Under the pieces are notes generated by a model. That model was not told where the DNA came from, did no database searches, and saw nothing but the letters and a program-made list of their open reading frames with translations. Source: Pseudocoprococcus catus (GTDB taxonomy: Bacteria; Bacillota; Clostridia; Lachnospirales; Lachnospiraceae). Taken from it: a stretch of DNA of 64,000 bases. Location: NCBI RefSeq assembly GCF_902381825.1, contig NZ_LR698973.1, positions 2,707,788 to 2,771,787 on the forward strand. The letters run 5' to 3'. Positions 1-64,000 of the stretch are shown in pieces (position 1 is the stretch's first letter; the number at the start of each line of letters is the position of its first letter). The position numbers and the translations under genes are program-made.

Positions 1-49
1 AAAATACTATGACATACATATGAGAATCATGCAAAAGGAGACGTTTCTG

Positions 50-1057
50 ATGAATAATAAAACAGTTACAATGGCTCACGGTGCCGGCGGCAAGCAGACA
101 TCTGAACTGATCGATGAAGTATTTAAAGCACATTTTTCAAATCCGGATCTGACAGCGGATGACGCTGCTGTTCTTCCGGCTCCAAAAGGAAAGATTGCCA
201 TGTCAACAGATGGTTTTATTGTATCGCCGGCCTTTTTCCCTGGCGGCAATATCGGCAAATTATCCATCTGCGGTACGGTGAATGACCTGGCTTGCATGGG
301 TGCAAAACCGTTATATCTTTCCTGTGCCTTTGTTATTGAAGAAGGTTTTCCGATGGAGAAACTGGAAGAGATCGCAGGTGCGATGGAGAAAACAGCCAAA
401 GAGGCCGGTGTCCGCATTGTATCCGGTGATACGAAGGTTGCCGGAAAGGGTCAGGTGGACGGTGTCTTTATTACGACAACAGGTGTTGGAGAAATTCTTG
501 ATGGTGTCAGCACATCCGGCGACTATGCCAAACCGGGAGATGCTATTATTGTAACAGGTGATATCGGCCGACATGGATGTACGATACTGCTGGCAAGAGA
601 AGATTTCGGTATTGATGCGGATGTAACCAGTGACTGTGCACCATTGTGGCCTACAGTCGAATCTGTATTAAATGCCACAAAAGATGTCCATGTGATCCGT
701 GATGCCACAAGAGGCGGCGTTGGTACAGTTCTTTATGAAATCGCAGGACAGAGCAAGGTCGGCATTCGCCTGAATGCAGCAGATGTGCCTGTGGCACCGG
801 AAGTCAAGGGTGTCTGCGGCATGCTTGGTCTTGAACCGCTTTATCTGGCATGTGAAGGCCGTCTGGTGATCATGGCGCCTAAGTCAGAAGCAGAAAAGAT
901 TGTCGAAGTACTGAGACAGTGTCCATATTCAAAGGATGCGGCCATTATTGGTGAAGTTACGGAGGAACAGCCGGGACACGTTGTGATGACAACAGAAATC
1001 GGTACACAGGCTTTGCTTCCTCAGCCGGGCGGCGAGCTGCTTCCGAGAATCTGCTAA
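50..1057 (+). CDS. hypE: HypE, hydrogenase maturation (carbamoyl dehydratase)
   Basis: AIR-synthase/PurM-superfamily protein of about 335 residues. HypE dehydrates the carbamoyl group on its C-terminal cysteine to thiocyanate, the source of cyanide ligands for [NiFe]-hydrogenase. The sequence shows the N-terminal AHGAGGK segment, the DDAAV metal/ATP loop, and the diagnostic C-terminal tail PRIC with the acceptor Cys as last residue. I chose ATG 50 over the upstream in-frame ATG 20 because AAAGGAG (34-40) sits nine bases before it. It lies upstream of [FeFe]-hydrogenase maturation genes, which do not need HypE. Partners (hypABCDF, a [NiFe] enzyme) would have to lie outside the left edge. Family call is firm; substrate system is unknown. 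Confidence 0.9.
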   Translation: MNNKTVTMAHGAGGKQTSELIDEVFKAHFSNPDLTADDAAVLPAPKGKIAMSTDGFIVSPAFFPGGNIGKLSICGTVNDLACMGAKPLYLSCAFVIEEGFPMEKLEEIAGAMEKTAKEAGVRIVSGDTKVAGKGQVDGVFITTTGVGEILDGVSTSGDYAKPGDAIIVTGDIGRHGCTILLAREDFGIDADVTSDCAPLWPTVESVLNATKDVHVIRDATRGGVGTVLYEIAGQSKVGIRLNAADVPVAPEVKGVCGMLGLEPLYLACEGRLVIMAPKSEAEKIVEVLRQCPYSKDAAIIGEVTEEQPGHVVMTTEIGTQALLPQPGGELLPRIC

Positions 1058-1140
1058 CAGTCACTGATCGGCGAGTGATTGAAAATTTTGACGGAGGGTC
1101 AGATTTTTGATCTGGTCATAGCCGACAAAATGGAGTTAAT

Positions 1141-1413
1141 ATGGAGAAAAAAATGGAAACGAGAGTGGCAGTCATTGCGATTATTATAGAAGATGGCAGT
1201 TCAGCACAGGAAGTGAATGAACTTTTACACGGTGCAGCTCAATATATTATCGGACGCATGGGAATCCCTTATCGTGACAAAGGGATCAGTATTATCAGCA
1301 TTGCAATCGATGCGCCGCAGGATGTCATCAGTACGTTGTCCGGCAAAATTGGCCGGCTGAAAGGTGTATCCGTCAAAACGGCGTATTCCAATGTTGTTTC
1401 AAAAGAGAATTAG
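1141..1413 (+). CDS. TM1266-type iron-only hydrogenase system regulator
   Basis: Protein of 90 residues with an ACT/NikR-like fold pattern (RVAVIAIII near the start, then a second beta-alpha-beta unit ending KTAYSNVV). It resembles the TM1266 family that repeatedly neighbours hydE, hydF and hydG. The family is called a putative regulator of [FeFe]-hydrogenase systems, but its ligand and mechanism are unknown to me. No DNA-binding domain is visible, so direct transcriptional control is not shown. It begins about 80 bases after hypE with GGAG at 1132-1135 and runs into the NifH-like gene, suggesting one transcript. Confidence 0.8.
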   Translation: MEKKMETRVAVIAIIIEDGSSAQEVNELLHGAAQYIIGRMGIPYRDKGISIISIAIDAPQDVISTLSGKIGRLKGVSVKTAYSNVVSKEN

Positions 1414-1467
1414 AACCGCAGTTTATACAAAAGTTTTAAACAGCGCAATGAAAGCGGAGAAGATAGA

Positions 1468-2229
1468 ATGATTAAGATTGCTGTATATGGAAAAGGCGGT
1501 ATCGGCAAATCAACCACTGTTTCGAATGTGGCTGTCGCATTAGCGGAAAAAGGGCTGAAAGTTATGCAGATCGGCTGTGACCCGAAGGCGGATTCAACCA
1601 TGCAGCTGAGACATGGTGAAGCCGTACCGACTGTACTGGAGCTGGTGAATCAGCGCAAAAATGATTTTGAATTAGAAGATATGGTTCGCATCGGATTCGG
1701 CGGCGTCGTCTGTGTGGAAGCAGGTGGCCCGACACCGGGGATGGGCTGTGCCGGACGCGGTATTATTACGGCACTGGAGAAGCTGAAGGAAAAAGGAGCC
1801 TATGAGGTTTATCAGCCGGATGTTGTGCTTTATGATGTTCTTGGAGATGTTGTCTGCGGCGGATTTACCATGCCGATGCGAAAAGGCTATGCGGACAAAG
1901 TATTTATCGTTACTTCAGGGGAAAATATGTCTATCCATGCTGCGGCGAATATTGCCATGGCCATCGACAACTTCAAAAACAGAGGCTATGCATCTCTGGG
2001 GGGTTTGATCCTGAATCGCAGAAATGTTAAACGTGAAGACGAAAAAGTGGCGGAACTGGCAGATGATTTTAAGACATCTGTAGTGGGAACCTTATCCCGC
2101 AGTGAACAGGTACTTCTGGCGGAGGAGAAGCAGCAGATCCTTCTGGAGGCTTTTCCGGACAGTGAAATGGCAGATGAGTACAGGAAACTGGCGGAGCAGA
2201 TACTGGCTGTGTGTGAAGCGAGAGGATAG
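1468..2229 (+). CDS. NifH-like Fe protein (nitrogenase reductase family ATPase)
   Basis: Protein of 253 residues, about 35 shorter than a standard NifH. It has the deviant Walker A GKGGIGKS (residues 9-16), the CDPKADST switch segment, Cys94 within GMGCAGRG and Cys130 within GDVVCGG. These are the two ligands that hold a [4Fe-4S] cluster across the homodimer, and the Arg after Cys94 is the residue that is ADP-ribosylated in some NifH proteins. Fe proteins donate electrons with ATP hydrolysis to a component-1 partner, and two such partners follow at once. No nifB, nifE, nifN or nifV is seen, so true nitrogen fixation is unlikely. It could serve a tetrapyrrole-reductase-like or uncharacterised reductase system. 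Confidence 0.88.
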   Translation: MIKIAVYGKGGIGKSTTVSNVAVALAEKGLKVMQIGCDPKADSTMQLRHGEAVPTVLELVNQRKNDFELEDMVRIGFGGVVCVEAGGPTPGMGCAGRGIITALEKLKEKGAYEVYQPDVVLYDVLGDVVCGGFTMPMRKGYADKVFIVTSGENMSIHAAANIAMAIDNFKNRGYASLGGLILNRRNVKREDEKVAELADDFKTSVVGTLSRSEQVLLAEEKQQILLEAFPDSEMADEYRKLAEQILAVCEARG

Positions 2230-2243
2230 AAGGAGGCCGTTTT

Positions 2244-3584
2244 ATGTTGAAAAGACTGGGTGGAACAGTCGATCCAAAAGGAGCGGCGACGGCCATCAAA
2301 GATGCGGAATTTCCGGTGCCATTTGCATCGGAACTGGAATTTAATTCGCCGGTACACGGAACATGGAATATCGTTCACACCGGCATGCAGGTGCCGGATG
2401 CTCATCAGATTTACGTCTGTGCCGATAACTGTATGCGTGGTGTTGTTTTAACAGCGGCAGAGATGAACGAGGCGGAACGTTTTTCCTTTGTTATCCTCAA
2501 GGAAGAGCATTTGCTGAACGGCAATCTGGAAGATATTACCATCGAAGGTGTGTCGGATGTGATCGAGAGATTGGAACAAAAGCCGAAAGCGGTTTTTCTG
2601 TTTACAGTTTGTCTGCATCATTTCCTGGGCAGCGATCTTGAGAGAATCTACGATGAACTGGGAAAACGATTTCCTGAAATCTGTTTTGTCAGATGTTTTA
2701 TGGATCCGATCATGCGAAAGAGTGGTCTGACACCGGATCAAAAGCTGCGTTTGTCCATGTATGATCCTTTGAAGAAAGGAACAGTAACAGAAGAAGGGCA
2801 GCGAAGAATATCTATCCTGGGCAGCGATTTTGCACTGGACGAGACATCAGATCTCAAGAGATTGCTCAGATGTAATGATTATCAGATTAAAGAGTCCCCG
2901 GTTTGTGAGTCCTGGGAAGATTATCTTTCTCTGTCAGACTGCCGGATGATGCTGAACTGTTATCCGTCAGGAAAAGCCGGTACGGAATGGGCGGCAGAGA
3001 GACTGGGGCGGCCATTTATGTATCTGCCTTCCTGTTTTGATTATGATGAGATCATCGGGCAGCTGGAAGTATTATCAGAGTCATTGGAGCTGCTGGGTGT
3101 TCTTGATTATGAAGGTGAAAAAGAGAGCTGTGAAGCAGCACTTCATGAGGCACTTCTGGAAGTTGGAGACTGGCCGATCGCCATAGATGGGACGTTTCAT
3201 CCGAGACCTATGGGATTGGCAAGACTTTTGATCTCCCATGGCTTTTATGTAGAACGGATTTATCTGGATGCCATCAGCCCTGAAGAAGAAAATGATTTCA
3301 AATGGCTTCAGCAGCATGCGCCTGAGTTGATGCTGCTTGCAACTGTGCAGGTGAAAATGCGTGTCCTTCCGAGACAAACGGAGCGGGAGATGCTGGCATT
3401 GGGACAGAAGGCGGCCTGGTTTACAGGCAGCAGGCATTTTGTCAACATGGTACAGGGTGCGGGCTTGTATGGCTTTGACGGAATCCGGCGTCTGGCACAT
3501 CTGATGGTTGAGGCGGCCCGTGAAGAAAAAGAGACACCGGATCTTGTGATCCGCAAAGGATGGGGGTGCGAAAGCTGCATATGA
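2244..3584 (+). CDS. Nitrogenase component-1-like subunit, first (NifD/E-type)
   Basis: Protein of 446 residues in the nitrogenase component-1 superfamily. Residues 56-74 (IYVCADNCMRGVVLTAAEM) match the NifD cluster-ligand segment that reads CAYAGSKGVV in Azotobacter, here with Cys59 and Cys63. Cys123 in FTVCLHHFLGSDL matches the ECPIGLIGDD cysteine. The HGPVGC segment carrying the middle NifD ligand is absent. The chain ends in a CxxC (Cys442, Cys445). A good AGAAGGAGG ribosome site precedes ATG 2244. The gene starts 14 bases after the NifH-like gene and overlaps the next gene by ATGA, so a complex of all three products is likely. The substrate is unknown. Confidence 0.82.
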   Translation: MLKRLGGTVDPKGAATAIKDAEFPVPFASELEFNSPVHGTWNIVHTGMQVPDAHQIYVCADNCMRGVVLTAAEMNEAERFSFVILKEEHLLNGNLEDITIEGVSDVIERLEQKPKAVFLFTVCLHHFLGSDLERIYDELGKRFPEICFVRCFMDPIMRKSGLTPDQKLRLSMYDPLKKGTVTEEGQRRISILGSDFALDETSDLKRLLRCNDYQIKESPVCESWEDYLSLSDCRMMLNCYPSGKAGTEWAAERLGRPFMYLPSCFDYDEIIGQLEVLSESLELLGVLDYEGEKESCEAALHEALLEVGDWPIAIDGTFHPRPMGLARLLISHGFYVERIYLDAISPEEENDFKWLQQHAPELMLLATVQVKMRVLPRQTEREMLALGQKAAWFTGSRHFVNMVQGAGLYGFDGIRRLAHLMVEAAREEKETPDLVIRKGWGCESCI

Positions 3585-4795
3585 GACAGGCATATCGAAT
3601 AATACCGATTTATACAGCCGATGTATCCGGCGTCTGTTCAGCCCTTTATGAATTGGGCGGTATGACAGTGATGCACGATCCTTCGGGATGCAATTCGACG
3701 TATAATACCCATGATGAGATCAGATGGTATGAGGAGGACAGTCTGATCTTTATCTCAGGACTGACAGAAATCGATGCGATCATGGGAAATGATGAGAAGT
3801 TTATCCATGATATCGAGGAGGCAGCCCGTGATCTGAAACCACGCTTTATTGCCCTGGCCAGTTCGCCGATCCCCTATATGAACGGCACGGATTTTCCGGC
3901 CATTGCAGAGGTAACAGAGCAGGATACGGGTATTCCGACCTTTGCAGTGCCTACAAACGGCATGCATGATTATGTGCGCGGGGCAGGTATGGCTTTGGAA
4001 GCCATTGCAGAACATTTTGTTTTGCCGAAAAGCCATGCAGAGGATGTTTCAAATAAAAACACGGAGGAAAAAGGCAGAAACCGTCTGGTGAATTTGCTGG
4101 GAGTTACGCCGCTGGATTTCGGGCCTCTTGATCATGCGGAAACGATGAAGCGCAGTCTGGAGCAATACGGCTGGCAGATCAACAGCATGTGGGCCATGGG
4201 AGATTCTTTGGATCAGCTGTCGAAATCTGCAGATGCAGCAGTGAATGTGGTTGTTTCATCTGTGGGGCTTCGGGCAGCCAAAGTATTGCAGAGAAAATTC
4301 GGTACACCTTATGTGGTTGGAGCACCGGTTGGCCGCTTTACGGAGAAGTTGTCAGAGGCAATGGAAGCAGCTGTCAGTGGTGAAAGGGAAGACAATGTTG
4401 TTTATACAGCCTGCAGAATGTCGGCAAAGAATCTTCAAGATGCCAATGATACGAAGGAGAGTCCGAGACACCGGGCGGAGATTACATTGATTGGTGAACC
4501 GGTGACAATGGGGTCTCTGGCAGCAGCCATTGAACTTCAGTATAGCAGATCCGTTCGTGTATTGTGTCCGCTGGAAGAAACAGACGGATTGATGACACCG
4601 GGGGATGAGGCTGTTTGCGGTGAAGAGATGATGGAAGAAAAGCTGAAGGATGCAGGAATCATTGCGGCAGATCCATTGTACAGGCCAATCTGTCCAAAGG
4701 ATGCTCAGTTCTTTGAATTGCCGCATATTGCTTTTTCGGGAAGAATTTATTTGAAGAAAATAAAACAGATGCCGGGATTTGCCGACCTTATCTAA
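3581..4795 (+). CDS. Nitrogenase component-1-like subunit, second (NifK/N-type)
   Basis: Protein of 404 residues, the likely partner of the preceding subunit. Cys19 (SGVCSALYEL) and Cys37 (HDPSGC) match the first two component-1 cluster ligands. The third position, where NifD has ECPIGLIGDD, reads SSPIPYMNGTDF (residues 94-105) and has no Cys. I prefer ATG 3581 because it forms an ATGA overlap with the upstream stop, implying translational coupling. An earlier in-frame ATG at 3560 lacks a good ribosome site. With the first subunit this could place four conserved cysteines at the interface, enough for one [4Fe-4S] cluster rather than a P-cluster. That is inference. Confidence 0.8.
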   Translation: MRQAYRIIPIYTADVSGVCSALYELGGMTVMHDPSGCNSTYNTHDEIRWYEEDSLIFISGLTEIDAIMGNDEKFIHDIEEAARDLKPRFIALASSPIPYMNGTDFPAIAEVTEQDTGIPTFAVPTNGMHDYVRGAGMALEAIAEHFVLPKSHAEDVSNKNTEEKGRNRLVNLLGVTPLDFGPLDHAETMKRSLEQYGWQINSMWAMGDSLDQLSKSADAAVNVVVSSVGLRAAKVLQRKFGTPYVVGAPVGRFTEKLSEAMEAAVSGEREDNVVYTACRMSAKNLQDANDTKESPRHRAEITLIGEPVTMGSLAAAIELQYSRSVRVLCPLEETDGLMTPGDEAVCGEEMMEEKLKDAGIIAADPLYRPICPKDAQFFELPHIAFSGRIYLKKIKQMPGFADLI

Positions 4796-4813
4796 ATTTA
4801 AGGAGGACAAGAG

Positions 4814-6019
4814 ATGGGATTGAATGAAACACCGTCAGGTGAGCGTGTACATATAGGTTTTTTTGGCCGGAGAAATGCGGGTAAATCCAGCCTGGTCAAT
4901 GCTGTGACAGGACAGGAACTGGCTGTTGTATCCGATACAAGAGGAACTACAACAGACCCTGTCAGCAAGGCAATGGAACTGCTTCCGATCGGGCCGGTTG
5001 TCATCATAGATACTCCGGGATTTGATGACGAAGGCGCACTTGGCGAATTGCGAGTCCGCAAAACAAGACAAATTTTGAATAAATCCGATGTGGCTGTGCT
5101 GGTGGCAGATTGCACAGAGGGCCTGAAAGACTGCGACAGAGAATTGATCGAGATTTTTCGACAGAAGGAGATTCCATGGCTGCTTGTCTGGAATAAATGT
5201 GATCTGAAGCCGGAACACCCGGAAGCCAAAGAAAATGAGATTTATGTCAGTGCCACAGAGAAGATAGAGATTGAAGCATTAAAAGAGAAGATTGCAGCCA
5301 TCGGCAAGACAGAAGAAAACAAACTGATGCTGGTGGGTGATCTGATGCATCCGGGAGATATGGCTGTTCTTGTTATTCCAATCGACAAGGCGGCACCGAA
5401 GGGACGTCTGATCCTGCCTCAGCAGCAGGTTATCAGGGATATTCTGGAGGCGGAAGGCGCAGCTGTCTGTGTCAAGGAATATGAATTGAGGGAGACTTTG
5501 GAGAAATTCAAGGAACCGCCGGCCATTGTTATCACGGATAGCCAGGTTTTTGCAAAGGTATCTGCGGATGTACCGGAAAGTATTCCGTTGACATCTTTTT
5601 CTATTCTGATGGCCAGACATAAGGGACTTCTGGATACGGCTGTTCGTGGGATTGCCGCAGTGGAAGATCTGAAAGACGGAGATACAGTGCTAATCGCAGA
5701 GGGATGCACCCATCATCGCCAGTGTGATGACATTGGCAGTGTTAAGATACCGAGATGGCTGAAGAATTACACAGGCAAAAAGCTGAATATTGAGCTGTGT
5801 TCCGGCAGAGAATTTCCGGAAGATCTGTCGAAATATGCCCTGATCATTCATTGCGGAGGCTGTATGCTGAATGAGCGCGAGGTCCGCTATCGTATGAAAT
5901 GTGCCGTTGATCAGGGTGTGCCGATCACTAACTATGGCATCGCCATTGCCTATATGCAGGGCATCCTAAAAAGGTCTGTCAGTATGTTTCCATATCTGGC
6001 TGAGGAATTGCCGGATTAA
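4814..6019 (+). CDS. hydF: HydF, [FeFe]-hydrogenase H-cluster maturation GTPase
   Basis: HydF of 401 residues, the scaffold on which the 2Fe subcluster is assembled before transfer to HydA. It has an N-terminal GTPase domain with P-loop GRRNAGKSS, a DTPGF G3 motif and NKCDL as G4. The C-terminal cluster-binding domain shows Cys298-x-His300 and, 45 residues later, His346-Cys347-x-x-Cys350. This is the family's CxH...HCxxC signature. AAGGAGG precedes ATG 4814, 18 bases after the nitrogenase-like gene, so it sits in the same operon. HydE and HydG are not in this window. Confidence 0.95.
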   Translation: MGLNETPSGERVHIGFFGRRNAGKSSLVNAVTGQELAVVSDTRGTTTDPVSKAMELLPIGPVVIIDTPGFDDEGALGELRVRKTRQILNKSDVAVLVADCTEGLKDCDRELIEIFRQKEIPWLLVWNKCDLKPEHPEAKENEIYVSATEKIEIEALKEKIAAIGKTEENKLMLVGDLMHPGDMAVLVIPIDKAAPKGRLILPQQQVIRDILEAEGAAVCVKEYELRETLEKFKEPPAIVITDSQVFAKVSADVPESIPLTSFSILMARHKGLLDTAVRGIAAVEDLKDGDTVLIAEGCTHHRQCDDIGSVKIPRWLKNYTGKKLNIELCSGREFPEDLSKYALIIHCGGCMLNEREVRYRMKCAVDQGVPITNYGIAIAYMQGILKRSVSMFPYLAEELPD

Positions 6020-6127
6020 AATATGCAGATGGTGCATATCTTCCATTTTCAGTCATATATATAAGAGTAAATGCTGCTGTGGCAGCGAGATCGCAAAAAT
6101 CAATGGACGTCCTGGGAGGGTGTTTCT

Positions 6128-7261
6128 GTGGCAGAGTATCGGCGTTTTATTTCTTATATGTATTTATATGAAAACGGGAGAAAGACAATCAACAGCGGGT
6201 TTGTGAGAGTAGAAAGCCGGAATGGACAATGTCGGCTTTCTATTCACATGTCGGGAATTTATCATAATGAGGTGAAAAAGTATCAGATTTATATGCTGAT
6301 CAGAGCGTCCGGTGATTACATAGGGATTGCAGTCGGAGATCTGTTGGTTCAGAGACAGACAGGGGATATGGAACTGACGATGGACAGTGCTCGTCTGATG
6401 GGAACAACGTATGATCTGGATCGTGTCGCCGGTATGGTTTTACTGGGAGAAGATGGCAGCGTTTACGGCACCAGATGGGATGATGAACCGCTGGAAACAG
6501 AGAAATTTGTCAATAGAGAGCCGATTTCAGATACTTTAGTGAGATTTGGAGAGAAAAACAGTGATGCAGCAGTCGATGAAACCGATACGGAGAGAACCTT
6601 TGCGGATGCGGAGCCGGAAAGTGTCATAACGCAAGGGACAGAGCCTGAGGCAGAGAATCTGGTGAGTCCGCATGCGAATGAGAATCCGTTGATCCCTGAA
6701 GAGGAAGTGGCGGCATTTGTAGATGACGCAAGGATGGAAGCGTTTGAGAAAAATGAGAATCCGGAGAATAACGAGATTTTAGCTGTATCGAAAGAGCCGG
6801 AGATGTCGAAAGAACAAGCAGAAGAACAGGCAGAGCAAGAGCTGTACTCTAGGAGCAATGTCTATGACCTGCTGATGTCACAGCTTCCGCAGATGTATCC
6901 TTTTGATGATGACAGTGTGGCAGCCTGTGTGCGGATGGAACTTCAGGATATCGGGCGCATGCCGATGCCGTGTTGGATTTATGGCAGCAATAGTTTTCTG
7001 CTGCATGGATATTATTGTTACCGGCACTTGATACTGGCAAAGGTGGAGCAGAAAAAGGATAAAGAAGATGTCGGTGGGCGCGGCGAAAATGATGGGGCGT
7101 CAGAGGATGAAGGTGTTTATCTGATGGGTGTTCCCGGTATTTGGCAGCATCGGGAGCAATATATGGCTGCCATGTTTGGTTTTCGCAAATTCAAGCCGGT
7201 AAGCCGGGAAAATCAGGGTAGCGGGGCTTTTGGTTACTGGTGTGTGGAGTTAAAATTATAA
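6128..7261 (+). CDS. DUF6128-type protein, unknown function
   Basis: Protein of 377 residues using GTG 6128, supported by GGGAGGG at 6114-6120; the upstream ATG 6071 has no good site. The N-terminal 110 residues form a beta-rich domain (FVRVES, QCRLSIHM). An acidic, Glu-rich linker follows (roughly residues 130-250), then a C-terminal domain with many aromatic and Cys residues (PMPCWIYGSNSFLLHGYYCYRHL) ending in FGYWCVELKL. This architecture matches DUF6128 proteins I associate with Lachnospiraceae. No signal peptide or catalytic motif is evident. A small hairpin at 6021-6039 separates it from hydF. Confidence 0.65.
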   Translation: MAEYRRFISYMYLYENGRKTINSGFVRVESRNGQCRLSIHMSGIYHNEVKKYQIYMLIRASGDYIGIAVGDLLVQRQTGDMELTMDSARLMGTTYDLDRVAGMVLLGEDGSVYGTRWDDEPLETEKFVNREPISDTLVRFGEKNSDAAVDETDTERTFADAEPESVITQGTEPEAENLVSPHANENPLIPEEEVAAFVDDARMEAFEKNENPENNEILAVSKEPEMSKEQAEEQAEQELYSRSNVYDLLMSQLPQMYPFDDDSVAACVRMELQDIGRMPMPCWIYGSNSFLLHGYYCYRHLILAKVEQKKDKEDVGGRGENDGASEDEGVYLMGVPGIWQHREQYMAAMFGFRKFKPVSRENQGSGAFGYWCVELKL

Positions 7262-7323
7262 TTGGATCGGATTACGGGAAAACAATAAGACAGATACGGT
7301 TTTAGAGAAAGGGAAGTGGTTTT

Positions 7324-8073
7324 GTGGCAACAGCTACTGGAATAAAGTGCTCTTTAAAACAAAATAATTTTCAAAAAGAAGTTAATAAAAGACCAGATGC
7401 GCGTCTGTCTGCCAACAGTCTGTTCAGAAATGTTTCAGAAGAAAGTATTGCACGGATTTTGGTTTGTTCCGGAGCAAAGTTCCGTACTTATAAGAAGGAT
7501 GAGGCGATATTTCGACAAGGGGAGCAGGCGGATTATTTCTATGCTTTATTAAAGGGAAATGTGTCGATTATCAGCTATATGCCTTCTGGAAAAGTGAATG
7601 CCTTATATCATGTTGCATCAGGAGCGTTGATTGGAGAGCATTACAGCAGCAATCTGGATACAAATGGGCGTGTTTACTGGTACGAAGCGGTGGCCTGCGA
7701 GCCGGTGGAAGTGTTGGCAGTGCCATGGCAGTATCTGTACGGATTTTGCGACAAAGCCTGTGACCATCATAAGCAGCTGATCCAGAATCTGTATGAGAGC
7801 ATGTCCACAAAGGAATGGATGGCGGTGCGGAAGCTGAATGTGTTAGGGTTTGCCAGTGTGCAGGAGAGAGCAGCAGCCTGGCTTCTGCAGGAGACAGATG
7901 CAAGTGACACGGTGGTACTAAAGACAAATCGGGAGGAACAGGCGGATTATCTGTGCGTAGCCAGACCGTCACTATCAAGAACATTGATGCAGATGCAGAA
8001 AGCAGGGCTGATAGAAGCTGACCGGAAGCAGATTCGGATTCTGGATAGAGAAAAATTGGAAAAAATTTTGTAA
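7324..8073 (+). CDS. Crp/Fnr-family transcriptional regulator
   Basis: Protein of 249 residues: a cyclic-nucleotide-type effector domain (about residues 30-150, with the FRQGEQADYFYALLKG beta-roll) and a C-terminal Crp-type winged helix (ADYLCVARPSLSRTLMQMQKAGLI as recognition region). It has no N-terminal cysteine cluster like Fnr, so oxygen sensing by a 4Fe-4S cluster is not indicated. GTG 7324 is preceded by AAAGGGAAG. A strong terminator follows it at 8079-8113. The next operon encodes an O2/NO-detoxifying flavodiiron protein and its donor, so that operon is a plausible target, by position only. Confidence 0.85.
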   Translation: MATATGIKCSLKQNNFQKEVNKRPDARLSANSLFRNVSEESIARILVCSGAKFRTYKKDEAIFRQGEQADYFYALLKGNVSIISYMPSGKVNALYHVASGALIGEHYSSNLDTNGRVYWYEAVACEPVEVLAVPWQYLYGFCDKACDHHKQLIQNLYESMSTKEWMAVRKLNVLGFASVQERAAAWLLQETDASDTVVLKTNREEQADYLCVARPSLSRTLMQMQKAGLIEADRKQIRILDREKLEKIL

Positions 8074-8078
8074 AAAAA

Positions 8079-8113
8079 AAGAAGTTTGTAACAGCTGTTA
8101 CAGACTTCTTTTG
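8079..8113 (+). terminator. Rho-independent terminator after the crp-like gene
   Basis: AAGAAGTTTGTAACAG (8079-8094) pairs with CTGTTACAGACTTCTT (8095-8110) with a single G-U pair, followed by a short T run. It can act in both directions. Confidence 0.8.
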
Positions 8114-8247
8114 AAAATGTAGATATAATAGTATTAAATCAATAATAATTACTAGTTTTGGAAAAGCTACAGTAACGGGGGATTTTAGTCAGTAGATAGG
8201 AATGATCTGAGATACGCTGACAACAAATAAAACGGAGGTGTCATTAC

Positions 8248-9027
8248 ATGAGTATGAATTTTGTGAACGAACCAACAAGGGCATGGGATCCTAAAAACAG
8301 ACTTCGGGAAATGATTAATGAGGGAAGTGATGCAGCGAATGTGGATAAGTTGGTGGAACTGCTGATCATGGATGGATTTGATTTTTCACTGACTGCGGAT
8401 GCAATGACACCGATCGATGAGGCTGAGCGTGTTGTTTCCGTAGGTATGGGTATTGCGGTGAAGAGTGAAATGTATCTGATCGAGAATCTGGCCCAGGCAG
8501 CAGGTGCAGCTATGGGATGTTCAAGACCCGCTTACGAAAGACTGAAAGTGCTTCCTAGAGAGCGCTTTGTGGGCATGAGCGGTGAGAAATTTACCGGAAC
8601 ACTTTATATTGCCTGCGCTATTTCAGGTGCACAGCAGCATTTGAAAGGTATTGAGAAAGCACATACCGTTGTCGCTATCAACAGAAACGAAAAAGCACCG
8701 ATTTTCAGACATGCGGATTATGGTATTGTCGGCGATATTCGCAAAATTTTGCCGCTTTTAACAGAAAAATTAAACAGTGATCTGCCAAAACCGGACCCAA
8801 ATGCTAAACCGGCGAAACGGGAGATGCCGTTATACTCAAAGACAACAGCAACAGCGGACGGTCGCTATGTCTGCATGGGATGCGGTTATGAGTATGACCC
8901 TGAAAAAGGCGATCCGGAGGCAGGTATTGAACCGGGTACTTCTTTTGAGGCGCTGCCGGAAGACTGGATTTGTCCGGAATGCGGTGTATCAAAAAGTGAA
9001 ATGATTTCAGCAGTAACAAGAGGATAG
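8248..9027 (+). CDS. ETF-alpha FAD domain fused to rubredoxin
   Basis: Protein of 259 residues joining two electron-transfer modules. Residues about 55-175 match the C-terminal FAD-binding domain of ETF alpha ([53 protein letters not shown]). The N-terminal ETF-alpha nucleotide-fold domain is absent. Residues 205-259 form a rubredoxin with Cys209-x2-Cys212 and Cys242-x2-Cys245 as iron ligands. GGAGGTG precedes ATG 8248, and the flavodiiron gene starts 15 bases downstream. The likely job is to pass electrons through FAD and rubredoxin to that enzyme. The upstream electron donor is not shown. Confidence 0.85.
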
Positions 9028-9042
9028 ATAGGAGGGTGAAGC

Positions 9043-10392
9043 ATGAACGGTGTAAGAAAAGTAACGGAAGATTTATATTGGGTTGGCGTGAATGATAAGC
9101 GAATCGAATTATTTGAAAATATTCATCCAATTCCGGAGGGTGTTTCCTACAATGCATATCTGTTGTTAGATGAAAAAACGGTTCTTTTTGATACTGTGGA
9201 TTGGTCAGGCTGCCGTGTATTCCTTGAGAACATTGCTGCTGTTCTGGATGGCAGAAAACTGGATTATCTTGTTGTCAATCATATGGAACCGGATCATGCA
9301 GCTTCTCTTGAGGAAGTCCTGATTCGTTATCCGGAATGTAAAGTTATCAGTAACGAAAAAGCATTTATGTTTATGCGTCAGTTTGGTTTTGATGTGGACG
9401 GCCGGGAAGATACCGTCAAAGAGGGCGATACAAGATGCTTCGGCAAGCATACAGTGACATTCCTGATGGCGCAGATGGTGCATTGGCCGGAAGCCATGGT
9501 GACATTTGATACAACCAACGGCGTGCTGTTTTCAGCAGATGCATTCGGTTCCTTTGGTTCACTGGATGGCCGTCTGTTCGACGATGAAGTGAACTTCGAC
9601 AGAGATTGGATTGACAATGCCAGAAGATATTTCACCAATATTGTGGGAAAATATGGCCCATTTGTACAGCAGCTGTTAGCAAAAGCTAAAACAGCGCCGA
9701 TCAAGATGTTCTGTCCGCTGCATGGACCGGTATGGCGTACCAATCTGGGTTATTATCTGGACAAGCATGATAAATGGAGCCGCTATATTCCGGAAGAAAA
9801 CGGCGTGATGATCGTCTATGCATCTATGTACGGCAATACAGAATCTGCTGCCCAGGCATTGGCGGCACAGCTGTGTGAAAAAGGCGTTACCAATGTGAGA
9901 GTATACGATGTGTCAAAGACCCATGTATCCTATCTGGTGGCAGAAGCCTTCAAATACAGCCACATCGTGCTGGCATCTGTGACATACAATTTGAATATTT
10001 ATCCTGTGATGGAAGATTTTCTGCACCATCTGAAGGTGCTGAACCTGTCGAAACGTGTCTTCGGCATCATTGAAAATGGTTCATGGGCCATTAAATCCGG
10101 TTCATTAATGGAGAAATATATTGATGAGAACCTGAAAGACTGCAAGATTCTGAATGCCAGAATGACCATCAACTCTTCAGCTAACCGCTCCAATGCATCA
10201 GAACTGGATGCTCTGTCAGATGCCATCGTGAAATCTGTGGCTATTGAGGAGAAATCCTTTGAACAGCGAGTTATTGATGATGCGGCATTTGCGGAAGAAG
10301 AGGCAAGAAAGGCTGCTTTCAAGAAACTGTCGGCCAAAGAGAGAATGGCGCTGATGAGAGAGAAACACAGACAGGAAAAGGGCGAAGCATAG
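9043..10392 (+). CDS. fprA: Flavodiiron protein (FprA-type A flavoprotein)
   Basis: Protein of 449 residues. The N-terminal metallo-beta-lactamase-like domain carries the diiron motif His80-x-Glu82-x-Asp84-His85 (HMEPDHAAS). A flavodoxin-like FMN domain begins near residue 256 (IVYASMYGNTESAAQ). The extreme C-terminus is a Lys/Glu-rich helix of about 40 residues not needed for the core fold. Flavodiiron proteins reduce O2 to water and/or NO to N2O, usually with rubredoxin as donor. Here the donor is probably the adjacent ETF-alpha/rubredoxin fusion. GGAGGG precedes ATG 9043. Confidence 0.93.
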   Translation: MNGVRKVTEDLYWVGVNDKRIELFENIHPIPEGVSYNAYLLLDEKTVLFDTVDWSGCRVFLENIAAVLDGRKLDYLVVNHMEPDHAASLEEVLIRYPECKVISNEKAFMFMRQFGFDVDGREDTVKEGDTRCFGKHTVTFLMAQMVHWPEAMVTFDTTNGVLFSADAFGSFGSLDGRLFDDEVNFDRDWIDNARRYFTNIVGKYGPFVQQLLAKAKTAPIKMFCPLHGPVWRTNLGYYLDKHDKWSRYIPEENGVMIVYASMYGNTESAAQALAAQLCEKGVTNVRVYDVSKTHVSYLVAEAFKYSHIVLASVTYNLNIYPVMEDFLHHLKVLNLSKRVFGIIENGSWAIKSGSLMEKYIDENLKDCKILNARMTINSSANRSNASELDALSDAIVKSVAIEEKSFEQRVIDDAAFAEEEARKAAFKKLSAKERMALMREKHRQEKGEA

Positions 10393-10485
10393 GCAGGAAA
10401 AGGTGAGTGGCAGAAGAGTATAAAGTATTTGTTGTTAATTCGAGGTCTACATCCACAAAAGTAGCATTATTTGTGGGAAAAAGAA

Positions 10486-10548
10486 ATCTTCAAACTGTAT
10501 ACAACGTGTAGAATATCTATTGTAGTTTGAAGATACATATGATATAAT
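10486..10548 (+). promoter_or_regulatory. Promoter with upstream inverted repeat, antisense to the micro-ORF
   Basis: ATCTTCAAACT (10486-10496) and AGTTTGAAGAT (10524-10534) form a perfect 11-bp inverted repeat. The right arm overlaps a promoter, TTGTAG (10520-10525), 17-base spacer, TATAAT (10543-10548). A transcript from here would run convergently into the micro-ORF on the other strand and through its terminator. It could be an antisense RNA or the activator gene's promoter; I cannot tell which. Confidence 0.5.
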
Positions 10549-10583
10549 CAAATCACACAGAAATAAAATAATCCAAATGGAAA

Positions 10584-10619
10584 AGGAACCCCCAGAGGTG
10601 GCAGCCTCTGGGGGTTCCT
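10584..10619 (-). terminator. Hairpin terminator of the micro-ORF
   Basis: AGGAACCCCCAGAGG (10584-10598) pairs perfectly with 10605-10619 over a six-base loop. Reading leftwards on the minus strand the stem is followed by TTTTCC, so it best fits termination of the minus-strand micro-gene. A near-identical stem occurs at 13488-13517. Confidence 0.7.
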
Positions 10620-10653
10620 GCATCATGATGATGCAATATGTAGGTTGGTTGTC

Positions 10654-10740
10654 TTATTTATTTCCGTCCAACCATTTGCAGATAAAGTATGAGACAATAC
10701 CTGCCATAACGGAAATTATAAATGAAATAAAATAATCCAC
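10654..10740 (-). CDS. 28-residue membrane micro-protein, holin-like toxin type
   Basis: A 28-codon reading frame starting GTG at 10740, preceded on the minus strand by AGGAGG eight bases upstream. The peptide is one hydrophobic helix (FISFIISVMAGIVSYFI) followed by a basic/polar tail (CKWLDGNK). It has a clear relative in this window at 51268-51366, which shares AG[IV]-x3-[FL]ICKWL[DN]G. An extended -10 (TGCTATACT on the minus strand, 10787-10795) lies upstream and a strong terminator downstream. This matches the small putative holin-like toxins of type I toxin-antitoxin loci. Toxicity and an antitoxin RNA are inference. Confidence 0.7.
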   Translation of the reverse strand: MDYFISFIISVMAGIVSYFICKWLDGNK

Positions 10741-10786
10741 AAGTTTCACCTCCTTTCTGTGTCAGAATGGAGAAGACAACAGGGTG

Positions 10787-10795
10787 AGTATAGCA
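10787..10795 (-). promoter_or_regulatory. Extended -10 promoter of the micro-ORF
   Basis: The minus strand reads TGCTATACT, an extended -10 element, about 45 bases before the GTG start of the 28-residue gene. No good -35 is seen, as is common with extended -10 promoters. Confidence 0.45.
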
Positions 10796-10858
10796 TATAT
10801 AATTTTTTATGGTTTATTTTTCGACAAAACATTTAACAGGTATTTCAGGAGGCATAGG

Positions 10859-12259
10859 ATGATGAATGAACATGAGTACTATTGCTTTTTAAAAGAGTTC
10901 TGGAAAGTTACCAATGACGGCTTTATCATTGTGGACCCCAATGGTGTGATTGTGGATATCAACGAGACGTATTGCGAGTTTCTGGGGAAAACCCGTGAAC
11001 AGGTTTTAGGAAAGCCAATCGGCGAAGTGATTTCGACCACCAGTATGTATGATGTTCTATCATCAGCCCGTGATGGGGATGATAATGTTTATTTGCAGCC
11101 CTATGGTGAAAATGATAATGCCAGCAATGTAGAAACCCATGCGGTGGCCAATCGTTTTTGTTTTTTTAATGAGCAGGGAGAGCTTCTTGGTGCGGCGGCC
11201 CAGATGTCCTTCAAGGAGAGGGCGGCGGCCATGGCCTACAGCATTGCCACAGAAGAACTGAATTATTACAAACGTGCTTATGAGGAAAGCAGCGAAGAGG
11301 ACAGTGGCTTCAGTAAGATCCTCGGCAATTCAGAGGCTATGCAGAAGCTGAAAGAGAAGGCCATGAGGGTGGCAAGAAAGGATTTTCCCGTGTTGATTAC
11401 AGGAGAGACGGGAACCGGCAAAGAGCTTTTTGCACAGGCGATTCACCGGGAGAGCAGCAGAAGAAAGAAACCCATCATCAGTATCAATTGTGCCTCCATT
11501 CCGTCAGAGCTATTGGAAAGTGAACTGTTTGGATATGATGAGGGTGCATTTACCGGAGCCAAGAAGGGCGGCAAGATCGGTAAGTTTCAGCTGGCAGACG
11601 GCGGAACGATTTTCCTGGATGAGATCGGAGACCTGTCGTTAGTGCTGCAGGCGAAACTGCTGCGTGTGCTTCAGGAGCATGAGATTGAGAAAGTAGGCGG
11701 CGGCAAGCCGATCCCCATCGATGTGCGTTTTATATCGGCGACAAGACAGAATCTGGCGGAAATGGTTGAAAGAGGAGAGTTTCGTGAGGACCTCTATTAT
11801 CGGCTGAATGTGGTTAATATTGAGACGCTGCCCCTGCGTGAGCATTCGACGGATATTCTGTTGTATGCCAATCATGTGCTGAATGCGTTGAATGCGAAAT
11901 ATAAGACCGGTCATTTGTTGTCAGACAGGGTGAAATATCTGCTGATGTGTTACAAGTGGCCGGGAAACGTGCGTGAATTGATCAATGTTATCACCAGTGC
12001 CTATGCAACCTGTGACAGTTACGTCATTGAAGAAATGGACCTTCCCGGAAGGCTTGTATCGGGGACAGCGGGAAATAGTGTGTCACAAATGAAACTGTCG
12101 GAAATGATGAACCTGCATGAAGCAGCGATTATCAGGGATGCGCTGCGGCGAAACAACCAGAACTGTAAAAAAACAGCCGAGGAATTAGGCATTGACAGAA
12201 GCCTTCTGTATCGGAAGATGCGGAAAGCGGGTATTGCGATTCATCGGGAAATTAAATAG
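10859..12259 (+). CDS. PAS / sigma-54 activator / Fis regulator
   Basis: Enhancer-binding protein of 466 residues: PAS domain (residues about 10-120, GFIIVDPNGVIVDINETYC), AAA+ sigma-54 interaction domain (Walker A GETGTGKE, GAFTGA sigma-54 contact loop, Walker B GGTIFLDE) and a C-terminal Fis helix-turn-helix (CKKTAEELGIDRSLLYRKM). I start at ATG 10859 because AGGAGG ends at 10852; the longer GTG reading has no ribosome site. It is followed by a terminator and then a -24/-12 promoter serving the hydratase gene, its obvious target. The PAS ligand is unknown. Confidence 0.9.
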   Translation: MMNEHEYYCFLKEFWKVTNDGFIIVDPNGVIVDINETYCEFLGKTREQVLGKPIGEVISTTSMYDVLSSARDGDDNVYLQPYGENDNASNVETHAVANRFCFFNEQGELLGAAAQMSFKERAAAMAYSIATEELNYYKRAYEESSEEDSGFSKILGNSEAMQKLKEKAMRVARKDFPVLITGETGTGKELFAQAIHRESSRRKKPIISINCASIPSELLESELFGYDEGAFTGAKKGGKIGKFQLADGGTIFLDEIGDLSLVLQAKLLRVLQEHEIEKVGGGKPIPIDVRFISATRQNLAEMVERGEFREDLYYRLNVVNIETLPLREHSTDILLYANHVLNALNAKYKTGHLLSDRVKYLLMCYKWPGNVRELINVITSAYATCDSYVIEEMDLPGRLVSGTAGNSVSQMKLSEMMNLHEAAIIRDALRRNNQNCKKTAEELGIDRSLLYRKMRKAGIAIHREIK

Positions 12260-12270
12260 CGTATTTTTTC

Positions 12271-12307
12271 AGAACCGAAGTCTAAATGGATGTCGGTTCT
12301 TTTTTTG
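12271..12307 (+). terminator. Terminator after the sigma-54 activator
   Basis: AGAACCGA (12271-12278) pairs with TCGGTTCT (12293-12300), followed by seven or more T. Confidence 0.85.
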
Positions 12308-12351
12308 CGGAGAGCGGAGACTGAATCAAAGTCTGCACTTGCATGTGGACA

Positions 12352-12382
12352 ATTTGCTACACTATGGATGATTTACTACACT
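12352..12382 (+). promoter_or_regulatory. Candidate enhancer sites (direct repeats)
   Basis: ATTTGCTACACT (12352-12363) and ATTTACTACACT (12371-12382) are near-identical direct repeats 19 bases apart. They lie about 60-90 bases upstream of the sigma-54 promoter, where an activator such as the adjacent regulator would bind. Confidence 0.45.
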
Positions 12383-12442
12383 TTTAAAAATAGGTAAATG
12401 GCGAAAATCCGCTGAATTCAAGGGCTTCAGGGCCTATATGAA

Positions 12443-12459
12443 TTGGCATCATTGTTGCT
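12443..12459 (+). promoter_or_regulatory. Sigma-54 (-24/-12) promoter
   Basis: TTGGCAT-N5-TTGCT with GG at 12445-12446 and GC at 12457-12458, exactly ten bases between them as sigma-54 requires. It lies 55 bases upstream of the hydratase start. Confidence 0.75.
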
Positions 12460-12514
12460 CTCTATATACATAACAGGTAATGTATAGATGATTATGTTTC
12501 AAGGGAGGGTTATT

Positions 12515-13402
12515 ATGGATAAGAAGATTAAGTTGGATGAAGTGCTTATTGGCAAGAAAATGGAACCGAGATACATGGAGTATAACTGGCGTGACATTAT
12601 TTTATACGCACTGGCAGTTGGTGCTCACAGAGAAGATGTGGCTTATACTTATGAGAAGTATCTGAAAGCCATTCCGACATATGGAACCATTCCTTACTGG
12701 GGAACAGTGAATGTGAAACCGTATCAGTGGATGCCGCTTCCGGCTTCGATGCTGGCAGATGAGATCATTAAGCCGACCATTTCTTTCCTGAATATGGATC
12801 ATGAAATCATTATGCACCGTCCGATTGACCCGATCAAGGGTACCTTCCAGTATCAGGATGTCATTACAGATGTTTATGACAGAGGCGAGGGAAAGGGTGC
12901 AGTTGTTAAGACGAAGGTAGATGTCCGTGACGAGGCAGGCAATCTTGTATGTACAAATTATTCTACAACGTTTTTCCATGAGGCCGGTGGATTTGGCGGA
13001 AAACCGATGCCTAAGAGTGAGGTTGTGATTCCTGACAGAGCACCTGATTTAACATTGGATGATTACATCACACCGGTTCAGAATCTTCTTTACAGATTAA
13101 CAGGTGATACGAATCTGGTTCATGTTGATTCTGAATATGCCAGAGAAATGGGATTCCCGAAAGCATTTATTCAGGGCTTATGCTCCTTCGGTTTCTCCTG
13201 CCGAATGGCCATTGAACTGCTTTGCCCGGGTGAACCGGAGAGAATGACGCGGATGGCTGCTCAGATGAGAAACGTTTTATTCCCGGATACAAAAGTTCAG
13301 CTTCAAATCTGGAAGATGGAAGAGGGGAAGGCTTATTTCCGTTTCGTGAATCTGGAAGACGGCAAGCCGATTCTGGACAGAGGCGTATTTGAGTGGAAAT
13401 AG
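12515..13402 (+). CDS. MaoC/hydratase-2 family enoyl-CoA hydratase-like enzyme
   Basis: Protein of 295 residues, the size of a double hot-dog hydratase 2. The C-terminal half carries the signature YRLTGDTNLVHVD followed by GFPKAFIQGLCSFG. Asp and His of GDxNxxHxD are the catalytic pair of R-specific 2-enoyl-CoA hydratases. The usual HGLC is IQGLC here. AAGGGAGG precedes ATG 12515. It is a single-gene unit behind a sigma-54 promoter, so the substrate is presumably a nutrient-derived acyl-CoA sensed by the adjacent activator. No other acyl-CoA gene is within 20 kb. Confidence 0.75.
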   Translation: MDKKIKLDEVLIGKKMEPRYMEYNWRDIILYALAVGAHREDVAYTYEKYLKAIPTYGTIPYWGTVNVKPYQWMPLPASMLADEIIKPTISFLNMDHEIIMHRPIDPIKGTFQYQDVITDVYDRGEGKGAVVKTKVDVRDEAGNLVCTNYSTTFFHEAGGFGGKPMPKSEVVIPDRAPDLTLDDYITPVQNLLYRLTGDTNLVHVDSEYAREMGFPKAFIQGLCSFGFSCRMAIELLCPGEPERMTRMAAQMRNVLFPDTKVQLQIWKMEEGKAYFRFVNLEDGKPILDRGVFEWK

Positions 13403-13487
13403 GATATGTGAAATAAATCGCATTGTGTAAAATGCATATGCTATACTGTCTTTGAAGAAGGATGTTAAGAGCTTCAAGAGAAAAAGG

Positions 13488-13556
13488 AAACCCCAGAGGT
13501 GGTGACCTCTGGGGTTTTCTGCATGTAAAAACAGGCATGGATTTGACCTGTTTTTT
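13488..13556 (+). terminator. Tandem terminators after the hydratase gene
   Basis: First hairpin: AAACCCCAGAGGT (13488-13500) with ACCTCTGGGGTTT (13505-13517), closely resembling the stem at 10584-10619. Second hairpin: AAAAACAGG (13527-13535) with CCTGTTTTT (13547-13555), followed by T. Confidence 0.75.
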
Positions 13557-13601
13557 GCATTTTCACAGTTTTATTTTACTAAACTTTTTGTTTAAAAATA
13601 C

Positions 13602-13629
13602 TTGACAATGACAAATATTAATCTATAAT
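13602..13629 (+). promoter_or_regulatory. Sigma-A promoter of the polyamine operon
   Basis: TTGACA (13602-13607), 16-base spacer, TATAAT (13624-13629), 46 bases before the GTG start of the XRE-cupin gene. Confidence 0.8.
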
Positions 13630-13674
13630 AGATTTGTTTAGCAATATCGAACTTAAAGTTAAGGAGGAATCAGC

Positions 13675-14208
13675 GTGGATATAGGTGCAAAGATTAAGCT
13701 GCTCAGGATAAAGAATCAGCTGACCCTTGAGGAGCTGGCGAACCGCAGTGAACTGACGAAGGGTTTTCTTTCTCAGGTTGAGAGGAATCTGACGTCTCCG
13801 TCTATTGCAACGCTGGAGGATATACTTGAGGCCCTCGGTACTTCACTGGGCGAATTTTTTTCCGATGACAGAGATGAACGTGTGGTGTTTACGGCCAATG
13901 ATTATTTTATCAATGAGCAGGAGGCCTACGACATTTCCTATATTGTGCCGAATGCTCAGAAGAACTGCATGGAGCCGATTTTAATCAGGCTGCATCCGGG
14001 ATGTGAATCGGAGACGTATGGCCCTTATGAGGCGGAGGAGTTCGGTTATGTCCTTCAGGGAAAGGTCGAGCTGCATTACGGAAAGGCGCAATATATGCTG
14101 AAAAAGGGGCAGACTTTCTATCTGAAGGGAGATAGAGAACATTATTTGAAGAACGCAGGAGAATCTGAGGCGAAGGTGATATGGGTTTCCAATCCACCTT
14201 CATTTTAA
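13675..14208 (+). CDS. XRE-cupin transcriptional regulator
   Basis: Protein of 177 residues: an N-terminal XRE/Cro helix-turn-helix (residues 5-62, LTLEELANRSELTKGFLSQVE) and a C-terminal cupin (GPYEAEEFGYVLQGKVELHYG...GQTFYLKGDREHYLKN). Regulators of this layout sit at the head of polyamine transport operons in Firmicutes, and the cupin probably binds the small-molecule effector. GTG 13675 follows AAGGAGG. It precedes potA by about 30 bases, so it is likely the first gene of the operon and its own regulator. Confidence 0.88.
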   Translation: MDIGAKIKLLRIKNQLTLEELANRSELTKGFLSQVERNLTSPSIATLEDILEALGTSLGEFFSDDRDERVVFTANDYFINEQEAYDISYIVPNAQKNCMEPILIRLHPGCESETYGPYEAEEFGYVLQGKVELHYGKAQYMLKKGQTFYLKGDREHYLKNAGESEAKVIWVSNPPSF

Positions 14209-14240
14209 TGTAGTGAATCTAATTGGCAAGGGAGAGAACC

Positions 14241-15284
14241 ATGGAGAAGATTATTGAGCTTAAGAATCTGACGAAGAATTTTGATGACCAGCAGGTTTTG
14301 AAAGGCATCAATCTGGAAATTCATCAGAATGAGTTTTTGACACTGTTGGGGCCGAGCGGCTGCGGCAAGACAACAACACTGCGTATTATTGCCGGTTTTG
14401 AGGAAGCCAGCAGCGGTGAAGTGCTTTTTGACGGCATGGATATTTCCAAAATTCCTGCTTATAAACGTGAAATTAATACCGTTTTCCAGAAGTATGCATT
14501 ATTTCCGCATATGAACGTGTTTGACAATGTGGCTTTTGGTCTGAATATCAAGAAGATGGATAAGGCTGTGATCAAGACCAAGGTAGAGCGGATGCTGTCC
14601 ATGGTCGGCCTGGCGAATTATGGTTCCAAGGACGTTACTTTATTGTCCGGCGGTCAGCAGCAGCGTGTTGCTATTGCCAGAGCCCTGGTGAATGAACCGA
14701 AGGTGTTGCTTCTGGATGAGCCGTTGGGTGCTCTGGATGCCAGACTGCGTAAGGAGATGCAGATGGAGCTGAAGAAGATTCAGAAGGAAGTGGGAATTAC
14801 CTTCGTGTTTGTTACCCATGACCAGGAGGAAGCCCTTTCTATGTCTGATACAGTAGTTGTTATGAATGAGGGAACCATTCAGCAGATTGGTACCCCGATT
14901 GACATTTACAATGAACCGGAGAACCGCTTTGTAGCAGGTTTTATCGGTGAGTCGAATATTATCGAAGGCATTATGATCAAGGATTTTCTGGTGGCTTTTG
15001 ATGATTTTGAGTTTATCTGTGTGGATAAGGGTTTCCCTGAGAATGAGCCTGTGGATGTGGTGATCCGTCCTGAGGATATTGATATTGTGCAGCCGGATAA
15101 AGCTAATTTGAAGGGTATCGTCAAATCTGTGACTTTCAAGGGTGTGCATTATGAGACGATTGTTACTACCAAATACCGCGATTACAGAATCGACACAACG
15201 GATTATTTTGCTGTCGGACTGGAAGTGGGACTGACATTTACGCCGGAAGACATTCATGTTATGTGGCAGATGGGGAGTTACTAG
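14241..15284 (+). CDS. potA: PotA, spermidine/putrescine ABC transporter ATPase
   Basis: ABC ATPase of 347 residues: Walker [10 protein letters not shown], signature [15 protein letters not shown], Walker [14 protein letters not shown]-loop FVTHDQEEA, and a C-terminal TOBE-type regulatory domain (from about residue 240, [14 protein letters not shown]). I use ATG 14241 behind GGGAGAG. The stop codon is immediately followed by potB. It energises polyamine import from the cytoplasmic face. Confidence 0.93.
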
Positions 15285-16103
15285 ATGAAGCATTTTAGAA
15301 AATTAACAGGGCCGTATTTCGCCTGGTTGGTGCTGTTTGTTCTGATTCCACTGGTGTTGATTGCGATTTACGCATTTACCACAAGCGGCAATCCGGTGAA
15401 AACACTGAACTTTACATTGATGAATTTTGCGAAGATCAATGAACCAACTTATATCAAAGTATTTATCAAGTCCATTGAGATGGGTGTTCTGACAACCGGA
15501 GTCTGTCTGATTCTGGGCTATCCGATGGCTTACCTTATTGCAAAATGTCCGGAGGAGATGCAGGATATGCTGATCATGGCGGTAACCATTCCGACCTGGA
15601 TCAATATGCTTCTGAGAACCTATGCGTGGATGAACCTGTTATCTGACAATGGTATTATCAACGGATTGCTCAGTGTGTTGGGCATTAATCCGGTGACAAT
15701 GATGTATACGAATTTTTCCGTTGTTGTGGGCATGGTCTGCAATTTTATGCCGTTTATGATTATTCCGATTCATACCTCACTGAGGAAAATGGACAATTCT
15801 CTCATTGAGGCAGCCATGGATCTGGGCGCCAATCCGTTCCAGACATTTCAAAAGGTTGTTCTGAAACTGTCCATGCCCGGTGTGATCAATGGTATTGTGA
15901 TGGTTTTCCTGATGGCGATTTCTTCTTTCGTTATTCCGAAGCTTCTTGGCGGCGGGCAGTTTGTCCTCATTGGTAATCTGATCGAATCTCAGTTTGTATC
16001 TGTTGGAGACTGGAATTTCGGCAGTGCCATTTCACTGATTCTGGCAGTTCTGATTCTTGTGGCGATGCGTCTCATGAAGAAGATGGATGTACAGGACAAT
16101 TAG
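15285..16103 (+). CDS. potB: PotB, spermidine/putrescine ABC permease
   Basis: Membrane permease of 272 residues with about six hydrophobic segments. It has the EAA cytoplasmic loop (EAAMDLGANPFQTFQKVVLKL) that contacts the ATPase. It starts directly after the potA stop and ends ten bases before the next gene. It forms the channel with the PotC part of the fused protein. Confidence 0.93.
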   Translation: MKHFRKLTGPYFAWLVLFVLIPLVLIAIYAFTTSGNPVKTLNFTLMNFAKINEPTYIKVFIKSIEMGVLTTGVCLILGYPMAYLIAKCPEEMQDMLIMAVTIPTWINMLLRTYAWMNLLSDNGIINGLLSVLGINPVTMMYTNFSVVVGMVCNFMPFMIIPIHTSLRKMDNSLIEAAMDLGANPFQTFQKVVLKLSMPGVINGIVMVFLMAISSFVIPKLLGGGQFVLIGNLIESQFVSVGDWNFGSAISLILAVLILVAMRLMKKMDVQDN

Positions 16104-16112
16104 GAGGCGGCC

Positions 16113-17969
16113 ATGCGAAAGAAAAACAGTTTATTTTCAAAATTTTATATTGCGATATGTTTTGCTTTTTTCTATCTGCCGATTCTGGTGACGATGGTAT
16201 TTTCATTTAATTCATCGAAGTCATTGTCGAAATTCACAGGATTTTCCCTGCGCTGGTATAAGGCGCTTTTGGAAAACAGTGAGATTATGTCGGCGGTTTA
16301 TGTTTCTGTGACCATTGCCATCCTGGCCACCATTGCTTCGACAGTGTTGGGGACAATGACAGCCATCGGCCTTTCAAAGTCACGGAAGATTATCAAAGAT
16401 ATGGTGCTCAGCATGAATGATATTCCGATCCTGAATCCGGATATCGTTACAGCCATCGGATGGATGCTGCTGTTCTCATCTCTGGGATTCCAGAAGGGAT
16501 ATATGACTATGCTTCTGGCACACATTGCCTTCTGTACGCCGTATGTCATTACCAGTGTGTATCCGAAGGTGAGAAGCCTGGATCCGAATCTGGCCAATGC
16601 GGCCATGGACCTTGGTGCCACACCGTATCAGGCGTTGACGAAAGTTATTATTCCGATGATCCGACCGGGCATATTTGCCGGTGCGCTGCTGGCTTTTACT
16701 ATGTCTTTTGATGATTTCGTTATTTCCTATTTTGTATCAGGAAACGGCGTCAAGAACATTTCAATTGTCGTTTATAATATGACAAAACGTATCAATCCGA
16801 CGATTAATGCGCTGTCAACCATTGTTATTGTGGTGATTGTTGTGATTTTGCTTCTGGCCAATCTGCTTCCGAGACTGGGCGGCGGTGATAACAAGAAGAA
16901 TAATCAGAACATGAAGAAACTGGTGGCAGGTGTAGCTGTTTTTGCATTAGTACTCAGTCTTGTGACCTGCGTGGCCAACAAGAGCAATAATAAAGAGGCA
17001 AGAGTGTTGAAGGTTTATAATGCCGGCGAATATATCGATCCGGATCTTCTGACAGAGTTCCAGGATGAGTACAATTGCACGGTTATTTATGAAACATTTG
17101 AGTCCAATGAGATGATGTATACAAAGCTTCAGGCCGGAGATGCCTATGATATTCTGATCCCTTCAGATTATATGATCGAGCGTCTGATCAGGGAAGATTA
17201 TTTGCAGCCGATTGACTGGGATTGTCTGACCAACGCGGAAGGATTGAATCCGGATGTTATGAACAAAGAATATGATCCGGGCAATGTTTACTCCGTTCCT
17301 TATTTCTGGGGTAATGTGGGTATTTTATATGACAAGACAGTGGTGGATCCGGCGGACCTCAGTGAAGGCTGGAATCTGCTGATGGATACGAAATATGCAG
17401 GTAATCTGTATATGTATGACTCCGAGCGAGATTCCTTTATGATTGCCCTGAAAGCCCTGGGATATTCCATGAATACCCACGATAAAAACGAGATTCAGGC
17501 GGCTTATGAATGGCTGATTCAGCAGAGAGATACCATGAAACCAGTCTATGCCGGCGATGATGTCATTGACAACATGATTTCCGGCAACAAGGCACTGGCG
17601 GTTGTTTATTCCGGTGATGGTGCCTATATTATGTCGGAAAATGAGGATCTGGGCTTTTTGATGCCGGAAGAGGGAACGAACCTCTGGTATGATGCCATGG
17701 TTATGACCAGGAATTGTGAGAATACAGAACTGGCTTACGAATTTATGGATTTTATGCTGAGAGATGACGTAGCTTACAGAAATACCCAATATGTCGGTTA
17801 CAGTTCACCGGTTGTGGCTGCTTATGAGCAGGCACAGGAAGAGGATTACGAAGGTATCGAGGCATATGTACCGCGTGTCGGCTACGAAAAAGATGAAATT
17901 TTCCGTTATCAGGATACGGATATTAAGAAATTATTTGCTGAGCTTTGGACGAAAGTCAAGGCACAATAA
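16113..17969 (+). CDS. potCD: PotC-PotD fusion: permease joined to polyamine-binding protein
   Basis: Protein of 618 residues. Residues 1-255 are a PotC-type permease with the EAA-type loop (NAAMDLGATPYQALTKVIIPM). Residues about 270-295 form a further hydrophobic segment (LVAGVAVFALVLSLVTCVANK) that anchors the C-terminal half. Residues about 300-618 are a PotD-type extracellular binding protein (VYNAGEYIDPDLLTEF, YDILIPSDYMIERL, VYSVPYFWGNVGILYD). LVTC resembles a lipobox remnant, but cleavage there would release the domain. AGGAGG precedes ATG 16113. Such fusions are known in some Firmicutes, and the reading frame is uninterrupted here. Confidence 0.92.
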   Translation: MRKKNSLFSKFYIAICFAFFYLPILVTMVFSFNSSKSLSKFTGFSLRWYKALLENSEIMSAVYVSVTIAILATIASTVLGTMTAIGLSKSRKIIKDMVLSMNDIPILNPDIVTAIGWMLLFSSLGFQKGYMTMLLAHIAFCTPYVITSVYPKVRSLDPNLANAAMDLGATPYQALTKVIIPMIRPGIFAGALLAFTMSFDDFVISYFVSGNGVKNISIVVYNMTKRINPTINALSTIVIVVIVVILLLANLLPRLGGGDNKKNNQNMKKLVAGVAVFALVLSLVTCVANKSNNKEARVLKVYNAGEYIDPDLLTEFQDEYNCTVIYETFESNEMMYTKLQAGDAYDILIPSDYMIERLIREDYLQPIDWDCLTNAEGLNPDVMNKEYDPGNVYSVPYFWGNVGILYDKTVVDPADLSEGWNLLMDTKYAGNLYMYDSERDSFMIALKALGYSMNTHDKNEIQAAYEWLIQQRDTMKPVYAGDDVIDNMISGNKALAVVYSGDGAYIMSENEDLGFLMPEEGTNLWYDAMVMTRNCENTELAYEFMDFMLRDDVAYRNTQYVGYSSPVVAAYEQAQEEDYEGIEAYVPRVGYEKDEIFRYQDTDIKKLFAELWTKVKAQ

Positions 17970-17973
17970 ACTG

Positions 17974-18022
17974 AAAGGGCTGTTGTTTTATTCGGGGTAA
18001 TGAATAGAGCAGCAGCCTTTTT
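17974..18022 (+). terminator. Terminator of the pot operon
   Basis: AAAGGGCTGTTG (from 17974) pairs with CAGCAGCCTTT (18010-18020), ending in T. Confidence 0.75.
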
Positions 18023-18090
18023 CAAGTGGACTTGTCGGGCAGATTCTGTTATCATAAGAGTAGAAAATATCAGGGAAAGGGGCATAGGTC

Positions 18091-19764
18091 ATGAAGCAGA
18101 TGAAGCTATCGGTAGGAGTCTCCGATTTTGAAAAGATTCGAAGCGATGGTTATTACTATATCGATAAAAGTGGCTGGATCAAAGGATTGCTGAAATCCGG
18201 AGCGGAAGTAACTTTACTGACGCGACCGAGGCGCTTTGGTAAGACGCTGGGAATGAGTATGCTTGCTAATTTTTTTGATATAACAAAAGATAACAGGGCT
18301 TTATTTGAAGGTCTGGAAATAATGAAAGACACAGAGTTGTGTCAGCATTGGATGAATCAGTATCCGGTTCTTTTTTTATCTTTTAAAGATGTAGATGGCA
18401 CATCTTTTGAAAATGCACTGGCACTTCTTCAATTTACACTGTCCCAATTTTGTGATGTGTATGCTTATCTGGAAGATGGTGAACAGGTGACGGAAGTTCA
18501 AAAAGCCATTTTTCATCGATTAAAGATGCAAACCGCTTCTCTGGTGGATATACAAAGTGCTTTGTTAGTCATTATGAGGATGATGTGGGCTTATTATGGG
18601 AAGAAAGTTATTTTGCTATTGGATGAATACGATGTGCCGATTGCCAAAGCCAGCAGTAAAGGTTATTATACGGAAATGATGGAAGTCCTGAAAACGATGC
18701 TCAGTATATCGTTAAAAGATAATTCGGTACTTGAATTAGCGGTTGTCACAGGTTGCCTGAAAATAGCAAAAGAAAGTATTTTTACAGGTACGAATAATTT
18801 TGTTTCTGATACGATTTCAATGTCAAGATTTAATGAATACTTTGGTTTTACGCAAAAAGAAGTAGATCAGATTTTGCTGGATGCGGGCGCTGCTTCGCAT
18901 GCACAACAGGTGAAAGCGTGGTATGATGGGTATCATTTTGGGGAATACGATATTTATTGCCCATGGGATGTGATGAATTTTGTTCGTGATTTTCAATTTG
19001 ACGCAACCGTAAAACCTGCAAGCTATTGGAAGAATACAAGTGATAATGCGATTATCAGGTCTTTTATTGATTTTGCGGGTAATAGTATCACTGCCAAAAT
19101 GGAGACACTGTTGGCGGGGGGATATATTATTGAACGAATAGAAGAAAATCTGACCTATGATTATCTTCATGCATCGGAAGATAATCTATGGAGTATCCTG
19201 TATTTAACAGGTTATTTAACAAAAGTACGTGACCGGGATATAAAAATGCCGCTTTCGGATGGGATGACTGCATTGTTGATTCCAAATGCTGAAATCAGAG
19301 AGATTTTTGAGACAACTGTCAAAAAATGGTTTGAAGACAAAGCCAGAACGTGGAATAAAAGACTGTTGTTTGATGCTGTCTGGTGTGGCGATAGCGAGAC
19401 CCTGACACAGGAGATGAATAAGCTTTTGCGTCAGACCATCAGTTATCATGATTATAGAGAAGATTTTTATCATGCTTTTCTGGCAGGCATTTTTACAGGA
19501 GCTGGATATATGGTTCAATCCAATAAGGAACATGGAGAAGGCCGCAGTGATCTGGTTGTTATGGATACTGAAAATGGCAGGGTCGCAGTTTTTGAGGCGA
19601 AATATTCAAGAATGTTCCAGCAGCTGGAAAGTGATTGTAATAAAGCAATCAATCAGATAGAGAGCAGAATGTATGCCAGAGAATTTGAAGAAAATGGAGA
19701 TGACGTTTTTTGTTATGGCATTGCTTTCTTCAAAAAGAGGTGTTGCGTCAAGATAAAAAGTTAA
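18091..19764 (+). CDS. AAA-ATPase-like / PD-(D/E)XK nuclease family protein
   Basis: Protein of 557 residues of the AAA-ATPase-like plus DUF1703 type. The N-terminus ([22 protein letters not shown]) and P-loop [12 protein letters not shown] (residues about 47-58) are typical, with Walker [13 protein letters not shown]. The C-terminus carries a PD-(D/E)XK-like nuclease signature ([10 protein letters not shown]...VAVFEAKYS). These proteins are abundant and variable in gut Firmicutes and Bacteroidetes; their function is not established. The gene is more AT-rich than the flanking pot and udp genes, consistent with acquisition. Confidence 0.85.
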
Positions 19765-19804
19765 ATTATTGGTATTATTTTGGTTGAATATGGGGGGTGG
19801 CAGT

Positions 19805-20578
19805 ATGATTAATTATTCAGAAGATGCAAGCAGACAGTATCATATTCAGGTGGCCAAAGGGGAAGTGGGTCGGTATGTGATTCTGCCGGGAGATCCGAAG
19901 AGGTGTGTAAAGATTGCACAGTATTTGGAGCATCCGGTGTTGATTGCGGATAACAGGGAATTTACAACGTATACAGGCACTTTGGATGGCGTAAAAGTCA
20001 GCGTGACATCCACAGGTATTGGCGGTCCGTCAGCCTCCATTGCCATGGAAGAGTTGTATCGCTGCGGTGCAGATACCTTTGTCAGAATCGGAACCTGCGG
20101 CGGCATGCAGCCGGATGTGAAAAGCGGTGATGTTGTTATTGCCACGGGAGCAGTCCGTATGGAGGGCACCAGCAAAGAATATGCGCCTATTGAATACCCG
20201 GCAGTGCCTGATTTTGGCGTGACAACAGCCCTTGTTTCAGCAGCGAAAGCCTTGAAGATGCCGTATCATACTGGGGTTGTTCAGTGCAAGGATGCCTTTT
20301 ACGGACAGCATGCGCCGGAACTGATGCCGGTGAGCTATGAGCTGCAGAATAAATGGGAAGCCTGGAAGCGGATGGGCTGTCTGGCATCGGAGATGGAATC
20401 GGCGGCATTGTTTATTGTAGGCGGCCATCTGGGGGTACGTGTGGGCTCCTGTTTCCTTGTCATGGCCAATCAGGAACGGGCGAAGCTGGGACTTGAGAAT
20501 CCGGTGGTTCATGACACAGATGGGGCCATTCATGTGGCTGTGGAGGCTATCAGGAATCTGATTAACGCGGATAAATAA
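19805..20578 (+). CDS. udp: Uridine phosphorylase
   Basis: Protein of 257 residues that cleaves uridine with phosphate to uracil and ribose-1-phosphate. Visible motifs: phosphate-binding [31 protein letters not shown], and the substrate region [11 protein letters not shown] start at ATG 19805 behind GGGGGGTGG; the longer frame from 19769 has no ribosome site. Cytidine deaminase follows, so together they form a pyrimidine nucleoside salvage unit. Confidence 0.93.
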
Positions 20579-20644
20579 GTGGGAAATCAAATTATTAAAA
20601 ATGCCTTTTGTGATTATAAATGTAGAAATAATGGGAGTGAAGGT

Positions 20645-21124
20645 ATGATTTATTATTCAGAAGAAATAGGAAAAAATGAGTTGACGGGAACACTTATTCA
20701 GAAATTGATAAAAACAGCTGCAGAACAGCTTCGATTTTCCTATACACCCTATTCACATTTTAAAGTGGGGGCAGCACTTCTGGCTGCAGACGGCACGATT
20801 TATACCGGATGCAATATAGAGAATGCGGCCTATACACCGACGAACTGTGCGGAGAGAACGGCTTTCTTCAAGGCTGTCAGCGAAGGTGTCCGTGATTTTC
20901 GTGCAATCTGTATTGTGGGTGGGATGAACGGTGTACTGAGTGGTTATACGGCACCCTGCGGTGTCTGTCGGCAGGTGATGATGGAATTCTGTGATCCGGA
21001 GACTTTTGAGATTATCCTGGCAGCGGCAGACGGCAAATATAAGATTTACCGTCTGAAGGAATTGCTGCCGGAGGGCTTCGGACCAGAGAATCTTGTTATT
21101 TCCGGCGGTTTTCGAAGTAAATAA
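20645..21124 (+). CDS. cdd: Cytidine deaminase
   Basis: Protein of 159 residues converting cytidine to uridine, the substrate of the upstream phosphorylase. Zinc site: CAE with catalytic Glu in NCAERTAFF, and PCGVCRQ supplying the other two Cys. About 25 extra N-terminal residues precede the usual core (PYSHFKVGAAL). ATG 20645 follows a GGAGTGA site. Its last 29 bases overlap the 3' end of the convergent OLD-like gene. Confidence 0.92.
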   Translation: MIYYSEEIGKNELTGTLIQKLIKTAAEQLRFSYTPYSHFKVGAALLAADGTIYTGCNIENAAYTPTNCAERTAFFKAVSEGVRDFRAICIVGGMNGVLSGYTAPCGVCRQVMMEFCDPETFEIILAAADGKYKIYRLKELLPEGFGPENLVISGGFRSK

Positions 21125-22952
21125 AATGGTCAATAGCATCGAGGATGTCTTTGAAGTCGTCTCTCGGTGCTATTTCTATGTAGCGGGTCAGCAATTCGGT
21201 TTCGGAATCTTTATAGCGTCCGTAGAATGTATCATAGAGATTGTGACCCCGCATGTGGATGCGGATATCTTCCATATGCTGACGCACATCCTCCGGTGAT
21301 GTCAAATCATGACCGATGGCGGCCACCAGTTTTTCTCCACTGGAAAGCCGATGCAGATATTCGTGCCATTTTTCGTAAAACATGTCATAAAAAGCATCAG
21401 GGCTTGGAACAATGCCGAGTTTTGCCATAACCTCCGGATTGAAAAAGTAATTTTCAAAGGAGTAATATTTCAGGATCAGGACATTTTTCTCTGTAACCCT
21501 TGGTAAATGGTCGATATCACTGATATTCCTTTCATCATAATAGCGGCAGAGCTGGTGCTTCAGCATATCTGCGTCCTTGCCGTCACCATCACGGATCATC
21601 AGGAAGCTGTCTTTCAGATAAATCTGGTTGATGTATTTCAGATTGGCATAGGTCTTGATATTGGTGCAGCTGTTGGTGGTGATGATGGCTACACGGGAAG
21701 GCTTGCCTTCATCATCGTATATTTCGGAGTAATATTTGCGCAGCAGCAGCGGCAGTCGGCTTTTGTCCTGACGGCCTTCGACAATAAATACAAAATCGAC
21801 GTTCATCAGATCATTGGCGCTGTATCCCAGATCGTTGAGAATAATGCTGATATCTGTATGCTCACGAACGGTGGAATAGCCATCGCCGTCCAATACAACC
21901 TGTCGGATCTGACGGCTGTTGAAATTCGGCAGCAGATTCGGTGAATGGGTGGAAAAAATCACCTGGTTTTTGCGGGACAGACGGAAAAGAAGATCTCCGG
22001 ACAGTTTCTGGAGTTTTGGATGGAGGAAAAGTTCCGGTTCCTCCACCATAATGATGCCCGGGGTCGGATTGTCGTCTTCTGCGTAGGTTTCAAGGAGCGA
22101 AAGCATATAAATGCTGCGCATGCCTTTGCCCATATGTTCAATAGGGCGCAGTGTTTTCTGTTTTTCATCTGCAATTTCAGCGGTAACGGAAAGCATCTGT
22201 TCGATATCACGGTTCATGGAGTAGATGATTTCATGCTGACCGCCGTTTTTTCTGTAGTTGGCATTAACTCTTCTGGAAAAATCATCCAGATTCAGCTGAT
22301 ACAGCTTGTAATCAAGCAGTTTCGCTGCCTCAAAGGCATTTAATTCGGCGGGGTTTTTCTGATTAATCAGGCCGATGCAGGAAAAGCAGTGAGTGCATGG
22401 TTTGGCGGAATCAAAAAGACAGCAGCCGGAACGCATTTGTTTTAAAAGGCTGTCTTCCTGCATGAGCAGCAAATCGTCCTGAAATTGCCGCAGATTGCGC
22501 TGCGGGTCCAGATAATAGACCGGCGGCAGCAGTCTGGGAATCCAGTTGTTATTCTTCTGATATCCGTCGCTGTAACGGATTTTCCCGTCGCGGTTGGCGA
22601 TAAATGTAAAAGAAAGGGTTTGGGTCACCTCATCATAGGATGGCAGTTTTCTTTTGAAATCCTGAAACCATTTGTCAAATCGGCGGTAAGTGCTGATTTG
22701 ACCTGCAGCGTGGAGCATTTTCAAATCATTGTCGCTGAGAAGCAGGCAGACGGAGATTTCGATATTGGCGTAATCTTCCTGAAAATCATCCATTTCAACG
22801 GCACAGCTGCCAGTGACAACGCGGATGGCATCAAGAATAGCGGTTTTGCCGGTGTTGTTTTTGCCCACGAGAATCAGGGCGTTTTCGATATTGGTGATTT
22901 GCAGGTCGTTGATGGACTTGTAATTGCGGATACGAAGTTCAGTGAGACGCAA
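21096..22952 (-). CDS. OLD-family-like ATPase with TOPRIM nuclease domain
   Basis: Protein of 618 residues. The N-terminal ABC/SMC-type ATPase has Walker A GKNNTGKTAI (residues about 31-40) and Walker B IIMVEEPELFLHP with an H-loop STHSPNLL. The C-terminal TOPRIM has FIVEGRQD and the acidic cluster RDGDGKD. A Cys cluster lies within the ATPase (GCC, then CTHCFSC), a possible zinc knuckle not found in all OLD proteins. OLD-like nucleases occur in phage defence, but this one is a single gene with no obvious partner (no GajB-like helicase). The 3' end overlaps cdd tail-to-tail. Confidence 0.82.
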   Translation of the reverse strand: MRLTELRIRNYKSINDLQITNIENALILVGKNNTGKTAILDAIRVVTGSCAVEMDDFQEDYANIEISVCLLLSDNDLKMLHAAGQISTYRRFDKWFQDFKRKLPSYDEVTQTLSFTFIANRDGKIRYSDGYQKNNNWIPRLLPPVYYLDPQRNLRQFQDDLLLMQEDSLLKQMRSGCCLFDSAKPCTHCFSCIGLINQKNPAELNAFEAAKLLDYKLYQLNLDDFSRRVNANYRKNGGQHEIIYSMNRDIEQMLSVTAEIADEKQKTLRPIEHMGKGMRSIYMLSLLETYAEDDNPTPGIIMVEEPELFLHPKLQKLSGDLLFRLSRKNQVIFSTHSPNLLPNFNSRQIRQVVLDGDGYSTVREHTDISIILNDLGYSANDLMNVDFVFIVEGRQDKSRLPLLLRKYYSEIYDDEGKPSRVAIITTNSCTNIKTYANLKYINQIYLKDSFLMIRDGDGKDADMLKHQLCRYYDERNISDIDHLPRVTEKNVLILKYYSFENYFFNPEVMAKLGIVPSPDAFYDMFYEKWHEYLHRLSSGEKLVAAIGHDLTSPEDVRQHMEDIRIHMRGHNLYDTFYGRYKDSETELLTRYIEIAPRDDFKDILDAIDHFIYFENRRK

Positions 22953-22989
22953 GGCGGTCAGTCCTTTCTATTAAATATGTTTAATATGT

Positions 22990-23066
22990 AACTGTTCAGA
23001 GCCAGGCAAAATTTCAAAAAACAGGTATAAAATGCGTAGCATTTTGGAGGCTGGCTCTGAACAGTT
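22990..23066. repeat. Long inverted repeat, candidate dispersed element
   Basis: AACTGTTCAGAGCCAG (22990-23005) and CTGGCTCTGAACAGTT (23051-23066) are perfect 16-bp inverted repeats. An inner stem AAAATGC/GCATTTT lies at 23029-23045. The element resembles a weaker hairpin at 42279-42318 (CTGTTCA...TGAACAG). It lies just upstream of the OLD-like gene. Confidence 0.6.
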
Positions 23067-23110
23067 GCTTTAACATAAGAATATCATAGAAAAGGTTGGA
23101 GAAGTATATA

Positions 23111-23148
23111 AAAATGTCCTTTAGAGATATGTTTCTAAAGGACATTTT
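23111..23148. terminator. Terminator of the YitT-like gene
   Basis: AAAATGTCCTTTAGA (23111-23125) pairs with TCTAAAGGACATTTT (23134-23148). A and T flanks allow termination in either direction; on the minus strand it follows the membrane protein gene. Confidence 0.75.
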
Positions 23149-23161
23149 AAACTATATTTAA

Positions 23162-23821
23162 TCAATGCTCCAGAAAGGACACAAATGCGGCTTTTTTATC
23201 GATTTTTTTGCCAACAAGAGCCACGCCTTTGCCCATGGTAAAAGCGGCTAGTACAGTGCCGATGCCGAGGCCGGAGATGTGGCCGAGGAAGAAGAAGGTC
23301 ATGCAGGCTGTGATGATCAGGCAGATCACGTCGTAGCTGATTTTTATTTTAGAATAGGGTTTGCCTGTGATATCTTCCATTTCCCGTGGGAACAAATCGG
23401 TTGGTGTGATTGGCAGTTTGCAGCGGTTGGAAAGGGCAATGCCGAAACACAAAATCAGATAACTTAATATAAAGTAAGCAATTCGAAGGGGAATATTCAA
23501 TGGAAGATGGTCAACCCAAAGTTCATTGATATCCATCATTTTGCCGAAGCAAAAACCGACAACAAAGCTGAATAAATAAGCAGGAACGAATTTGCGGCGA
23601 AGTATCATAAGGACACAGACAAGAAGTCCCTGAAAGATATACGTCCATGTGCCGAGAGAAAGCTTTGGCAATACCAGATTAAAGGCATAAGGAACACTTG
23701 AAATGGCTGAAATACCGGAACCGGAATGAAGCATCAGAAGTACACCGATACTGTTGATGATGACGGCCAGTACAAGAACCAGTTCACCTCGCAGTACGGG
23801 TCTATGATCATTAGTTGTCAT
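23162..23821 (-). CDS. YitT/YczE-like (DUF6198-type) membrane protein
   Basis: Integral membrane protein of 219 residues with about five to six hydrophobic segments (for example VLAVIINSIGVLLML, AYFILSYLILCFGIAL and LIITACMTFFFLGHI). The loop PITPTDLFPREMEDITGK is typical of the YczE/DUF6198 group. No transport function is established. The upstream stretch 23822-24065 carries no other gene. Confidence 0.7.
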   Translation of the reverse strand: MTTNDHRPVLRGELVLVLAVIINSIGVLLMLHSGSGISAISSVPYAFNLVLPKLSLGTWTYIFQGLLVCVLMILRRKFVPAYLFSFVVGFCFGKMMDINELWVDHLPLNIPLRIAYFILSYLILCFGIALSNRCKLPITPTDLFPREMEDITGKPYSKIKISYDVICLIITACMTFFFLGHISGLGIGTVLAAFTMGKGVALVGKKIDKKAAFVSFLEH

Positions 23822-24065
23822 AAAAAATCACTCTTTTCTGAAATACTTTAAAATAAAAAGTGCCATAAGCACCAGAGCAATTATAAACCTATTTTACTGC
23901 GTTATCAAGATGAAATTTAATCGATTGTTTTAAACGAATGTTGTAAGAAAAGTTAGGTTGTAGTTACTCTCAAAATGTGGTACAACAGTAGTATAGGATA
24001 AATAATAGAACTGGATTCCGGACAGCTGGGGGAAGCTGGCTTTGGAAGGAAAGGAAAAAGGGGAT

Positions 24066-24986
24066 ATGAAGAAAGTTTTAGTTGTGGGGAGCTTGAATAT
24101 GGATATGGTCCTTTCCGTAGATCATCATCCGGTGCCGGGAGAGACGATCATTGGCGATGGCATTACTTATCATCCGGGTGGCAAAGGGGCCAATCAGGCC
24201 TATGCAGTTGGCAAGTTGGGCGGCGATGTGCGAATCATTGGCTGTGTCGGATGGGATAATAATGGCATGATTTTGACGGAGAATTTAGCCCAGGCAGGTG
24301 TGGACACAACGGCAATCAATCGTATGCCGGAGGCACCGACGGGTATGGCGATCATAGATGTGGACAAGAAGGGCGACAACAGTATTATTGTTATTTCCGG
24401 AGCCAATGCATGCCTGACACCGGATCTGCTTCGCAAACAAAAGGCGTCTGTGGAATGGAGCGATTTTATTATGACACAGTTGGAGACGCCAATCGACACG
24501 GTACTTGAGCTGGCCAGAATGGCCAAAAAGGCAGATAAATGCATGATTCTCGATCCATCACCGGCCAGAGCGGATCTGCCGGATGAGTTATTTCCTTTAA
24601 TTGATATTATGAAACCGAATGAGAAAGAATTGAGTATACTGACAGGTATGCCGACAGAAACGGATGAAGAGATCAAGGCGGCAGCAGATGCACTGCTTGA
24701 AAAAGGTGTTTCCAAGGTTGTGGTTACCCTTGGGGCAAGAGGTGCCATGCTGGCCGATGGCAATGAGAAGCTTTTCTTTGAGGCAAAGCCGGTTGTACCT
24801 GTGGATACAACGGCGGCCGGAGCTGCATTTACCGCTGCAATGGTCAATGGACTGGCACAGGAAATGGGAATGATACAGGCTATTCGCATGGCCAACGGTG
24901 TGGCATCGATTGTTGTTACACGTCATGGGGCACAGGCTTCGATTCCTGACAGAGATGAAATCGATGACCTGATATGGAACTATTAA
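24066..24986 (+). CDS. Ribokinase-like PfkB-family protein lacking the catalytic Asp
   Basis: Protein of 306 residues matching ribokinase along its length: VVGSLNMDMVLSVDHHP, the GGKGANQAYAVGKLGG sugar-binding segment, KPNEKE and VVVTLGARGA. The PfkB signature normally reads DTxxAGDxF, where the Asp is the catalytic base. Here it is DTTAAGAAF: residue 253 is Ala (GCT at 24822-24824), one base from GAT. Loss of that Asp should abolish kinase activity, so it may be a non-enzymatic sugar sensor or an early pseudogene. ATG 24066 is used. Its stop overlaps the convergent crp-like gene by four bases. Confidence 0.85.
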   Translation: MKKVLVVGSLNMDMVLSVDHHPVPGETIIGDGITYHPGGKGANQAYAVGKLGGDVRIIGCVGWDNNGMILTENLAQAGVDTTAINRMPEAPTGMAIIDVDKKGDNSIIVISGANACLTPDLLRKQKASVEWSDFIMTQLETPIDTVLELARMAKKADKCMILDPSPARADLPDELFPLIDIMKPNEKELSILTGMPTETDEEIKAAADALLEKGVSKVVVTLGARGAMLADGNEKLFFEAKPVVPVDTTAAGAAFTAAMVNGLAQEMGMIQAIRMANGVASIVVTRHGAQASIPDRDEIDDLIWNY

Positions 24987-25657
24987 TTCTCAGTAAGTGC
25001 AGTTAATTTTTCCGAATGGATGAGTTCGATGGTGCCGCGGGATAGTCGGATCCAACCTTCATTTTGAAAGTAGCGAAGCATACGGGTGACCACTTCTCTG
25101 GCCGTTCCCATGTGATTGGCAATTTTTTCATGGGTGATTTTCAGGTGGTTGGTTTTTTCAATGGCGCTTTCTTGAATTAGGAATTCAGCCAGTCGCTTAT
25201 CAAAGCTTTTCCATATGATCTGTTCCATCAGCCACATGACATCAGAAAAACGGCTGCTGAGAATTTCATTTGTATAATTGGCCAGAGCAGCGGACGCTTC
25301 CATGACGGATTTATAGACATTAGGCGGGATCAGCCAGAAATCCGTATCTTTTTCGGCTTCGATGATGGTGTCGAACTGGATATTCGGCATCATGCAGGAG
25401 GCGGAGAACAGACACAGATCTCTTTCAAACAGGCGGAAAAGTGTGATTTCCCTGCCTTCCTCAGATATCATATAGGCGCGCAGCTGGCCGGAATGAATGA
25501 GCAGAACACCAACACAGTCAAGGGAACCATTGTGAATGATGGTTCCTTTTTTTGCATGTTCATAACGGACAGCGTGTTCAAGCTGTTCCTGCTGTCCGGC
25601 AGTTAATTTATTCCAAACGGGAAAAAACTCCTGAAAATCTTTTTCTTTTGAAATCAA
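24983..25657 (-). CDS. Crp/Fnr-family regulator, divergent from thioredoxin
   Basis: Protein of 224 residues from TTG 25657, chosen because minus-strand AGGAGG lies seven bases upstream. The effector domain has few conserved nucleotide-binding residues (GVLLIHSGQLRAYMISEEGREITLFRL). The helix-turn-helix is ITHEKIANHMGTAREVVTRMLRYF. It is divergent from the thioredoxin operon. A perfect dyad lies in its leader (25682-25700) and another at about -41 of the trx promoter (25788-25800), which suggests it controls both. It may respond to redox or haem as relatives do, but that is inference. Confidence 0.88.
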   Translation of the reverse strand: MISKEKDFQEFFPVWNKLTAGQQEQLEHAVRYEHAKKGTIIHNGSLDCVGVLLIHSGQLRAYMISEEGREITLFRLFERDLCLFSASCMMPNIQFDTIIEAEKDTDFWLIPPNVYKSVMEASAALANYTNEILSSRFSDVMWLMEQIIWKSFDKRLAEFLIQESAIEKTNHLKITHEKIANHMGTAREVVTRMLRYFQNEGWIRLSRGTIELIHSEKLTALTEN

Positions 25658-25681
25658 AATATATCCTCCTAGTTTTTGGGG

Positions 25682-25700
25682 AGCTGACAAATTGTCAGCT
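25682..25700. promoter_or_regulatory. Palindromic operator in the crp-like leader
   Basis: AGCTGACAA-A-TTGTCAGCT is a perfect 9-bp dyad with one central base, 12 bases upstream of the crp-like gene's ribosome site. Confidence 0.55.
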
Positions 25701-25787
25701 TCATCAAGAGATAGATGACTTTTCTGAATACATAGCAAAAGTTGTTTTCAGTATAAAGAAATTTATGATGGAAGTCAATGAACTTTG

Positions 25788-25828
25788 GTGACAAAGTCAC
25801 GGAAGGATTTCCGATAAAAGGGTATACT
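25788..25828 (+). promoter_or_regulatory. trx promoter with activator-type dyad
   Basis: GTGAC-AAA-GTCAC (25788-25800) is centred about 41 bases upstream of the start expected from TATACT (25823-25828). No -35 consensus is present. A site at -41 replacing the -35 is the class II arrangement for Crp/Fnr activators. Confidence 0.5.
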
Positions 25829-25881
25829 ACAGACATAAGAAACAGATAAGACATGAACGATAAGAAAAGGAGATTGGATAG

Positions 25882-26196
25882 ATGATGAAAGAATTTAATA
25901 AAAGAACTTTGGATGAATATGCTGCGGAAGGCAAAATGGTTTTAGTGGAATTTAGTGCACCATGGTGCGTGTACTGCAGAAGGCTGGCACCGGCTATGGA
26001 GAAGATTGCAGAGGAATATAAAGATATCCTGACAGTTGGCTCAGTGAATATTGATAATGAGCAGGAATTGGCAAGACAGGAACGGATTGAAGTTGTGCCG
26101 ACACTGGTGCTTTACAAAAACGGACAAGCTGTGGATTCGATTGTTGGGCCTGGATCGAAGGCGGCAGTTGAGGAATTTATACGAAAGAACAGCTGA
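25882..26196 (+). CDS. trxA: Thioredoxin with CVYC active site
   Basis: Thioredoxin of 104 residues with the fold markers FSAPWC and VVPTLVLYKNG (cis-Pro). The redox pair Cys29-Val-Tyr-Cys32 replaces the classical CGPC, which should shift its redox potential and partners. AAAGGAG precedes tandem ATGs at 25882 and 25885. Thioredoxin reductase follows after 93 bases, so the pair forms an NADPH-linked disulfide reductase system. Confidence 0.92.
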   Translation: MMKEFNKRTLDEYAAEGKMVLVEFSAPWCVYCRRLAPAMEKIAEEYKDILTVGSVNIDNEQELARQERIEVVPTLVLYKNGQAVDSIVGPGSKAAVEEFIRKNS

Positions 26197-26289
26197 GGGC
26201 GGAATATGAGCAAAATATTCTGATATGACAGAAATCCGGAAAATGTATTAGAAATCATCGGATAGTGCGGTATAGAATGGAGGAACGGA

Positions 26290-27273
26290 ATGAGACATTT
26301 ATATGATGTAATTATTATCGGCGGCGGTCCGGGCGGTTATACGGCAGCACTGTATGCTGCCAGAGCCGGACTGGATACACTGGTACTTGAAAAGTTATCA
26401 GCGGGCGGTCAGATGGCTTTGACGACGCAGATTGATAATTATCCGGGGATTGAAGAAACAATTGACGGCTTTACTCTGGGAGAAAAAATGCAACAGGGAG
26501 CAGAGCGCTTTGGGGCAAAAACAGAGATCGCTGAAGTGGATGGCGTTCATTTGCAGGGACCTGTAAAGACGGTGCATACCAATGAAGGAATTTTTGAGGC
26601 AAAAACAGTGATTCTGGCTATGGGGGCTCACCCGAGAAAACTGGGTATTCCGGACGAAGCGCGATTGGTCGGTCATGGACTGCATTATTGTGCAGCCTGT
26701 GACGGTATGTTTTATAAAGACAAGACAGTGGTTGTTGTGGGCGGCGGCAACAGTGCAGCTGCGGATGCACTGATTTTGTCCAGAATTTGTAAAAAAGTCA
26801 TTCTTGTTCATCGGAGAGATGAGCTGCGGGCAACGAAAGTGTATCACGAACCATTGATTCAGGCGGAAAATGTCGAATTTCAGTGGAATCAGACTGTGGA
26901 GAGCGTTGTTGAAAGTACAGTGTCGGATGATGGTCATGATGGTCGGCAGGGACGGCGTTTCGGGGGAGAGAGAAATAATACACGGATAACAGGCGTAAAA
27001 CTAAAAAATGTGAAAAATGGCGAAGAGCAGGAAATCGCTTGTGATGGTGTATTTGTCAGTGTAGGTCGTGTACCGGCAACACGCATGATTGAGACACAGA
27101 TTGCCTTGGATGAGAATGGGTATATCATTGCGGATGAATCCACAAAAACCAATCTTCCGGGAGTGTTTGCAGTGGGAGATATTCGGACAAAAGCATTGCG
27201 TCAGATTGTGACGGCTGCTGCGGATGGGGCCAATGCAGCGTATGCTGTGGAGGAATATCTGGCGAATAAATAG
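26290..27273 (+). CDS. trxB: Thioredoxin reductase
   Basis: Flavoprotein of 327 residues: FAD-binding GGGPGGYTAALYAARAG, redox-active Cys134-Ala-Ala-Cys137, NAD(P)-binding GGGNSAAADAL, and the C-terminal FAD motif GVFAVGDIRTK. The NADP-domain motif ends HRRDELRA, and the HRR is usually associated with NADPH. A polar, Arg/Gly/Asp-rich insertion (about residues 205-235, near DGRQGRRFGGERN) is longer than usual. It reduces the adjacent thioredoxin. Confidence 0.93.
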   Translation: MRHLYDVIIIGGGPGGYTAALYAARAGLDTLVLEKLSAGGQMALTTQIDNYPGIEETIDGFTLGEKMQQGAERFGAKTEIAEVDGVHLQGPVKTVHTNEGIFEAKTVILAMGAHPRKLGIPDEARLVGHGLHYCAACDGMFYKDKTVVVVGGGNSAAADALILSRICKKVILVHRRDELRATKVYHEPLIQAENVEFQWNQTVESVVESTVSDDGHDGRQGRRFGGERNNTRITGVKLKNVKNGEEQEIACDGVFVSVGRVPATRMIETQIALDENGYIIADESTKTNLPGVFAVGDIRTKALRQIVTAAADGANAAYAVEEYLANK

Positions 27274-27297
27274 AAACCCCAGGGAAATAGAGGCTTT

Positions 27298-27335
27298 AAC
27301 TGCTATACTGGATAAAAGGTGTAGCAGTTTTTTTT
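27298..27335 (+). terminator. Terminator of the trx operon
   Basis: AACTGCTA (27298-27305) pairs with TAGCAGTT (27322-27329), followed by a run of T. Confidence 0.85.
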
Positions 27336-27427
27336 ATGATTTTGTGTAGATTTTTCCAGATTCTAAGCGTATAATAAACATGTTTTGCGTGTAAAAACGG
27401 ATGTAGATAGAGAGAGGAAAGAATTTA

Positions 27428-29083
27428 ATGGAAAAATTAAAACCGATGTTGTGGTCCGTGATGAAGGGCTACACAAAAGAACAGCTGGTCAAAGATATTG
27501 TGGCCGGCATTATTGTGGCAATCATTGCACTGCCGTTGTCGATTGCCCTGGCCCTGGCTTCAGGGGTGACGCCTGAGCGCGGTATTTATACGGCAATTAC
27601 AGCCGGATTTGTTATTTCATTTCTTGGCGGAAGCCGTGTGCAGATTGCGGGACCGACAGCTGCATTTGCGACAATTGTTGCCGGTATAGCCGCGGAAAAT
27701 GGTATAGAAGGACTGGCACTGGCAACAGTGATGGCCGGTATTATTCTGATCATTATGGGTGTCTGTCGAATGGGAAGCCTGATCAAATATATTCCATATA
27801 CGATCACGACAGGTTTTACAGCCGGTATTGCCGTTACGATTTTTATTGGGCAGATCAAAGATTTTCTTGGTCTGACAGTTGTTTCGGAAGAACCGCTGAT
27901 TGAGACAATGGACAAATTAGTGGGGGATATTCGTTTTATCAGCACCATTAATGTACAGACAGTCATCGTTGGTGCGGTATGTCTGGCGATTCTGATTGTC
28001 TGGCCGATGATCAATGAGACGATTCCGCCGTCACTTCTGGCAGTTATTGCCGGTATTGCCATGGTGAAAGGTTTACATATGCCGGTGAATACAATCGGTG
28101 ATTTATATACAATTTCCAATGCACTGCCGGCACTGACGGTACCGGTGTTTAATTTTGATATGGTACAGAAACTGCTTCCGGATGCATTTACCATTGCCAT
28201 CCTGGCTGCGATTGAATCCTTATTGTCATGTGTCGTTGCAGATGGTATGATTAATTCAAAGCATCGTTCCAATACAGAACTGGTAGCCCAGGGCGCGGGC
28301 AATATCGTTTCTGCATTATTTGGCGGTATCCCTGCCACAGGTGCCATTGCCCGTACAGCAGCCAATATCAAGAATGGCGGACGTACACCGATTGCAGGTA
28401 TGGTTCATGCAGTTGTACTTCTGTTGATTCTTGTTGTGTTGATGCCTTATGCGGCACTGATTCCGATGCCGACGATTGCAGCGATTTTGTTTATGGTAGC
28501 CTATAATATGAGCGGTTGGCGTAAATTTGTATATTTGCTGAAAACAGCGCCAAAGAGTGATATAATAGTGCTTGTATTGACTTTTGGTCTGACAGTTGTA
28601 TTTGATCTTGTTGTTGCCATTGAGGTTAATGTGGTACTTGCTGCAATGCTGTTTATGAAGCGCATGAGTGAGGAGACGGCTGTTGAAGGATGGAAATATG
28701 TTGAAAGTGATGACGATGATCCTGACAGCATTAACTTGAGGGATGTAGCCAAAAATATTCGTGTTTATGAGTTAAGTGGTCCGTTATTCTTCGGTGCTGC
28801 CGATAAGATTGCTGAGATTCATGCGAAAGATTTCAATAATTGTCTGATTTTGCGTATGCGAAGCGTGAATGCTATTGATGCAACAGCGATGCATGCACTG
28901 GAACTGCTTTGGGAGAAATGTCAGAAGAAGAATGTGACGCTGATCTTTTCTCATGTGAATGAACAGCCGATGTCAGCGATGAAGAAGTCGGGACTTTATG
29001 ATAAGGTCGGTGCTGAAAACTTCTGTGCGCATATTGATGACGCACTGGAAAGAGGCGCTGAGCTGGGAGAATCCCGACAGTAA
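27428..29083 (+). CDS. SulP-family anion transporter with STAS domain
   Basis: Membrane protein of 551 residues with about 12 hydrophobic segments, including the SulP marker region (ASGVTPERGIYTAITAGFVISFLGGSR and QIAGPTAAF). A cytoplasmic STAS domain begins near residue 440 (LSGPLFFGAADKI...LRMRSVNAIDATAMHALELL). SulP proteins carry sulfate, bicarbonate, oxalate or dicarboxylates; the substrate cannot be read from sequence. It stands alone between terminators. Confidence 0.88.
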   Translation: MEKLKPMLWSVMKGYTKEQLVKDIVAGIIVAIIALPLSIALALASGVTPERGIYTAITAGFVISFLGGSRVQIAGPTAAFATIVAGIAAENGIEGLALATVMAGIILIIMGVCRMGSLIKYIPYTITTGFTAGIAVTIFIGQIKDFLGLTVVSEEPLIETMDKLVGDIRFISTINVQTVIVGAVCLAILIVWPMINETIPPSLLAVIAGIAMVKGLHMPVNTIGDLYTISNALPALTVPVFNFDMVQKLLPDAFTIAILAAIESLLSCVVADGMINSKHRSNTELVAQGAGNIVSALFGGIPATGAIARTAANIKNGGRTPIAGMVHAVVLLLILVVLMPYAALIPMPTIAAILFMVAYNMSGWRKFVYLLKTAPKSDIIVLVLTFGLTVVFDLVVAIEVNVVLAAMLFMKRMSEETAVEGWKYVESDDDDPDSINLRDVAKNIRVYELSGPLFFGAADKIAEIHAKDFNNCLILRMRSVNAIDATAMHALELLWEKCQKKNVTLIFSHVNEQPMSAMKKSGLYDKVGAENFCAHIDDALERGAELGESRQ

Positions 29084-29106
29084 AAGCCGATATTTGTCTA
29101 TGCTTG

Positions 29107-29148
29107 TCATTATTGGGTGCAGCCGGAAAACTTGCGGCTGAATAATGA
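29107..29148 (+). terminator. Hairpin between sulP-type gene and asnA
   Basis: TCATTATT (29107-29114) pairs with AATAATGA (29141-29148), and CAGCCG (29120-29125) with CGGCTG (29135-29140), with a five-base bulge. No T run follows, so it may be a weak terminator or a leader structure of asnA. Confidence 0.45.
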
Positions 29149-29181
29149 CCGGAAATTTATTAAGAAAAGGATGGGGCAGAA

Positions 29182-30189
29182 ATGGGAAAATTAATAATAC
29201 CTGAAAATTACCGTTCTTGCCTGAGTAGTTATGAGACTCAGGAAGCAATCGGTATGATTAAAATCCTGATGCAGAAGAAATTATGTATGGCGTTAAAGCT
29301 GAAACGTGTGACAGCACCGTTATTTGTTGATCCGGCTTCCGGTTTGAACGATGATCTGAACGGCGTGGAGCGACCGGTATCTTTTGATATTCCGGATGCA
29401 CATATGGAAGCCCAGGTTGTACATTCTCTTGCAAAATGGAAGCGTATGGCACTTTATAATTATGATTTTCCTGTAGGCAAAGGTCTGCTGTGTGATATGA
29501 ATGCTATTCGTCGTGACGAAGAACTGGACAATCTGCATTCCGCTTATGTGGATCAGTGGGACTGGGAAAAAGTTATCACAGAAGAGGATAGAAACTTCGA
29601 TTATCTGATGACCACTGTGAACCGTATTGTGGAATCCATCTGCAATACCCTGGATGAAGTGAAATATCAGTATGAACATCTGCATACAGAGCTTTGCAGA
29701 GAAGTTTCCTTTATCACATCTCAGGAACTGGAAGATATGTATCCGGATCTGACACCGAAGGAAAGAGAGAATGCCTATGCCAGAGAGAAGAAGACGATCT
29801 TTATTATGCAGATCGGTGATCTTCTGAAATCCGGCGAACGCCATGACGGACGTGCACCGGACTATGATGACTGGCAGTTAAATGGTGACCTGCTGTTCTG
29901 GCATGAACCATTACAATGTGCACTGGAAGTATCTTCCATGGGTATCCGTGTTGATGCGAAGTCCCTTGATGAACAGCTGACCAAGGCCGGCTGTGATGAG
30001 AGACGTAAGCTGCCGTTCCATCAGCTGCTGTTGTCCAACAGACTGCCGCTGACAATTGGCGGCGGTATCGGTCAGTCCAGAATCTGTATGCTGTTGCTTC
30101 AGAAAGCCCATGTGGGTGAAGTTCAGGCATCTGTCTGGGACAAGGAGACACTGCAGCAGTGTGAATCTGCAGGTATTGAAATTCTTTAA
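29182..30189 (+). CDS. asnA: AsnA, aspartate-ammonia ligase
   Basis: Protein of 335 residues resembling AsnA throughout (FVDPASGLNDDLNGVERPVSFD, AQVVHSLAKWKRMAL, YVDQWDWEKVI, GGGIGQSRICMLLL). It makes asparagine from aspartate, ammonia and ATP. The enzyme has a class II aminoacyl-tRNA-synthetase fold, whose motif 3 is the GGIGQSR segment. The stop overlaps the convergent sigma-54 activator gene by four bases. Confidence 0.95.
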   Translation: MGKLIIPENYRSCLSSYETQEAIGMIKILMQKKLCMALKLKRVTAPLFVDPASGLNDDLNGVERPVSFDIPDAHMEAQVVHSLAKWKRMALYNYDFPVGKGLLCDMNAIRRDEELDNLHSAYVDQWDWEKVITEEDRNFDYLMTTVNRIVESICNTLDEVKYQYEHLHTELCREVSFITSQELEDMYPDLTPKERENAYAREKKTIFIMQIGDLLKSGERHDGRAPDYDDWQLNGDLLFWHEPLQCALEVSSMGIRVDAKSLDEQLTKAGCDERRKLPFHQLLLSNRLPLTIGGGIGQSRICMLLLQKAHVGEVQASVWDKETLQQCESAGIEIL

Positions 30190-31610
30190 TTAATTTCATA
30201 TTTCGCGATTTTGTCATACAAAAGGCTGCGGGAGATGCCAAGCTCCTTCGCGGCCTTTGTTTTATTTCCGGCACATTTCTTTAAAGCATTTTCAATTTCC
30301 TGTTTTTCATAATCTCTCTTTTTGATAGATAAATGATTAGGGTCTGAATACGAATCGATAATAGGTGAAGTCGAAAATGATTTTTTTGTATGATACATTC
30401 GCAATTTGTTTTCAAGAAATTCAAAGTCTTTTTTGGATAAAGTCGTACTGTCGGACATAATACAGGCCCGTTCGATAGCGTGTCCGAGTTCACGGACATT
30501 GCCTGGCCAGTGGTAGGTACTGAGGTACTGCAGAGCACTTTTTGACACGTTTTTAATCTGCAGATGATACTTTTCATTGATGCGTTGAATCAGTGACTGG
30601 CATAAAAGCGGAATATCTTCCATACGTTCTCTCAGAGGTGGAATCTCAAGTTCAATGACATTAATTCTATACAGAAGGTCTTCTCTGAATTTCTTTTCTT
30701 TCACCATTTGATATAAATCCTGATTACTGCAGCAGATCACATGAATATCCAAAGGAATAGGTTGAACAGAGCCAATTCTTTCAACTTCAAATTCCTGAAG
30801 CACGCGAAGGAGTTTGGATTGGGCATCAAGGGATAATTCCTCGATTTCATCGAGAAGAATAGTGCCATGGTTGGCCTGTTCAAATTTACCTGCTTTACCA
30901 CCTTTGATGGCACCGGAGAAAGTTCCGGTTTCGTAACCGAATAGTTCGGATTCAACAAGGGTGCTTGGGATCGCTGCACAGTTGATCTTAATAAACGGCC
31001 CGTTTTTCCTGTCACTGGCATTATGGATAGCAGTAGCAAATACTTCTTTACCAGTGCCGCTTTCACCGGTTAAAAGAATGGGTGTCGGTGTATTACAGAT
31101 TCGGGACAAAATTTTTTTTAATTCTATAATTTTATCAGAGATACCGATAATTGACTCAAAAATTTCAGGTGCTTGATTAAAACCGTGAAGCTGTCTGTTT
31201 AGGAGAATATTGGATTCTTCCAGACGCTCAATGCGTTCCTGGAGGTTTTCAATTTGAAGAGCTGTATTGAGCGAACTGGCAGTTGCCACACCAAGGATTT
31301 CACCATATTCATTTTTGATGGGCAGGCAGTTGTAGAGAACTTTACGGTCATCAACGGTTTCAAATAATTGGTCATATTTGGCTTCACCTGTCTGAAGGGC
31401 TTCATAGAGTTTTGTATTTGGAATGAGTTCTTCTATTTTCATGCCGATAATGTCCTGCTTCTTCATGCCGAAAAAATCAGCGTAAATTTGGTTAATATAG
31501 ACAATACGGCCATCGGTATCAAGTAAAATTTGAAAATAGAGGGCATCAAATACGTCGTGAAGTAATTTTTCTGTATTTTCATAAAGGTTATTCCATTCTA
31601 CATAATTCAT
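30186..31610 (-). CDS. PAS / sigma-54 activator / Fis regulator, GTFSGA variant
   Basis: Enhancer-binding protein of 474 residues from ATG 31610 (minus-strand AAAGGCG eight bases upstream). Order: PAS (residues about 20-130), a Leu/Glu-rich coiled linker (LQERIERLEESNILLNRQL), AAA+ domain (GESGTGKE, Walker B TILLDEIEEL) and a Fis helix-turn-helix (NKTKAAKELGISRSLLYDKI). The sigma-54 contact loop is GTFSGA instead of GAFTGA. It is divergent from the operon beginning with the sigma-54 promoter at 31747, its likely target. Confidence 0.9.
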   Translation of the reverse strand: MNYVEWNNLYENTEKLLHDVFDALYFQILLDTDGRIVYINQIYADFFGMKKQDIIGMKIEELIPNTKLYEALQTGEAKYDQLFETVDDRKVLYNCLPIKNEYGEILGVATASSLNTALQIENLQERIERLEESNILLNRQLHGFNQAPEIFESIIGISDKIIELKKILSRICNTPTPILLTGESGTGKEVFATAIHNASDRKNGPFIKINCAAIPSTLVESELFGYETGTFSGAIKGGKAGKFEQANHGTILLDEIEELSLDAQSKLLRVLQEFEVERIGSVQPIPLDIHVICCSNQDLYQMVKEKKFREDLLYRINVIELEIPPLRERMEDIPLLCQSLIQRINEKYHLQIKNVSKSALQYLSTYHWPGNVRELGHAIERACIMSDSTTLSKKDFEFLENKLRMYHTKKSFSTSPIIDSYSDPNHLSIKKRDYEKQEIENALKKCAGNKTKAAKELGISRSLLYDKIAKYEIN

Positions 31611-31710
31611 ATCAATGCGCCTTTCATAACAAAAAATGTTCGATAATCTGTACAAATATGTCTATATCATACAACAATTTTTGCATCCTTGTAAAGAAAA
31701 AAGGGAAATT

Positions 31711-31765
31711 TTGTCGAAAAATGCCGATTTTGGGGCTGTTTTGGAATTGGCACGGATTATGCTTT
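31711..31765 (+). promoter_or_regulatory. Sigma-54 promoter with nearby TCG-N8-CGA site
   Basis: TTGGCAC (31747-31753) and ATGCTT, with GG at 31749-31750 and GC at 31761-31762 ten bases apart, form a -24/-12 promoter 85 bases before the PanE-like gene. TTGTCGAAAAATGCCGA (31711-31727) resembles the enhancer-like sites at 39686 and 39752, though it lies close to the promoter. Confidence 0.8.
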
Positions 31766-31850
31766 ATATATAGGCAGATGATAACTTTTGGCCGATGGTT
31801 TCAACTGACAGCATTAATAAAATGAGGTATATAAAAGGGAGTTGTTTATT

Positions 31851-32864
31851 ATGAGAATAGCAATTATGGGTGCAGGTTCTTTAGGAACGATTTTAGGCGC
31901 TTATGTGTCAAAAGCAGGATATGATGTTGTACTGATTGATCCTTATCAGGAACATGTCGATGCATTGAACAAAGACGGTGCACATGTTATCGGTACTGTA
32001 GATTTTGTACAGCCAGTCAAAGCGATTACACCGGATCAGATGGACGGTGTTTATGATGTTGTGATCTATATGGCAAAACAGACTTACAATGATACAGCCA
32101 TTCCTCAGATCCAGGCTCATATCGATGACAACAGTACAGTATGTGTATGCCAGAATGGTATTCCTGAATATGCAGTCAGCGCAGTGATTGGCACAGAAAG
32201 AGTTGTTGGCGCACCTGTAGGCTGGGGCGCAACATTCCAGGGACCAGGCTGTTCAGCACTGACAACAACAGAGGGAAGACTGAACTTTACACTGGGTTCA
32301 TTAGACGGCCCGATTAATGATCATGTAAAAAGAGTTAAACCGATTCTTGAATCTATGGGTGAAGTCATTGTTTCAGAAAACCTTCTGGGTCTGAGATGGA
32401 CAAAGCTTCTGATGAATTCTACATTCAGTGGTTTATCGACAGCGCTTGGAACAACATTCGGCGGTGTAATGGATGATGATGTTGCAATGCAGCTGATTTT
32501 AAAAGATGGTAAAGAATGTCTGGATGCGGCTGCAAATGCAGGGATTACCCTTGAGCCTTATGAGGAATATGATTTTTATCAAGCATTTAAACGGGGAAAC
32601 AAAGCAACAAATGATGCATCTATCAAATTGATTCGTGAAATCTGGCAACCGCATTATAAGCTGACGGCCAGTATGGCACAGGATTTGATGAAGGGTAGAA
32701 AATGTGAAATATACGATATTAATGGGGTCGTGTGTGATACAGGTAAAAAATATGGCATTCCAACACCGGTTAATGACAGAATTGTTGAAATAGTAGCCGG
32801 TATTCAGGATGGCAAATATCAGTATTCACCTGAAAATATCAAATATTTTAAAGATCTGTTATAA
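31851..32864 (+). CDS. PanE/ApbA-like ketopantoate reductase family dehydrogenase
   Basis: Protein of 337 residues with an N-terminal Rossmann fold (IAIMGAGSLGTILGAYVSKAG). The 6-phosphogluconate-dehydrogenase-like C-terminal domain includes the family Lys-Asn pair (RWTKLLMNSTFSGLSTA). ATG 31851 follows AAAAGGGAG; the ORF can be read from an upstream TTG but that has no site. As first gene of a sigma-54-driven catabolic operon it probably oxidises or reduces a 2-hydroxy/2-keto acid rather than ketopantoate. It is about 30 residues longer than PanE. Confidence 0.82.
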   Translation: MRIAIMGAGSLGTILGAYVSKAGYDVVLIDPYQEHVDALNKDGAHVIGTVDFVQPVKAITPDQMDGVYDVVIYMAKQTYNDTAIPQIQAHIDDNSTVCVCQNGIPEYAVSAVIGTERVVGAPVGWGATFQGPGCSALTTTEGRLNFTLGSLDGPINDHVKRVKPILESMGEVIVSENLLGLRWTKLLMNSTFSGLSTALGTTFGGVMDDDVAMQLILKDGKECLDAAANAGITLEPYEEYDFYQAFKRGNKATNDASIKLIREIWQPHYKLTASMAQDLMKGRKCEIYDINGVVCDTGKKYGIPTPVNDRIVEIVAGIQDGKYQYSPENIKYFKDLL

Positions 32865-32889
32865 TTTAAAAAAATAAGGGGGTTAAGGT

Positions 32890-33045
32890 ATGTCAATTGT
32901 TCCTTTTGTATTCTGGGGTGCGTCTATTTTATCAGGTGTTGTTATTTATGTGAGTGTTGCAACGGTAATCGAAAAATCAGGTTTAAAGAGACTTGGAGCA
33001 ACAGGTCATCTTTTCACTTGCGACCCTAAAGAAGATGATAAGTAA
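32890..33045 (+). CDS. Small accessory membrane protein of the symporter
   Basis: A 51-residue protein: one hydrophobic helix (PFVFWGASILSGVVIYVSVA) followed by a basic/acidic cytoplasmic tail ending PKEDDK. ATG 32890 is preceded by AAGGGGG. It sits 17 bases before an SSS-family symporter, matching the small accessory subunits that accompany some of these transporters. It is needed for stability or transport by analogy only. Confidence 0.75.
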   Translation: MSIVPFVFWGASILSGVVIYVSVATVIEKSGLKRLGATGHLFTCDPKEDDK

Positions 33046-33062
33046 GAGAAGGGGGATACGGA

Positions 33063-34598
33063 ATGAATATTTATTTAATCATATTTATTGTTTACTTTGG
33101 TATTATCATTGCAACATCTATTGCAGGTTCCAAGAAAGTTGAGTCCATGGAAGATTTCGCAGTCGGCGGCAATAAGATGGGGCTGCTTCTTGGTGTTGGT
33201 ACATCTATGGCCACATGGCTTTCTGTAGCATCCGTTATGGGTGTACCCGGCAACATTTATTCAAGAGGTGTGTGTGCCATTACCGGATGGATTGCCGGTT
33301 GGTTCTTTGCAACAGCAGTTATGCCGATGGTTGCATACAAGATCAGAAGACCGGCTGTACCTTGCCGTACATTCCCGGAACTGATCAACCTTCGTTATGA
33401 TCCGCATAATGAAAAGAGCCCGATTCGAATTTTCGTAGCGGCTGTCGAACTCGTTGGTTATTTCGTATTCTCATTTATCCAGATTCAGGGGTTTGGTATC
33501 GTTCTTTCAAGTATCACAGGTATTTCTTACAATATCTGTTGTGTGGCATTCATGATTATCCTGATTTTCACATGTATGGGTGGTTTTGAATCTGTTGCCA
33601 GAACAGATACAGCCAATGCAATCCTGATTCTGATCGGTGTTATTGCCGGTGCAGTAACTGTTATGCAGCTGACAGGCGGTATTGGCAATATTGTTGAAAA
33701 CTTTGTGACAACAACAGCACCTGCTATCGAAGGACAGCCTGCTCTGGAAGCCGGTGTTCTTGGTTCTTCATGGGGCGTTTTCGGTGTCAGTGCCATTATT
33801 TCAACATTCCTTTCAAATGCATTTGGTTCCATCGTTGCACCACACTGGGTTGCACGTTTCATGGCTCCGAAGAATGCAAAAACAGCAGCGCTCCAGATGT
33901 TCTGCGTACTGTTGTTGTTAATTCCTGTATTTGGCTGTCTGATTATTATCGGTATGGGCGGCAAGATGATTCTTCCGACGTTACCGGCAGGCGTTACAAC
34001 AGACTACATGTTCCCTCAGCTGATTATGAATTACCTGAATCCTGTTCTGGGTGCATTAGCATTGACAGCCATCTGTGCAGCAGCTGTTTCCACAGCAAAC
34101 TCTATGCTGTTACACTGTTCCACATCATTAGTATATGATATCAAGCGTGTGCTTCAGGATAAGAAGGCTTCAGCAGAAAATGATGATAAGACAACAAAAG
34201 AACTCAGAATGTGGGTACTTCTTTTAGGGGTATTGGCTGTGCTTGGTGCGATTGCACAGTTCTCACTTCTGGCACAGGGCTTTACATATGTATATGGTGC
34301 ATTTGGTTCCATGTTCTTTGCTCCAATCCTGTTTGGTCTGTTTGTTAAGAGAATGAATCAGCCTGCAGCATGGACATCCATGATTGTCGGCCTGATTGCT
34401 TACTTATACTGTACAATTTGCGGTGCGCCTTTAGGCTTGCCAACATTTATTGTATCTGCAGGTTTATCTGTCATCTCAGCAATTATTATAATGAATGTGA
34501 CAAAGAAACCACCTGTGGAAACATATGAAGCATTTTTCTTTGATGAAGTCAGCGAAGAAACATTAAGAACAATTCATAAAATCCGTAAAGATATCTAA
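33063..34598 (+). CDS. SSS-family sodium/solute symporter
   Basis: Membrane protein of 511 residues with about 13 hydrophobic segments. Markers include the N-terminal SKKVESMEDFAVGGNKMG loop and GTSMATWLSVASVMGVPG, the usual SSS sodium/substrate region. It is predicted to import an organic acid-type substrate with Na+. The substrate is presumably what the operon degrades and the divergent activator senses. The C-terminal tail of about 40 residues is cytoplasmic and acidic. Confidence 0.9.
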   Translation: MNIYLIIFIVYFGIIIATSIAGSKKVESMEDFAVGGNKMGLLLGVGTSMATWLSVASVMGVPGNIYSRGVCAITGWIAGWFFATAVMPMVAYKIRRPAVPCRTFPELINLRYDPHNEKSPIRIFVAAVELVGYFVFSFIQIQGFGIVLSSITGISYNICCVAFMIILIFTCMGGFESVARTDTANAILILIGVIAGAVTVMQLTGGIGNIVENFVTTTAPAIEGQPALEAGVLGSSWGVFGVSAIISTFLSNAFGSIVAPHWVARFMAPKNAKTAALQMFCVLLLLIPVFGCLIIIGMGGKMILPTLPAGVTTDYMFPQLIMNYLNPVLGALALTAICAAAVSTANSMLLHCSTSLVYDIKRVLQDKKASAENDDKTTKELRMWVLLLGVLAVLGAIAQFSLLAQGFTYVYGAFGSMFFAPILFGLFVKRMNQPAAWTSMIVGLIAYLYCTICGAPLGLPTFIVSAGLSVISAIIIMNVTKKPPVETYEAFFFDEVSEETLRTIHKIRKDI

Positions 34599-34646
34599 TC
34601 ATTGTTTGCTTAAAGCATGTTCGGATGAAAGAGGAGGATGAAGCAT

Positions 34647-35819
34647 ATGATATTGGATGCAAAAGAACAATGGTATACTTTGGAAAATCTGGAAAAGGTT
34701 GAACATATGCAGTTCCTCCCTATTGATGCATATGCAATTGAAAACGGAAAAAGATGTCTGGAAATTCCTGAAGGCGTAAAAAGCATCAGTGAAGATGCAG
34801 CCGCAGTTTATAATATCGGTTCAATTGTATCGAATATCAGCTATATCCTCGATCATCAGGAACTGCAGAGAATTGAGTGGGAGAAGAAACTTCGTCAGCG
34901 CCGCTTGATCAAGATGACATTTCCGAAGGAAGCCGGGGCAACCGCATCGGAACGGTCAGCGTATCTGGTGGGAAAGGAGCTGCGTGTACGTCTTGTGAAA
35001 ATGCATCTTCCGGCCAGTCTGGAATCTGTATCTGCGGCTGCATTTCCGAAGTTTCTTGAAGCCATTGAGGTCGATGCAGGGAATGCACAGTATGCATCGG
35101 TGGACGGTGTTCTCTTTTCGAAGGATTTGAAAAAATTAATTCGATATCCGGGATATACAGGAGATCAGTACAGTATTCCGGAGGGAACTGAATGTATTGC
35201 ACAGGAGGCTTTTTCAGGCTGTTATCTGAAAAAACTGACATTGCCGGCATCGATAAAGACAATTGAGAGAAATGCTTTTCGCGGTATGAGCGGGCTTGAA
35301 GAAATGGATTGCCAATCGGAAGATATTGCACTTGGCACAGGCCTGTTCAGCGAAAGCAAATTAGACCAGATTGACTGGTGGCCGTGGGAGAGCATTACAA
35401 AAGCTGCGTTTATGAACAGTAGTATCGAACATATTAGGATTCCGGAAGGGGTCGAAGCGATTGAAGATTATGCTTTTGCAGGCTGCCGGTATGTCAGAGA
35501 AATTACAGTTTCCGAAGGTGTGAAAAGCATCGAAAGGAACAGCTTCAGGCTGGGTATGGGATTTGACGGAAATATCTCTCTGCCGCTGCATTTGTATCCG
35601 ATGATTTATCGTTTTCCGCCGTTGACGACAATTAACGGGATGCCAAAACGGAAAATATCGGAGAGATATTTATCCGGTGAAAACTGCCGTGAAGACAGAG
35701 AAGTGATGATTGAACAGCAGTTGGAACTGGAGACGGCACTGGGTAAATTGAATTTCATGAATATTGCAGCCAGAAGATATATCCAGGCAGAATTGCAGTG
35801 CCTGAATAGCATGATTTAA
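34647..35819 (+). CDS. Leucine-rich-repeat (BspA-type) protein, cytoplasmic
   Basis: Protein of 390 residues with about six LRR_5-type repeats (LEIPEGVKSISEDA; LTLPASIKTIERNAFRGMSGLEEM; IRIPEGVEAIEDYAFAGCRYV; ITVSEGVKSIERNSF). It has no signal peptide or anchor, unlike the surface BspA-like proteins. The start ATG 34647 is nine bases after GAGGAGG. Its position inside a catabolic operon, between symporter and HMG-CoA-reductase-like genes, is unexpected. A scaffold or regulatory role is possible; none is established. Confidence 0.75.
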   Translation: MILDAKEQWYTLENLEKVEHMQFLPIDAYAIENGKRCLEIPEGVKSISEDAAAVYNIGSIVSNISYILDHQELQRIEWEKKLRQRRLIKMTFPKEAGATASERSAYLVGKELRVRLVKMHLPASLESVSAAAFPKFLEAIEVDAGNAQYASVDGVLFSKDLKKLIRYPGYTGDQYSIPEGTECIAQEAFSGCYLKKLTLPASIKTIERNAFRGMSGLEEMDCQSEDIALGTGLFSESKLDQIDWWPWESITKAAFMNSSIEHIRIPEGVEAIEDYAFAGCRYVREITVSEGVKSIERNSFRLGMGFDGNISLPLHLYPMIYRFPPLTTINGMPKRKISERYLSGENCREDREVMIEQQLELETALGKLNFMNIAARRYIQAELQCLNSMI

Positions 35820-35849
35820 TATACAGCTGCATGTAGGAGTATGATGAAA

Positions 35850-36983
35850 ATGCGTGAAGTAAAAGATATAACAGCAATGTCAGTGGATGAGCGTATTGCT
35901 TATGCAAAGGCGAACAGTCCCTTGACGGAAGAAGAACTTCAGATGATCAAAGAAGGTTCTGCATTGACAACAGATCGTGCAGATCAGATGGTTGAGAATG
36001 TTATCGGTGTTTATTTTCTGCCATACAGTATTGCACCGGGCTTTGTCATTAACGGCAAAGAGATGATAGTGCCGATGGTAGGTGAAGAACCTTATGTTAC
36101 CAAATCAACAACAAGCGGCGCCCGTCTGGCAGCTGCCAACGGCGGATTTACAGCCAGCACAACAGGGTCTTTCATGATCGGCCAGATTCAGATGCTGAAT
36201 ATTGAAAATCCGGAGACAGCAAGGCTGAAAATTCTGGAAGATAAACAGCGTTTAATTGAAGCAGCCAATAAGGTAGATCCGGTGCTGGTATCATTTGGCG
36301 GCGGATGCACAGATGTTGAAGTCAGAACAATTGAAACAATGACCGGTCAAATGGTGATCATTCATTTAATCATCAATGTATGTGATGCCATGGGAGCACA
36401 GGCCATCAATGCTATGGTTGAAGCTGCAGCACCGATTGCAGAAGAAATTACAGGCGGTAAAACCAATCTGAAGGTTTTGTCTAATTATGCTATTTACAGA
36501 TTGGCCAGAGCACGTGTATGCATCAAAAAAGAGGATCTTGGCGGAGAAGAAAATGTAGATAAATTTGTTTCTGCCTATGCTTTTGCAGCTGCAGATCCAT
36601 TCCGTGCGGCAACAAATAATAAAGGTGTTATGAATGGCATGATTCCGGTTGTTGTTGCGACAGGCAATGACACAAGAGCTGTAGAAAGTGGCGTCCATTC
36701 TTATGCAGCCAGAAATGGCCGTTACAGCACCATCACCATCTGGGAAAAGAATAATAACGGAGACCTTGAGGGGATGATTGAAGTACCGATGGCAGTGGGA
36801 ACTGTCGGCGGCACAACCAAATTCCATCCGGCGGCACAGGTTTCATTGAAGATGATGGGCATTACAAAAGCAGATGATCTTGAGAAGGTTATCGTCAGTG
36901 TCGGCCTGGCAGCAAATCTTGGTGTTTTATATTCATTAGTAACAGTTGGTTTACATGGCGATTTTGAAAGTGCCAGAAAATAG
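35850..36983 (+). CDS. Class II HMG-CoA reductase homolog, short C-terminus
   Basis: Protein of about 377 residues. Class II (degradative) reductase motifs are clear: ENVIGVYFLPYSIAPGF, VPMVGEEPYV (catalytic Glu), GGFTASTTGSFMIGQIQ, NVCDAMGAQAIN, FRAATNNKGVMNG (catalytic Lys) and VATGNDTRAVESG (catalytic Asp). Biochemically studied members run to about 430 residues with a C-terminal flap containing GHMxLHARN. Here the chain ends GLHGDFESARK, so most of the flap is absent. It may act on another 3-hydroxyacyl-CoA. ATG 35850 has the best spacing to GGAG. Confidence 0.8.
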   Translation: MREVKDITAMSVDERIAYAKANSPLTEEELQMIKEGSALTTDRADQMVENVIGVYFLPYSIAPGFVINGKEMIVPMVGEEPYVTKSTTSGARLAAANGGFTASTTGSFMIGQIQMLNIENPETARLKILEDKQRLIEAANKVDPVLVSFGGGCTDVEVRTIETMTGQMVIIHLIINVCDAMGAQAINAMVEAAAPIAEEITGGKTNLKVLSNYAIYRLARARVCIKKEDLGGEENVDKFVSAYAFAAADPFRAATNNKGVMNGMIPVVVATGNDTRAVESGVHSYAARNGRYSTITIWEKNNNGDLEGMIEVPMAVGTVGGTTKFHPAAQVSLKMMGITKADDLEKVIVSVGLAANLGVLYSLVTVGLHGDFESARK

Positions 36984-37058
36984 AAAAGTATATATTTGAC
37001 GTTAAGGCTCGTGAGTGAGTCATAAATCATAAGAGATAACAGACAGGAGAGATTAACA

Positions 37059-37898
37059 ATGGCAAAGAAAACAATTATCACAGCAGCAGTAACAGGCGCA
37101 TGGCCTAAGAAAGAAAATAATCCTAATGTACCGATGACACCATCAGAAATCGCTGATGACGTATATGCTTGCTGGAAAGCAGGTGCAGCCATCGCTCATC
37201 TTCATATGAGAGATGACAATGGCAACGGTACAATGGATAAAAATAAATTTATCGAAACAGTGAACCTGATCCATGAAAGATATCCGGACTGCGATATCAT
37301 CCTGAACCTGACAACATCCGGTGACATCTATGCAACAGATGATACACGTCTTGAACATGTTCAGATTCTGAAACCTGAGATGGCTTCTTATGACTGTGGT
37401 TCCATGAACTGGTTAAATGCCAGCCTCTTCATCAACAGCCCTGCATTCCTTGAGAGATGCGGTAAACTGTTCCAGGAACTGAATGTTAAACCTGAAATCG
37501 AAGCTTTCGATCCTGGTATGATCGCAAATGCAGCTTACTATCTGAAGAAAGGTGTTCTGAAAGCACCATTACACTTCCAGTTCTGCATGGGCTGCGCAAA
37601 CGGTATTCCTGGTTCCGTTAAGAACCTTGTATTCATGAAGGAAACAATGGATCAGCTTTGCCCGGGTTCTACATGGTCTACATTCGGTGTTGGACATTCC
37701 GCAATGAAAATTATGTATGCAGCAGTTGCTTTGGGCGGCCACATCCGTGTCGGTATGGAAGACAACGTTATGTACTCCAAAGGTGTTCTTGCTGACAGCA
37801 ATGCACAGTTCGTTGAAAGAGCTGCCCGTGTGATCAGAGAATACGGCAACGAAGTTGCTACACCGGCTGAAGCGCGTGAAATCCTTGGTTTAAAGTAA
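37059..37898 (+). CDS. BKACE (beta-keto acid cleavage enzyme, DUF849 family)
   Basis: TIM-barrel protein of 279 residues. The family transfers acetyl-CoA onto a beta-keto acid, giving acetoacetate and a new acyl-CoA (the founding member cleaves 3-keto-5-aminohexanoate in lysine fermentation). Visible: AGAAIAHLHMRDDNG, with the zinc-binding His-x-His, and LNLTTSGD, EIEAFDPGMIANA, FGVGHSAMKIM, GGHIRVGMEDN. Substrate specificity across the family is diverse. As last gene of the operon it implies the imported compound becomes a beta-keto acid. Confidence 0.9.
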   Translation: MAKKTIITAAVTGAWPKKENNPNVPMTPSEIADDVYACWKAGAAIAHLHMRDDNGNGTMDKNKFIETVNLIHERYPDCDIILNLTTSGDIYATDDTRLEHVQILKPEMASYDCGSMNWLNASLFINSPAFLERCGKLFQELNVKPEIEAFDPGMIANAAYYLKKGVLKAPLHFQFCMGCANGIPGSVKNLVFMKETMDQLCPGSTWSTFGVGHSAMKIMYAAVALGGHIRVGMEDNVMYSKGVLADSNAQFVERAARVIREYGNEVATPAEAREILGLK

Positions 37899-37933
37899 AA
37901 ATAAATTTGGCAGGACTTTTAAGTCCTATGAAC

Positions 37934-37990
37934 AAAAACACTTTGTACACTTATATGCATAACTGCGAAAAAGTGTGGCAGAGTGTTTTT
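37934..37990 (+). terminator. Terminator of the symporter-BKACE operon
   Basis: AAAAACACT (37934-37942) pairs with AGTGTTTTT (37982-37990), and inner ACACTT/AAGTGT bases can also pair. A smaller hairpin AGGACTT/AAGTCCT precedes it. Confidence 0.7.
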
Positions 37991-38083
37991 GTATGCGAGA
38001 AAATGCTATTGTATCCATGGCTTTTTGATAGTAAAATGATGGAGAAGAGTATATTTTGAATAGAAACTTTTTGGAGGATACAT

Positions 38084-38548
38084 ATGCTGACGATTGTTTA
38101 TGGAGATGCCGAAAACAGCATTTATAATACAAGTGTATATTTTAAAAATTCATATGAGTCAGAATGGTTTGATTCGGAGTTGGCGAAGGAGATAGTCAGA
38201 GATGTAGATCATTCGGATGTGTTGAGTGGTGAATGTATTCAAAGTCCTGTTTTGGGTCAGATACCGCCGGAACGTTTGTCGGGAGGTGTAAAAACATTGC
38301 TGTTGATGCTCAATGAGCCGGACAAAATTTTTAATGCATCTACTTGCGGAGACAATTGTGCAAAGTGGATATTGGAGATAGGAAAAAGACAGGATATAAC
38401 AATTAATCTTAGACATATGATGGATTTTGGTATGAATACAAGATTCGATATTGTTATAAAAAATGGCGGCGAGGTTGTACATTCTATGAAAGAATTAATC
38501 CCTGTAGCCAGTCAGTATTTAAATGCCATGAGACAGGAGCAGGACTGA
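38084..38548 (+). CDS. DUF4869 protein
   Basis: Protein of 154 residues matching DUF4869: LTIVYGD at the start, NTSVYFKNSYESEWF, SPVLGQIPPERLSGGVKTLLLML, and FNASTCGDNCAKWIL. No catalytic function is established for this family. Its stop is immediately followed by the ATG of the P-loop gene, so the two are co-translated. The pair is markedly more AT-rich than neighbouring operons, suggesting recent acquisition. GGAGG precedes ATG 38084. Confidence 0.8.
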   Translation: MLTIVYGDAENSIYNTSVYFKNSYESEWFDSELAKEIVRDVDHSDVLSGECIQSPVLGQIPPERLSGGVKTLLLMLNEPDKIFNASTCGDNCAKWILEIGKRQDITINLRHMMDFGMNTRFDIVIKNGGEVVHSMKELIPVASQYLNAMRQEQD

Positions 38549-39520
38549 ATGAAGGGTGCACATAGAGTAATTGTAGAAACGAAGAAAATAAAATATGATT
38601 TTGTTGTAAAAAGAAATATTACGATTCTGACCGGAGACAGTGGTTCTGGAAAAACGGTGTTGATTGATTACATTCGTGATTATAGACGATATGGGGCTGA
38701 CAGCGGTGTTTTTGTGTCTTGTGATTGTGATTGCAGAACCTTGGATAACGAAGATTGGGAACGTCAATTAGAAGAAATTACAGGAAGCATTGTATTTATT
38801 GATGAAGGTAATCGCTTTTTACCTACACAGAGGTTTGCAGAGCTTGTACAGCAATCTGATAATTATTTTGTAATTGCGACGAGGGAAAAACTTCCTATGT
38901 TGCCATATAGTATTAAAGAAATTTATGGTTTTCGTGAATCTGGAAAGTTTCGACATACAAAGCAGAAGTATAATGAAATTTATCATTTATATGGAGAGAT
39001 ATCAAATTCAGACAGTATTGAGCCGGAATATGTCATAACAGAAGATTCTAATTCCGGTTTTGATTTTTTTTCTTCGCTATCGGCTGAAAAACATATTAAT
39101 TGTATTTCAGCTAATGGAAAATCAAATATTATCAAAAGATTACAGGAGGAAAAGATTTGTGGAACAGTACTGGTTATCGTAGATGGGGCAGCTTTTGGAT
39201 CAGAAATGAGGGATGTTAGCAAATATCTGGAAGCTGAAAAAAATATCGTATTGTATGCACCAGAATCCTTTGAGTGGCTGCTTCTAGCGTCAAATACAAT
39301 TCCACACTTAAATGTATCAGCTATTTTGGAGCAGCCGGAAAATTATATAGACAGTGCTAAATATATCAGCTGGGAAAGATATTTTATAGATTTACTCATA
39401 GATAGTACAAAGGATAGTCCATTATGGCGATATGCCAAGAAAAAATTACCAGCTATTTATTCGTCACCGAAAGTTATAAAAACTGTAAAGAAAGTAATGA
39501 AATTAATTGTTTGGGATTAA
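38549..39520 (+). CDS. P-loop ATPase partner of DUF4869
   Basis: Protein of 323 residues with Walker A TGDSGSGKT (residues about 28-36), Walker B GSIVFIDEG followed by NRFLP, and a sensor-like FVIATREKLP. The C-terminal half (residues about 170-323) matches no family I recognise. It is AT-rich and ends in a terminator at 39571. The gene pair recurs in gut Firmicutes in my recollection; whether it is a defence or regulatory module is not known. Confidence 0.65.
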   Translation: MKGAHRVIVETKKIKYDFVVKRNITILTGDSGSGKTVLIDYIRDYRRYGADSGVFVSCDCDCRTLDNEDWERQLEEITGSIVFIDEGNRFLPTQRFAELVQQSDNYFVIATREKLPMLPYSIKEIYGFRESGKFRHTKQKYNEIYHLYGEISNSDSIEPEYVITEDSNSGFDFFSSLSAEKHINCISANGKSNIIKRLQEEKICGTVLVIVDGAAFGSEMRDVSKYLEAEKNIVLYAPESFEWLLLASNTIPHLNVSAILEQPENYIDSAKYISWERYFIDLLIDSTKDSPLWRYAKKKLPAIYSSPKVIKTVKKVMKLIVWD

Positions 39521-39570
39521 GTTAAGCTTCAATATAAAAAAGTTGACAGAGCCTTTGAGCTCCGGGAAAG

Positions 39571-39622
39571 AACTCTGATCCACTGATATGCATGATGGCA
39601 TAAAAGTGCGTCAGAGTTTTTT
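39571..39622 (+). terminator. Terminator of the DUF4869/ATPase pair
   Basis: AACTCTGA (39571-39578) pairs with TCAGAGTT (39611-39618), with inner CACT/AGTG and ATGC/GCAT stems, followed by TTTT. Confidence 0.85.
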
Positions 39623-39685
39623 GTAAAAAAAGATAAAGAAATTGATTTTGAAGGAAGGTGCTTCATTGTCGATTTCTTTTTTTTG

Positions 39686-39765
39686 TCGCAATATTGCGAA
39701 AATGCAGTGGAAAGCCAGAAAAAATGGTTATTTTTATATCAGAGTTGTCAGTCGCAATATAACGA
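39686..39765 (+). promoter_or_regulatory. Enhancer-type palindromes upstream of the crotonase operon
   Basis: TCGCAATATTGCGA (39686-39699) is a perfect palindrome. TCGCAATATAACGA (39752-39765) is a near copy 66 bases downstream, inside AGTCG...CGACT. They lie about 165-240 bases upstream of the sigma-54 promoter, the usual position of activator sites. The rest of 39623-39926 holds no gene that I can see. Confidence 0.6.
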
Positions 39766-39926
39766 CTGAGGTGCAATGACGCGACTAAACGGCAATGAAA
39801 AGGGAATATAATAGCCAGAAGAGCAAAAATCAGAAATAAAATGCATTATATATACGATAAAAACCTGCGAAAATGATAAAAATTGACAAAAAAGGCTGCT
39901 TGTCAACCTGTTATTTATTTATTTAA

Positions 39927-39944
39927 TTGGCACAGCCTTTGCTT
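39927..39944 (+). promoter_or_regulatory. Sigma-54 promoter of the crotonase operon
   Basis: TTGGCAC-N5-TTGCTT, a near-perfect -24/-12 promoter with GG at 39929-39930 and GC at 39941-39942, 55 bases before the first gene. Confidence 0.9.
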
Positions 39945-39998
39945 TATATTTAGGCATAAGAAATACAGGTTCATAACAGATAAAGGGAGGAAAAAGGG

Positions 39999-40805
39999 AT
40001 GAAACATGAAATTCAGATGCTCAGTGAACAGTTACAGAATGTCAGACTGGAAGTAGAAGGTGCAATTGCAATTGTGACGATGGCGCGTCCAAAGGCAATG
40101 AACGCTTTGAATAATCAGACATTGGGCGAGTTGGAAAGCCTGTTTGACTATTTCAAGAAGGACAAGGACATTCTCGGTGTGATCATCACAGGCGAGGGCA
40201 AGGCTTTTGTAGCCGGTGCGGATATCAGTCAGATGAACGGTTACAACGCAGAGCAGGGAAGAGAATATGCCGACTATGCGCAGTCTATTTTCAACAAGAT
40301 CGAGGCACTTGAGAAACCGGTTATTGCAGCGGTTAATGGCTATGCTCTCGGCGGCGGATGCGAGCTTTCCATGAGCTGTGATATCCGAATCGCTTCTGAC
40401 AAGGCTGTTTTTGGTCAGCCGGAAGTAAATCTTGGTGTTATTCCTTGCTTTGGCGGTACACAGCGTTTGTCAAGACTGGTGGGCACGGGTATTGCCAAAG
40501 AGCTGATTTACACAGCCAGAAATGTGAAGGCTGAAGAAGCAAAATTAATCGGTCTGGTGAATAAAGTTGTACCTGCAGAGTCTCTGCTGGATGAAGCAAA
40601 AGCTATGATGCAGACAATTTTATCCAAGGCACCTCTGGCAGTCAGATATGCGAAGATTGCTATTAATGAAGGAATTCAGATGGATCTGTATCGCGGTCTT
40701 GAATTAGAAAAAGATGTGTGTGCATTAACATTTGGTTCAGATGATTCAAAAGAAGGTATGTCTGCATTTCTGGAAAAACGTCCGGCTGTTTTCCAGAATA
40801 AATAG
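39999..40805 (+). CDS. Enoyl-CoA hydratase / crotonase family
   Basis: Crotonase of 268 residues. The oxyanion-hole segments are GKAFVAGADIS and YALGGGCELSMSCDI. Catalytic glutamates are seen in GGGCELS and FGQPEVNLG. It hydrates a trans-2-enoyl-CoA to the 3-hydroxy form or the reverse. Gene order (crotonase, permease, CoA-transferase, acyl-CoA dehydrogenase) resembles carnitine-type cai pathways but with a GntP transporter. Confidence 0.9.
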   Translation: MKHEIQMLSEQLQNVRLEVEGAIAIVTMARPKAMNALNNQTLGELESLFDYFKKDKDILGVIITGEGKAFVAGADISQMNGYNAEQGREYADYAQSIFNKIEALEKPVIAAVNGYALGGGCELSMSCDIRIASDKAVFGQPEVNLGVIPCFGGTQRLSRLVGTGIAKELIYTARNVKAEEAKLIGLVNKVVPAESLLDEAKAMMQTILSKAPLAVRYAKIAINEGIQMDLYRGLELEKDVCALTFGSDDSKEGMSAFLEKRPAVFQNK

Positions 40806-40811
40806 CAGTTG

Positions 40812-40827
40812 GCAGGAATTCGGATAA
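40812..40827 (+). repeat. Intergenic direct repeat, copy 1
   Basis: GCAGGAATTCGGATAA, identical to 43612-43627. Both copies lie just after a gene of the same operon and are followed by a GTCTG...GCAGA segment. Confidence 0.6.
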
Positions 40828-40912
40828 GAGACATGTCTGCGAAGCAGATTCGGATTTTGAATCGGGACTTACAGAGAGTTCTTGAATATAAAGGGATAAA
40901 GGGGAGGAAATT

Positions 40913-42235
40913 ATGTCAGGAGCAGAAATACTCAGTTTAGTTGGTATTATTATTGGCCTGGCGGTACTGGTAGTACTTGTTATGAAAGGCATCAATATTT
41001 ATGTTGTTGCATTTATTGCGAGTATTATCGTGGCTGTTTTCGGTCGAATGAATTTATATGAAGCATTAAAAACAGATTACATGGCGTCATTCGCATCTTT
41101 CGTCCAGAATTACTGGCTGATATTCTTAACGGGTGCGTTGATGGGTAAGATTTATGAGATCACCAATGGTGCAAAATCCATTGCCCGTGTCATTGTCAAA
41201 TTATTCGGTAAGAAATACGCATTGGTTTCGATTCCGCTTGCCTGTGGTATTCTTGCCTATGGTGGTGTCAGCGTTTACGTTGTATCATTTGCGGTTTTCC
41301 CGATTGCACTTGAAGTTTTCCATGAAGCAGATTTACCGAGAAATTATATTCCGGCAGCGCTTTGCTTCGGATGCTCTACTTTTGCGATGGTAGCTCCTGG
41401 TGCGCCTCAGATTCAGAATGCCATTCCGTCATCTGCAGTTGGCGAAGACTTGATGGCAGGTATGGTTGTTGGTTTCATTTCCTGTGGTGTCATTCTGGTT
41501 GTGGGCTGTTTTGCTCTGATGCGTATGGTTGCAGCACAGAAGGCCAAAGGTGCATCATTCATTGCTAAACCGATGGATGTATTCAGCGATGAAGATACAA
41601 AGCTGCCGCATCCGCTGATTGCTTTTATTCCATTAATTGTCACAATTATTCTGATCAATGTGAAGATTAATGGACAGGTTATCTGTCAGCTTGAGACAGG
41701 TGTTCTGGCAGGTTCTGTTCTGGCACTGATCATGATGTGGAAATATCAGGATCCGAGCAAATTGCTGGGACATGTAGGTGACACATGCAAATCTTCTTTA
41801 AATGCAATCTGCAACACATCAGCAGTTGTTGCTTTCGGCGGTGTTGTCAAACTGGCACCGGCTTTCGCAGCAGTTGTTAATGCGATGTTAAATATTCCTG
41901 GACCGAAGATTCTGAGTCTTGCGATTGCAACAACCGTACTGGCAGGTATCTGCGGTTCTGCATCCGGTGGCTGTGGTATTGCATCTCCGCTGTTAGGACC
42001 TGCATTTGTCAATATGGGTATTCCGGCGGGTGTTGTTGCCAGAACAATTTCTATTTCTTCAGCGGCTCTGGATTCACTGCCGCATAACGGTTACATTGTA
42101 ACAGTCTGCAACGGTTTATGTAATGAAACACATAAAGACTGCTATAAACCTGTATTTGTAGTTACTGTATTGGTGCCATTTATCGGTACATTAGTTGCAG
42201 TTGCACTGTTTTCAATGTTCCCGAATTTACCATAA
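40913..42235 (+). CDS. GntP-family organic acid permease
   Basis: Membrane protein of 440 residues with about 12 hydrophobic segments, a GntP-like N-terminus and a glycine-rich inverted loop (LAGICGSASGGCGIASPLLGP). GntP-type permeases import gluconate, hydroxybutyrate and other hydroxy acids with protons. GGGGAGG precedes ATG 40913. It presumably imports the substrate that the CoA-transferase activates. Confidence 0.85.
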   Translation: MSGAEILSLVGIIIGLAVLVVLVMKGINIYVVAFIASIIVAVFGRMNLYEALKTDYMASFASFVQNYWLIFLTGALMGKIYEITNGAKSIARVIVKLFGKKYALVSIPLACGILAYGGVSVYVVSFAVFPIALEVFHEADLPRNYIPAALCFGCSTFAMVAPGAPQIQNAIPSSAVGEDLMAGMVVGFISCGVILVVGCFALMRMVAAQKAKGASFIAKPMDVFSDEDTKLPHPLIAFIPLIVTIILINVKINGQVICQLETGVLAGSVLALIMMWKYQDPSKLLGHVGDTCKSSLNAICNTSAVVAFGGVVKLAPAFAAVVNAMLNIPGPKILSLAIATTVLAGICGSASGGCGIASPLLGPAFVNMGIPAGVVARTISISSAALDSLPHNGYIVTVCNGLCNETHKDCYKPVFVVTVLVPFIGTLVAVALFSMFPNLP

Positions 42236-42278
42236 ACATAACACTAAAAAATACATAAAGCATATAAGGTGCTGACGA

Positions 42279-42318
42279 CTGTTCAGGGCTGACTCCCTCC
42301 ATATTTTGCCTTGAACAG
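42279..42318 (+). other. Intergenic hairpin
   Basis: CTGTTCAGGGC (42279-42289) pairs with GCCTTGAACAG (42308-42318). No T run follows. It may set relative expression within the operon, and its arms resemble the repeat at 22990-23066. Confidence 0.5.
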
Positions 42319-42362
42319 GGTTAATGGGGGAGTATTAAAAATAATGATCGGAGGAAATAAAA

Positions 42363-43604
42363 ATGTTTAAACCATTAGAAGGTGTCAAAGTCATAGATTT
42401 AACTTATTTCGTAGCAGGTCCTGGTGCAGCAAAGATTCTTGCAGACTGGGGTGCAGATGTTATTAAAGTCGAACCGTCTTTTGGTGATCCGGGACGCGGC
42501 ACCGGCGGTACAATGAATGATCCGACAGAAAAGGATTGCAATCCTTTCTATACAGCCTATAATGCAAATAAGAGAGGCCTTTCTCTTAACCTGAAGGCAC
42601 AGGAAGGTAAGGATATTCTGGACAAATTGCTTGAGACAGCTGATGTTTTCATTACAAGTTACCGTACAGGCGCACTTGTCAGATTAGGTCTGGATTATGA
42701 CACATTAAGCAAGAAGCATCCGCATATTATCTGGGCACAGATCAACGGATTTGGTGATTTTGGTCCGGCGAAGGACAATCCAGGTTTTGATACCGTTGCT
42801 TTCTGGGCAAGATCCGGTGCCATGATCGATATTGCTGAGAAGAATACATCGCCAATCAATCCGCCAATCGGTTTTGGCGATGCAACAACAAGCTGCTCAT
42901 TATCCGGCGGTATCTGCGCAGCATTGTATCAGAAGCAGAAAACAGGCAAGGGATGCAAAGTTATGGTTTCTCTGTTCTCACAGGCAATCTGGAATAACAG
43001 TGCTTTGATCGTATCCACACAGTATGGTGATGAGTATCCGAAGACACGTCGCAATGCCGTATCGCCGGTCATTGATTCCTTCGAGTGTTCAGACGGCAAG
43101 TGGATTTTCCTGAGTATTCTTGAACCGGACAGATATTACAATGCTCTGATGGAAAAATGCCTTGACAGACCAGATCTGAAGGATGATCCTCGTTTTACAC
43201 CGGCAGCCAACGGCAAAGCCAATGCAGAAGAACTGATTGCAGTTATTTCTGAAGAATTTAAGAAACATACTCAGGATGAGATGGTAAGACGTTTGACAGC
43301 AGCTGATATTGCGCATGAAAGAATTCAGCATGTACAGGAAGTTCTGGATGATCCTCAGGCACTGGCGAATAAATATGTTGTGCCGGTTCAGAATTTGGAT
43401 GGTACATTTACCAAGCAGTCCATGTCACCGGTAAGATTTGCGGTGAAAGAACCGACATGCATCGAAGATATCGATCCTACCATTGAGTGCCAGGCACCGA
43501 TGGTAGGTCAGCATTCCGTTGAAATCCTCAAAGAGTACGGATATGATGATGCGGCAATCGAGAAACTGATGGCTTCAGGTGTTGTAACTGTAGACAAACT
43601 GTAA
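42363..43604 (+). CDS. CaiB/BaiF family (class III) CoA-transferase
   Basis: Protein of 413 residues: N-terminal GVKVIDLTYFVAGPGAAKILADWGADVIKVE, KRGLSLNLK, and the segment PGFDTVAFWARSGAM that carries the catalytic Asp forming the acyl anhydride. It moves CoA from an acyl-CoA donor to a free acid. In this operon it would activate the imported acid for dehydrogenation and hydration. GGAGG precedes ATG 42363. Confidence 0.92.
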   Translation: MFKPLEGVKVIDLTYFVAGPGAAKILADWGADVIKVEPSFGDPGRGTGGTMNDPTEKDCNPFYTAYNANKRGLSLNLKAQEGKDILDKLLETADVFITSYRTGALVRLGLDYDTLSKKHPHIIWAQINGFGDFGPAKDNPGFDTVAFWARSGAMIDIAEKNTSPINPPIGFGDATTSCSLSGGICAALYQKQKTGKGCKVMVSLFSQAIWNNSALIVSTQYGDEYPKTRRNAVSPVIDSFECSDGKWIFLSILEPDRYYNALMEKCLDRPDLKDDPRFTPAANGKANAEELIAVISEEFKKHTQDEMVRRLTAADIAHERIQHVQEVLDDPQALANKYVVPVQNLDGTFTKQSMSPVRFAVKEPTCIEDIDPTIECQAPMVGQHSVEILKEYGYDDAAIEKLMASGVVTVDKL

Positions 43605-43611
43605 TAGATGT

Positions 43612-43698
43612 GCAGGAATTCGGATAATCAATAGGACTTAGGCCGTATGCTGTCTGAGCAGATCCGAATTCCGCAGCATGACTCGCAGACGAGTCATG
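43612..43698 (+). repeat. Intergenic direct repeat, copy 2, with two RNA hairpins
   Basis: GCAGGAATTCGGATAA (43612-43627) repeats 40812-40827. GGAATTCGGAT (43614-43624) pairs perfectly with ATCCGAATTCC (43662-43672). Then CATGACTCG (43677-43685) pairs with CGAGTCATG (43690-43698) over a CAGA loop. Neither has a T tail, so they look like processing or stability elements. Confidence 0.6.
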
Positions 43699-43731
43699 AA
43701 ACTTAGATGAACAGAAAGGATGGGAAAACGT

Positions 43732-44871
43732 ATGGATTTTACTTACACAGAAGAACAGGAAATGGTCAGAGAGCTTGCGGCAACATTTGCAAAGAATTAT
43801 GTTGCACCGTTATCAGAGCAGATGGATATAGACAATACGATGCCGCATCATATTGCTGAGAAAATGGCTGAACTTGGTTTTATGGGCATTAATGTTCCTG
43901 AGGAATACGGCGGTGCCGGAATGGACGAAGTCAGCAAAGCACTTGTTATCATGGAAATTGCCAAAGTAGATGCATCGGTTGCAGAGCTGTTGGCAGTTCA
44001 CACACTGACAAATGATATTTTCCTGAAACGGGGAACAGAAGAACAGAAGAAGAAATATCTTGCTTTAGGCGCATCCGGAAAAGTTGGTGCATTTGCGTTA
44101 ACCGAACCGGGAGCAGGCTCAGATGCCAGTGCTGCAAAGACAAAAGCAATCTCCGATGGCGATGATTATATTATCAACGGCACAAAATGTTTTATCAGCA
44201 ACATGGGACCGGAAGAGGGTGATTATGTTGTACTGATTGCCCTGACAGATCCGTCAGCCGGCACAAAAGGTATGTCTGCCATTGTTGTGGACAGAAATAC
44301 ACCTGGTTTCAGCGTAGGAAAACTTGAGAATAAAATGGGTCTGCGCGGTGCCAATGTATCGGAATTAATCTTCCAGGATTGCCGTGTGCCAAAGAGCAAT
44401 CTCCTTGGCAAAGAAGGCGAAGGCTTCAAGATTGCCATGGCAGCCCTTGACGGCGGTCGTATCGGTATGGCTTCACAGGCGGTAGGTATTGCAGAAGGTG
44501 CGATTGATCTGGCAGTTGCTTATGCCAAAGAGCGTGTTCAGTTTAAGAAACCAATTTCTGCTAATCAGGGTATCCAGTGGTATTTTGCAGATATTGCAAC
44601 ATCCACGGAAGCAGCAAAGATGCTGACACTCCAGGCGGCTGATCTCAGACAGCGTGGACAGAATATCGGTAAGCTGGCTGCAATGGCCAAATATTATGCA
44701 TCCGAAAATGCTGTTACAGTGACCAATAAAGCACTGCAGATTCATGGCGGTTATGGTTACATGAAGGAATATGCCATTGAAAGAATGTATCGTGATGCGA
44801 GAATCACAACATTGTATGAGGGTACATCAGAAGTTCAGAAGATGGTTATTTCAAGAGCCGTTTTAAGCTAA
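43732..44871 (+). CDS. Acyl-CoA dehydrogenase
   Basis: Flavoprotein of 379 residues: the ALTEPGAGSDASA and CFISN FAD motifs, the C-terminal ALQIHGGYGYMKEYAIER signature, and YEGTSEVQKM with the catalytic base Glu. It introduces a trans-2 double bond into an acyl-CoA, or reduces it. ATG 43732 is used, behind AAAGGATGGG. No dedicated ETF genes are in the operon. Confidence 0.93.
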   Translation: MDFTYTEEQEMVRELAATFAKNYVAPLSEQMDIDNTMPHHIAEKMAELGFMGINVPEEYGGAGMDEVSKALVIMEIAKVDASVAELLAVHTLTNDIFLKRGTEEQKKKYLALGASGKVGAFALTEPGAGSDASAAKTKAISDGDDYIINGTKCFISNMGPEEGDYVVLIALTDPSAGTKGMSAIVVDRNTPGFSVGKLENKMGLRGANVSELIFQDCRVPKSNLLGKEGEGFKIAMAALDGGRIGMASQAVGIAEGAIDLAVAYAKERVQFKKPISANQGIQWYFADIATSTEAAKMLTLQAADLRQRGQNIGKLAAMAKYYASENAVTVTNKALQIHGGYGYMKEYAIERMYRDARITTLYEGTSEVQKMVISRAVLS

Positions 44872-44901
44872 AATGAATCTGAAATAGATGAAATAAAACA
44901 G

Positions 44902-44948
44902 AAGGAGTCATATGACATTGTTTATCAGATGTTGTATGACTCCTTTTT
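44902..44948 (+). terminator. Terminator of the crotonase operon
   Basis: AAGGAGTCATA (44902-44912) pairs with TATGACTCCTT (44935-44945), followed by T. Confidence 0.88.
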
Positions 44949-45021
44949 AAATTCGTGGTATAATGAAAAAATATACATCAGATGACATAAAAGAGAGGTA
45001 GTTTTTGGGAGGGCATGCTGA

Positions 45022-46398
45022 ATGAACTATTATAAAAATATTGTCAGCCAGATTTTGAAAATGACATCGGATGGCTTTATTATTACGGACACAGAGGGAA
45101 ATGTCCGGGAGATTAATAAGCAGTATGCGGACTTTTTCGGGAAATCCAGAAGTGAGATCATAGGAAAATCCATTTTGAATATTATTCCTAATTCCAAGAT
45201 GATTGATATTGTCAAACATAAATTTTCGGAAGAGGATGCGGTTCATAAATACATAGACGGCGAGGCAAAAGGCAACAGTGTTATCGTCAGCCGTTCTTAT
45301 GTTGAAGATGAAGACGGCAATGTGGTAGCCGGAGTGGCTCAGGTTAAGTTCAAGGTACAGACATTGGCGGTGGCAAAGAAGCTGATGAATGAGTACGAAG
45401 AGCTGGAATATTATCGTGAAGAATTTCAGAATCAGAACAGAGTGGATAATATTATCGGTTCGGATCCGAAGTTTCGTGAAATCGTCAAAGAGTGTCTGAA
45501 GGTGGCTAAAACGGATATTCCGGTGTTGTTGACAGGAGAGACAGGAACAGGCAAGGAAGTTATGGCGAAGGCTTTGCATACCAATAGTCTTCGATGCGAT
45601 AAGCCCTTTGTCAGCATCAATTGTGCAGCTATTCCATTTGAATTGTTGGAATCAGAATTGTTTGGGTACATGGACGGGGCTTTTACCGGAGCCAAAAGGG
45701 GCGGCAAAAAAGGCAAGTTCCAGCTGGCCAACGGTGGGACGATTTTCCTGGATGAAATCGGGGATATGCCGAGTTCTATGCAGGCCAAGCTGCTGCGTGT
45801 TCTTCAGGAGAAAGAAATTGAGCCTTTGGGCAGTGAGAAGTCTATTCCTCTGGATGTCAGGGTAGTTGCAGCCACCAGACAGGATCTGGAAGCCAAGATG
45901 AAAGACGGCTCTTTCAGGGAAGATTTATATTATCGTTTAAGTGTTTTCAATATTCATATTCCGCCGCTTAGAGAACGAGGCGGGGACAGTCTTGAACTGG
46001 CTGAGTTTTTTCTTGATGAGCTGAATCATAAATATAAGACCTATAAGACATTTTCCAAAGCAGTTAAGGCCTATTTTCTGAAATACCAATGGCCGGGCAA
46101 TGTGCGGGAAGTCAATAACGTGGTGCAGAGTGCCTACGCCATCAGTACGGAGAATATTATTGATATTAACGATATCCCGGCAAGGATGCTGCAGCAGGAG
46201 AAGCCGGCGATTAATCTGGATAAAAATAAAAAATCTCTGGGGCAGATGGTGGATGACTATGAGAAAGAAGTGATTTTGGAACTGCTGAAAAAGCATAAAG
46301 GCAACTGCCTGGAGGCAGCAAAAGAAGCAGGGATCCATAAGAGTAATTTTTACAGAAAACTGCAGAAGTATGGGATTAAACCTGCGGAGGTAGAATAA
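45022..46398 (+). CDS. PAS / sigma-54 activator / Fis regulator
   Basis: Enhancer-binding protein of 458 residues: PAS (residues about 8-115, DGFIITDTEGNVREIN), AAA+ domain (GETGTGKE, GAFTGA, GGTIFLDEIGD) and a Fis helix-turn-helix (NCLEAAKEAGIHKSNFYRKL). GGGAGGG precedes ATG 45022. It lies directly downstream of the crotonase operon, which has the only other unpaired sigma-54 promoter here, so it most likely binds the 39686/39752 palindromes. Confidence 0.9.
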   Translation: MNYYKNIVSQILKMTSDGFIITDTEGNVREINKQYADFFGKSRSEIIGKSILNIIPNSKMIDIVKHKFSEEDAVHKYIDGEAKGNSVIVSRSYVEDEDGNVVAGVAQVKFKVQTLAVAKKLMNEYEELEYYREEFQNQNRVDNIIGSDPKFREIVKECLKVAKTDIPVLLTGETGTGKEVMAKALHTNSLRCDKPFVSINCAAIPFELLESELFGYMDGAFTGAKRGGKKGKFQLANGGTIFLDEIGDMPSSMQAKLLRVLQEKEIEPLGSEKSIPLDVRVVAATRQDLEAKMKDGSFREDLYYRLSVFNIHIPPLRERGGDSLELAEFFLDELNHKYKTYKTFSKAVKAYFLKYQWPGNVREVNNVVQSAYAISTENIIDINDIPARMLQQEKPAINLDKNKKSLGQMVDDYEKEVILELLKKHKGNCLEAAKEAGIHKSNFYRKLQKYGIKPAEVE

Positions 46399-46400
46399 AC

Positions 46401-46970
46401 ATGGTAAATCAGACAAAACAAGCTCTGGAGGCATCATTAAAGCACTTACTTTTACAGAAGCCTCTGGACAAAATTACAATCAGCGATCTGACGAAGGACT
46501 GCGGCATCAGCCGAATGGCGTTTTACTATCATTTTAAGGATATTTATGATTTGGTGGAATGGTCCTGCCTGGAAGATGCCACACGGGCATTGGCGGGCAA
46601 GAAGACTTACAGTACATGGACAGAAGGATTGCTGCAGATTTTTGAAGTTGTTTATGAGAACAAACCGTTTATTATGAATGCCTACCGCTGCATCAGCAGG
46701 GAACAGATTGAGAATTTTCTGTTTCAGTTGACGTCGGATTTGATCATGGGGGTTGTTAAAGAGCAGGAGCAGGCTGCGAATACGACGATACCTGATAAAG
46801 ATAAGCGTTTTATTGCAGATTTTTATAAATACAGTTTTGTGGGCATTATGCTGGACTGGATTAAGCAGGGCATGAAAGAAGATTACGAGGAAATTGCCAG
46901 AATGATCGCGATCACGCTGCACGGCGGCATTGCGAATTCCATCAGGAACTTTACAAAAGCGGAGGAATGA
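46401..46970 (+). CDS. TetR-family regulator
   Basis: Protein of 189 residues. The N-terminal helix-turn-helix is TISDLTKDCGISRMAFYYHFKDIYDLVEW and the C-terminal ligand domain is of the DhaS-like type. It starts two bases after the sigma-54 activator stop, yet it is followed by a terminator and then the oleate hydratase gene. It probably represses that gene in response to fatty acids, by proximity and the dyad at 47080-47090. Confidence 0.85.
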   Translation: MVNQTKQALEASLKHLLLQKPLDKITISDLTKDCGISRMAFYYHFKDIYDLVEWSCLEDATRALAGKKTYSTWTEGLLQIFEVVYENKPFIMNAYRCISREQIENFLFQLTSDLIMGVVKEQEQAANTTIPDKDKRFIADFYKYSFVGIMLDWIKQGMKEDYEEIARMIAITLHGGIANSIRNFTKAEE

Positions 46971-46997
46971 TAAATTTTTTATCATTTCTCTTTTTTT
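46965..46997 (+). terminator. Terminator after the tetR-type gene
   Basis: GAATGATAAA (46965-46974) pairs with TTTATCATTTC (46978-46988), followed by a run of T; the stem overlaps the stop codon. Confidence 0.75.
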
Positions 46998-47002
46998 GTA
47001 AA

Positions 47003-47090
47003 TTGAAAAAAGACAAAATCGGCCATACTATATAGGCATCACTTAATAAATAACAGATGAAAGACATCCAATAACGGTTGTACACTGTAC
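47003..47090 (+). promoter_or_regulatory. Promoter and candidate operator of oleate hydratase
   Basis: TTGAAA (47003-47008), 17-base spacer, TACTAT (47026-47031). Downstream, GTACA-C-TGTAC (47080-47090) is a perfect short dyad in the leader, a possible TetR-type operator. Confidence 0.5.
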
Positions 47091-47143
47091 CAAACGCAAC
47101 AGAGTGTCAATGTGCAGCTATTTGAAGAAAGGTGGTTATCTAT

Positions 47144-49192
47144 ATGGCTAAAAAGAAATTAACATTAGGTATGGCAGCGGCTGCGGCAGCAGGCACAGCG
47201 GTTTATGTGGCGAAGAAGTCTCAGGATAAGAAGAATCAGAACGGCACATCACAGAACGACATCCGGGATAAGGCAAATTCTGGTTGGTCATTGACACAGC
47301 ATAAAATAAATTCAGGTTGGACATTTAATAAGAAAGACGACAGGAATTCAGCAGTCAACAATAGCTACCGCAATACAGAGCGTGGCAAATATGAGAAAAA
47401 CAGCAAGGGCATTTATTATACCAATGGTAATTATGAAGCTTTTGCCAGACCGGAAAAGCCGGAGGGTGTGGAGGAAAAGCATGCCTATATCGTAGGCAGT
47501 GGTCTTGCTTCTCTGGCAGCGGCATGTTTCCTTGTTCGTGACGGACAGATGCCTGGAGAGCATATCCATATTCTTGAAGCGATGGACATTGCAGGCGGGG
47601 CCTGTGACGGTATCTTCGATCCAAGTCGTGGCTATATCATGCGCGGCGGTCGTGAAATGGAAAATCATTTCGAATGTTTGTGGGATCTGTTCCACAGTAT
47701 TCCATCCCTTGAAATTCCAGGTGCTTCGGTTCTGAATGAATTTTACTGGCTGAATAAGCATGATCCGAACTATTCACTTTGCAGAGCAACGGTGAATCGA
47801 GGCAAAGATGCCCATACAGATGGCAAATTTAATCTCAGCCAGAAGGGTTGCATGGAAATCATGAAGTTGTTCATGACGAAGGATGAAGATCTTTACGATA
47901 AAACCATTGAGGATGTTTTCGATGATGAAGTCTTCAATTCAACATTCTGGATGTACTGGCGCACCATGTTTGCTTTCGAAAACTGGCATAGCGCACTGGA
48001 AATGAAGCTGTATTTCCAGAGATTTATTCATCATATTGCCGGTCTGCCGGATTTCAGTGCTTTGAAATTCACAAGATACAATCAGTATGAATCTCTGATC
48101 CTGCCAATGCAGAAATATCTCGAAGATGCCGGGGTTGATTTCCAGTTTAATACAGAGGTGACGAATGTTGTCTTCAAGTTTGAGAACGGCAAGAAGATTG
48201 CGTCTCTGATTGAGTGCAAAGTCAATGGTAAGGAAAACGGCATTATGCTGACAGAAGACGACCTTGTATTTGTTACAAACGGCAGCTGTACAGAGGGAAC
48301 GATTTACGGCGATCAGAATCATGCGCCGAATGGTGATGCGGAAGTCAGAACAAGCGGTGTCTGGAGCCTCTGGAAAAATATTGCCAGACAGGACCCATCC
48401 TTCGGTCATCCGGAAAAATTCTGCTCAGATGTGGCCAAGACAAACTGGGAGTCCGCAACTGTCACAACACTGGATGATAAGATTATTCCTTATATTACCA
48501 ACATCTGCAAACGTGACCCTAGAACAGGCAATGTGGTTACAGGAGGCATTGTCAGCTGTCAGGATTCCAGCTGGCTTCTGAGTTGGACCATTAACAGGCA
48601 GGGACAGTTTAAAGAGCAGGACAAAAATAAAGTCTGCGTATGGGTATATGGTCTGTTTACAGATGTGCCGGGTGATTTTATCAAGAAGCCGATGAAGAAC
48701 TGTACAGGTAAGGAAATCACCGCAGAATGGCTGTATCATCTGGGCGTTCCGGAAGACCAGATTATGGATCTGGCAGAAAACAGTGCGGTTTGTGTACCGA
48801 CCATGATGCCTTATATCACTGCATTCTTCATGCCGAGAGCAAAAGGTGACAGACCGGATGTTATCCCGGATGGATGTGTGAACTTTGCATTCCTTGGACA
48901 GTTTGCAGAGACACCGAGAGATACGGTTTTCACGACAGAATATTCTGTGCGTACAGCAATGGAGGCCGTGTATGGACTTCTGGGTGTGGATAGAGGTGTG
49001 CCGGAAGTCTGGGGTAGTGTTTATGATATCAGAGAACTACTCGACAGCACCGTGAAACTCATGGACGGCAAATCGCCATTGGATATTGAACTTCCTGGAC
49101 CGCTGAATCTGTTGAAGAAGCCGCTCTTGAAGATGATTCATGGAACGGTGGTTGAGAAAGTACTGGAAGATCATGATATTATTCGAAAATAG
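47144..49192 (+). CDS. ohyA: Oleate hydratase (myosin-cross-reactive antigen family), N-terminally extended
   Basis: Protein of 682 residues that adds water to the cis-9 double bond of oleate or linoleate, an FAD-dependent detoxification. The FAD motif AYIVGSGLASLAAACFLVRDG begins near residue 110. Other family segments are GGREMENHFECLWD, PDFSALKFTRYNQYESLILPM and FLGQFAETPRDTVFTTEYSVRTAMEAVYG. The first 110 residues are extra: a hydrophobic stretch (LTLGMAAAAAAGTAVYVA) and a polar Asn/Lys-rich linker, suggesting membrane tethering. I start at ATG 47144, eight bases after GAAAGGTGG. Confidence 0.93.
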   Translation: MAKKKLTLGMAAAAAAGTAVYVAKKSQDKKNQNGTSQNDIRDKANSGWSLTQHKINSGWTFNKKDDRNSAVNNSYRNTERGKYEKNSKGIYYTNGNYEAFARPEKPEGVEEKHAYIVGSGLASLAAACFLVRDGQMPGEHIHILEAMDIAGGACDGIFDPSRGYIMRGGREMENHFECLWDLFHSIPSLEIPGASVLNEFYWLNKHDPNYSLCRATVNRGKDAHTDGKFNLSQKGCMEIMKLFMTKDEDLYDKTIEDVFDDEVFNSTFWMYWRTMFAFENWHSALEMKLYFQRFIHHIAGLPDFSALKFTRYNQYESLILPMQKYLEDAGVDFQFNTEVTNVVFKFENGKKIASLIECKVNGKENGIMLTEDDLVFVTNGSCTEGTIYGDQNHAPNGDAEVRTSGVWSLWKNIARQDPSFGHPEKFCSDVAKTNWESATVTTLDDKIIPYITNICKRDPRTGNVVTGGIVSCQDSSWLLSWTINRQGQFKEQDKNKVCVWVYGLFTDVPGDFIKKPMKNCTGKEITAEWLYHLGVPEDQIMDLAENSAVCVPTMMPYITAFFMPRAKGDRPDVIPDGCVNFAFLGQFAETPRDTVFTTEYSVRTAMEAVYGLLGVDRGVPEVWGSVYDIRELLDSTVKLMDGKSPLDIELPGPLNLLKKPLLKMIHGTVVEKVLEDHDIIRK

Positions 49193-49205
49193 TGAATGAT
49201 GTAAT

Positions 49206-49256
49206 AAAAAAGGCTATCGCTTAACGATTGAAAATCGTTAAGCGACAGTCCTTTTT
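49206..49256. terminator. Terminator between oleate hydratase and the Cys-rich gene
   Basis: TCGCTTAACGATT (49217-49229) pairs with AATCGTTAAGCGA (49233-49245), with A and T flanks for both directions. Confidence 0.85.
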
Positions 49257-49268
49257 GTAGGAGATTGT

Positions 49269-49409
49269 TTAATCTCGTTCTCTATAGTGATTGCAATCTT
49301 TTAATTCATCCGGGTCTTCCAGTGTATGATACCATGTGCAGCTCCATTTCCAGCTGCAATCAGTAGGTTCGCCGTATTCACAATCTTTACATCTTCCGTA
49401 GTTTTCCAT
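49269..49409 (-). CDS. Small Cys-rich protein (46 residues)
   Basis: Protein of 46 residues starting ATG 49409, eight bases after minus-strand GGAGG. It has five Cys (7, 10, 18, 24, 39) and many aromatics (CSWKWSCTWYHTL), ending HYRERD. The cysteine spacing suggests metal or Fe-S binding. I know no family name. A broken second copy lies at 52233-52323. Its promoter module (49481-49528) is shared with the gene at 50303-50830. No longer start is supported. Confidence 0.75.
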   Translation of the reverse strand: MENYGRCKDCEYGEPTDCSWKWSCTWYHTLEDPDELKDCNHYRERD

Positions 49410-49480
49410 AATTAATTCCTCCATTTGATTAAAATCATATTTTTGCAATTGTTTTGGGATTGCTTTGTTTTGATGAGTTA

Positions 49481-49528
49481 AGTATATCAGAAGCCCTTTT
49501 GGGAGGTATTCCCGGAGAGAGAAAAAAC
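49481..49528 (-). promoter_or_regulatory. Shared promoter module, copy 1
   Basis: The minus strand carries an extended -10 (TGATATACT, 49481-49489) and a dyad GGGA-N5-TCCC where the -35 would be. The same arrangement occurs at 50879-50927 and, decayed, at 52325-52364. Confidence 0.55.
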
Positions 49529-49589
49529 ATGATACTTGCATTCTACATAAACAGATGCTAATATGAAGTTGATGTAAGCAGGTAACCAA

Positions 49590-50165
49590 TTGCGTAAAAT
49601 TCAGCTGTATAAAAATACCGGGAGGGGAATTTATATAGGAGCGATAGATGCAATTACCAAAGCTTACATAAGAAAAAACGAAGTATTTGCGGATGCCTTC
49701 AACTACTTTATGTATGATGGGGCTCAGGTGATCCAACCGGAGCGTTTGAAAGAATTGGATTCGACTGAGATAGCAATACTATTGAATGAAAAAGATACAA
49801 CAGATAAAAAAGCGGTTCAAGTGGAGGCTCAACAGAAATATCGGGATATTTTGAAATTGGCTGCTTTTATTAGTAATAATCCAAGGATGAATATGGAAGC
49901 TGCTGCGGCCAGGGTGATTGAAGCAATTAATCATGTGCCGATTAGGATACAGGAAGGAGATGGCAAGTTCAATATGTGTGAAGCAATTGAAGAGATGATT
50001 AAAGATGGCAGAGAAGCAGGACGTGAAGTGGGACGTCAGGAGGGGCAGAATCGAATTAATCAATTAATTATTCTTCTGTCAAAAGAGAACCGGGGCGAGG
50101 ATATTATCAAAGCGGCTAAGGACAGAGAATATCAGGAACAGCTGTTTAAAGAGTTTAATCTGTAA
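49590..50165 (+). pseudogene. Rpn-family nuclease gene with internal deletion
   Basis: Frame of 191 residues. The first 85 (FADAFNYFMYDGAQVIQPERLKELD, then AQQKYRDIL) match the N-terminus of Rpn/transposase-like PD-(D/E)XK proteins. The remainder (NNPRMNMEAAAARVIEAINH, then FNMCEAIEEMI and the REAGREVGRQEG repeat) matches their C-terminus. The central nuclease domain, roughly 150-200 residues, is missing in frame. The start is uncertain (TTG 49590, weak site). The product cannot be an active nuclease. Confidence 0.75.
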
Positions 50166-50265
50166 AATTAAAGTGATTTGAAAAGATAAATCATGAAGAG
50201 GTAGAAAGTAAATTTTAACAAGAGTGTTTAAGCTGTTTAACAATTAGGAAATTTGCTTACAGAAG

Positions 50266-50291
50266 AAAAGGCTGCCCGATGGCAGCCTTTT
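50266..50291. terminator. Terminator repeat, copy 1
   Basis: AAAAGGCTGCC (50266-50276) pairs with GGCAGCCTTTT (50281-50291). The 45 bases 50246-50290 recur almost exactly at 52174-52218. Confidence 0.8.
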
Positions 50292-50302
50292 TGGGTGCAT
50301 AT

Positions 50303-50830
50303 TTAGTCTCTGTACTGGGCTTCGAAGCGTAATGTGACCATTGGTGTATGGGTGAAATCTCCATAATTATGTACAGCCAGCTGAGTGACATTGGTTGAAA
50401 TATTCGACCAGTTAAACTGGCAAAGCATTTCTCGCTTGACAGCTTCCGGTGTTGTAAAGCCTGTTGCCTGCTTTGTTTCAAAATGCATACATTCATAGGA
50501 ACCATCCCCTCTGTCCTGAAATTCGCTGCCGAATGTGATGTTATTTCTCTTTAAAGATACATCCTCAATCTGGAAAGAGACAGAGCAGGTGGAAGCATTG
50601 ATTTTGCTTACCATAACCAGGACATGAAGTTTCATCCAAGGACAGCGTTTGGCAATAAGGGACACAATCTGTTCAAGTTCATTTAAGATGGAACTGTAAG
50701 ATCCTGTTCGGTTGACGGTGCAGTGTAAACGAGAATCTGTTTTGGTGTTTCCTTTTTTGTTAGCTGAAGGCTTGGTGTCGCTGTCTGCAAAAATAATAAA
50801 AATAATAATCGCTGCAATAATGATCCACAT
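50303..50830 (-). CDS. Membrane-anchored protein of unknown function
   Basis: Protein of 175 residues from ATG 50830, with minus-strand AAAAGGAGA upstream. Residues 1-15 are a hydrophobic anchor (MWIIIAAIIIFIIF). A polar linker and a soluble domain of about 135 residues follow (CTVNRTGSYSSILNELEQIVSLIAK, VSFQIEDVSLKRNNITFG). I recognise no family. It shares its promoter module with the small Cys-rich gene, so both may answer the same signal. Confidence 0.7.
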   Translation of the reverse strand: MWIIIAAIIIFIIFADSDTKPSANKKGNTKTDSRLHCTVNRTGSYSSILNELEQIVSLIAKRCPWMKLHVLVMVSKINASTCSVSFQIEDVSLKRNNITFGSEFQDRGDGSYECMHFETKQATGFTTPEAVKREMLCQFNWSNISTNVTQLAVHNYGDFTHTPMVTLRFEAQYRD

Positions 50831-50878
50831 AAATACAATCTCCTTTTCTTTAAGTGCCTGTTTTCTTTTGATGTAATC

Positions 50879-50927
50879 AGTATATCAGAGGCCTTTAAGG
50901 GAGTTGTTCCCGAACCGTGAAAAAATC
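50879..50927 (-). promoter_or_regulatory. Shared promoter module, copy 2
   Basis: Minus-strand TGATATACT (50879-50887) preceded by GGGAACAACTCCC, the same dyad and spacing as copy 1 at 49481-49528. Confidence 0.55.
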
Positions 50928-51082
50928 GCAGTCAGCATTTGGAGAAGGAGACGCCTTTACGGGAGGTGCTTTTTATCAGCAAATCTTAATGGGGACATAA
51001 TTGAATAGATATGTTTAGTATGCTAAAATAATAGCGATCATGAAATACAAAGTGGAAGGATACTAGAAAAGGAGCGTTACAG

Positions 51083-51283
51083 ATGGGTAAGGTGCGTTTG
51101 AACGAAGATAGTGAAATCGTCGCGAGAGTCAGGGAAGGTCTGAAACGGAAAAAAGGTTACTGTCCGTGCAGACTGGAGATCAAACCGGAGTATAAGTGTA
51201 TTTGTGATGAATTCAAAGCACAGATCCAGGATCCGGATTTTGAGGGCTATTGTCATTGTCAGCTTTATTATAAAGAGAAATAA
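51083..51283 (+). CDS. Ferredoxin-thioredoxin-reductase catalytic-domain-like protein
   Basis: Protein of 66 residues holding the six-cysteine FTR pattern: Cys27-Pro-Cys29, Cys39-Ile-Cys41 and Cys57-His-Cys59. In FTR these ligate a [4Fe-4S] cluster and form the redox-active disulfide that reduces thioredoxin with electrons from ferredoxin. Spacings are shorter and longer than in the plant enzyme (9 and 15 rather than 16 and 8). AAAGGAG precedes ATG 51083. A frameshifted copy of its 5' end lies at 52396-52475. Confidence 0.78.
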   Translation: MGKVRLNEDSEIVARVREGLKRKKGYCPCRLEIKPEYKCICDEFKAQIQDPDFEGYCHCQLYYKEK

Positions 51284-51366
51284 TTGTCACCGTTGAGCCA
51301 CTTGCAGATAAGATGGCAAATAACACCTGCCAGAACGGCAACAGTTAAGGATGTAAGAAAATCCAT
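51268..51366 (-). CDS. 32-residue membrane micro-protein, second holin-like toxin type
   Basis: A 32-codon frame from ATG 51366 with minus-strand AAGGCGG eight bases upstream. The peptide is one hydrophobic helix (LTSLTVAVLAGVICHLI) followed by CKWLNGDN. It is clearly related to the micro-ORF at 10654-10740 (shared AG[IV] and ICKWL[DN]G). Its last 16 bases overlap the 3' end of the FTR-like gene tail-to-tail, unlike copy 1, which has its own terminator. Confidence 0.65.
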   Translation of the reverse strand: MDFLTSLTVAVLAGVICHLICKWLNGDNYFSL

Positions 51367-51410
51367 GACAGACACCGCCTTATAATTTAACCCCAAAAGG
51401 AGGTAAAACT

Positions 51411-51764
51411 TTGAAAGTTTTAGTTTATAGAAAATGCAGTACATGTCTGAAAGCCTTGAAATGGCTTGAGGTCAATCAGGTTGTTTTTGATGAAAGGCCA
51501 ATTAAAGAGGAGAATCCGTCTTACGAGGAATTGAAAGCCTGGTATGAAATGAGTGGCCTGCCGCTGAAAAAATTCTTTAATACCAGTGGGATATTGTACA
51601 AACAAATGAATCTGAAGGACAAGCTGAAAGAAATGTCTGAGGATGAACAGCTGAAGCTTCTGGCAACAGATGGTATGCTGGTGAAGCGGCCGCTGGTCAT
51701 TGGGGACGATTTCGTACTGACGGGATTCAAAGAGAAAGAGTGGGAAGACAAAATCAATGGTTAG
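51411..51764 (+). CDS. Spx/ArsC-family protein
   Basis: Protein of 117 residues with the thioredoxin-like ArsC fold and an N-terminal Cys-Ser-Thr-Cys pair (residues 8-11), as in Spx/MgsR-type regulators. KRPLVIGDDFVLTGFKEKEW is the family C-terminal segment. It may be a redox-responsive RNA polymerase-binding regulator or a thiol reductase. TTG 51411 follows AAAGGAGG. It overlaps the deformylase gene by eight bases. Confidence 0.85.
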   Translation: MKVLVYRKCSTCLKALKWLEVNQVVFDERPIKEENPSYEELKAWYEMSGLPLKKFFNTSGILYKQMNLKDKLKEMSEDEQLKLLATDGMLVKRPLVIGDDFVLTGFKEKEWEDKING

Positions 51765-52167
51765 AAAAATTACAAAGGATATATTTTTCCTGGGCCAGAA
51801 ATCAGAACCGGCGACAGAGGCTGATATCCAGACCGGCCGTGATTTGCAGGACACATTAAAAGCCCATCGTGCGGAATGTGTTGGCATGGCAGCAAACATG
51901 ATAGGGATAAAAAAGAATGTTATTATTGTGAATATGGGAATTGTTGATTTGGTGATGTTTAATCCGGTATTATTGAAGAAAAGTGGTCCTTATGAGACGG
52001 AAGAGGGCTGTTTGTCATTGACAGGTGTGAGGAAGACGACAAGATACAGAGAAATCGAAGTGGAGTACAGAGATATGAGCTGGACAGTGCGCCGCCAGAA
52101 ACTCAGTGGTTGGACGGCACAAATCTGTCAGCATGAGATGGATCATTTAAACGGAATTATTATTTAG
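51757..52167 (+). CDS. def: Peptide deformylase
   Basis: Protein of 136 residues that removes formyl from nascent N-terminal Met. Motif 1 is VGMAANMIG, motif 2 EEGCLSL (metal Cys) and motif 3 CQHEMDHLNG (His-Glu-xx-His). Motif 1 has Asn-Met where many deformylases have Gln, as in a known short clostridial subgroup. The start overlaps the Spx-like gene, so the two are coupled. Confidence 0.92.
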   Translation: MVRKITKDIFFLGQKSEPATEADIQTGRDLQDTLKAHRAECVGMAANMIGIKKNVIIVNMGIVDLVMFNPVLLKKSGPYETEEGCLSLTGVRKTTRYREIEVEYRDMSWTVRRQKLSGWTAQICQHEMDHLNGIII

Positions 52168-52193
52168 TTCAATAGGAAATTTGTTTACAGAAG

Positions 52194-52219
52194 AAAAGGC
52201 TGCCCGGTGGCAGCCTTTT
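52194..52219. terminator. Terminator repeat, copy 2
   Basis: AAAAGGCTGCC (52194-52204) pairs with GGCAGCCTTTT (52209-52219), a duplicate of 50266-50291. Confidence 0.8.
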
Positions 52220-52232
52220 GTGAGCGATTGCC

Positions 52233-52323
52233 TTAATCGCGTTCTCTGTAGCGATTGCAATCTCTGAGTTTATCCGGGGCTTCCAGTGTATGATACCATG
52301 TGCAGCTCCATTTCCAGCTGCAA
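52233..52323 (-). pseudogene. Truncated copy of the small Cys-rich gene
   Basis: The minus strand encodes about 30 residues matching the C-terminal two-thirds of the 49269-49409 protein (GCSWKWSCTWYHTLE, then RDCNRYRERD and stop). The 5' part is replaced directly by promoter-module sequence, with CAG at the junction, as after a deletion between short repeats. No start codon or ribosome site remains. Confidence 0.8.
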
Positions 52324-52324
52324 C

Positions 52325-52364
52325 CAGAAGCTTTTTTGGGGCGAGTCCCGGAGTGAGCAAAAAC
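52325..52364 (-). promoter_or_regulatory. Decayed promoter module, copy 3
   Basis: AGAAGCTTTTTTGGGG then CGAGTCCCGGAG on the plus strand matches 49489-49516 with changes. The extended -10 has been lost. Confidence 0.5.
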
Positions 52365-52395
52365 TGCAATTACGAGATGGAGGATCAATAGAGAT

Positions 52396-52475
52396 ATGGG
52401 AAAAGTACGACTGAATGAAAAAGAAAAGTAGTTTCGATAATCGAATCATTTATTAAGAAAGCACAGGTGAGATAA
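52396..52475 (+). pseudogene. Frameshifted 5' fragment of a second FTR-like gene
   Basis: Begins MGKVRLNEKEK then stop, matching MGKVRLNEDSE of the 51083 gene. In the next frame VVSIIESFIKKAQ resembles its following residues, then a stop. The cysteine part is absent. GGAGG lies upstream at 52379-52383. Confidence 0.7.
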
Positions 52476-52506
52476 TATAGATACGAACGAGATACAATGG
52501 GATAAA

Positions 52507-53070
52507 TTGTTGAAAATAAAAACTTCGGGACGCGATGATTCACGTTCGGATCAGTACCGATACCCTTATGAGCCGACGCCGTATTCGGTACTGGAGCGAT
52601 TGGCAGGCAGCGGCTATATACGGAAAAGTAATTGTCTGCTGGATTATGGGTGCGGAAAAGGGCGTGTGGACTTTTTTCTGTCCTACCAGACAAGATGTCG
52701 TTCCGTCGGTGTGGAATATGATAGCAGAATATATGAAACAGTCTGCGAAAACAAACGCCATGCCGTATCAGGCAGCCGGACGGAATTCGTCATGGGGAAT
52801 GCTGAGAACTACGTTGTACCTGCAGAGGTGGACAGAGTATTTTTCTTCAATCCTTTTTCAGTAGAGATTCTTCGAAAAGTTCTGGCAAAAATTGAAGATT
52901 CCTACTATGAAAATCCCCGTGAGATACAGTTGTTCTTCTATTATCCGTCAGATGAGTATATCAGTGAACTGATGACAGTGGATATGCTTTCCTTTGTGGA
53001 TGAGATAGACTGCCGGGACTTGTTTGATGGGGAGAACCCAAGGGAGAGGATTATGGTGTTCGCATATTAA
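52507..53070 (+). CDS. Class I SAM-dependent methyltransferase
   Basis: Protein of about 187 residues with SAM motif LLDYGCGKGRVDFFLS, acidic strand-2 GVEYDSRIYE, and VFFFNPFS as motif IV. It resembles small class I methyltransferases beginning with TSGRDDSRSDQYRYPYEPTPYSVLERL. TTG 52507 is the first canonical start, but the frame is open upstream. A ribosome-like AGGTGA at 52464-52469 is spaced for ATA 52477, giving IDTNEIQWDKLLK, which looks like genuine coding. A mutated ATG is possible. The target substrate is unknown. Confidence 0.8.
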   Translation: MLKIKTSGRDDSRSDQYRYPYEPTPYSVLERLAGSGYIRKSNCLLDYGCGKGRVDFFLSYQTRCRSVGVEYDSRIYETVCENKRHAVSGSRTEFVMGNAENYVVPAEVDRVFFFNPFSVEILRKVLAKIEDSYYENPREIQLFFYYPSDEYISELMTVDMLSFVDEIDCRDLFDGENPRERIMVFAY

Positions 53071-53101
53071 GGAGCTTCTGAATAAAATTAATAGCATCGG
53101 G

Positions 53102-53149
53102 ACAACTAGGTGAAGCCATACTTTGTATAATGAAAGTATACTTAGTTGT
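53102..53149. other. Intergenic hairpin
   Basis: ACAACTAGGT (53102-53111) with ACTTAGTTGT (53140-53149), and ATACTTT (53118-53124) with AAAGTAT (53133-53139), separated by a six-base bulge. No T tail. Confidence 0.45.
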
Positions 53150-53186
53150 AAGATTGACTTATACAGAAGATTTTTTGTGAAGTCTA

Positions 53187-53266
53187 TTGACATTATAGGA
53201 AATGGGTGTTATAGTACAAATAGAACAAAAAGCGTTGAAGAGGATACGGCTATGGTCGTGTCCTCT
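53187..53266 (+). promoter_or_regulatory. Promoter and leader hairpin of the DnaJ-type gene
   Basis: TTGACA (53187-53192), 17-base spacer, TATAGT (53210-53215). The leader contains AGAGGATACG (53239-53248) paired with CGTGTCCTCT (53257-53266). No CIRCE element is present. Confidence 0.7.
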
Positions 53267-53332
53267 ATTAACATGATGCGTTCAGAATAGAAGAAGTTCA
53301 GAAAGGTCTTATAAAGACGGAGGTGGACAGTG

Positions 53333-54337
53333 ATGGCTAAGAGAGATTATTATGAAGTTCTTGGTATAGATAAAAAAGCAGACGACAAGGCGATTAAGCG
53401 TGCATATAGAAAACTGGCGAAGAAATATCATCCGGATACGAATCCGGGGGATAAGCAGGCAGAGCAGAAGTTTAAGGAAGTCACAGAAGCTTATAATGTT
53501 CTCGGTGATGAGAAGAAGAGAAAGCTGTATGACCAGTATGGTTTTGCAGCCTTTGAAGAAGGTGCAGCAGGCGGCGCATATGGCGGTGCAGGTGCAGGCA
53601 GTGGCTTTGGCGGTTTCCAGGGCGGTTTTGGTGGCAATGGCGGTTATCAGGAGTTCCATTTTAAGGGTGGACAGAACGGTAATATGGATGATATCTTCGG
53701 AGATATTTTCGGGGATATGTTCCATGGCAGAAGCAGCAGCGGTTTCGGCGGCCAGGGATTCAAGCAGAGCTATGGCAGCGGTTTTGGCGGCGGCAGTTTC
53801 AAGAGCAAGGGGCAGGATCTTCATGCAGAGATCAGGGTCAGCTTTGAAGATGCAGCCTTTGGCTGTGAGAAAGTGATTAATTTAAGCAGTGGGCAGGGTA
53901 CTCCGGCTCAGAGCCTGAAGGTGCGTGTACCGGCAGGCATTGAGGATGGCAAGAGTATCCGTCTTCGTGGCAAAGGTGGTCCGGGTATGAATGGCGGCGA
54001 AGCAGGCGATCTGCTTTTGAAGATCCACGTAGATGAGAAGCCGGGATATGAGCGGAAAGGCATGGATGTTTATACAACAATTTCTGTTCCGTTTACAACT
54101 GCTGTTTTTGGCGGTGAGGCCATTGTGAATACTCTGAAGGGCAGTGTGAAATGCAAGATTCCTGCCGGTATTCAGTCGGGCAGCAAGATCAGACTCCGTG
54201 GCAAAGGCATTGTTTCCATGAAGGATCCGTCTGTTCATGGTGATATGTATGCAGCTGTTCAGATTCAGGTTCCGCGTAATCTGAGTCCGGAAGCAAAGCA
54301 GAAACTCCGTGAGTTTGAGAAAATTGTTGCGGCATAA
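53333..54337 (+). CDS. DnaJ/CbpA-type co-chaperone without zinc finger
   Basis: Protein of 334 residues: J domain (residues 4-68, with HPD), a Gly/Phe-rich linker (about 75-160), and the DnaJ C-terminal substrate-binding domains (from residue 165, [13 protein letters not shown]). The CxxCxGxG zinc repeats of canonical DnaJ are absent, so it is a type II J-protein. It stimulates DnaK ATPase for particular clients. ATG 53333 is used behind GGAGGTG. It stands alone, not in the dnaK operon. Confidence 0.9.
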
Positions 54338-54427
54338 AATGCTTGAAGTGATAGACAGCAAATAATACGGTGTGCTGCAGATTGAAACGGTAAATCGTAG
54401 TGCAAACAGAGTAAACGATTATAAAAA

Positions 54428-55123
54428 CTATCGGATAAACTGTTGAATAAATGTTTCAGCAGCTTTATTTACAAAGTTTTCGAAGTCGGTCGGGTCGAAT
54501 ATCCTGACCGGCTCTTTTTTTATGTCCAGTGACAGATCGGCAGCAGCCAGTTTGCAGAACTGGCGATAGGCGGCAAAATCTGTCTCATTTACCGGCCATG
54601 GATGGATTGGTGAAGCAGGCATGGAAAGATGATATTTCTCAATAAGATGCGGACTCATCCGGATATAGTCACCGTAAAAATAATCTTTGGAGAAAAAGGT
54701 CATCACAGGCATCTGTTCCCCTGTTTGACGGATTTGGACAGAGACTGCCTTTAAAGATTCTGTTTCATCCAGTCCCTGTTCATTTAAAAAGCGGACAATA
54801 GATGGCAGATACTCGGTGAAATACAGATAATCCAGATGAAGATGGGCAAGATAGCCGATCAGCATCGGTTCTTTCAGGGTATTCGGATATGTTTTCTGCC
54901 ATAAATTAAGATCTGGTGCGATCACCACATGGGAGAAATCGGACGGATGCCAGAAATGGGTCTTATATTTTAATGGACGTGGAATGGCATCGGGCAGGAT
55001 ACTTCCGATGGTGAAATCGTTCTGCCATCCGTGTATATGGGTAAACGGGTAATCAGCAGATGCCTCGCGCAGGTGTTGAGTGATGAGCTTGGCTTCAGTT
55101 AAATGAAAGATAATGCTTGGCAT
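54428..55123 (-). CDS. Zinc-dependent phospholipase C-like protein
   Basis: Protein of 231 residues from ATG 55123 (minus-strand AAAGGAG upstream). Its pattern resembles zinc-dependent phospholipase C relatives: IIFHLTEAKLI at the start, DFTIGSILPDAI, THFWHPSDFSH, and GYLAHLHLDYLYFTEYLP supplying His and Asp metal ligands. It has no signal peptide, so any activity is intracellular. The longer frame back to 55213 lacks a ribosome site. Confidence 0.6.
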   Translation of the reverse strand: MPSIIFHLTEAKLITQHLREASADYPFTHIHGWQNDFTIGSILPDAIPRPLKYKTHFWHPSDFSHVVIAPDLNLWQKTYPNTLKEPMLIGYLAHLHLDYLYFTEYLPSIVRFLNEQGLDETESLKAVSVQIRQTGEQMPVMTFFSKDYFYGDYIRMSPHLIEKYHLSMPASPIHPWPVNETDFAAYRQFCKLAAADLSLDIKKEPVRIFDPTDFENFVNKAAETFIQQFIR

Positions 55124-55362
55124 GGCAGTACTCCTTTTATAGAGATTGAGAACCCTGGCGTGTTTGGATTGGGACTTTAGCGGTTCACAATAGATATAAA
55201 TAGAGTATAGCATATATTGGGCCAGTCTATCAAAGGCTTATCTGTAATCTCAGTAAGGTTTAAGTGTGATATAGGTAAATTTTTTCAATGAGTGGCTAAT
55301 ATTGAAAGGATTTTTCAGTAAGAACTCACAAAATTGCATTGAAATAGATGAAAATGAGAATA

Positions 55363-55476
55363 TTTTTCAATAAAATTGAAAAAGATAGTTGACACTAACC
55401 ACGCGAATGCGTATAATAGCAATGTAAATGATAGCCGTTATCAATAAATACACCAGGTTCTGCATACATGAACCTG
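55363..55476 (+). promoter_or_regulatory. feo promoter, Fur-type operator and leader hairpin
   Basis: TTGACA (55389-55394), 17-base spacer, TATAAT (55412-55417), a consensus promoter. TGATA-GCCGT-TATCA (55429-55443) is a Fur-box-like dyad over the start site. TTTTTCAAT/ATTGAAAAA (55363-55383) is a perfect dyad just upstream of the -35. CAGGTTC/GAACCTG (55454-55476) is a leader hairpin. The remaining stretch 55124-55362 is AT-rich with no gene seen. Confidence 0.75.
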
Positions 55477-55492
55477 AATTAAAGGAGGAAAC

Positions 55493-55711
55493 ATGATGCC
55501 TTTAGCTTTATTAGGTGTAGGAGAGTCAGGTACGATCACAGATATCCGTGGCAAGGAAGATGTTGTCCATCATCTGCATAATCTGGGATTTGCTGCCGGA
55601 ACAGATGTTGAAGTTGTCGGCAATACAGATGCCGGCATGATTATCGCAGTCAAGGGTTCAAGGGTAGCCTTGAATCGTGGCATGGCATCCAAGATTACGG
55701 TGAATCGTTAA
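55493..55711 (+). CDS. feoA: FeoA, ferrous-iron transport accessory protein (first)
   Basis: Protein of 72 residues with an SH3-like FeoA fold (PLALLGVGESGTITDIRG, LHNLGFAAGTDVEVVG, IAVKGSRVALNRGMASKI). FeoA supports FeoB iron uptake, probably by contacting its cytoplasmic domain. AAAGGAGG precedes tandem ATGs at 55493. The Fur-type dyad upstream indicates repression by iron. Confidence 0.93.
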   Translation: MMPLALLGVGESGTITDIRGKEDVVHHLHNLGFAAGTDVEVVGNTDAGMIIAVKGSRVALNRGMASKITVNR

Positions 55712-55768
55712 TCGGATGTCTGTATAGATAGAATGCATGCGCATTCAGATAAGAGAGGAGACAAAGCC

Positions 55769-55987
55769 ATGACACTTAGAAATGTAGGAGTCGGCCAGAC
55801 TGTCACAGTTTCAAAGATTACAGGTGTAGGCGCTATTAAGAGACGTATCATGGATATGGGTCTGACAAAGGGCACATCCGTCTATGTTCGTAAAGTGGCA
55901 CCACTTGGTGATCCAATAGAAGTAACAGTCAGAGGATATGAATTATCTTTGCGTAAAGCTGACGCAGAGCTGATTGAGGTTCAGTAA
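55769..55987 (+). CDS. feoA: FeoA, second copy
   Basis: Protein of 72 residues from ATG 55769, behind GAGAGGAG. It is a distinct FeoA paralog (GQTVTVSKITGVGAIKRRIMDMGLTKGTSVYVRKVAPLGDP), closer to the usual FeoA consensus than the first. It lies 57 bases after the first feoA and 94 bases before feoB in the same transcript. Confidence 0.93.
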   Translation: MTLRNVGVGQTVTVSKITGVGAIKRRIMDMGLTKGTSVYVRKVAPLGDPIEVTVRGYELSLRKADAELIEVQ

Positions 55988-56081
55988 ATATTGAACCTTT
56001 TTTAAGGACATAAGGTTAGCTTCATCAAACCTTATCGTTTGTTTTAATTGTTCTAATTGTTGAAAATCTGGAGGTAAAAAA

Positions 56082-58574
56082 ATGGCAATCAGAATTGCAC
56101 TTGCCGGCAACCCAAACTGCGGTAAAACAACATTGTTCAACGCATTAACGGGTTCTAACCAGTTTGTAGGTAACTGGCCTGGCGTAACAGTTGAGAAAAA
56201 GGAAGGTAAATTAAAAGGTCATAAAGACGTTATTATCACTGACCTTCCGGGTATTTATTCACTTTCTCCATATACACTTGAGGAAGTTGTAGCAAGAAAT
56301 TACATTTTGAACGAGAAACCGGATGCGATCCTCAACATCGTTGATGGTACGAACCTTGAGCGTAACCTTTATCTGACAACACAGCTTATGGAACTTGGTA
56401 TTCCGGTTATTATGGCCATCAACATGATGGACCTTGTCCAGAAGAATGGTGATAACATCAACATTCAGAAATTGAGCGTAGCATGCGGATGCCCTGTTTA
56501 TGAAATCTCTGCTTTGAAGGGAACGGGTATTAAGGAAGCTTCTGATGCCGTTGTTAAGGCTGCTCAGGCCAAAACTGTTCAGGGCACTGTACATAAGTTT
56601 AACAGCAAAGTCGAAGGCTACCTGAATGAGATCGAAACACTTCTCGGTTCTGATGTTGCGGATGCTCAGAAGAGATTCTATGCAATTAAATTATTTGAAC
56701 GTGATGACAAGATTGCAGCTCAGATGAAGAGCGCACCAAATGTAGAAGCAATCATTTCCAAAGCTGAAAAGGAAATGGATGATGACTCAGAAAGTATCAT
56801 CACAAATGAAAGATATGAATATATCGCAAGCATCATCGGCGGCTGTCTGAAGAAAAAACATGCGGGCGCAGATACAATTTCTGATAAGATTGACCGAATC
56901 GTTACAAACCGTATTCTGGCTCTGCCAATCTTTGCAGTGATCATGTTCCTTGTTTACTATATTTCCATGACAACAATCGGTGCTGCAGCAACAGACTGGA
57001 CCAATGACAATTTATTTGGTGATGGTTTCTTCCTTGGTAGCGATGGCGGTTATGGTGATGACAATGATGCTTACGCAGAAGAAATGCAGGTGCTGAATGG
57101 TTTTATTACATATGAAGCAGATCAGGGCATGGATACAAGCGCTGTAGAAGCAGCTATTGATTCAGAAGCCGATGATTATGATCCTGCAGCAGCTGAAGCA
57201 GCTGTGAATGCATTTGTTGCTCAGGTTGATCCTTCAACAGAAGCTTCTTATCTTGTAGAAGATGAGGAAACACTTGCAACAGAAGAAACTACTTCTTCTT
57301 ATGATGATCTGACAGCCGCAGTTGCAGCATTGTCAGAAGCTGGTTTTGAAGCACCAGATCCAAAGGCTTATGGTACATTTATCAGCAGTATTCCAGATGC
57401 AGTCAGCGGTCTGCTCGAAAAAGCTAATTGTGCTGAATGGCTCCAGGGTCTGATTGTAGATGGTATTATCGCTGGTGTTGGCGCGGTTCTTGGTTTCGTA
57501 CCTCAGATGCTTGTCCTGTTCTTCTTGCTCTGCATCCTGGAGTCTTGTGGTTACATGGCGCGTATCGCCTTCATCATGGATAGAATTTTCCGTAAATTCG
57601 GTCTTTCCGGTAAATCTTTCATTCCAATCCTTGTTGGTACAGGTTGTGGTATCCCGGGTATCATGGCTTCCAGAACCATTGAGAATGAACGTGACCGTCG
57701 TATGACCATCATGACAACAACATTTATCCCTTGCGGTGCGAAGACACCTTTCATCGCCATGATCGCAGGTGCTGTATTCGGTGGTGCTGCATGGGTTGCA
57801 ACAAGCGCATACTTCCTTGGTATGGCAGCAATTATCTGTTCAGGTATTATCCTGAAGAAAACAAAACTTTTTGCTGGTGATCCTGCTCCTTTTGTTATGG
57901 AGCTTCCGGCATACCATATTCCTACTGCTGGCGCAGTTCTCAGAGGAACATGGGAACGTGGCTGGTCTTTCATTAAGAAAGCTGGTACAATTATTACATT
58001 ATCAACAATCCTTGTTTGGTTCCTTTCCTATTTCGGCTGGGTAGACGGGGCATTCACAATGCTTGCGGAAGACCAGTTAGACAGCAGTATTCTTGCAAGA
58101 GTAGGTCATGCAATTGCATGGATCTTTGTACCACTTGGATTTGGTAACTGGCAGGCAACTGTAGCATCTGTTACAGGTCTTGTAGCAAAGGAAAATATCG
58201 TTGGTACACTGGGTATCCTTTATGGTGGCGGCGATGGTACAGTATATCAGGCAATGGCAGCTTCCTTCACACTTGTTTCTGGTTATGCATTCATGGCATT
58301 CAACCTGCTGTGTGCACCATGCTTCGCAGCGATGGGTGCTATCAAGCGTGAGATGAACAATGCAAAATGGTTCTGGATTGCAGTTGGCTATCAGTGCGGT
58401 TTCGCTTATCTTGTAGCCCTCGTTATCAACCAGATTGGTAACCTTGTTGCCAATCACACATTTGGTATCTTCACAGTTGTCGCTATCCTGGTAATCATTG
58501 GATTCTTCTATCTGTTGTTCCGTCCATACAAGGAAAGCAACACATTAGAAGTAAAAGGCAAAGCAGTAGCTTAA
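56082..58574 (+). CDS. feoB: FeoB, ferrous iron transporter, with acidic extracellular insertion
   Basis: Protein of 830 residues. The N-terminal G domain has GNPNCGKTTLFN, DLPGIYSL and NMMD; a helical GDI region follows, then the membrane domain with the family motifs SCGYMARIAFIMDR, GTGCGIPGIMASR and CGAKTPF (Cys conserved). After the first membrane helix, residues about 316-437 form a roughly 120-residue insertion rich in Asp, Glu and Ala (GYGDDNDAYAEEM, ATEETTSSYDDL). It normally is only a short loop (TDWTND to CAEWLQGLIVDG). It could bind metal outside the membrane. Confidence 0.95.
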   Translation: MAIRIALAGNPNCGKTTLFNALTGSNQFVGNWPGVTVEKKEGKLKGHKDVIITDLPGIYSLSPYTLEEVVARNYILNEKPDAILNIVDGTNLERNLYLTTQLMELGIPVIMAINMMDLVQKNGDNINIQKLSVACGCPVYEISALKGTGIKEASDAVVKAAQAKTVQGTVHKFNSKVEGYLNEIETLLGSDVADAQKRFYAIKLFERDDKIAAQMKSAPNVEAIISKAEKEMDDDSESIITNERYEYIASIIGGCLKKKHAGADTISDKIDRIVTNRILALPIFAVIMFLVYYISMTTIGAAATDWTNDNLFGDGFFLGSDGGYGDDNDAYAEEMQVLNGFITYEADQGMDTSAVEAAIDSEADDYDPAAAEAAVNAFVAQVDPSTEASYLVEDEETLATEETTSSYDDLTAAVAALSEAGFEAPDPKAYGTFISSIPDAVSGLLEKANCAEWLQGLIVDGIIAGVGAVLGFVPQMLVLFFLLCILESCGYMARIAFIMDRIFRKFGLSGKSFIPILVGTGCGIPGIMASRTIENERDRRMTIMTTTFIPCGAKTPFIAMIAGAVFGGAAWVATSAYFLGMAAIICSGIILKKTKLFAGDPAPFVMELPAYHIPTAGAVLRGTWERGWSFIKKAGTIITLSTILVWFLSYFGWVDGAFTMLAEDQLDSSILARVGHAIAWIFVPLGFGNWQATVASVTGLVAKENIVGTLGILYGGGDGTVYQAMAASFTLVSGYAFMAFNLLCAPCFAAMGAIKREMNNAKWFWIAVGYQCGFAYLVALVINQIGNLVANHTFGIFTVVAILVIIGFFYLLFRPYKESNTLEVKGKAVA

Positions 58575-58603
58575 ATTGATTTGAAAGGTCGGGCGAGTGC
58601 TTA

Positions 58604-58753
58604 ATGGGAACTCTTATAGTAGGTGTTATACTGATAATCATTGTCGCAGCAATTGTTCGTTCGATGATTAAAGATAAGAAAAATGGCAAGGGCTGTGGTG
58701 ACTGCAGTCATTGTGGAGGTGGATGCGGTGGCGGCAGCAGCTGTTGCAAATAG
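58604..58753 (+). CDS. FeoB-associated Cys-rich membrane protein
   Basis: A 49-residue protein with an N-terminal membrane helix (LIVGVILIIIVAAIV) and a Gly/Cys tail with six Cys (CGDCSHCGGGC, then CC near the end). It matches the small proteins that accompany FeoB in Firmicutes and may handle Fe2+ at the cytoplasmic face. Its last 26 bases overlap the start of the Fur-like gene in another frame. Confidence 0.85.
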   Translation: MGTLIVGVILIIIVAAIVRSMIKDKKNGKGCGDCSHCGGGCGGGSSCCK

Positions 58754-59171
58754 AGACACGGAACAATATCAACGTGTCAGCAGAGAGAAGGAAGAAATTC
58801 TCTATTTACTGAGAAAACGTGGTTTTCGCGTGACAAAGCAAAGAGAGCTGATACTGGATATCGTGTTCGAGCATGAATGTGCCAGCTGTAAAGAGATTTA
58901 TTATCAAGCCATTCAGCATGATCCGGGTATCGGTATGGCAACGGTATACCGTATGGTCAATACACTGACGGATATCGGGGTGTTAAAGGTGGCAACACTG
59001 AAACCCCAGACCGCTTTAGGTTCAGGAAGCGGATGCCAGATTCTCTTGAAAAATCAAAATAAAATCGTCCTTAATCAGACGGAATGGACAGAAGTACTTC
59101 AAAATGTACTGCGCCGTAAAGGTTATAATTCAAATGCGGCTGATGAAATTGTTGAAGTGACTATACAGTAG
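58728..59171 (+). CDS. Fur-like regulator with divergent C-terminus
   Basis: Protein of about 147 residues. The winged-helix half is Fur-like (LRKRGFRVTKQRELILDIVFEHECASCKEIYYQ, ATVYRMVNTLTDIGVLK). The C-terminal half lacks the His-rich metal-binding and dimerisation pattern of Fur/Zur/PerR (no HHHxxC, no CxxC pairs). It may therefore respond to something other than Fe2+ or bind it differently. I choose GTG 58728 inside the preceding gene because GGAGGT (58715-58720) is seven bases upstream and no later start exists. It is translationally coupled to the Cys-rich gene. Confidence 0.75.
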   Translation: MAAAAVANRDTEQYQRVSREKEEILYLLRKRGFRVTKQRELILDIVFEHECASCKEIYYQAIQHDPGIGMATVYRMVNTLTDIGVLKVATLKPQTALGSGSGCQILLKNQNKIVLNQTEWTEVLQNVLRRKGYNSNAADEIVEVTIQ

Positions 59172-59203
59172 TCCTGATAAAAATAAATATTAATTCGTAC
59201 ACA

Positions 59204-59246
59204 AAAAATAACCGGTTCAGAGCATTCTGAGCCGGTTATTTTTTTG
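59204..59246 (+). terminator. Terminator of the feo operon
   Basis: AAATAACCGGTTCAGA (59206-59221) pairs with TCTGAGCCGGTTATTT (59226-59241), followed by a run of T. Confidence 0.9.
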
Positions 59247-59343
59247 TGAATATTGTGCATAAAAATTCAAATAAATTGTATAAATCGCTTAAAATAGGCT
59301 GTTTTTGACGATTAATGAGATAAAATATCAATAATGATGGTAA

Positions 59344-59358
59344 TGAGATTCATTCTCA
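59344..59358. promoter_or_regulatory. Fur-box-like dyad upstream of DUF3793
   Basis: TGAGATT-C-ATTCTCA, a 7-1-7 type imperfect dyad resembling TGATAATNATTATCA, about 90 bases before the DUF3793 gene. It suggests iron control of the DUF3793-flavodoxin-DUF2325 genes. Confidence 0.5.
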
Positions 59359-59445
59359 ATAAAAGGTATTGCCTTTTTCCTATAGAGCTGATATGATAAT
59401 GACACCAGATAGTTAGATGTACCTAACCGAGTAAAGGAGAGATAA

Positions 59446-60036
59446 ATGATGGTGGCATACAGGCAGACGTATGAAATAATAAGAGGAATACAGGAAAAGG
59501 CTGCAGAGCAGTGTGCACCGGTCATTTTCGGTATCAAGCCTTCGAATTTGCTGATTATTGATCAGTGTTATGCAAAGGCGTTGAAGTCCCTTGTAGAAAC
59601 AACAGGTCTGAAAGTTCGATGCTTTGAACATCGTGCGAAAAAGCAGGTCTGGTTCTTGTTTCGGGAAGAGGCCCTTTACAGTCAGCTGGTGGATCCGGAT
59701 AACAGGTCTTTTATGCAACAATTTGGGTATACTGAAAATATGACAATGGATGAAATACTGGCATATGCAGCAAAGCGTTTCAGAGAATATAAGCGCGGCG
59801 AAGCAGGATTTCCTCATGAGATGGGTATCCTCCTTGGTTATCCATTGGGAGATGTGAAGGGCTTTATTGAGCATCATGGCCGTGACTGTCTCTGCAGTGG
59901 TTATTGGAAAGTATATGAGAATGAAGAAAAGGCCCGTGAGACATTTCGATTGTATGCCAGAGTGAAACAAATTGCCATGGATATGGTCAAACAGGGCATG
60001 GGATTTGGAATGGCGGAACAGTATCAATTTGTTTAA
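59446..60036 (+). CDS. DUF3793 protein
   Basis: Protein of 196 residues. It has Cys-rich and aromatic motifs (FPHEMGILLGYPLGDVKGFI, DCLCSGYWKVYEN) typical of DUF3793, which lies near feo and flavodoxin genes in gut Firmicutes. No biochemical role is known to me. AAAGGAGAG precedes ATG 59446. A Fur-box-like dyad lies upstream, consistent with iron-limitation induction. Confidence 0.8.
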   Translation: MMVAYRQTYEIIRGIQEKAAEQCAPVIFGIKPSNLLIIDQCYAKALKSLVETTGLKVRCFEHRAKKQVWFLFREEALYSQLVDPDNRSFMQQFGYTENMTMDEILAYAAKRFREYKRGEAGFPHEMGILLGYPLGDVKGFIEHHGRDCLCSGYWKVYENEEKARETFRLYARVKQIAMDMVKQGMGFGMAEQYQFV

Positions 60037-60115
60037 TCAGAGCGGTCATTGACCGTCTTTGATCTAATAGAAAAATGATCAAAAGAGATCACATTTTACA
60101 GGAGGAGTTTCAACA

Positions 60116-60547
60116 ATGAAAGAAATTATGGTCGCATACTGGAGCGGTACAGGCAACACAGCAGCTATGGCAACAATCTTAGGTAAAGGCATTCAGGATG
60201 GCGGAGCAACAGCAAAAGTTGTTTCTGTAGAAGATATCAAAGCAGATGACCTTAAAGATTATCCGGTATTCGCACTTGGCTGCCCATCCATGGGAAATGA
60301 AACACTTGAGGAAACTGTAATGGAAGACTTTGTAACAGAAGTTGAAAGCTTTGCATCCGGTAAGAAGATCGGTTTATTCGGTTCTTATGGATGGGGCGAT
60401 GGCGAATGGATGCGCAACTGGGTTGCACGTATGGAAGAAGCTGGTGCTCAGGTCTACGGCGGCGAAGATGCGATCTGCATGAATGAACCTGATTCAGAAG
60501 CTGAAGCAAAACTTGAAGCACTCGGCAAAGAATTAGCAGCATTATAA
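60116..60547 (+). CDS. Flavodoxin
   Basis: Short-chain flavodoxin of 143 residues: FMN phosphate loop WSGTGNTAAMA, the first isoalloxazine loop with PSMGNETLEE, and GSYGWGDGEWM near the second loop. It replaces ferredoxin as electron carrier when iron is scarce, which fits its place after the feo locus. AGGAGG precedes the ATG. Confidence 0.93.
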   Translation: MKEIMVAYWSGTGNTAAMATILGKGIQDGGATAKVVSVEDIKADDLKDYPVFALGCPSMGNETLEETVMEDFVTEVESFASGKKIGLFGSYGWGDGEWMRNWVARMEEAGAQVYGGEDAICMNEPDSEAEAKLEALGKELAAL

Positions 60548-60665
60548 AATTTATTTTTCCACTTACACAAACTCATTTTTACTGAAGGTATTTATTAAAT
60601 ATGTGGGAACACTTTGCCGGAGCAATGAAATGTTTCGGCAGAGGTTCCTGAGAAGGAGGAGAGCC

Positions 60666-60947
60666 ATGAGCGTTGTCATCATCGGTGGTCATGACAGAAT
60701 GGTCTGTCAGTATAAGAAAATTTGTAAATCTCATAAATGTAAAGCAAAGGTATTCACACAGATGTCCGCTGATCTGGACAAGCAGATTGGCGATCCGGAC
60801 TTATGTATCTTGTTTACAAATACGGTTTCACATAAGATGGTACGATGTGCGGTGGATGAAGCCGAAAAGAAAAAATTTAAAATCGTCCGTTGCCACACAA
60901 GCAGCGGTTCCGCACTGGAAGGCATTTTGCTGGAACATGCAGTATAA
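60666..60947 (+). CDS. DUF2325 protein
   Basis: Protein of 93 residues from ATG 60666 behind GAAGGAGGAG. It begins MSVVIIGGHDRMVCQYKKIC, a typical DUF2325 start with the GGHDR motif, and contains several Cys (residues about 14, 20, 25). The function is unknown. It sits with DUF3793 and flavodoxin in a probable iron-responsive set. Confidence 0.85.
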   Translation: MSVVIIGGHDRMVCQYKKICKSHKCKAKVFTQMSADLDKQIGDPDLCILFTNTVSHKMVRCAVDEAEKKKFKIVRCHTSSGSALEGILLEHAV

Positions 60948-60978
60948 AAATAATAATTGAATATGAATAGAACGCATG

Positions 60979-61029
60979 AAAAGGTATTTGATTTTTATAT
61001 TAAGAAAGATATGAAAGTCAAATACCTTT
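60979..61029 (+). terminator. Hairpin terminator after DUF2325
   Basis: AAAGGTATTTGA (60980-60991) pairs with TCAAATACCTTT (61018-61029); the T tail is short, so it is a weak terminator. Confidence 0.6.
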
Positions 61030-61067
61030 GCTTATGTTAAAATAATGGAGAAAGGCAGGAAATTAAA

Positions 61068-61533
61068 ATGAAATACGATTTTACAACGATTATGGACCGC
61101 AGTGGCAAGGATGCGCTGGCGATTGATAATGTGGGTCAACATATGTGGGGCAATGAACCGGAAGCACCGAAGGAAGGGTTTGATTTTATTCCGATGTGGG
61201 TAGCGGATATGAATTTTCCGACTTGTCCATCGGTGACAGAGGCGATTATTGAGCGCGCAAAGCATCCTGCATTTTATCAATGAAAAGCTGGATGGCGTCA
61301 GTGTAACTATGCCGGAAGGTACGTATATGATCTTTTTGGATTGTACAGAGTATTGTCAGCAGACGGGTAAGAACCTGGATGAAGTCCTTAAAGCCGGCTG
61401 GAACGTGGGTGTCGGCTGGCAGGATGGCCGCAAATTCAAGGGATCCTGTCATATCCGTATGAATCTGGCAGTGCCATTTTCAAGAATCCAGGAGGCCTGT
61501 GACCGACTGGAAAAATACGTCTTTGTAAAATAG
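61068..61533 (+). pseudogene. MalY/PatB-type aminotransferase, internally deleted
   Basis: The first 68 codons encode the N-terminus of a MalY/PatB cystathionine beta-lyase-like PLP enzyme (MKYDFTTIMDRSGKDALAID, IPMWVADMNFPTCPSVTEAI, ERAKHPAF), then stop at 61283. From about 61265 another frame encodes its C-terminus (GVSVTMPEGTYMIFLD, then GWNVGVGWQDGRKFKGSCHIRMN). Roughly 220-240 residues, including the PLP lysine, are missing and the frame is shifted. The gene is dead. Confidence 0.88.
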
Positions 61534-61539
61534 GAAATA

Positions 61540-61599
61540 AAAAATATCCTGATGAGTGACAGGGGATTTGAACCCTCGACACTGATTCAGGATATTTTT
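61540..61599. terminator. Terminator hairpin enclosing a tRNA T-arm-like sequence
   Basis: AAAAATATCCTGA (61540-61552) pairs perfectly with TCAGGATATTTTT (61587-61599). The 34-base loop carries, on the minus strand, GGTTCAAATCC (61564-61574), identical to a T-arm consensus, inside GGG...CCC. There is no complete tRNA. It may be the 3' end of a tRNA left by integration or recombination. Confidence 0.6.
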
Positions 61600-61631
61600 G
61601 CTTTGGTAGATTCATCGTATGAACCTGTCAA

Positions 61632-62021
61632 TCAGTTAGCGTCCTTACGCGTCTGATAGAAGATTTCTTTGATCTTGTGGAAGGTCTCTTCGCTGAGAAC
61701 ATGTTCAATACGGCAGGCGTCTTTGAGCGCATTTTCCTCGCTGACTCCAATGGACATCAGATAACCGGAGATAACCTGGTGACGCTCGTAAATGCTTCGG
61801 GCGATGGCCAGACCGGATTCTGTCAACGTGAGAAGATTGTTGTCATCCATATTGACGTATCCGTTTTCGCGGAGTCGCTTCATGGCAACACTGACGCTTG
61901 GCTTGGAGTAACCAAGATGTCTGGCTACATCGATGGAACGCACTTCTGAGCTGTGAAGTGAGAGCATATAAATGGTTTCCAGATAATCTTCTGGAGATTC
62001 CTGCATCTTCAATGGACACAC
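61632..62021 (-). CDS. mntR: DtxR/MntR-family metal-dependent regulator
   Basis: Protein of 129 residues, the short MntR-like form without an SH3 domain. The DNA-binding part is SIDVARHLGYSKPSVSVAMKRL. Metal-ligand region: Glu and His in RHQVISGYL, and CRIEHVLSEETFHKI. It senses Mn2+ or Fe2+. GTG 62021 follows minus-strand AAAGGA; an internal ATG five codons later is possible. It could share control of iron genes with Fur, but its targets are not visible here. Confidence 0.88.
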   Translation of the reverse strand: MCPLKMQESPEDYLETIYMLSLHSSEVRSIDVARHLGYSKPSVSVAMKRLRENGYVNMDDNNLLTLTESGLAIARSIYERHQVISGYLMSIGVSEENALKDACRIEHVLSEETFHKIKEIFYQTRKDAN

Positions 62022-62177
62022 CGTCCTTTCTTCTAAAAATTGTTCATTTATTATATCATATTTTGGTTAAAATATCAAAGAAATATTGCTGAAATCCAGG
62101 GCGTTACCAAGGTGAATGGATGCTTTGTTATTTTTTTCGAAACATAGCAGTAAAATGATAAAATATAAGAAAAAGTT

Positions 62178-62205
62178 GTGACGAGGGTCAGTATTTTTGC
62201 ATCTA
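62178..62205 (+). promoter_or_regulatory. Candidate ECF-type promoter of the sigma gene
   Basis: GTGACG (62178-62183) and CATCTA (62200-62205) with 16 bases between, upstream of the ECF sigma gene. This resembles ECF-type promoters and may be autoregulated. Confidence 0.35.
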
Positions 62206-62279
62206 ATAGATATAACAGATAGTTGTATGCGAGCTCGAATAAATAAATGGTGTATACATCAAAGGAGGAAGTGAAGAGG

Positions 62280-62753
62280 ATGAACAAGAAAGAGTTAGGG
62301 GCGTTGATTATCGACGGCACGGATGATTTTTATCGTGTGGCAAAGTCGATTCTCAAAGAAGATGCGGATTGCCAGGATGCTGTTCAGGAAGCAGTGAGTA
62401 AGGCTTTCGCAAAGATTGATACGTTGCGTGAGAAGAAATATGCCAAAACCTGGTTTATACGAATTTTGCTGAATGAATGTTATCGTATGCTGCGGCAAAG
62501 GAAACGTGAGGTAGCTTATCATGAACAGATTTCCGGAGAAGAGATTAGGCAACATCAATATTCAGATTTGTATCAGAAAATCATGTCACTGGAAATCGAA
62601 TATAGGGTGCCGCTGGTATTGTATTATCTGAATCAATATACAATCAAGGAAATCGGTCAAATGCTGGACTTGGGGGACAGTGCAGTAAAAATGCGTCTGA
62701 GCCGGGCCAGGAAAATGATGCGGCGTATGTATGAACAGGAGGATGCGGTATGA
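62280..62753 (+). CDS. ECF-type RNA polymerase sigma factor
   Basis: Protein of 157 residues. Region 2 includes EDADCQDAVQEAVSKAFAKI and KTWFIRILLNECY. Region 4 is YRVPLVLYYLNQYTIKEIGQMLDLGDSAVKMRLSRARKMM. ATG 62280 is used, behind AAAGGAGG. The stop overlaps the anti-sigma start by ATGA. It directs a stress or envelope regulon held in check by the next protein. Confidence 0.92.
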   Translation: MNKKELGALIIDGTDDFYRVAKSILKEDADCQDAVQEAVSKAFAKIDTLREKKYAKTWFIRILLNECYRMLRQRKREVAYHEQISGEEIRQHQYSDLYQKIMSLEIEYRVPLVLYYLNQYTIKEIGQMLDLGDSAVKMRLSRARKMMRRMYEQEDAV

Positions 62754-64000
62754 GTGAGAAAAATAGTTGGGAGAAGGATTTCCCGGAAACACCGGAAAGT
62801 TTTAGAATGGCTTTAAAAGAGATGGTGGAAAAAGAAATAGCGGATGATGAAATTGAGGTAAAAGTGAATGACGGAACAAACCATGTAAAAGGAAAAATTA
62901 ATAAACGAAATACGAAGTATATGCAAGATAGACGAAGCAGTGCAAATGTTTCAAATCGAAGGTGGAGAGTGGTTAAAATAGCTGTTGCTGCTTTGGTTCT
63001 GGCAGGCATTCTTGGCGGAGGAGTCTATGCTGTGACAAAATCCGGTGCATCATCACTGGTAGGTCGAGAAGTGGATGAGACAGGTGCGGAAGCTTATTTG
63101 ACAACAGATGCCAGCGCTTTTAATCAGACCGTAACGCCGGGATGGCCGCAGATTATGGTGGATATCAGAGGTGAGGATAATGCTGCTGAGGTAAAAGGTG
63201 TCAGTGAGCCGCTGCTAGATATTACCCAGGTGTATTATGATGGTCTGAGTCTGGCATTTTATGCACGCCCGACAGGTAAAGGAAAAAGGCATCAGTTAAA
63301 TTCAGACCGATTGGCTATCGGAGATGCGGTGTATATGATTCATTTTGACAAGCTTTCAGATGAGAAAGTTAAGGAGAATGAAGGCTCCGGTGTTAAAAAG
63401 GGTGATTATAAGGGCACCGTTCAGCTGGGAGGAAGGGATGTGCCGGATTCTTTCACAGCATCTTTGATAGTGGATGCCGGTTCTCTGGGGACTCAAACCA
63501 TATCCTTTGATGTCAAATTGGATGAAAATGCCATCATTAAGCCGGCACAGACTGTGATAACAGAGGATGGTGTGGTAGCTACCGTGGATGTGTTAAAAAT
63601 TGCAGAATCAGGTACGTATATTCATGTGACCTGGGAATTCGATGAAAGCCAGAAAGAGCTTTACGATAAGATGTCAAGCGAGGGCGGAGGTAACCAGGTG
63701 GTATTTATGGCACTGGATGACAACAACGGCAATCATTTTACAACAGAAGACAATATGGATACGAGACAGACAATTGTGTTCACTGTAGATGGAGATGACT
63801 GGTCCGGTGCGGAACAGAGAAAATCCTATGAAGCCGACGGCAAATATTATCGGGAAATGTTTGGAATTATCGAAGGCATGAATCAGGATGTCACATCTCT
63901 GACAGTAACACCTTATGTGAGAACAGGCGTAGAAGACGGAGAAGAGCATACGTATACAAACCTTGATTTTGCGGCGTTTACTGTCGAATATGACGAATAA
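62750..64000 (+). CDS. Membrane anti-sigma factor, DUF4179-type
   Basis: Protein of 416 residues, complete at the window edge (stop at 63998-64000). The cytoplasmic N-terminal 85 residues begin SEKNSWEKDFPETPESFRMALKEMV, the sigma-binding part. One membrane helix (VKIAVAALVLAGILGGGVYAV, about 84-104) is followed by an extracellular beta-rich DUF4179-like domain (TPGWPQIMVDIRGEDNAAEVK...). The ATGA overlap with the sigma gene supports a cognate pair. No zinc-binding ZAS motif is seen. Confidence 0.85.
   Translation: MSEKNSWEKDFPETPESFRMALKEMVEKEIADDEIEVKVNDGTNHVKGKINKRNTKYMQDRRSSANVSNRRWRVVKIAVAALVLAGILGGGVYAVTKSGASSLVGREVDETGAEAYLTTDASAFNQTVTPGWPQIMVDIRGEDNAAEVKGVSEPLLDITQVYYDGLSLAFYARPTGKGKRHQLNSDRLAIGDAVYMIHFDKLSDEKVKENEGSGVKKGDYKGTVQLGGRDVPDSFTASLIVDAGSLGTQTISFDVKLDENAIIKPAQTVITEDGVVATVDVLKIAESGTYIHVTWEFDESQKELYDKMSSEGGGNQVVFMALDDNNGNHFTTEDNMDTRQTIVFTVDGDDWSGAEQRKSYEADGKYYREMFGIIEGMNQDVTSLTVTPYVRTGVEDGEEHTYTNLDFAAFTVEYDE

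Follow-up and report, generated by a model that had tools for sequence, protein, structure and literature searches.

The window, a 64,000-nucleotide stretch of Pseudocoprococcus catus (C. catus) DNA, begins with hypE and a regulator gene; these are followed on the same strand by three adjacent genes, here called H, D and K, and by hydF, which encodes the scaffold/carrier GTPase of H-cluster assembly (Table 1). The nitrogenase-like trio announced in the preliminary description is confirmed at the boundaries listed. In translation, H contains GKGGIGKST, presumably the P-loop, and CAGRG and DVVCGGF, which we take to be its cysteine motifs. The operon extends beyond the trio, which lies at one of its ends, and is truncated by the window edge; at a near-identical Coprococcus catus locus, the gene order is H'-D'-K'-hypF-hypC-hypD-hypE-TM1266-H-D-K-hydF. 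HypF, HypC and HypD of C. catus score 772, 65 and 381 bits against curated cut-offs of 466, 48 and 193, and HypE in the window also exceeds its cut-off. The C. catus operon, the region read for these two genes, contains neither hypA nor hypB.

Table 1. Genes and features at the trio locus, in window coordinates
Feature	Position	Strand	Evidence or detail
hypE (last of hypFCDE)	20..1057	+	TIGR02124 436 bits, cut-off 252; ends LLPRIC
TM1266-family iron-only hydrogenase system putative regulator	1141..1413	+	TIGR03959 115 bits, cut-off 61
H, nitrogenase-Fe-protein-like ATPase	1468..2229	+	PF00142 E 5.7e-91
D, component-1-like subunit	2244..3584	+	Cys63 and Cys123 align with NifD/NifE P-site cysteines; Cys59 extra
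D C-terminal tail RKGWGCESCI (Cys442, Cys445)	3552..3581	+	modelled at low confidence
K, component-1-like subunit	3560..4795	+	Cys44 at P-site position; Cys26 displaced
hydF	4814..6019	+	TIGR03918 576 bits, cut-off 326

H, D and K are predicted to belong to the nitrogenase superfamily and to share its folds; the trio falls below every listed curated Nif, Bch and Cfb cut-off. H scores 320 bits with nifH (cut-off 394), 315 with CfbC (402) and 209 with BchL (345); K scores 32 bits with CfbD (cut-off 268), and the BchB equivalog score is 60 against a cut-off of 490. The six P-cluster cysteines of nitrogenase are incomplete: D keeps two aligned (Cys63, Cys123) and K keeps one (Cys44) together with the displaced Cys26. 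A PDB sequence search with D gives no match; the structure nearest to the predicted K is DPOR BchB. In the trees, K does not group with BchB, and BchN is a long branch of unsure position; one tree with Nif and Bch references had imprecise starts for two rows (L010 and L044). In trees with Nif and Bch but not MarHDK or CfbCD references, D and K occupy clades of their own; the branching inside a characterised clade that the preliminary description named as a refutation is not seen against these references. The FeMo-co ligands of nitrogenase are Cys275 and His442. According to PMC3464626, diverse sequences of the C. catus type lack the FeMoco ligands. The near-terminal cysteine pair of D is present in 84/90 hyp-type frames, 10/10 importer-type frames and 0/6 distant relatives; the last block of the D model has a mean pLDDT of 50.

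DK is found in two architectures. In one, the trio accompanies hypFCDE and a second nitrogenase-like set (H'D'K'); in the other, an ABC importer takes the place of the hyp genes, and hyp and D'K' are confined to the former. These partners are commoner than hydF, which occurs at just 30/80 related loci, and the fixed place with HydF proposed in the preliminary description is rejected on this count. By comparison, hypD, hypE and hypF are each present at 59/61 related loci having sufficient flank, and TM1266 at 50/80. Since many loci break off within the H'-D'-K' stretch, the numbers obtained for H', D' and K' are minimum values. Among the D loci drawn from the class and family samples, 32/38 carry TM1266, HydE, HydF or HydA. 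The Hyp proteins at related loci retain their functional tails (LPRIC in 85/90 HypE frames, MC in 84/85 frames).

HydG is a radical SAM enzyme and the known source of the CO and CN ligands of the H-cluster. It is present in only 3/80 genomes with a D locus (2/30 above cut-off and 1/50). In the 30 such genomes selected by the analyst for the other maturation genes, a HydA domain is found in 30/30, HydE in 29/30 and HydF in 29/30. A sample of 196 genomes from the class of C. catus, with a threshold of at least 570 bits for a D orthologue, contains the orthologue in 10 genomes, HydE in 134 and HydG in 124, plus one truncated HydG copy (G144). Among the 134 genomes with HydE, none has both D and HydG, 10 have D only, 121 have HydG only and three have neither (p = 7.8e-13); the orthologue is thus found in 0/121 genomes with HydG and 10/13 without. 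This count sets aside four lower-scoring D homologues (G093, G147, G155 and G161; 280-325 bits); if they are counted as D, the figures become 3, 10, 118 and 3 in the same order (p = 2e-10). A family sample of 298 genomes, in which the D threshold of E 1e-120 leaves distant homologues uncounted, contains D in 29, HydG in 132 and both in two, both of importer type.

There are a number of exceptions. C. drakei has HydG and a hyp-type cluster together. In Oliverpabstia (L002) and in L003, HydG coexists with D-K, and the contigs end before any hyp gene is reached. One genome (G013, locus L008) carries the cluster; in it, neither HydE nor HydF reaches the cut-off, and the HydA domain matches at just 156 bits. 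Three others (G087, G170 and G215) have HydE and neither HydG nor the D system. In an 80-row HydE tree, the HydG/D label requires at least 14 changes, of which at least eight are forced by supported branches; the swap therefore appears to recur, and a single ancient loss of HydG is disfavoured. This is a FastTree tree of chosen rows with local support values, and hydE itself may have been transferred.

The Hyp proteins are the same four (HypCDEF, all above curated cut-offs) as in [NiFe]-hydrogenase maturation. Unlike that system, the C. catus operon is without hypA and hypB, and 21/30 cluster genomes have no match to the [NiFe] large subunit (PF00374), C. catus (G001) among them. In the other 9/30, three matches are only 70-residue N-terminal matches; a large subunit is present in five Clostridium genomes and one Megamonas genome, where Hyp could serve it. 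A plain hyp operon for a [NiFe] hydrogenase is consequently rejected for most of the tested genomes, with these six as exceptions.

Among the genomes examined, the cluster is almost confined to those that have [FeFe]-hydrogenase genes and lack HydG; it may therefore represent a second way to build the active site. The trio is probably the DK arm of a HydG-independent maturation pathway for [FeFe] hydrogenase. The link to hydrogenase or its cofactor suggested in the preliminary description is well supported by co-location and HydG exclusion; its interpretation as a whole is supported in part.

A more detailed scheme is tentative, somewhat short of an even chance: HypFCDE and two nitrogenase-like, ATP-driven complexes would form and remodel an Fe(CN)/CO unit that the D tail passes to HydE, rendering HydG dispensable, and relatives would import an iron complex. 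Gene content and order, HydG exclusion, tail conservation and predicted fold are direct results; from them we infer every chemical step. In the probable pathway above, HypF and HypE would produce cyanide from carbamoyl phosphate, and HypC-HypD would assemble an iron-cyanide/CO unit. The Fe protein or proteins (H/H') could deliver low-potential electrons, driven by ATP, to the sister complexes D'K' and DK via an Fe-S cluster at the interface. Either complex, or both, may then turn the Hyp unit into the substrate required by HydE, possibly by forming CO from CO2, by a CN-for-CO swap or by iron reduction. The cysteine tail of D would bring the iron unit to HydE, which together with HydF would complete the H-cluster. 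Where the importer architecture is found, the iron complex would come from a FecCD-type transporter in place of Hyp.

Substitution for HydG is favoured by HypFCDE proteins that exceed curated cut-offs, yet occur in 21/30 genomes without a [NiFe] large-subunit match. Several points count against it. The Hyp product is Fe(CN)2CO, whereas that of HydG is Fe(CO)2CN; no cyanide source is evident in the importer variant; and in 139/298 family genomes, from a count of D and HydG alone, both are absent. In addition, PMC9431212 gives C. autoethanogenum, a genome outside the present tests, a candidate HydG with an atypical motif (CLAU_RS03260); Table 4 of that paper lists the hypCDEF genes of the species as CLAU_RS01730-01745. 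On the favourable side, an [FeFe] hydrogenase, Hyt, is reported in this species (PMC9004356), and in the related C. ljungdahlii and C. ragsdalei no match to the HydG model TIGR03955 exceeds 69 bits.

It is unlikely that the cluster builds some other Fe-CN/CO metalloenzyme or cofactor while the H-cluster ligands come from a cryptic radical SAM enzyme akin to ThiH or HydG. Sub-cut-off TIGR03955 matches of 167-199 bits, which we take to be ThiH, are present in 24/30 cluster genomes (22/28 of those without HydG), but both genomes with true HydG carry such a match as well, and 6/30 have none above 71 bits, C. ljungdahlii and C. ragsdalei among them. The authors of PMC9431212 do suggest atypical HydG candidates in acetogens; such an enzyme would nevertheless leave the linkage to hydE, hydF and TM1266 and the HydG exclusion unexplained. 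An improbable alternative, with a logic like that of the MCR activation complex, is that HDK is an ATP-driven device for reductive activation, repair or insertion of the H-cluster or HydF, outside ligand synthesis. Retention of DK in both architectures, when hyp and D'K' are not retained, fits this role, as does the predicted resemblance of K to DPOR, a low-potential reductase. However, activation by itself would not make HydG dispensable, and hypD, hypE and hypF are near-constant partners.

Relatives at other loci bear on two further explanations. Related trios accompany FecCD-type importers in Sporomusa, in Treponema and in four genomes of the class sample, where the stretch seen contains no Hyd genes. 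This would suit a role in iron acquisition, with the trio as an iron-complex reductase placed beside hydrogenase genes because of their high iron demand; we consider this very unlikely, as these relatives lack the cysteine tail and the four class-sample relatives are distant (280-325 bits against 570 or more), with HydG in 3/4 of their genomes. The H of Sporomusa termitida pSPTER is 62% identical to that of C. catus; its D adjoins the D/D' clade and its K lies elsewhere with weak support. D and K of Treponema saccharophilum pTS1 are nested within the D/D' and K/K' clades. Neither of these two trios has hydrogenase genes within 10 kb or a D cysteine tail. Hydrogenase linkage of all HDK relatives is thus rejected (L105-L108, L100 and L101 are unlinked). 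The preliminary description had asked whether homologues are equally common without hydrogenase genes: this holds for the distant tail-less sub-family (four class-sample genomes, L105-L108) and fails for the orthologue, which accompanies HydE in 10/10 class-sample D genomes and 29/30 locus genomes. A homologue of an ordinary kind (nitrogenase, DPOR, F430 or methylthio-alkane reductase) with no tie to hydrogenase has the common superfamily and folds in its favour; the sub-cut-off Nif, Bch and Cfb scores, the tree positions relative to Nif and Bch, and hydrogenase linkage make it the most far-fetched of these explanations. Compared with DPOR (BchLNB) and NifEN, the trio has a different cysteine set and separate clades, and no tetrapyrrole or nif context was seen.

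The association with hydrogenase maturation is already known. In 2012, two closely linked NifHEN-like copies were described in C. catus in association with hydrogenase maturation proteins and suggested to aid assembly of the active-site metallocluster (PMC3464626); the species is the same, and the genes are evidently the present trio and its sister set. The part of that paper available to us mentions no HydG absence, phyletic test, hydrogenase-linked importer variant or cysteine tail. HydG exclusion, the hydrogenase-linked importer variant and the substitution idea were not found in the one open-access library searched. The step that the cluster would share with HydG is to provide iron bearing CO and CN ahead of HydE and HydF; the proteins are unrelated, and radical SAM chemistry would be replaced by Hyp and ATP-driven nitrogenase-like complexes.

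Acetogens without identifiable hydG have been noted, with explanations offered only as hypotheses in the accessible part of PMC9431212. The cluster is a concrete candidate for the step missing in them. If this is correct, a nitrogenase-like clade would gain a function, and HypCDEF a role without [NiFe] hydrogenase. It would also bear on gut H2 metabolism and gas fermentation. In the more detailed scheme, [NiFe]-, [FeFe]- and nitrogenase-type machinery would be merged in one pathway in gut Lachnospiraceae and industrial acetogens.

The full operon extends beyond the window, which cuts one end of it. It comprises a nitrogenase-like trio (H, an Fe protein, with D and K, two component-1-like subunits) and a second set upstream (H', D', K'). 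In the longer part of the contig of C. catus VPIC661, whose D is 98% identical to that of the window (L001), the genes lie on one strand in the order DUF1284 gene, H', D', K', hypF, hypC, hypD, hypE, TM1266, H, D, K, hydF. The C. catus HypF, HypC, HypD and HypE (the last being that of the window) pass curated cut-offs. The DUF1284 protein received no BLAST label in the other searched loci; most of those stretches stop short of its position.

Coordinates of features in the C. catus window and in fetched locus stretches
Feature	Stretch	Position	Remark
DUF1284 (PF06935) protein	L098 (C. catus, longer part of contig)	13377-13877	First gene upstream of H'
ETF-alpha FAD domain + rubredoxin, single ORF	Window	8248-9027	Just downstream of maturation operon
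FprA-like flavodiiron protein (ODP lactamase fold + flavodoxin)	Window	9043-10392	Next after ETF-alpha/rubredoxin ORF
618-aa ORF	Window	16113-17969	Looks like polyamine permease fused to substrate-binding protein (by eye, translation)
Best C. catus HydA	L093	ORF from about 754	
Plasmid HDK trio	L100 (Sporomusa termitida)	10001-13273	By FecCD-type importer
Plasmid HDK trio	L101 (Treponema saccharophilum)	8012-11185	By FecCD-type importer

Genome contigs were scanned with a profile of 18 D proteins; of 134 stretches confirmed, 80 form the locus set. Hyp genes occur in 72 of the 80, and TM1266 (50), hydF (30) or hydE (21) in 57. Sixty-one loci extend 7.5 kb or more upstream of D; hypD, hypE and hypF were each found in 59 of them. 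HypE ends in LPRIC in 85/90 frames, and HypC starts with MC in 84/85. Ten of the searched loci have a single frame of 667-888 aa that matches D' and K', as a D'-K' fusion would; several loci have two component-1 sets but a lone Fe-protein gene. Three Coriobacteriaceae/Atopobiaceae loci (L046, L052, L055) carry at least one other gene between D and K of the trio.

Dos Santos et al. 2012 (PMC3464626) name C. catus as having two linked NifHEN-like copies, associated with hydrogenase maturation proteins and with a possible role in metallocluster assembly; relatives linked to ABC transporters are noted as well. PMC9431212 reports HydE and HydF in 8/8 acetogenic clostridia and HydG in 3/8, one of the three being C. 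autoethanogenum, with an atypical motif; the C. ljungdahlii group has hypCDEF without hypAB. PMC10418091 treats group IV-A Mar-like genes. In an open-access library, no study joining these facts or testing function was found by title and abstract.

The reading under test is that the cluster substitutes for HydG in H-cluster maturation. In an even draw of 196 genomes from the class of C. catus, HydE was found in 134 and HydG in 124, besides a copy in G144 that is truncated at a contig end; D scored 570 bits or higher in 10. Among the HydE-positive genomes, none has both D and HydG, 10 have D only, 121 HydG only and 3 neither (Fisher p 7.8e-13). Four more genomes have D homologues at 280-325 bits; counting these as D (three are HydE- and HydG-positive) gives 3, 10, 118 and 3 (p 2e-10). 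In the family sample (298 genomes; D threshold E 1e-120), D occurs in 29 and HydG in 132, with two genomes having both (G458, G561) and 139 neither (p 6.4e-6).

Thirty of the 80 locus genomes, chosen by us for spread and culture, were profiled for HydA, HydE, HydF, HydG and PF00374, the [NiFe] large subunit. The HydA domain is present in 30/30, HydE and HydF each in 29/30, and HydG exceeds the cut-off in two. Among the remaining 50, a HydG match at E 1e-62 or better occurs only in L003, giving three of 80: C. drakei, Oliverpabstia and L003. Hyp genes accompany D in C. drakei only, the stretches of Oliverpabstia and L003 starting at a contig end. PF00374 matched in 2/10 and 7/20 genomes, so 21 of the 30 have no detected [NiFe] large subunit for the Hyp proteins to serve. 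Three of the nine matches are N-terminal (about 70 residues, 42-57 bits); the others are in five Clostridium species and one Megamonas. C. catus has no PF00374 match.

Several observations count against replacement of HydG. C. drakei has both HydG and the cluster. Blautia sp. MSJ-9 has the cluster with neither HydE nor HydF over the cut-off, and its HydA-domain match is only 156 bits. G087, G170 and G215 have HydE with neither cluster nor HydG; on a HydE tree, G215's neighbour has HydG and G170's has the cluster, a pattern that incomplete assemblies might explain. The 139 family genomes with neither gene, scored for D and HydG, also belong here, as is the motif TSCSPGW in the best C. catus HydA, against TSCCPGW in two Clostridium HydA.

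The HydE tree was made because Fisher's test ignores kinship. Its 80 rows are a selection from the HydE matches: 30 carry D without HydG, 47 carry HydG (two of them D as well) and 3 carry neither. On this tree the label switches 14 or more times, against a mean of 23.9 for shuffled labels, and supported branches require no fewer than 8 of the switches. The replacement thus appears to have happened repeatedly; a caveat is that hydE may itself be exchanged between genomes.

The class and family draws together gave 38 D loci (34 newly fetched stretches, plus L004, L010, L016 and L079): 25 with hyp genes, 10 with an ABC importer in their place and 3 others. In importer-type loci H-D-K is accompanied by genes for a permease, an ATPase and a periplasmic binding protein, and hyp and D'K' are absent; in L117 the order is HydE-H-D-K-ABC-HydF-TM1266. 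The importer family (Peripla_BP_2, FecCD) was assigned on Sporomusa and Treponema relatives and transferred by BLAST. TM1266, hydE or hydF is present in 9/10 importer-type loci; across all 38, TM1266, HydE, HydF or HydA is found in 32 and none of these in 6. HydG accompanies 0/25 hyp-type, 2/10 importer-type and 0/3 other loci. The Sporomusa and Treponema plasmid trios, with no hydrogenase genes found within 10 kb, represent a distinct nitrogenase-like system, as yet uncharacterised.

When placed on a tree whose references were Nif, Bch and plasmid proteins, MarHDK and CfbCD not being among them, D groups with D' in a single clade and K with K' in a second; both clades also contain a protein from the Treponema plasmid but none from Nif or Bch. 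H forms one group and H' one group.

The window's D ends in a cysteine-bearing tail, GWGCESCI. A near-terminal cysteine pair is found in 84/90 hyp-type D frames, C. catus being counted twice (L001, L098); four of the other six keep one cysteine and two none. All ten importer-type D proteins have two, including L139, a short contig on which Hyd genes were not seen. The cysteines are absent from L105-L108 (class-sample relatives not beside Hyd genes), Treponema and Sporomusa. As judged from these sequences, the tail marks an orthologue group of mostly hydrogenase-linked loci; it is not in itself proof of the link. It has low confidence in the structure model, as a mobile arm would. Since a C-terminal CxxC is what binds Fe(CN)2CO in [NiFe] large subunits, an iron-carrying role for the tail is attractive by analogy.

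CO2 reduction to CO is a known activity of nitrogenase Fe proteins, so one of the nitrogenase-like complexes may supply CO. According to PMC9431212, the synthon delivered by HydG is Fe(CO)2CN, and HypCDEF make Fe(CN)2CO. Because the ligand counts of the two differ, some remodelling must occur in the proposed pathway.
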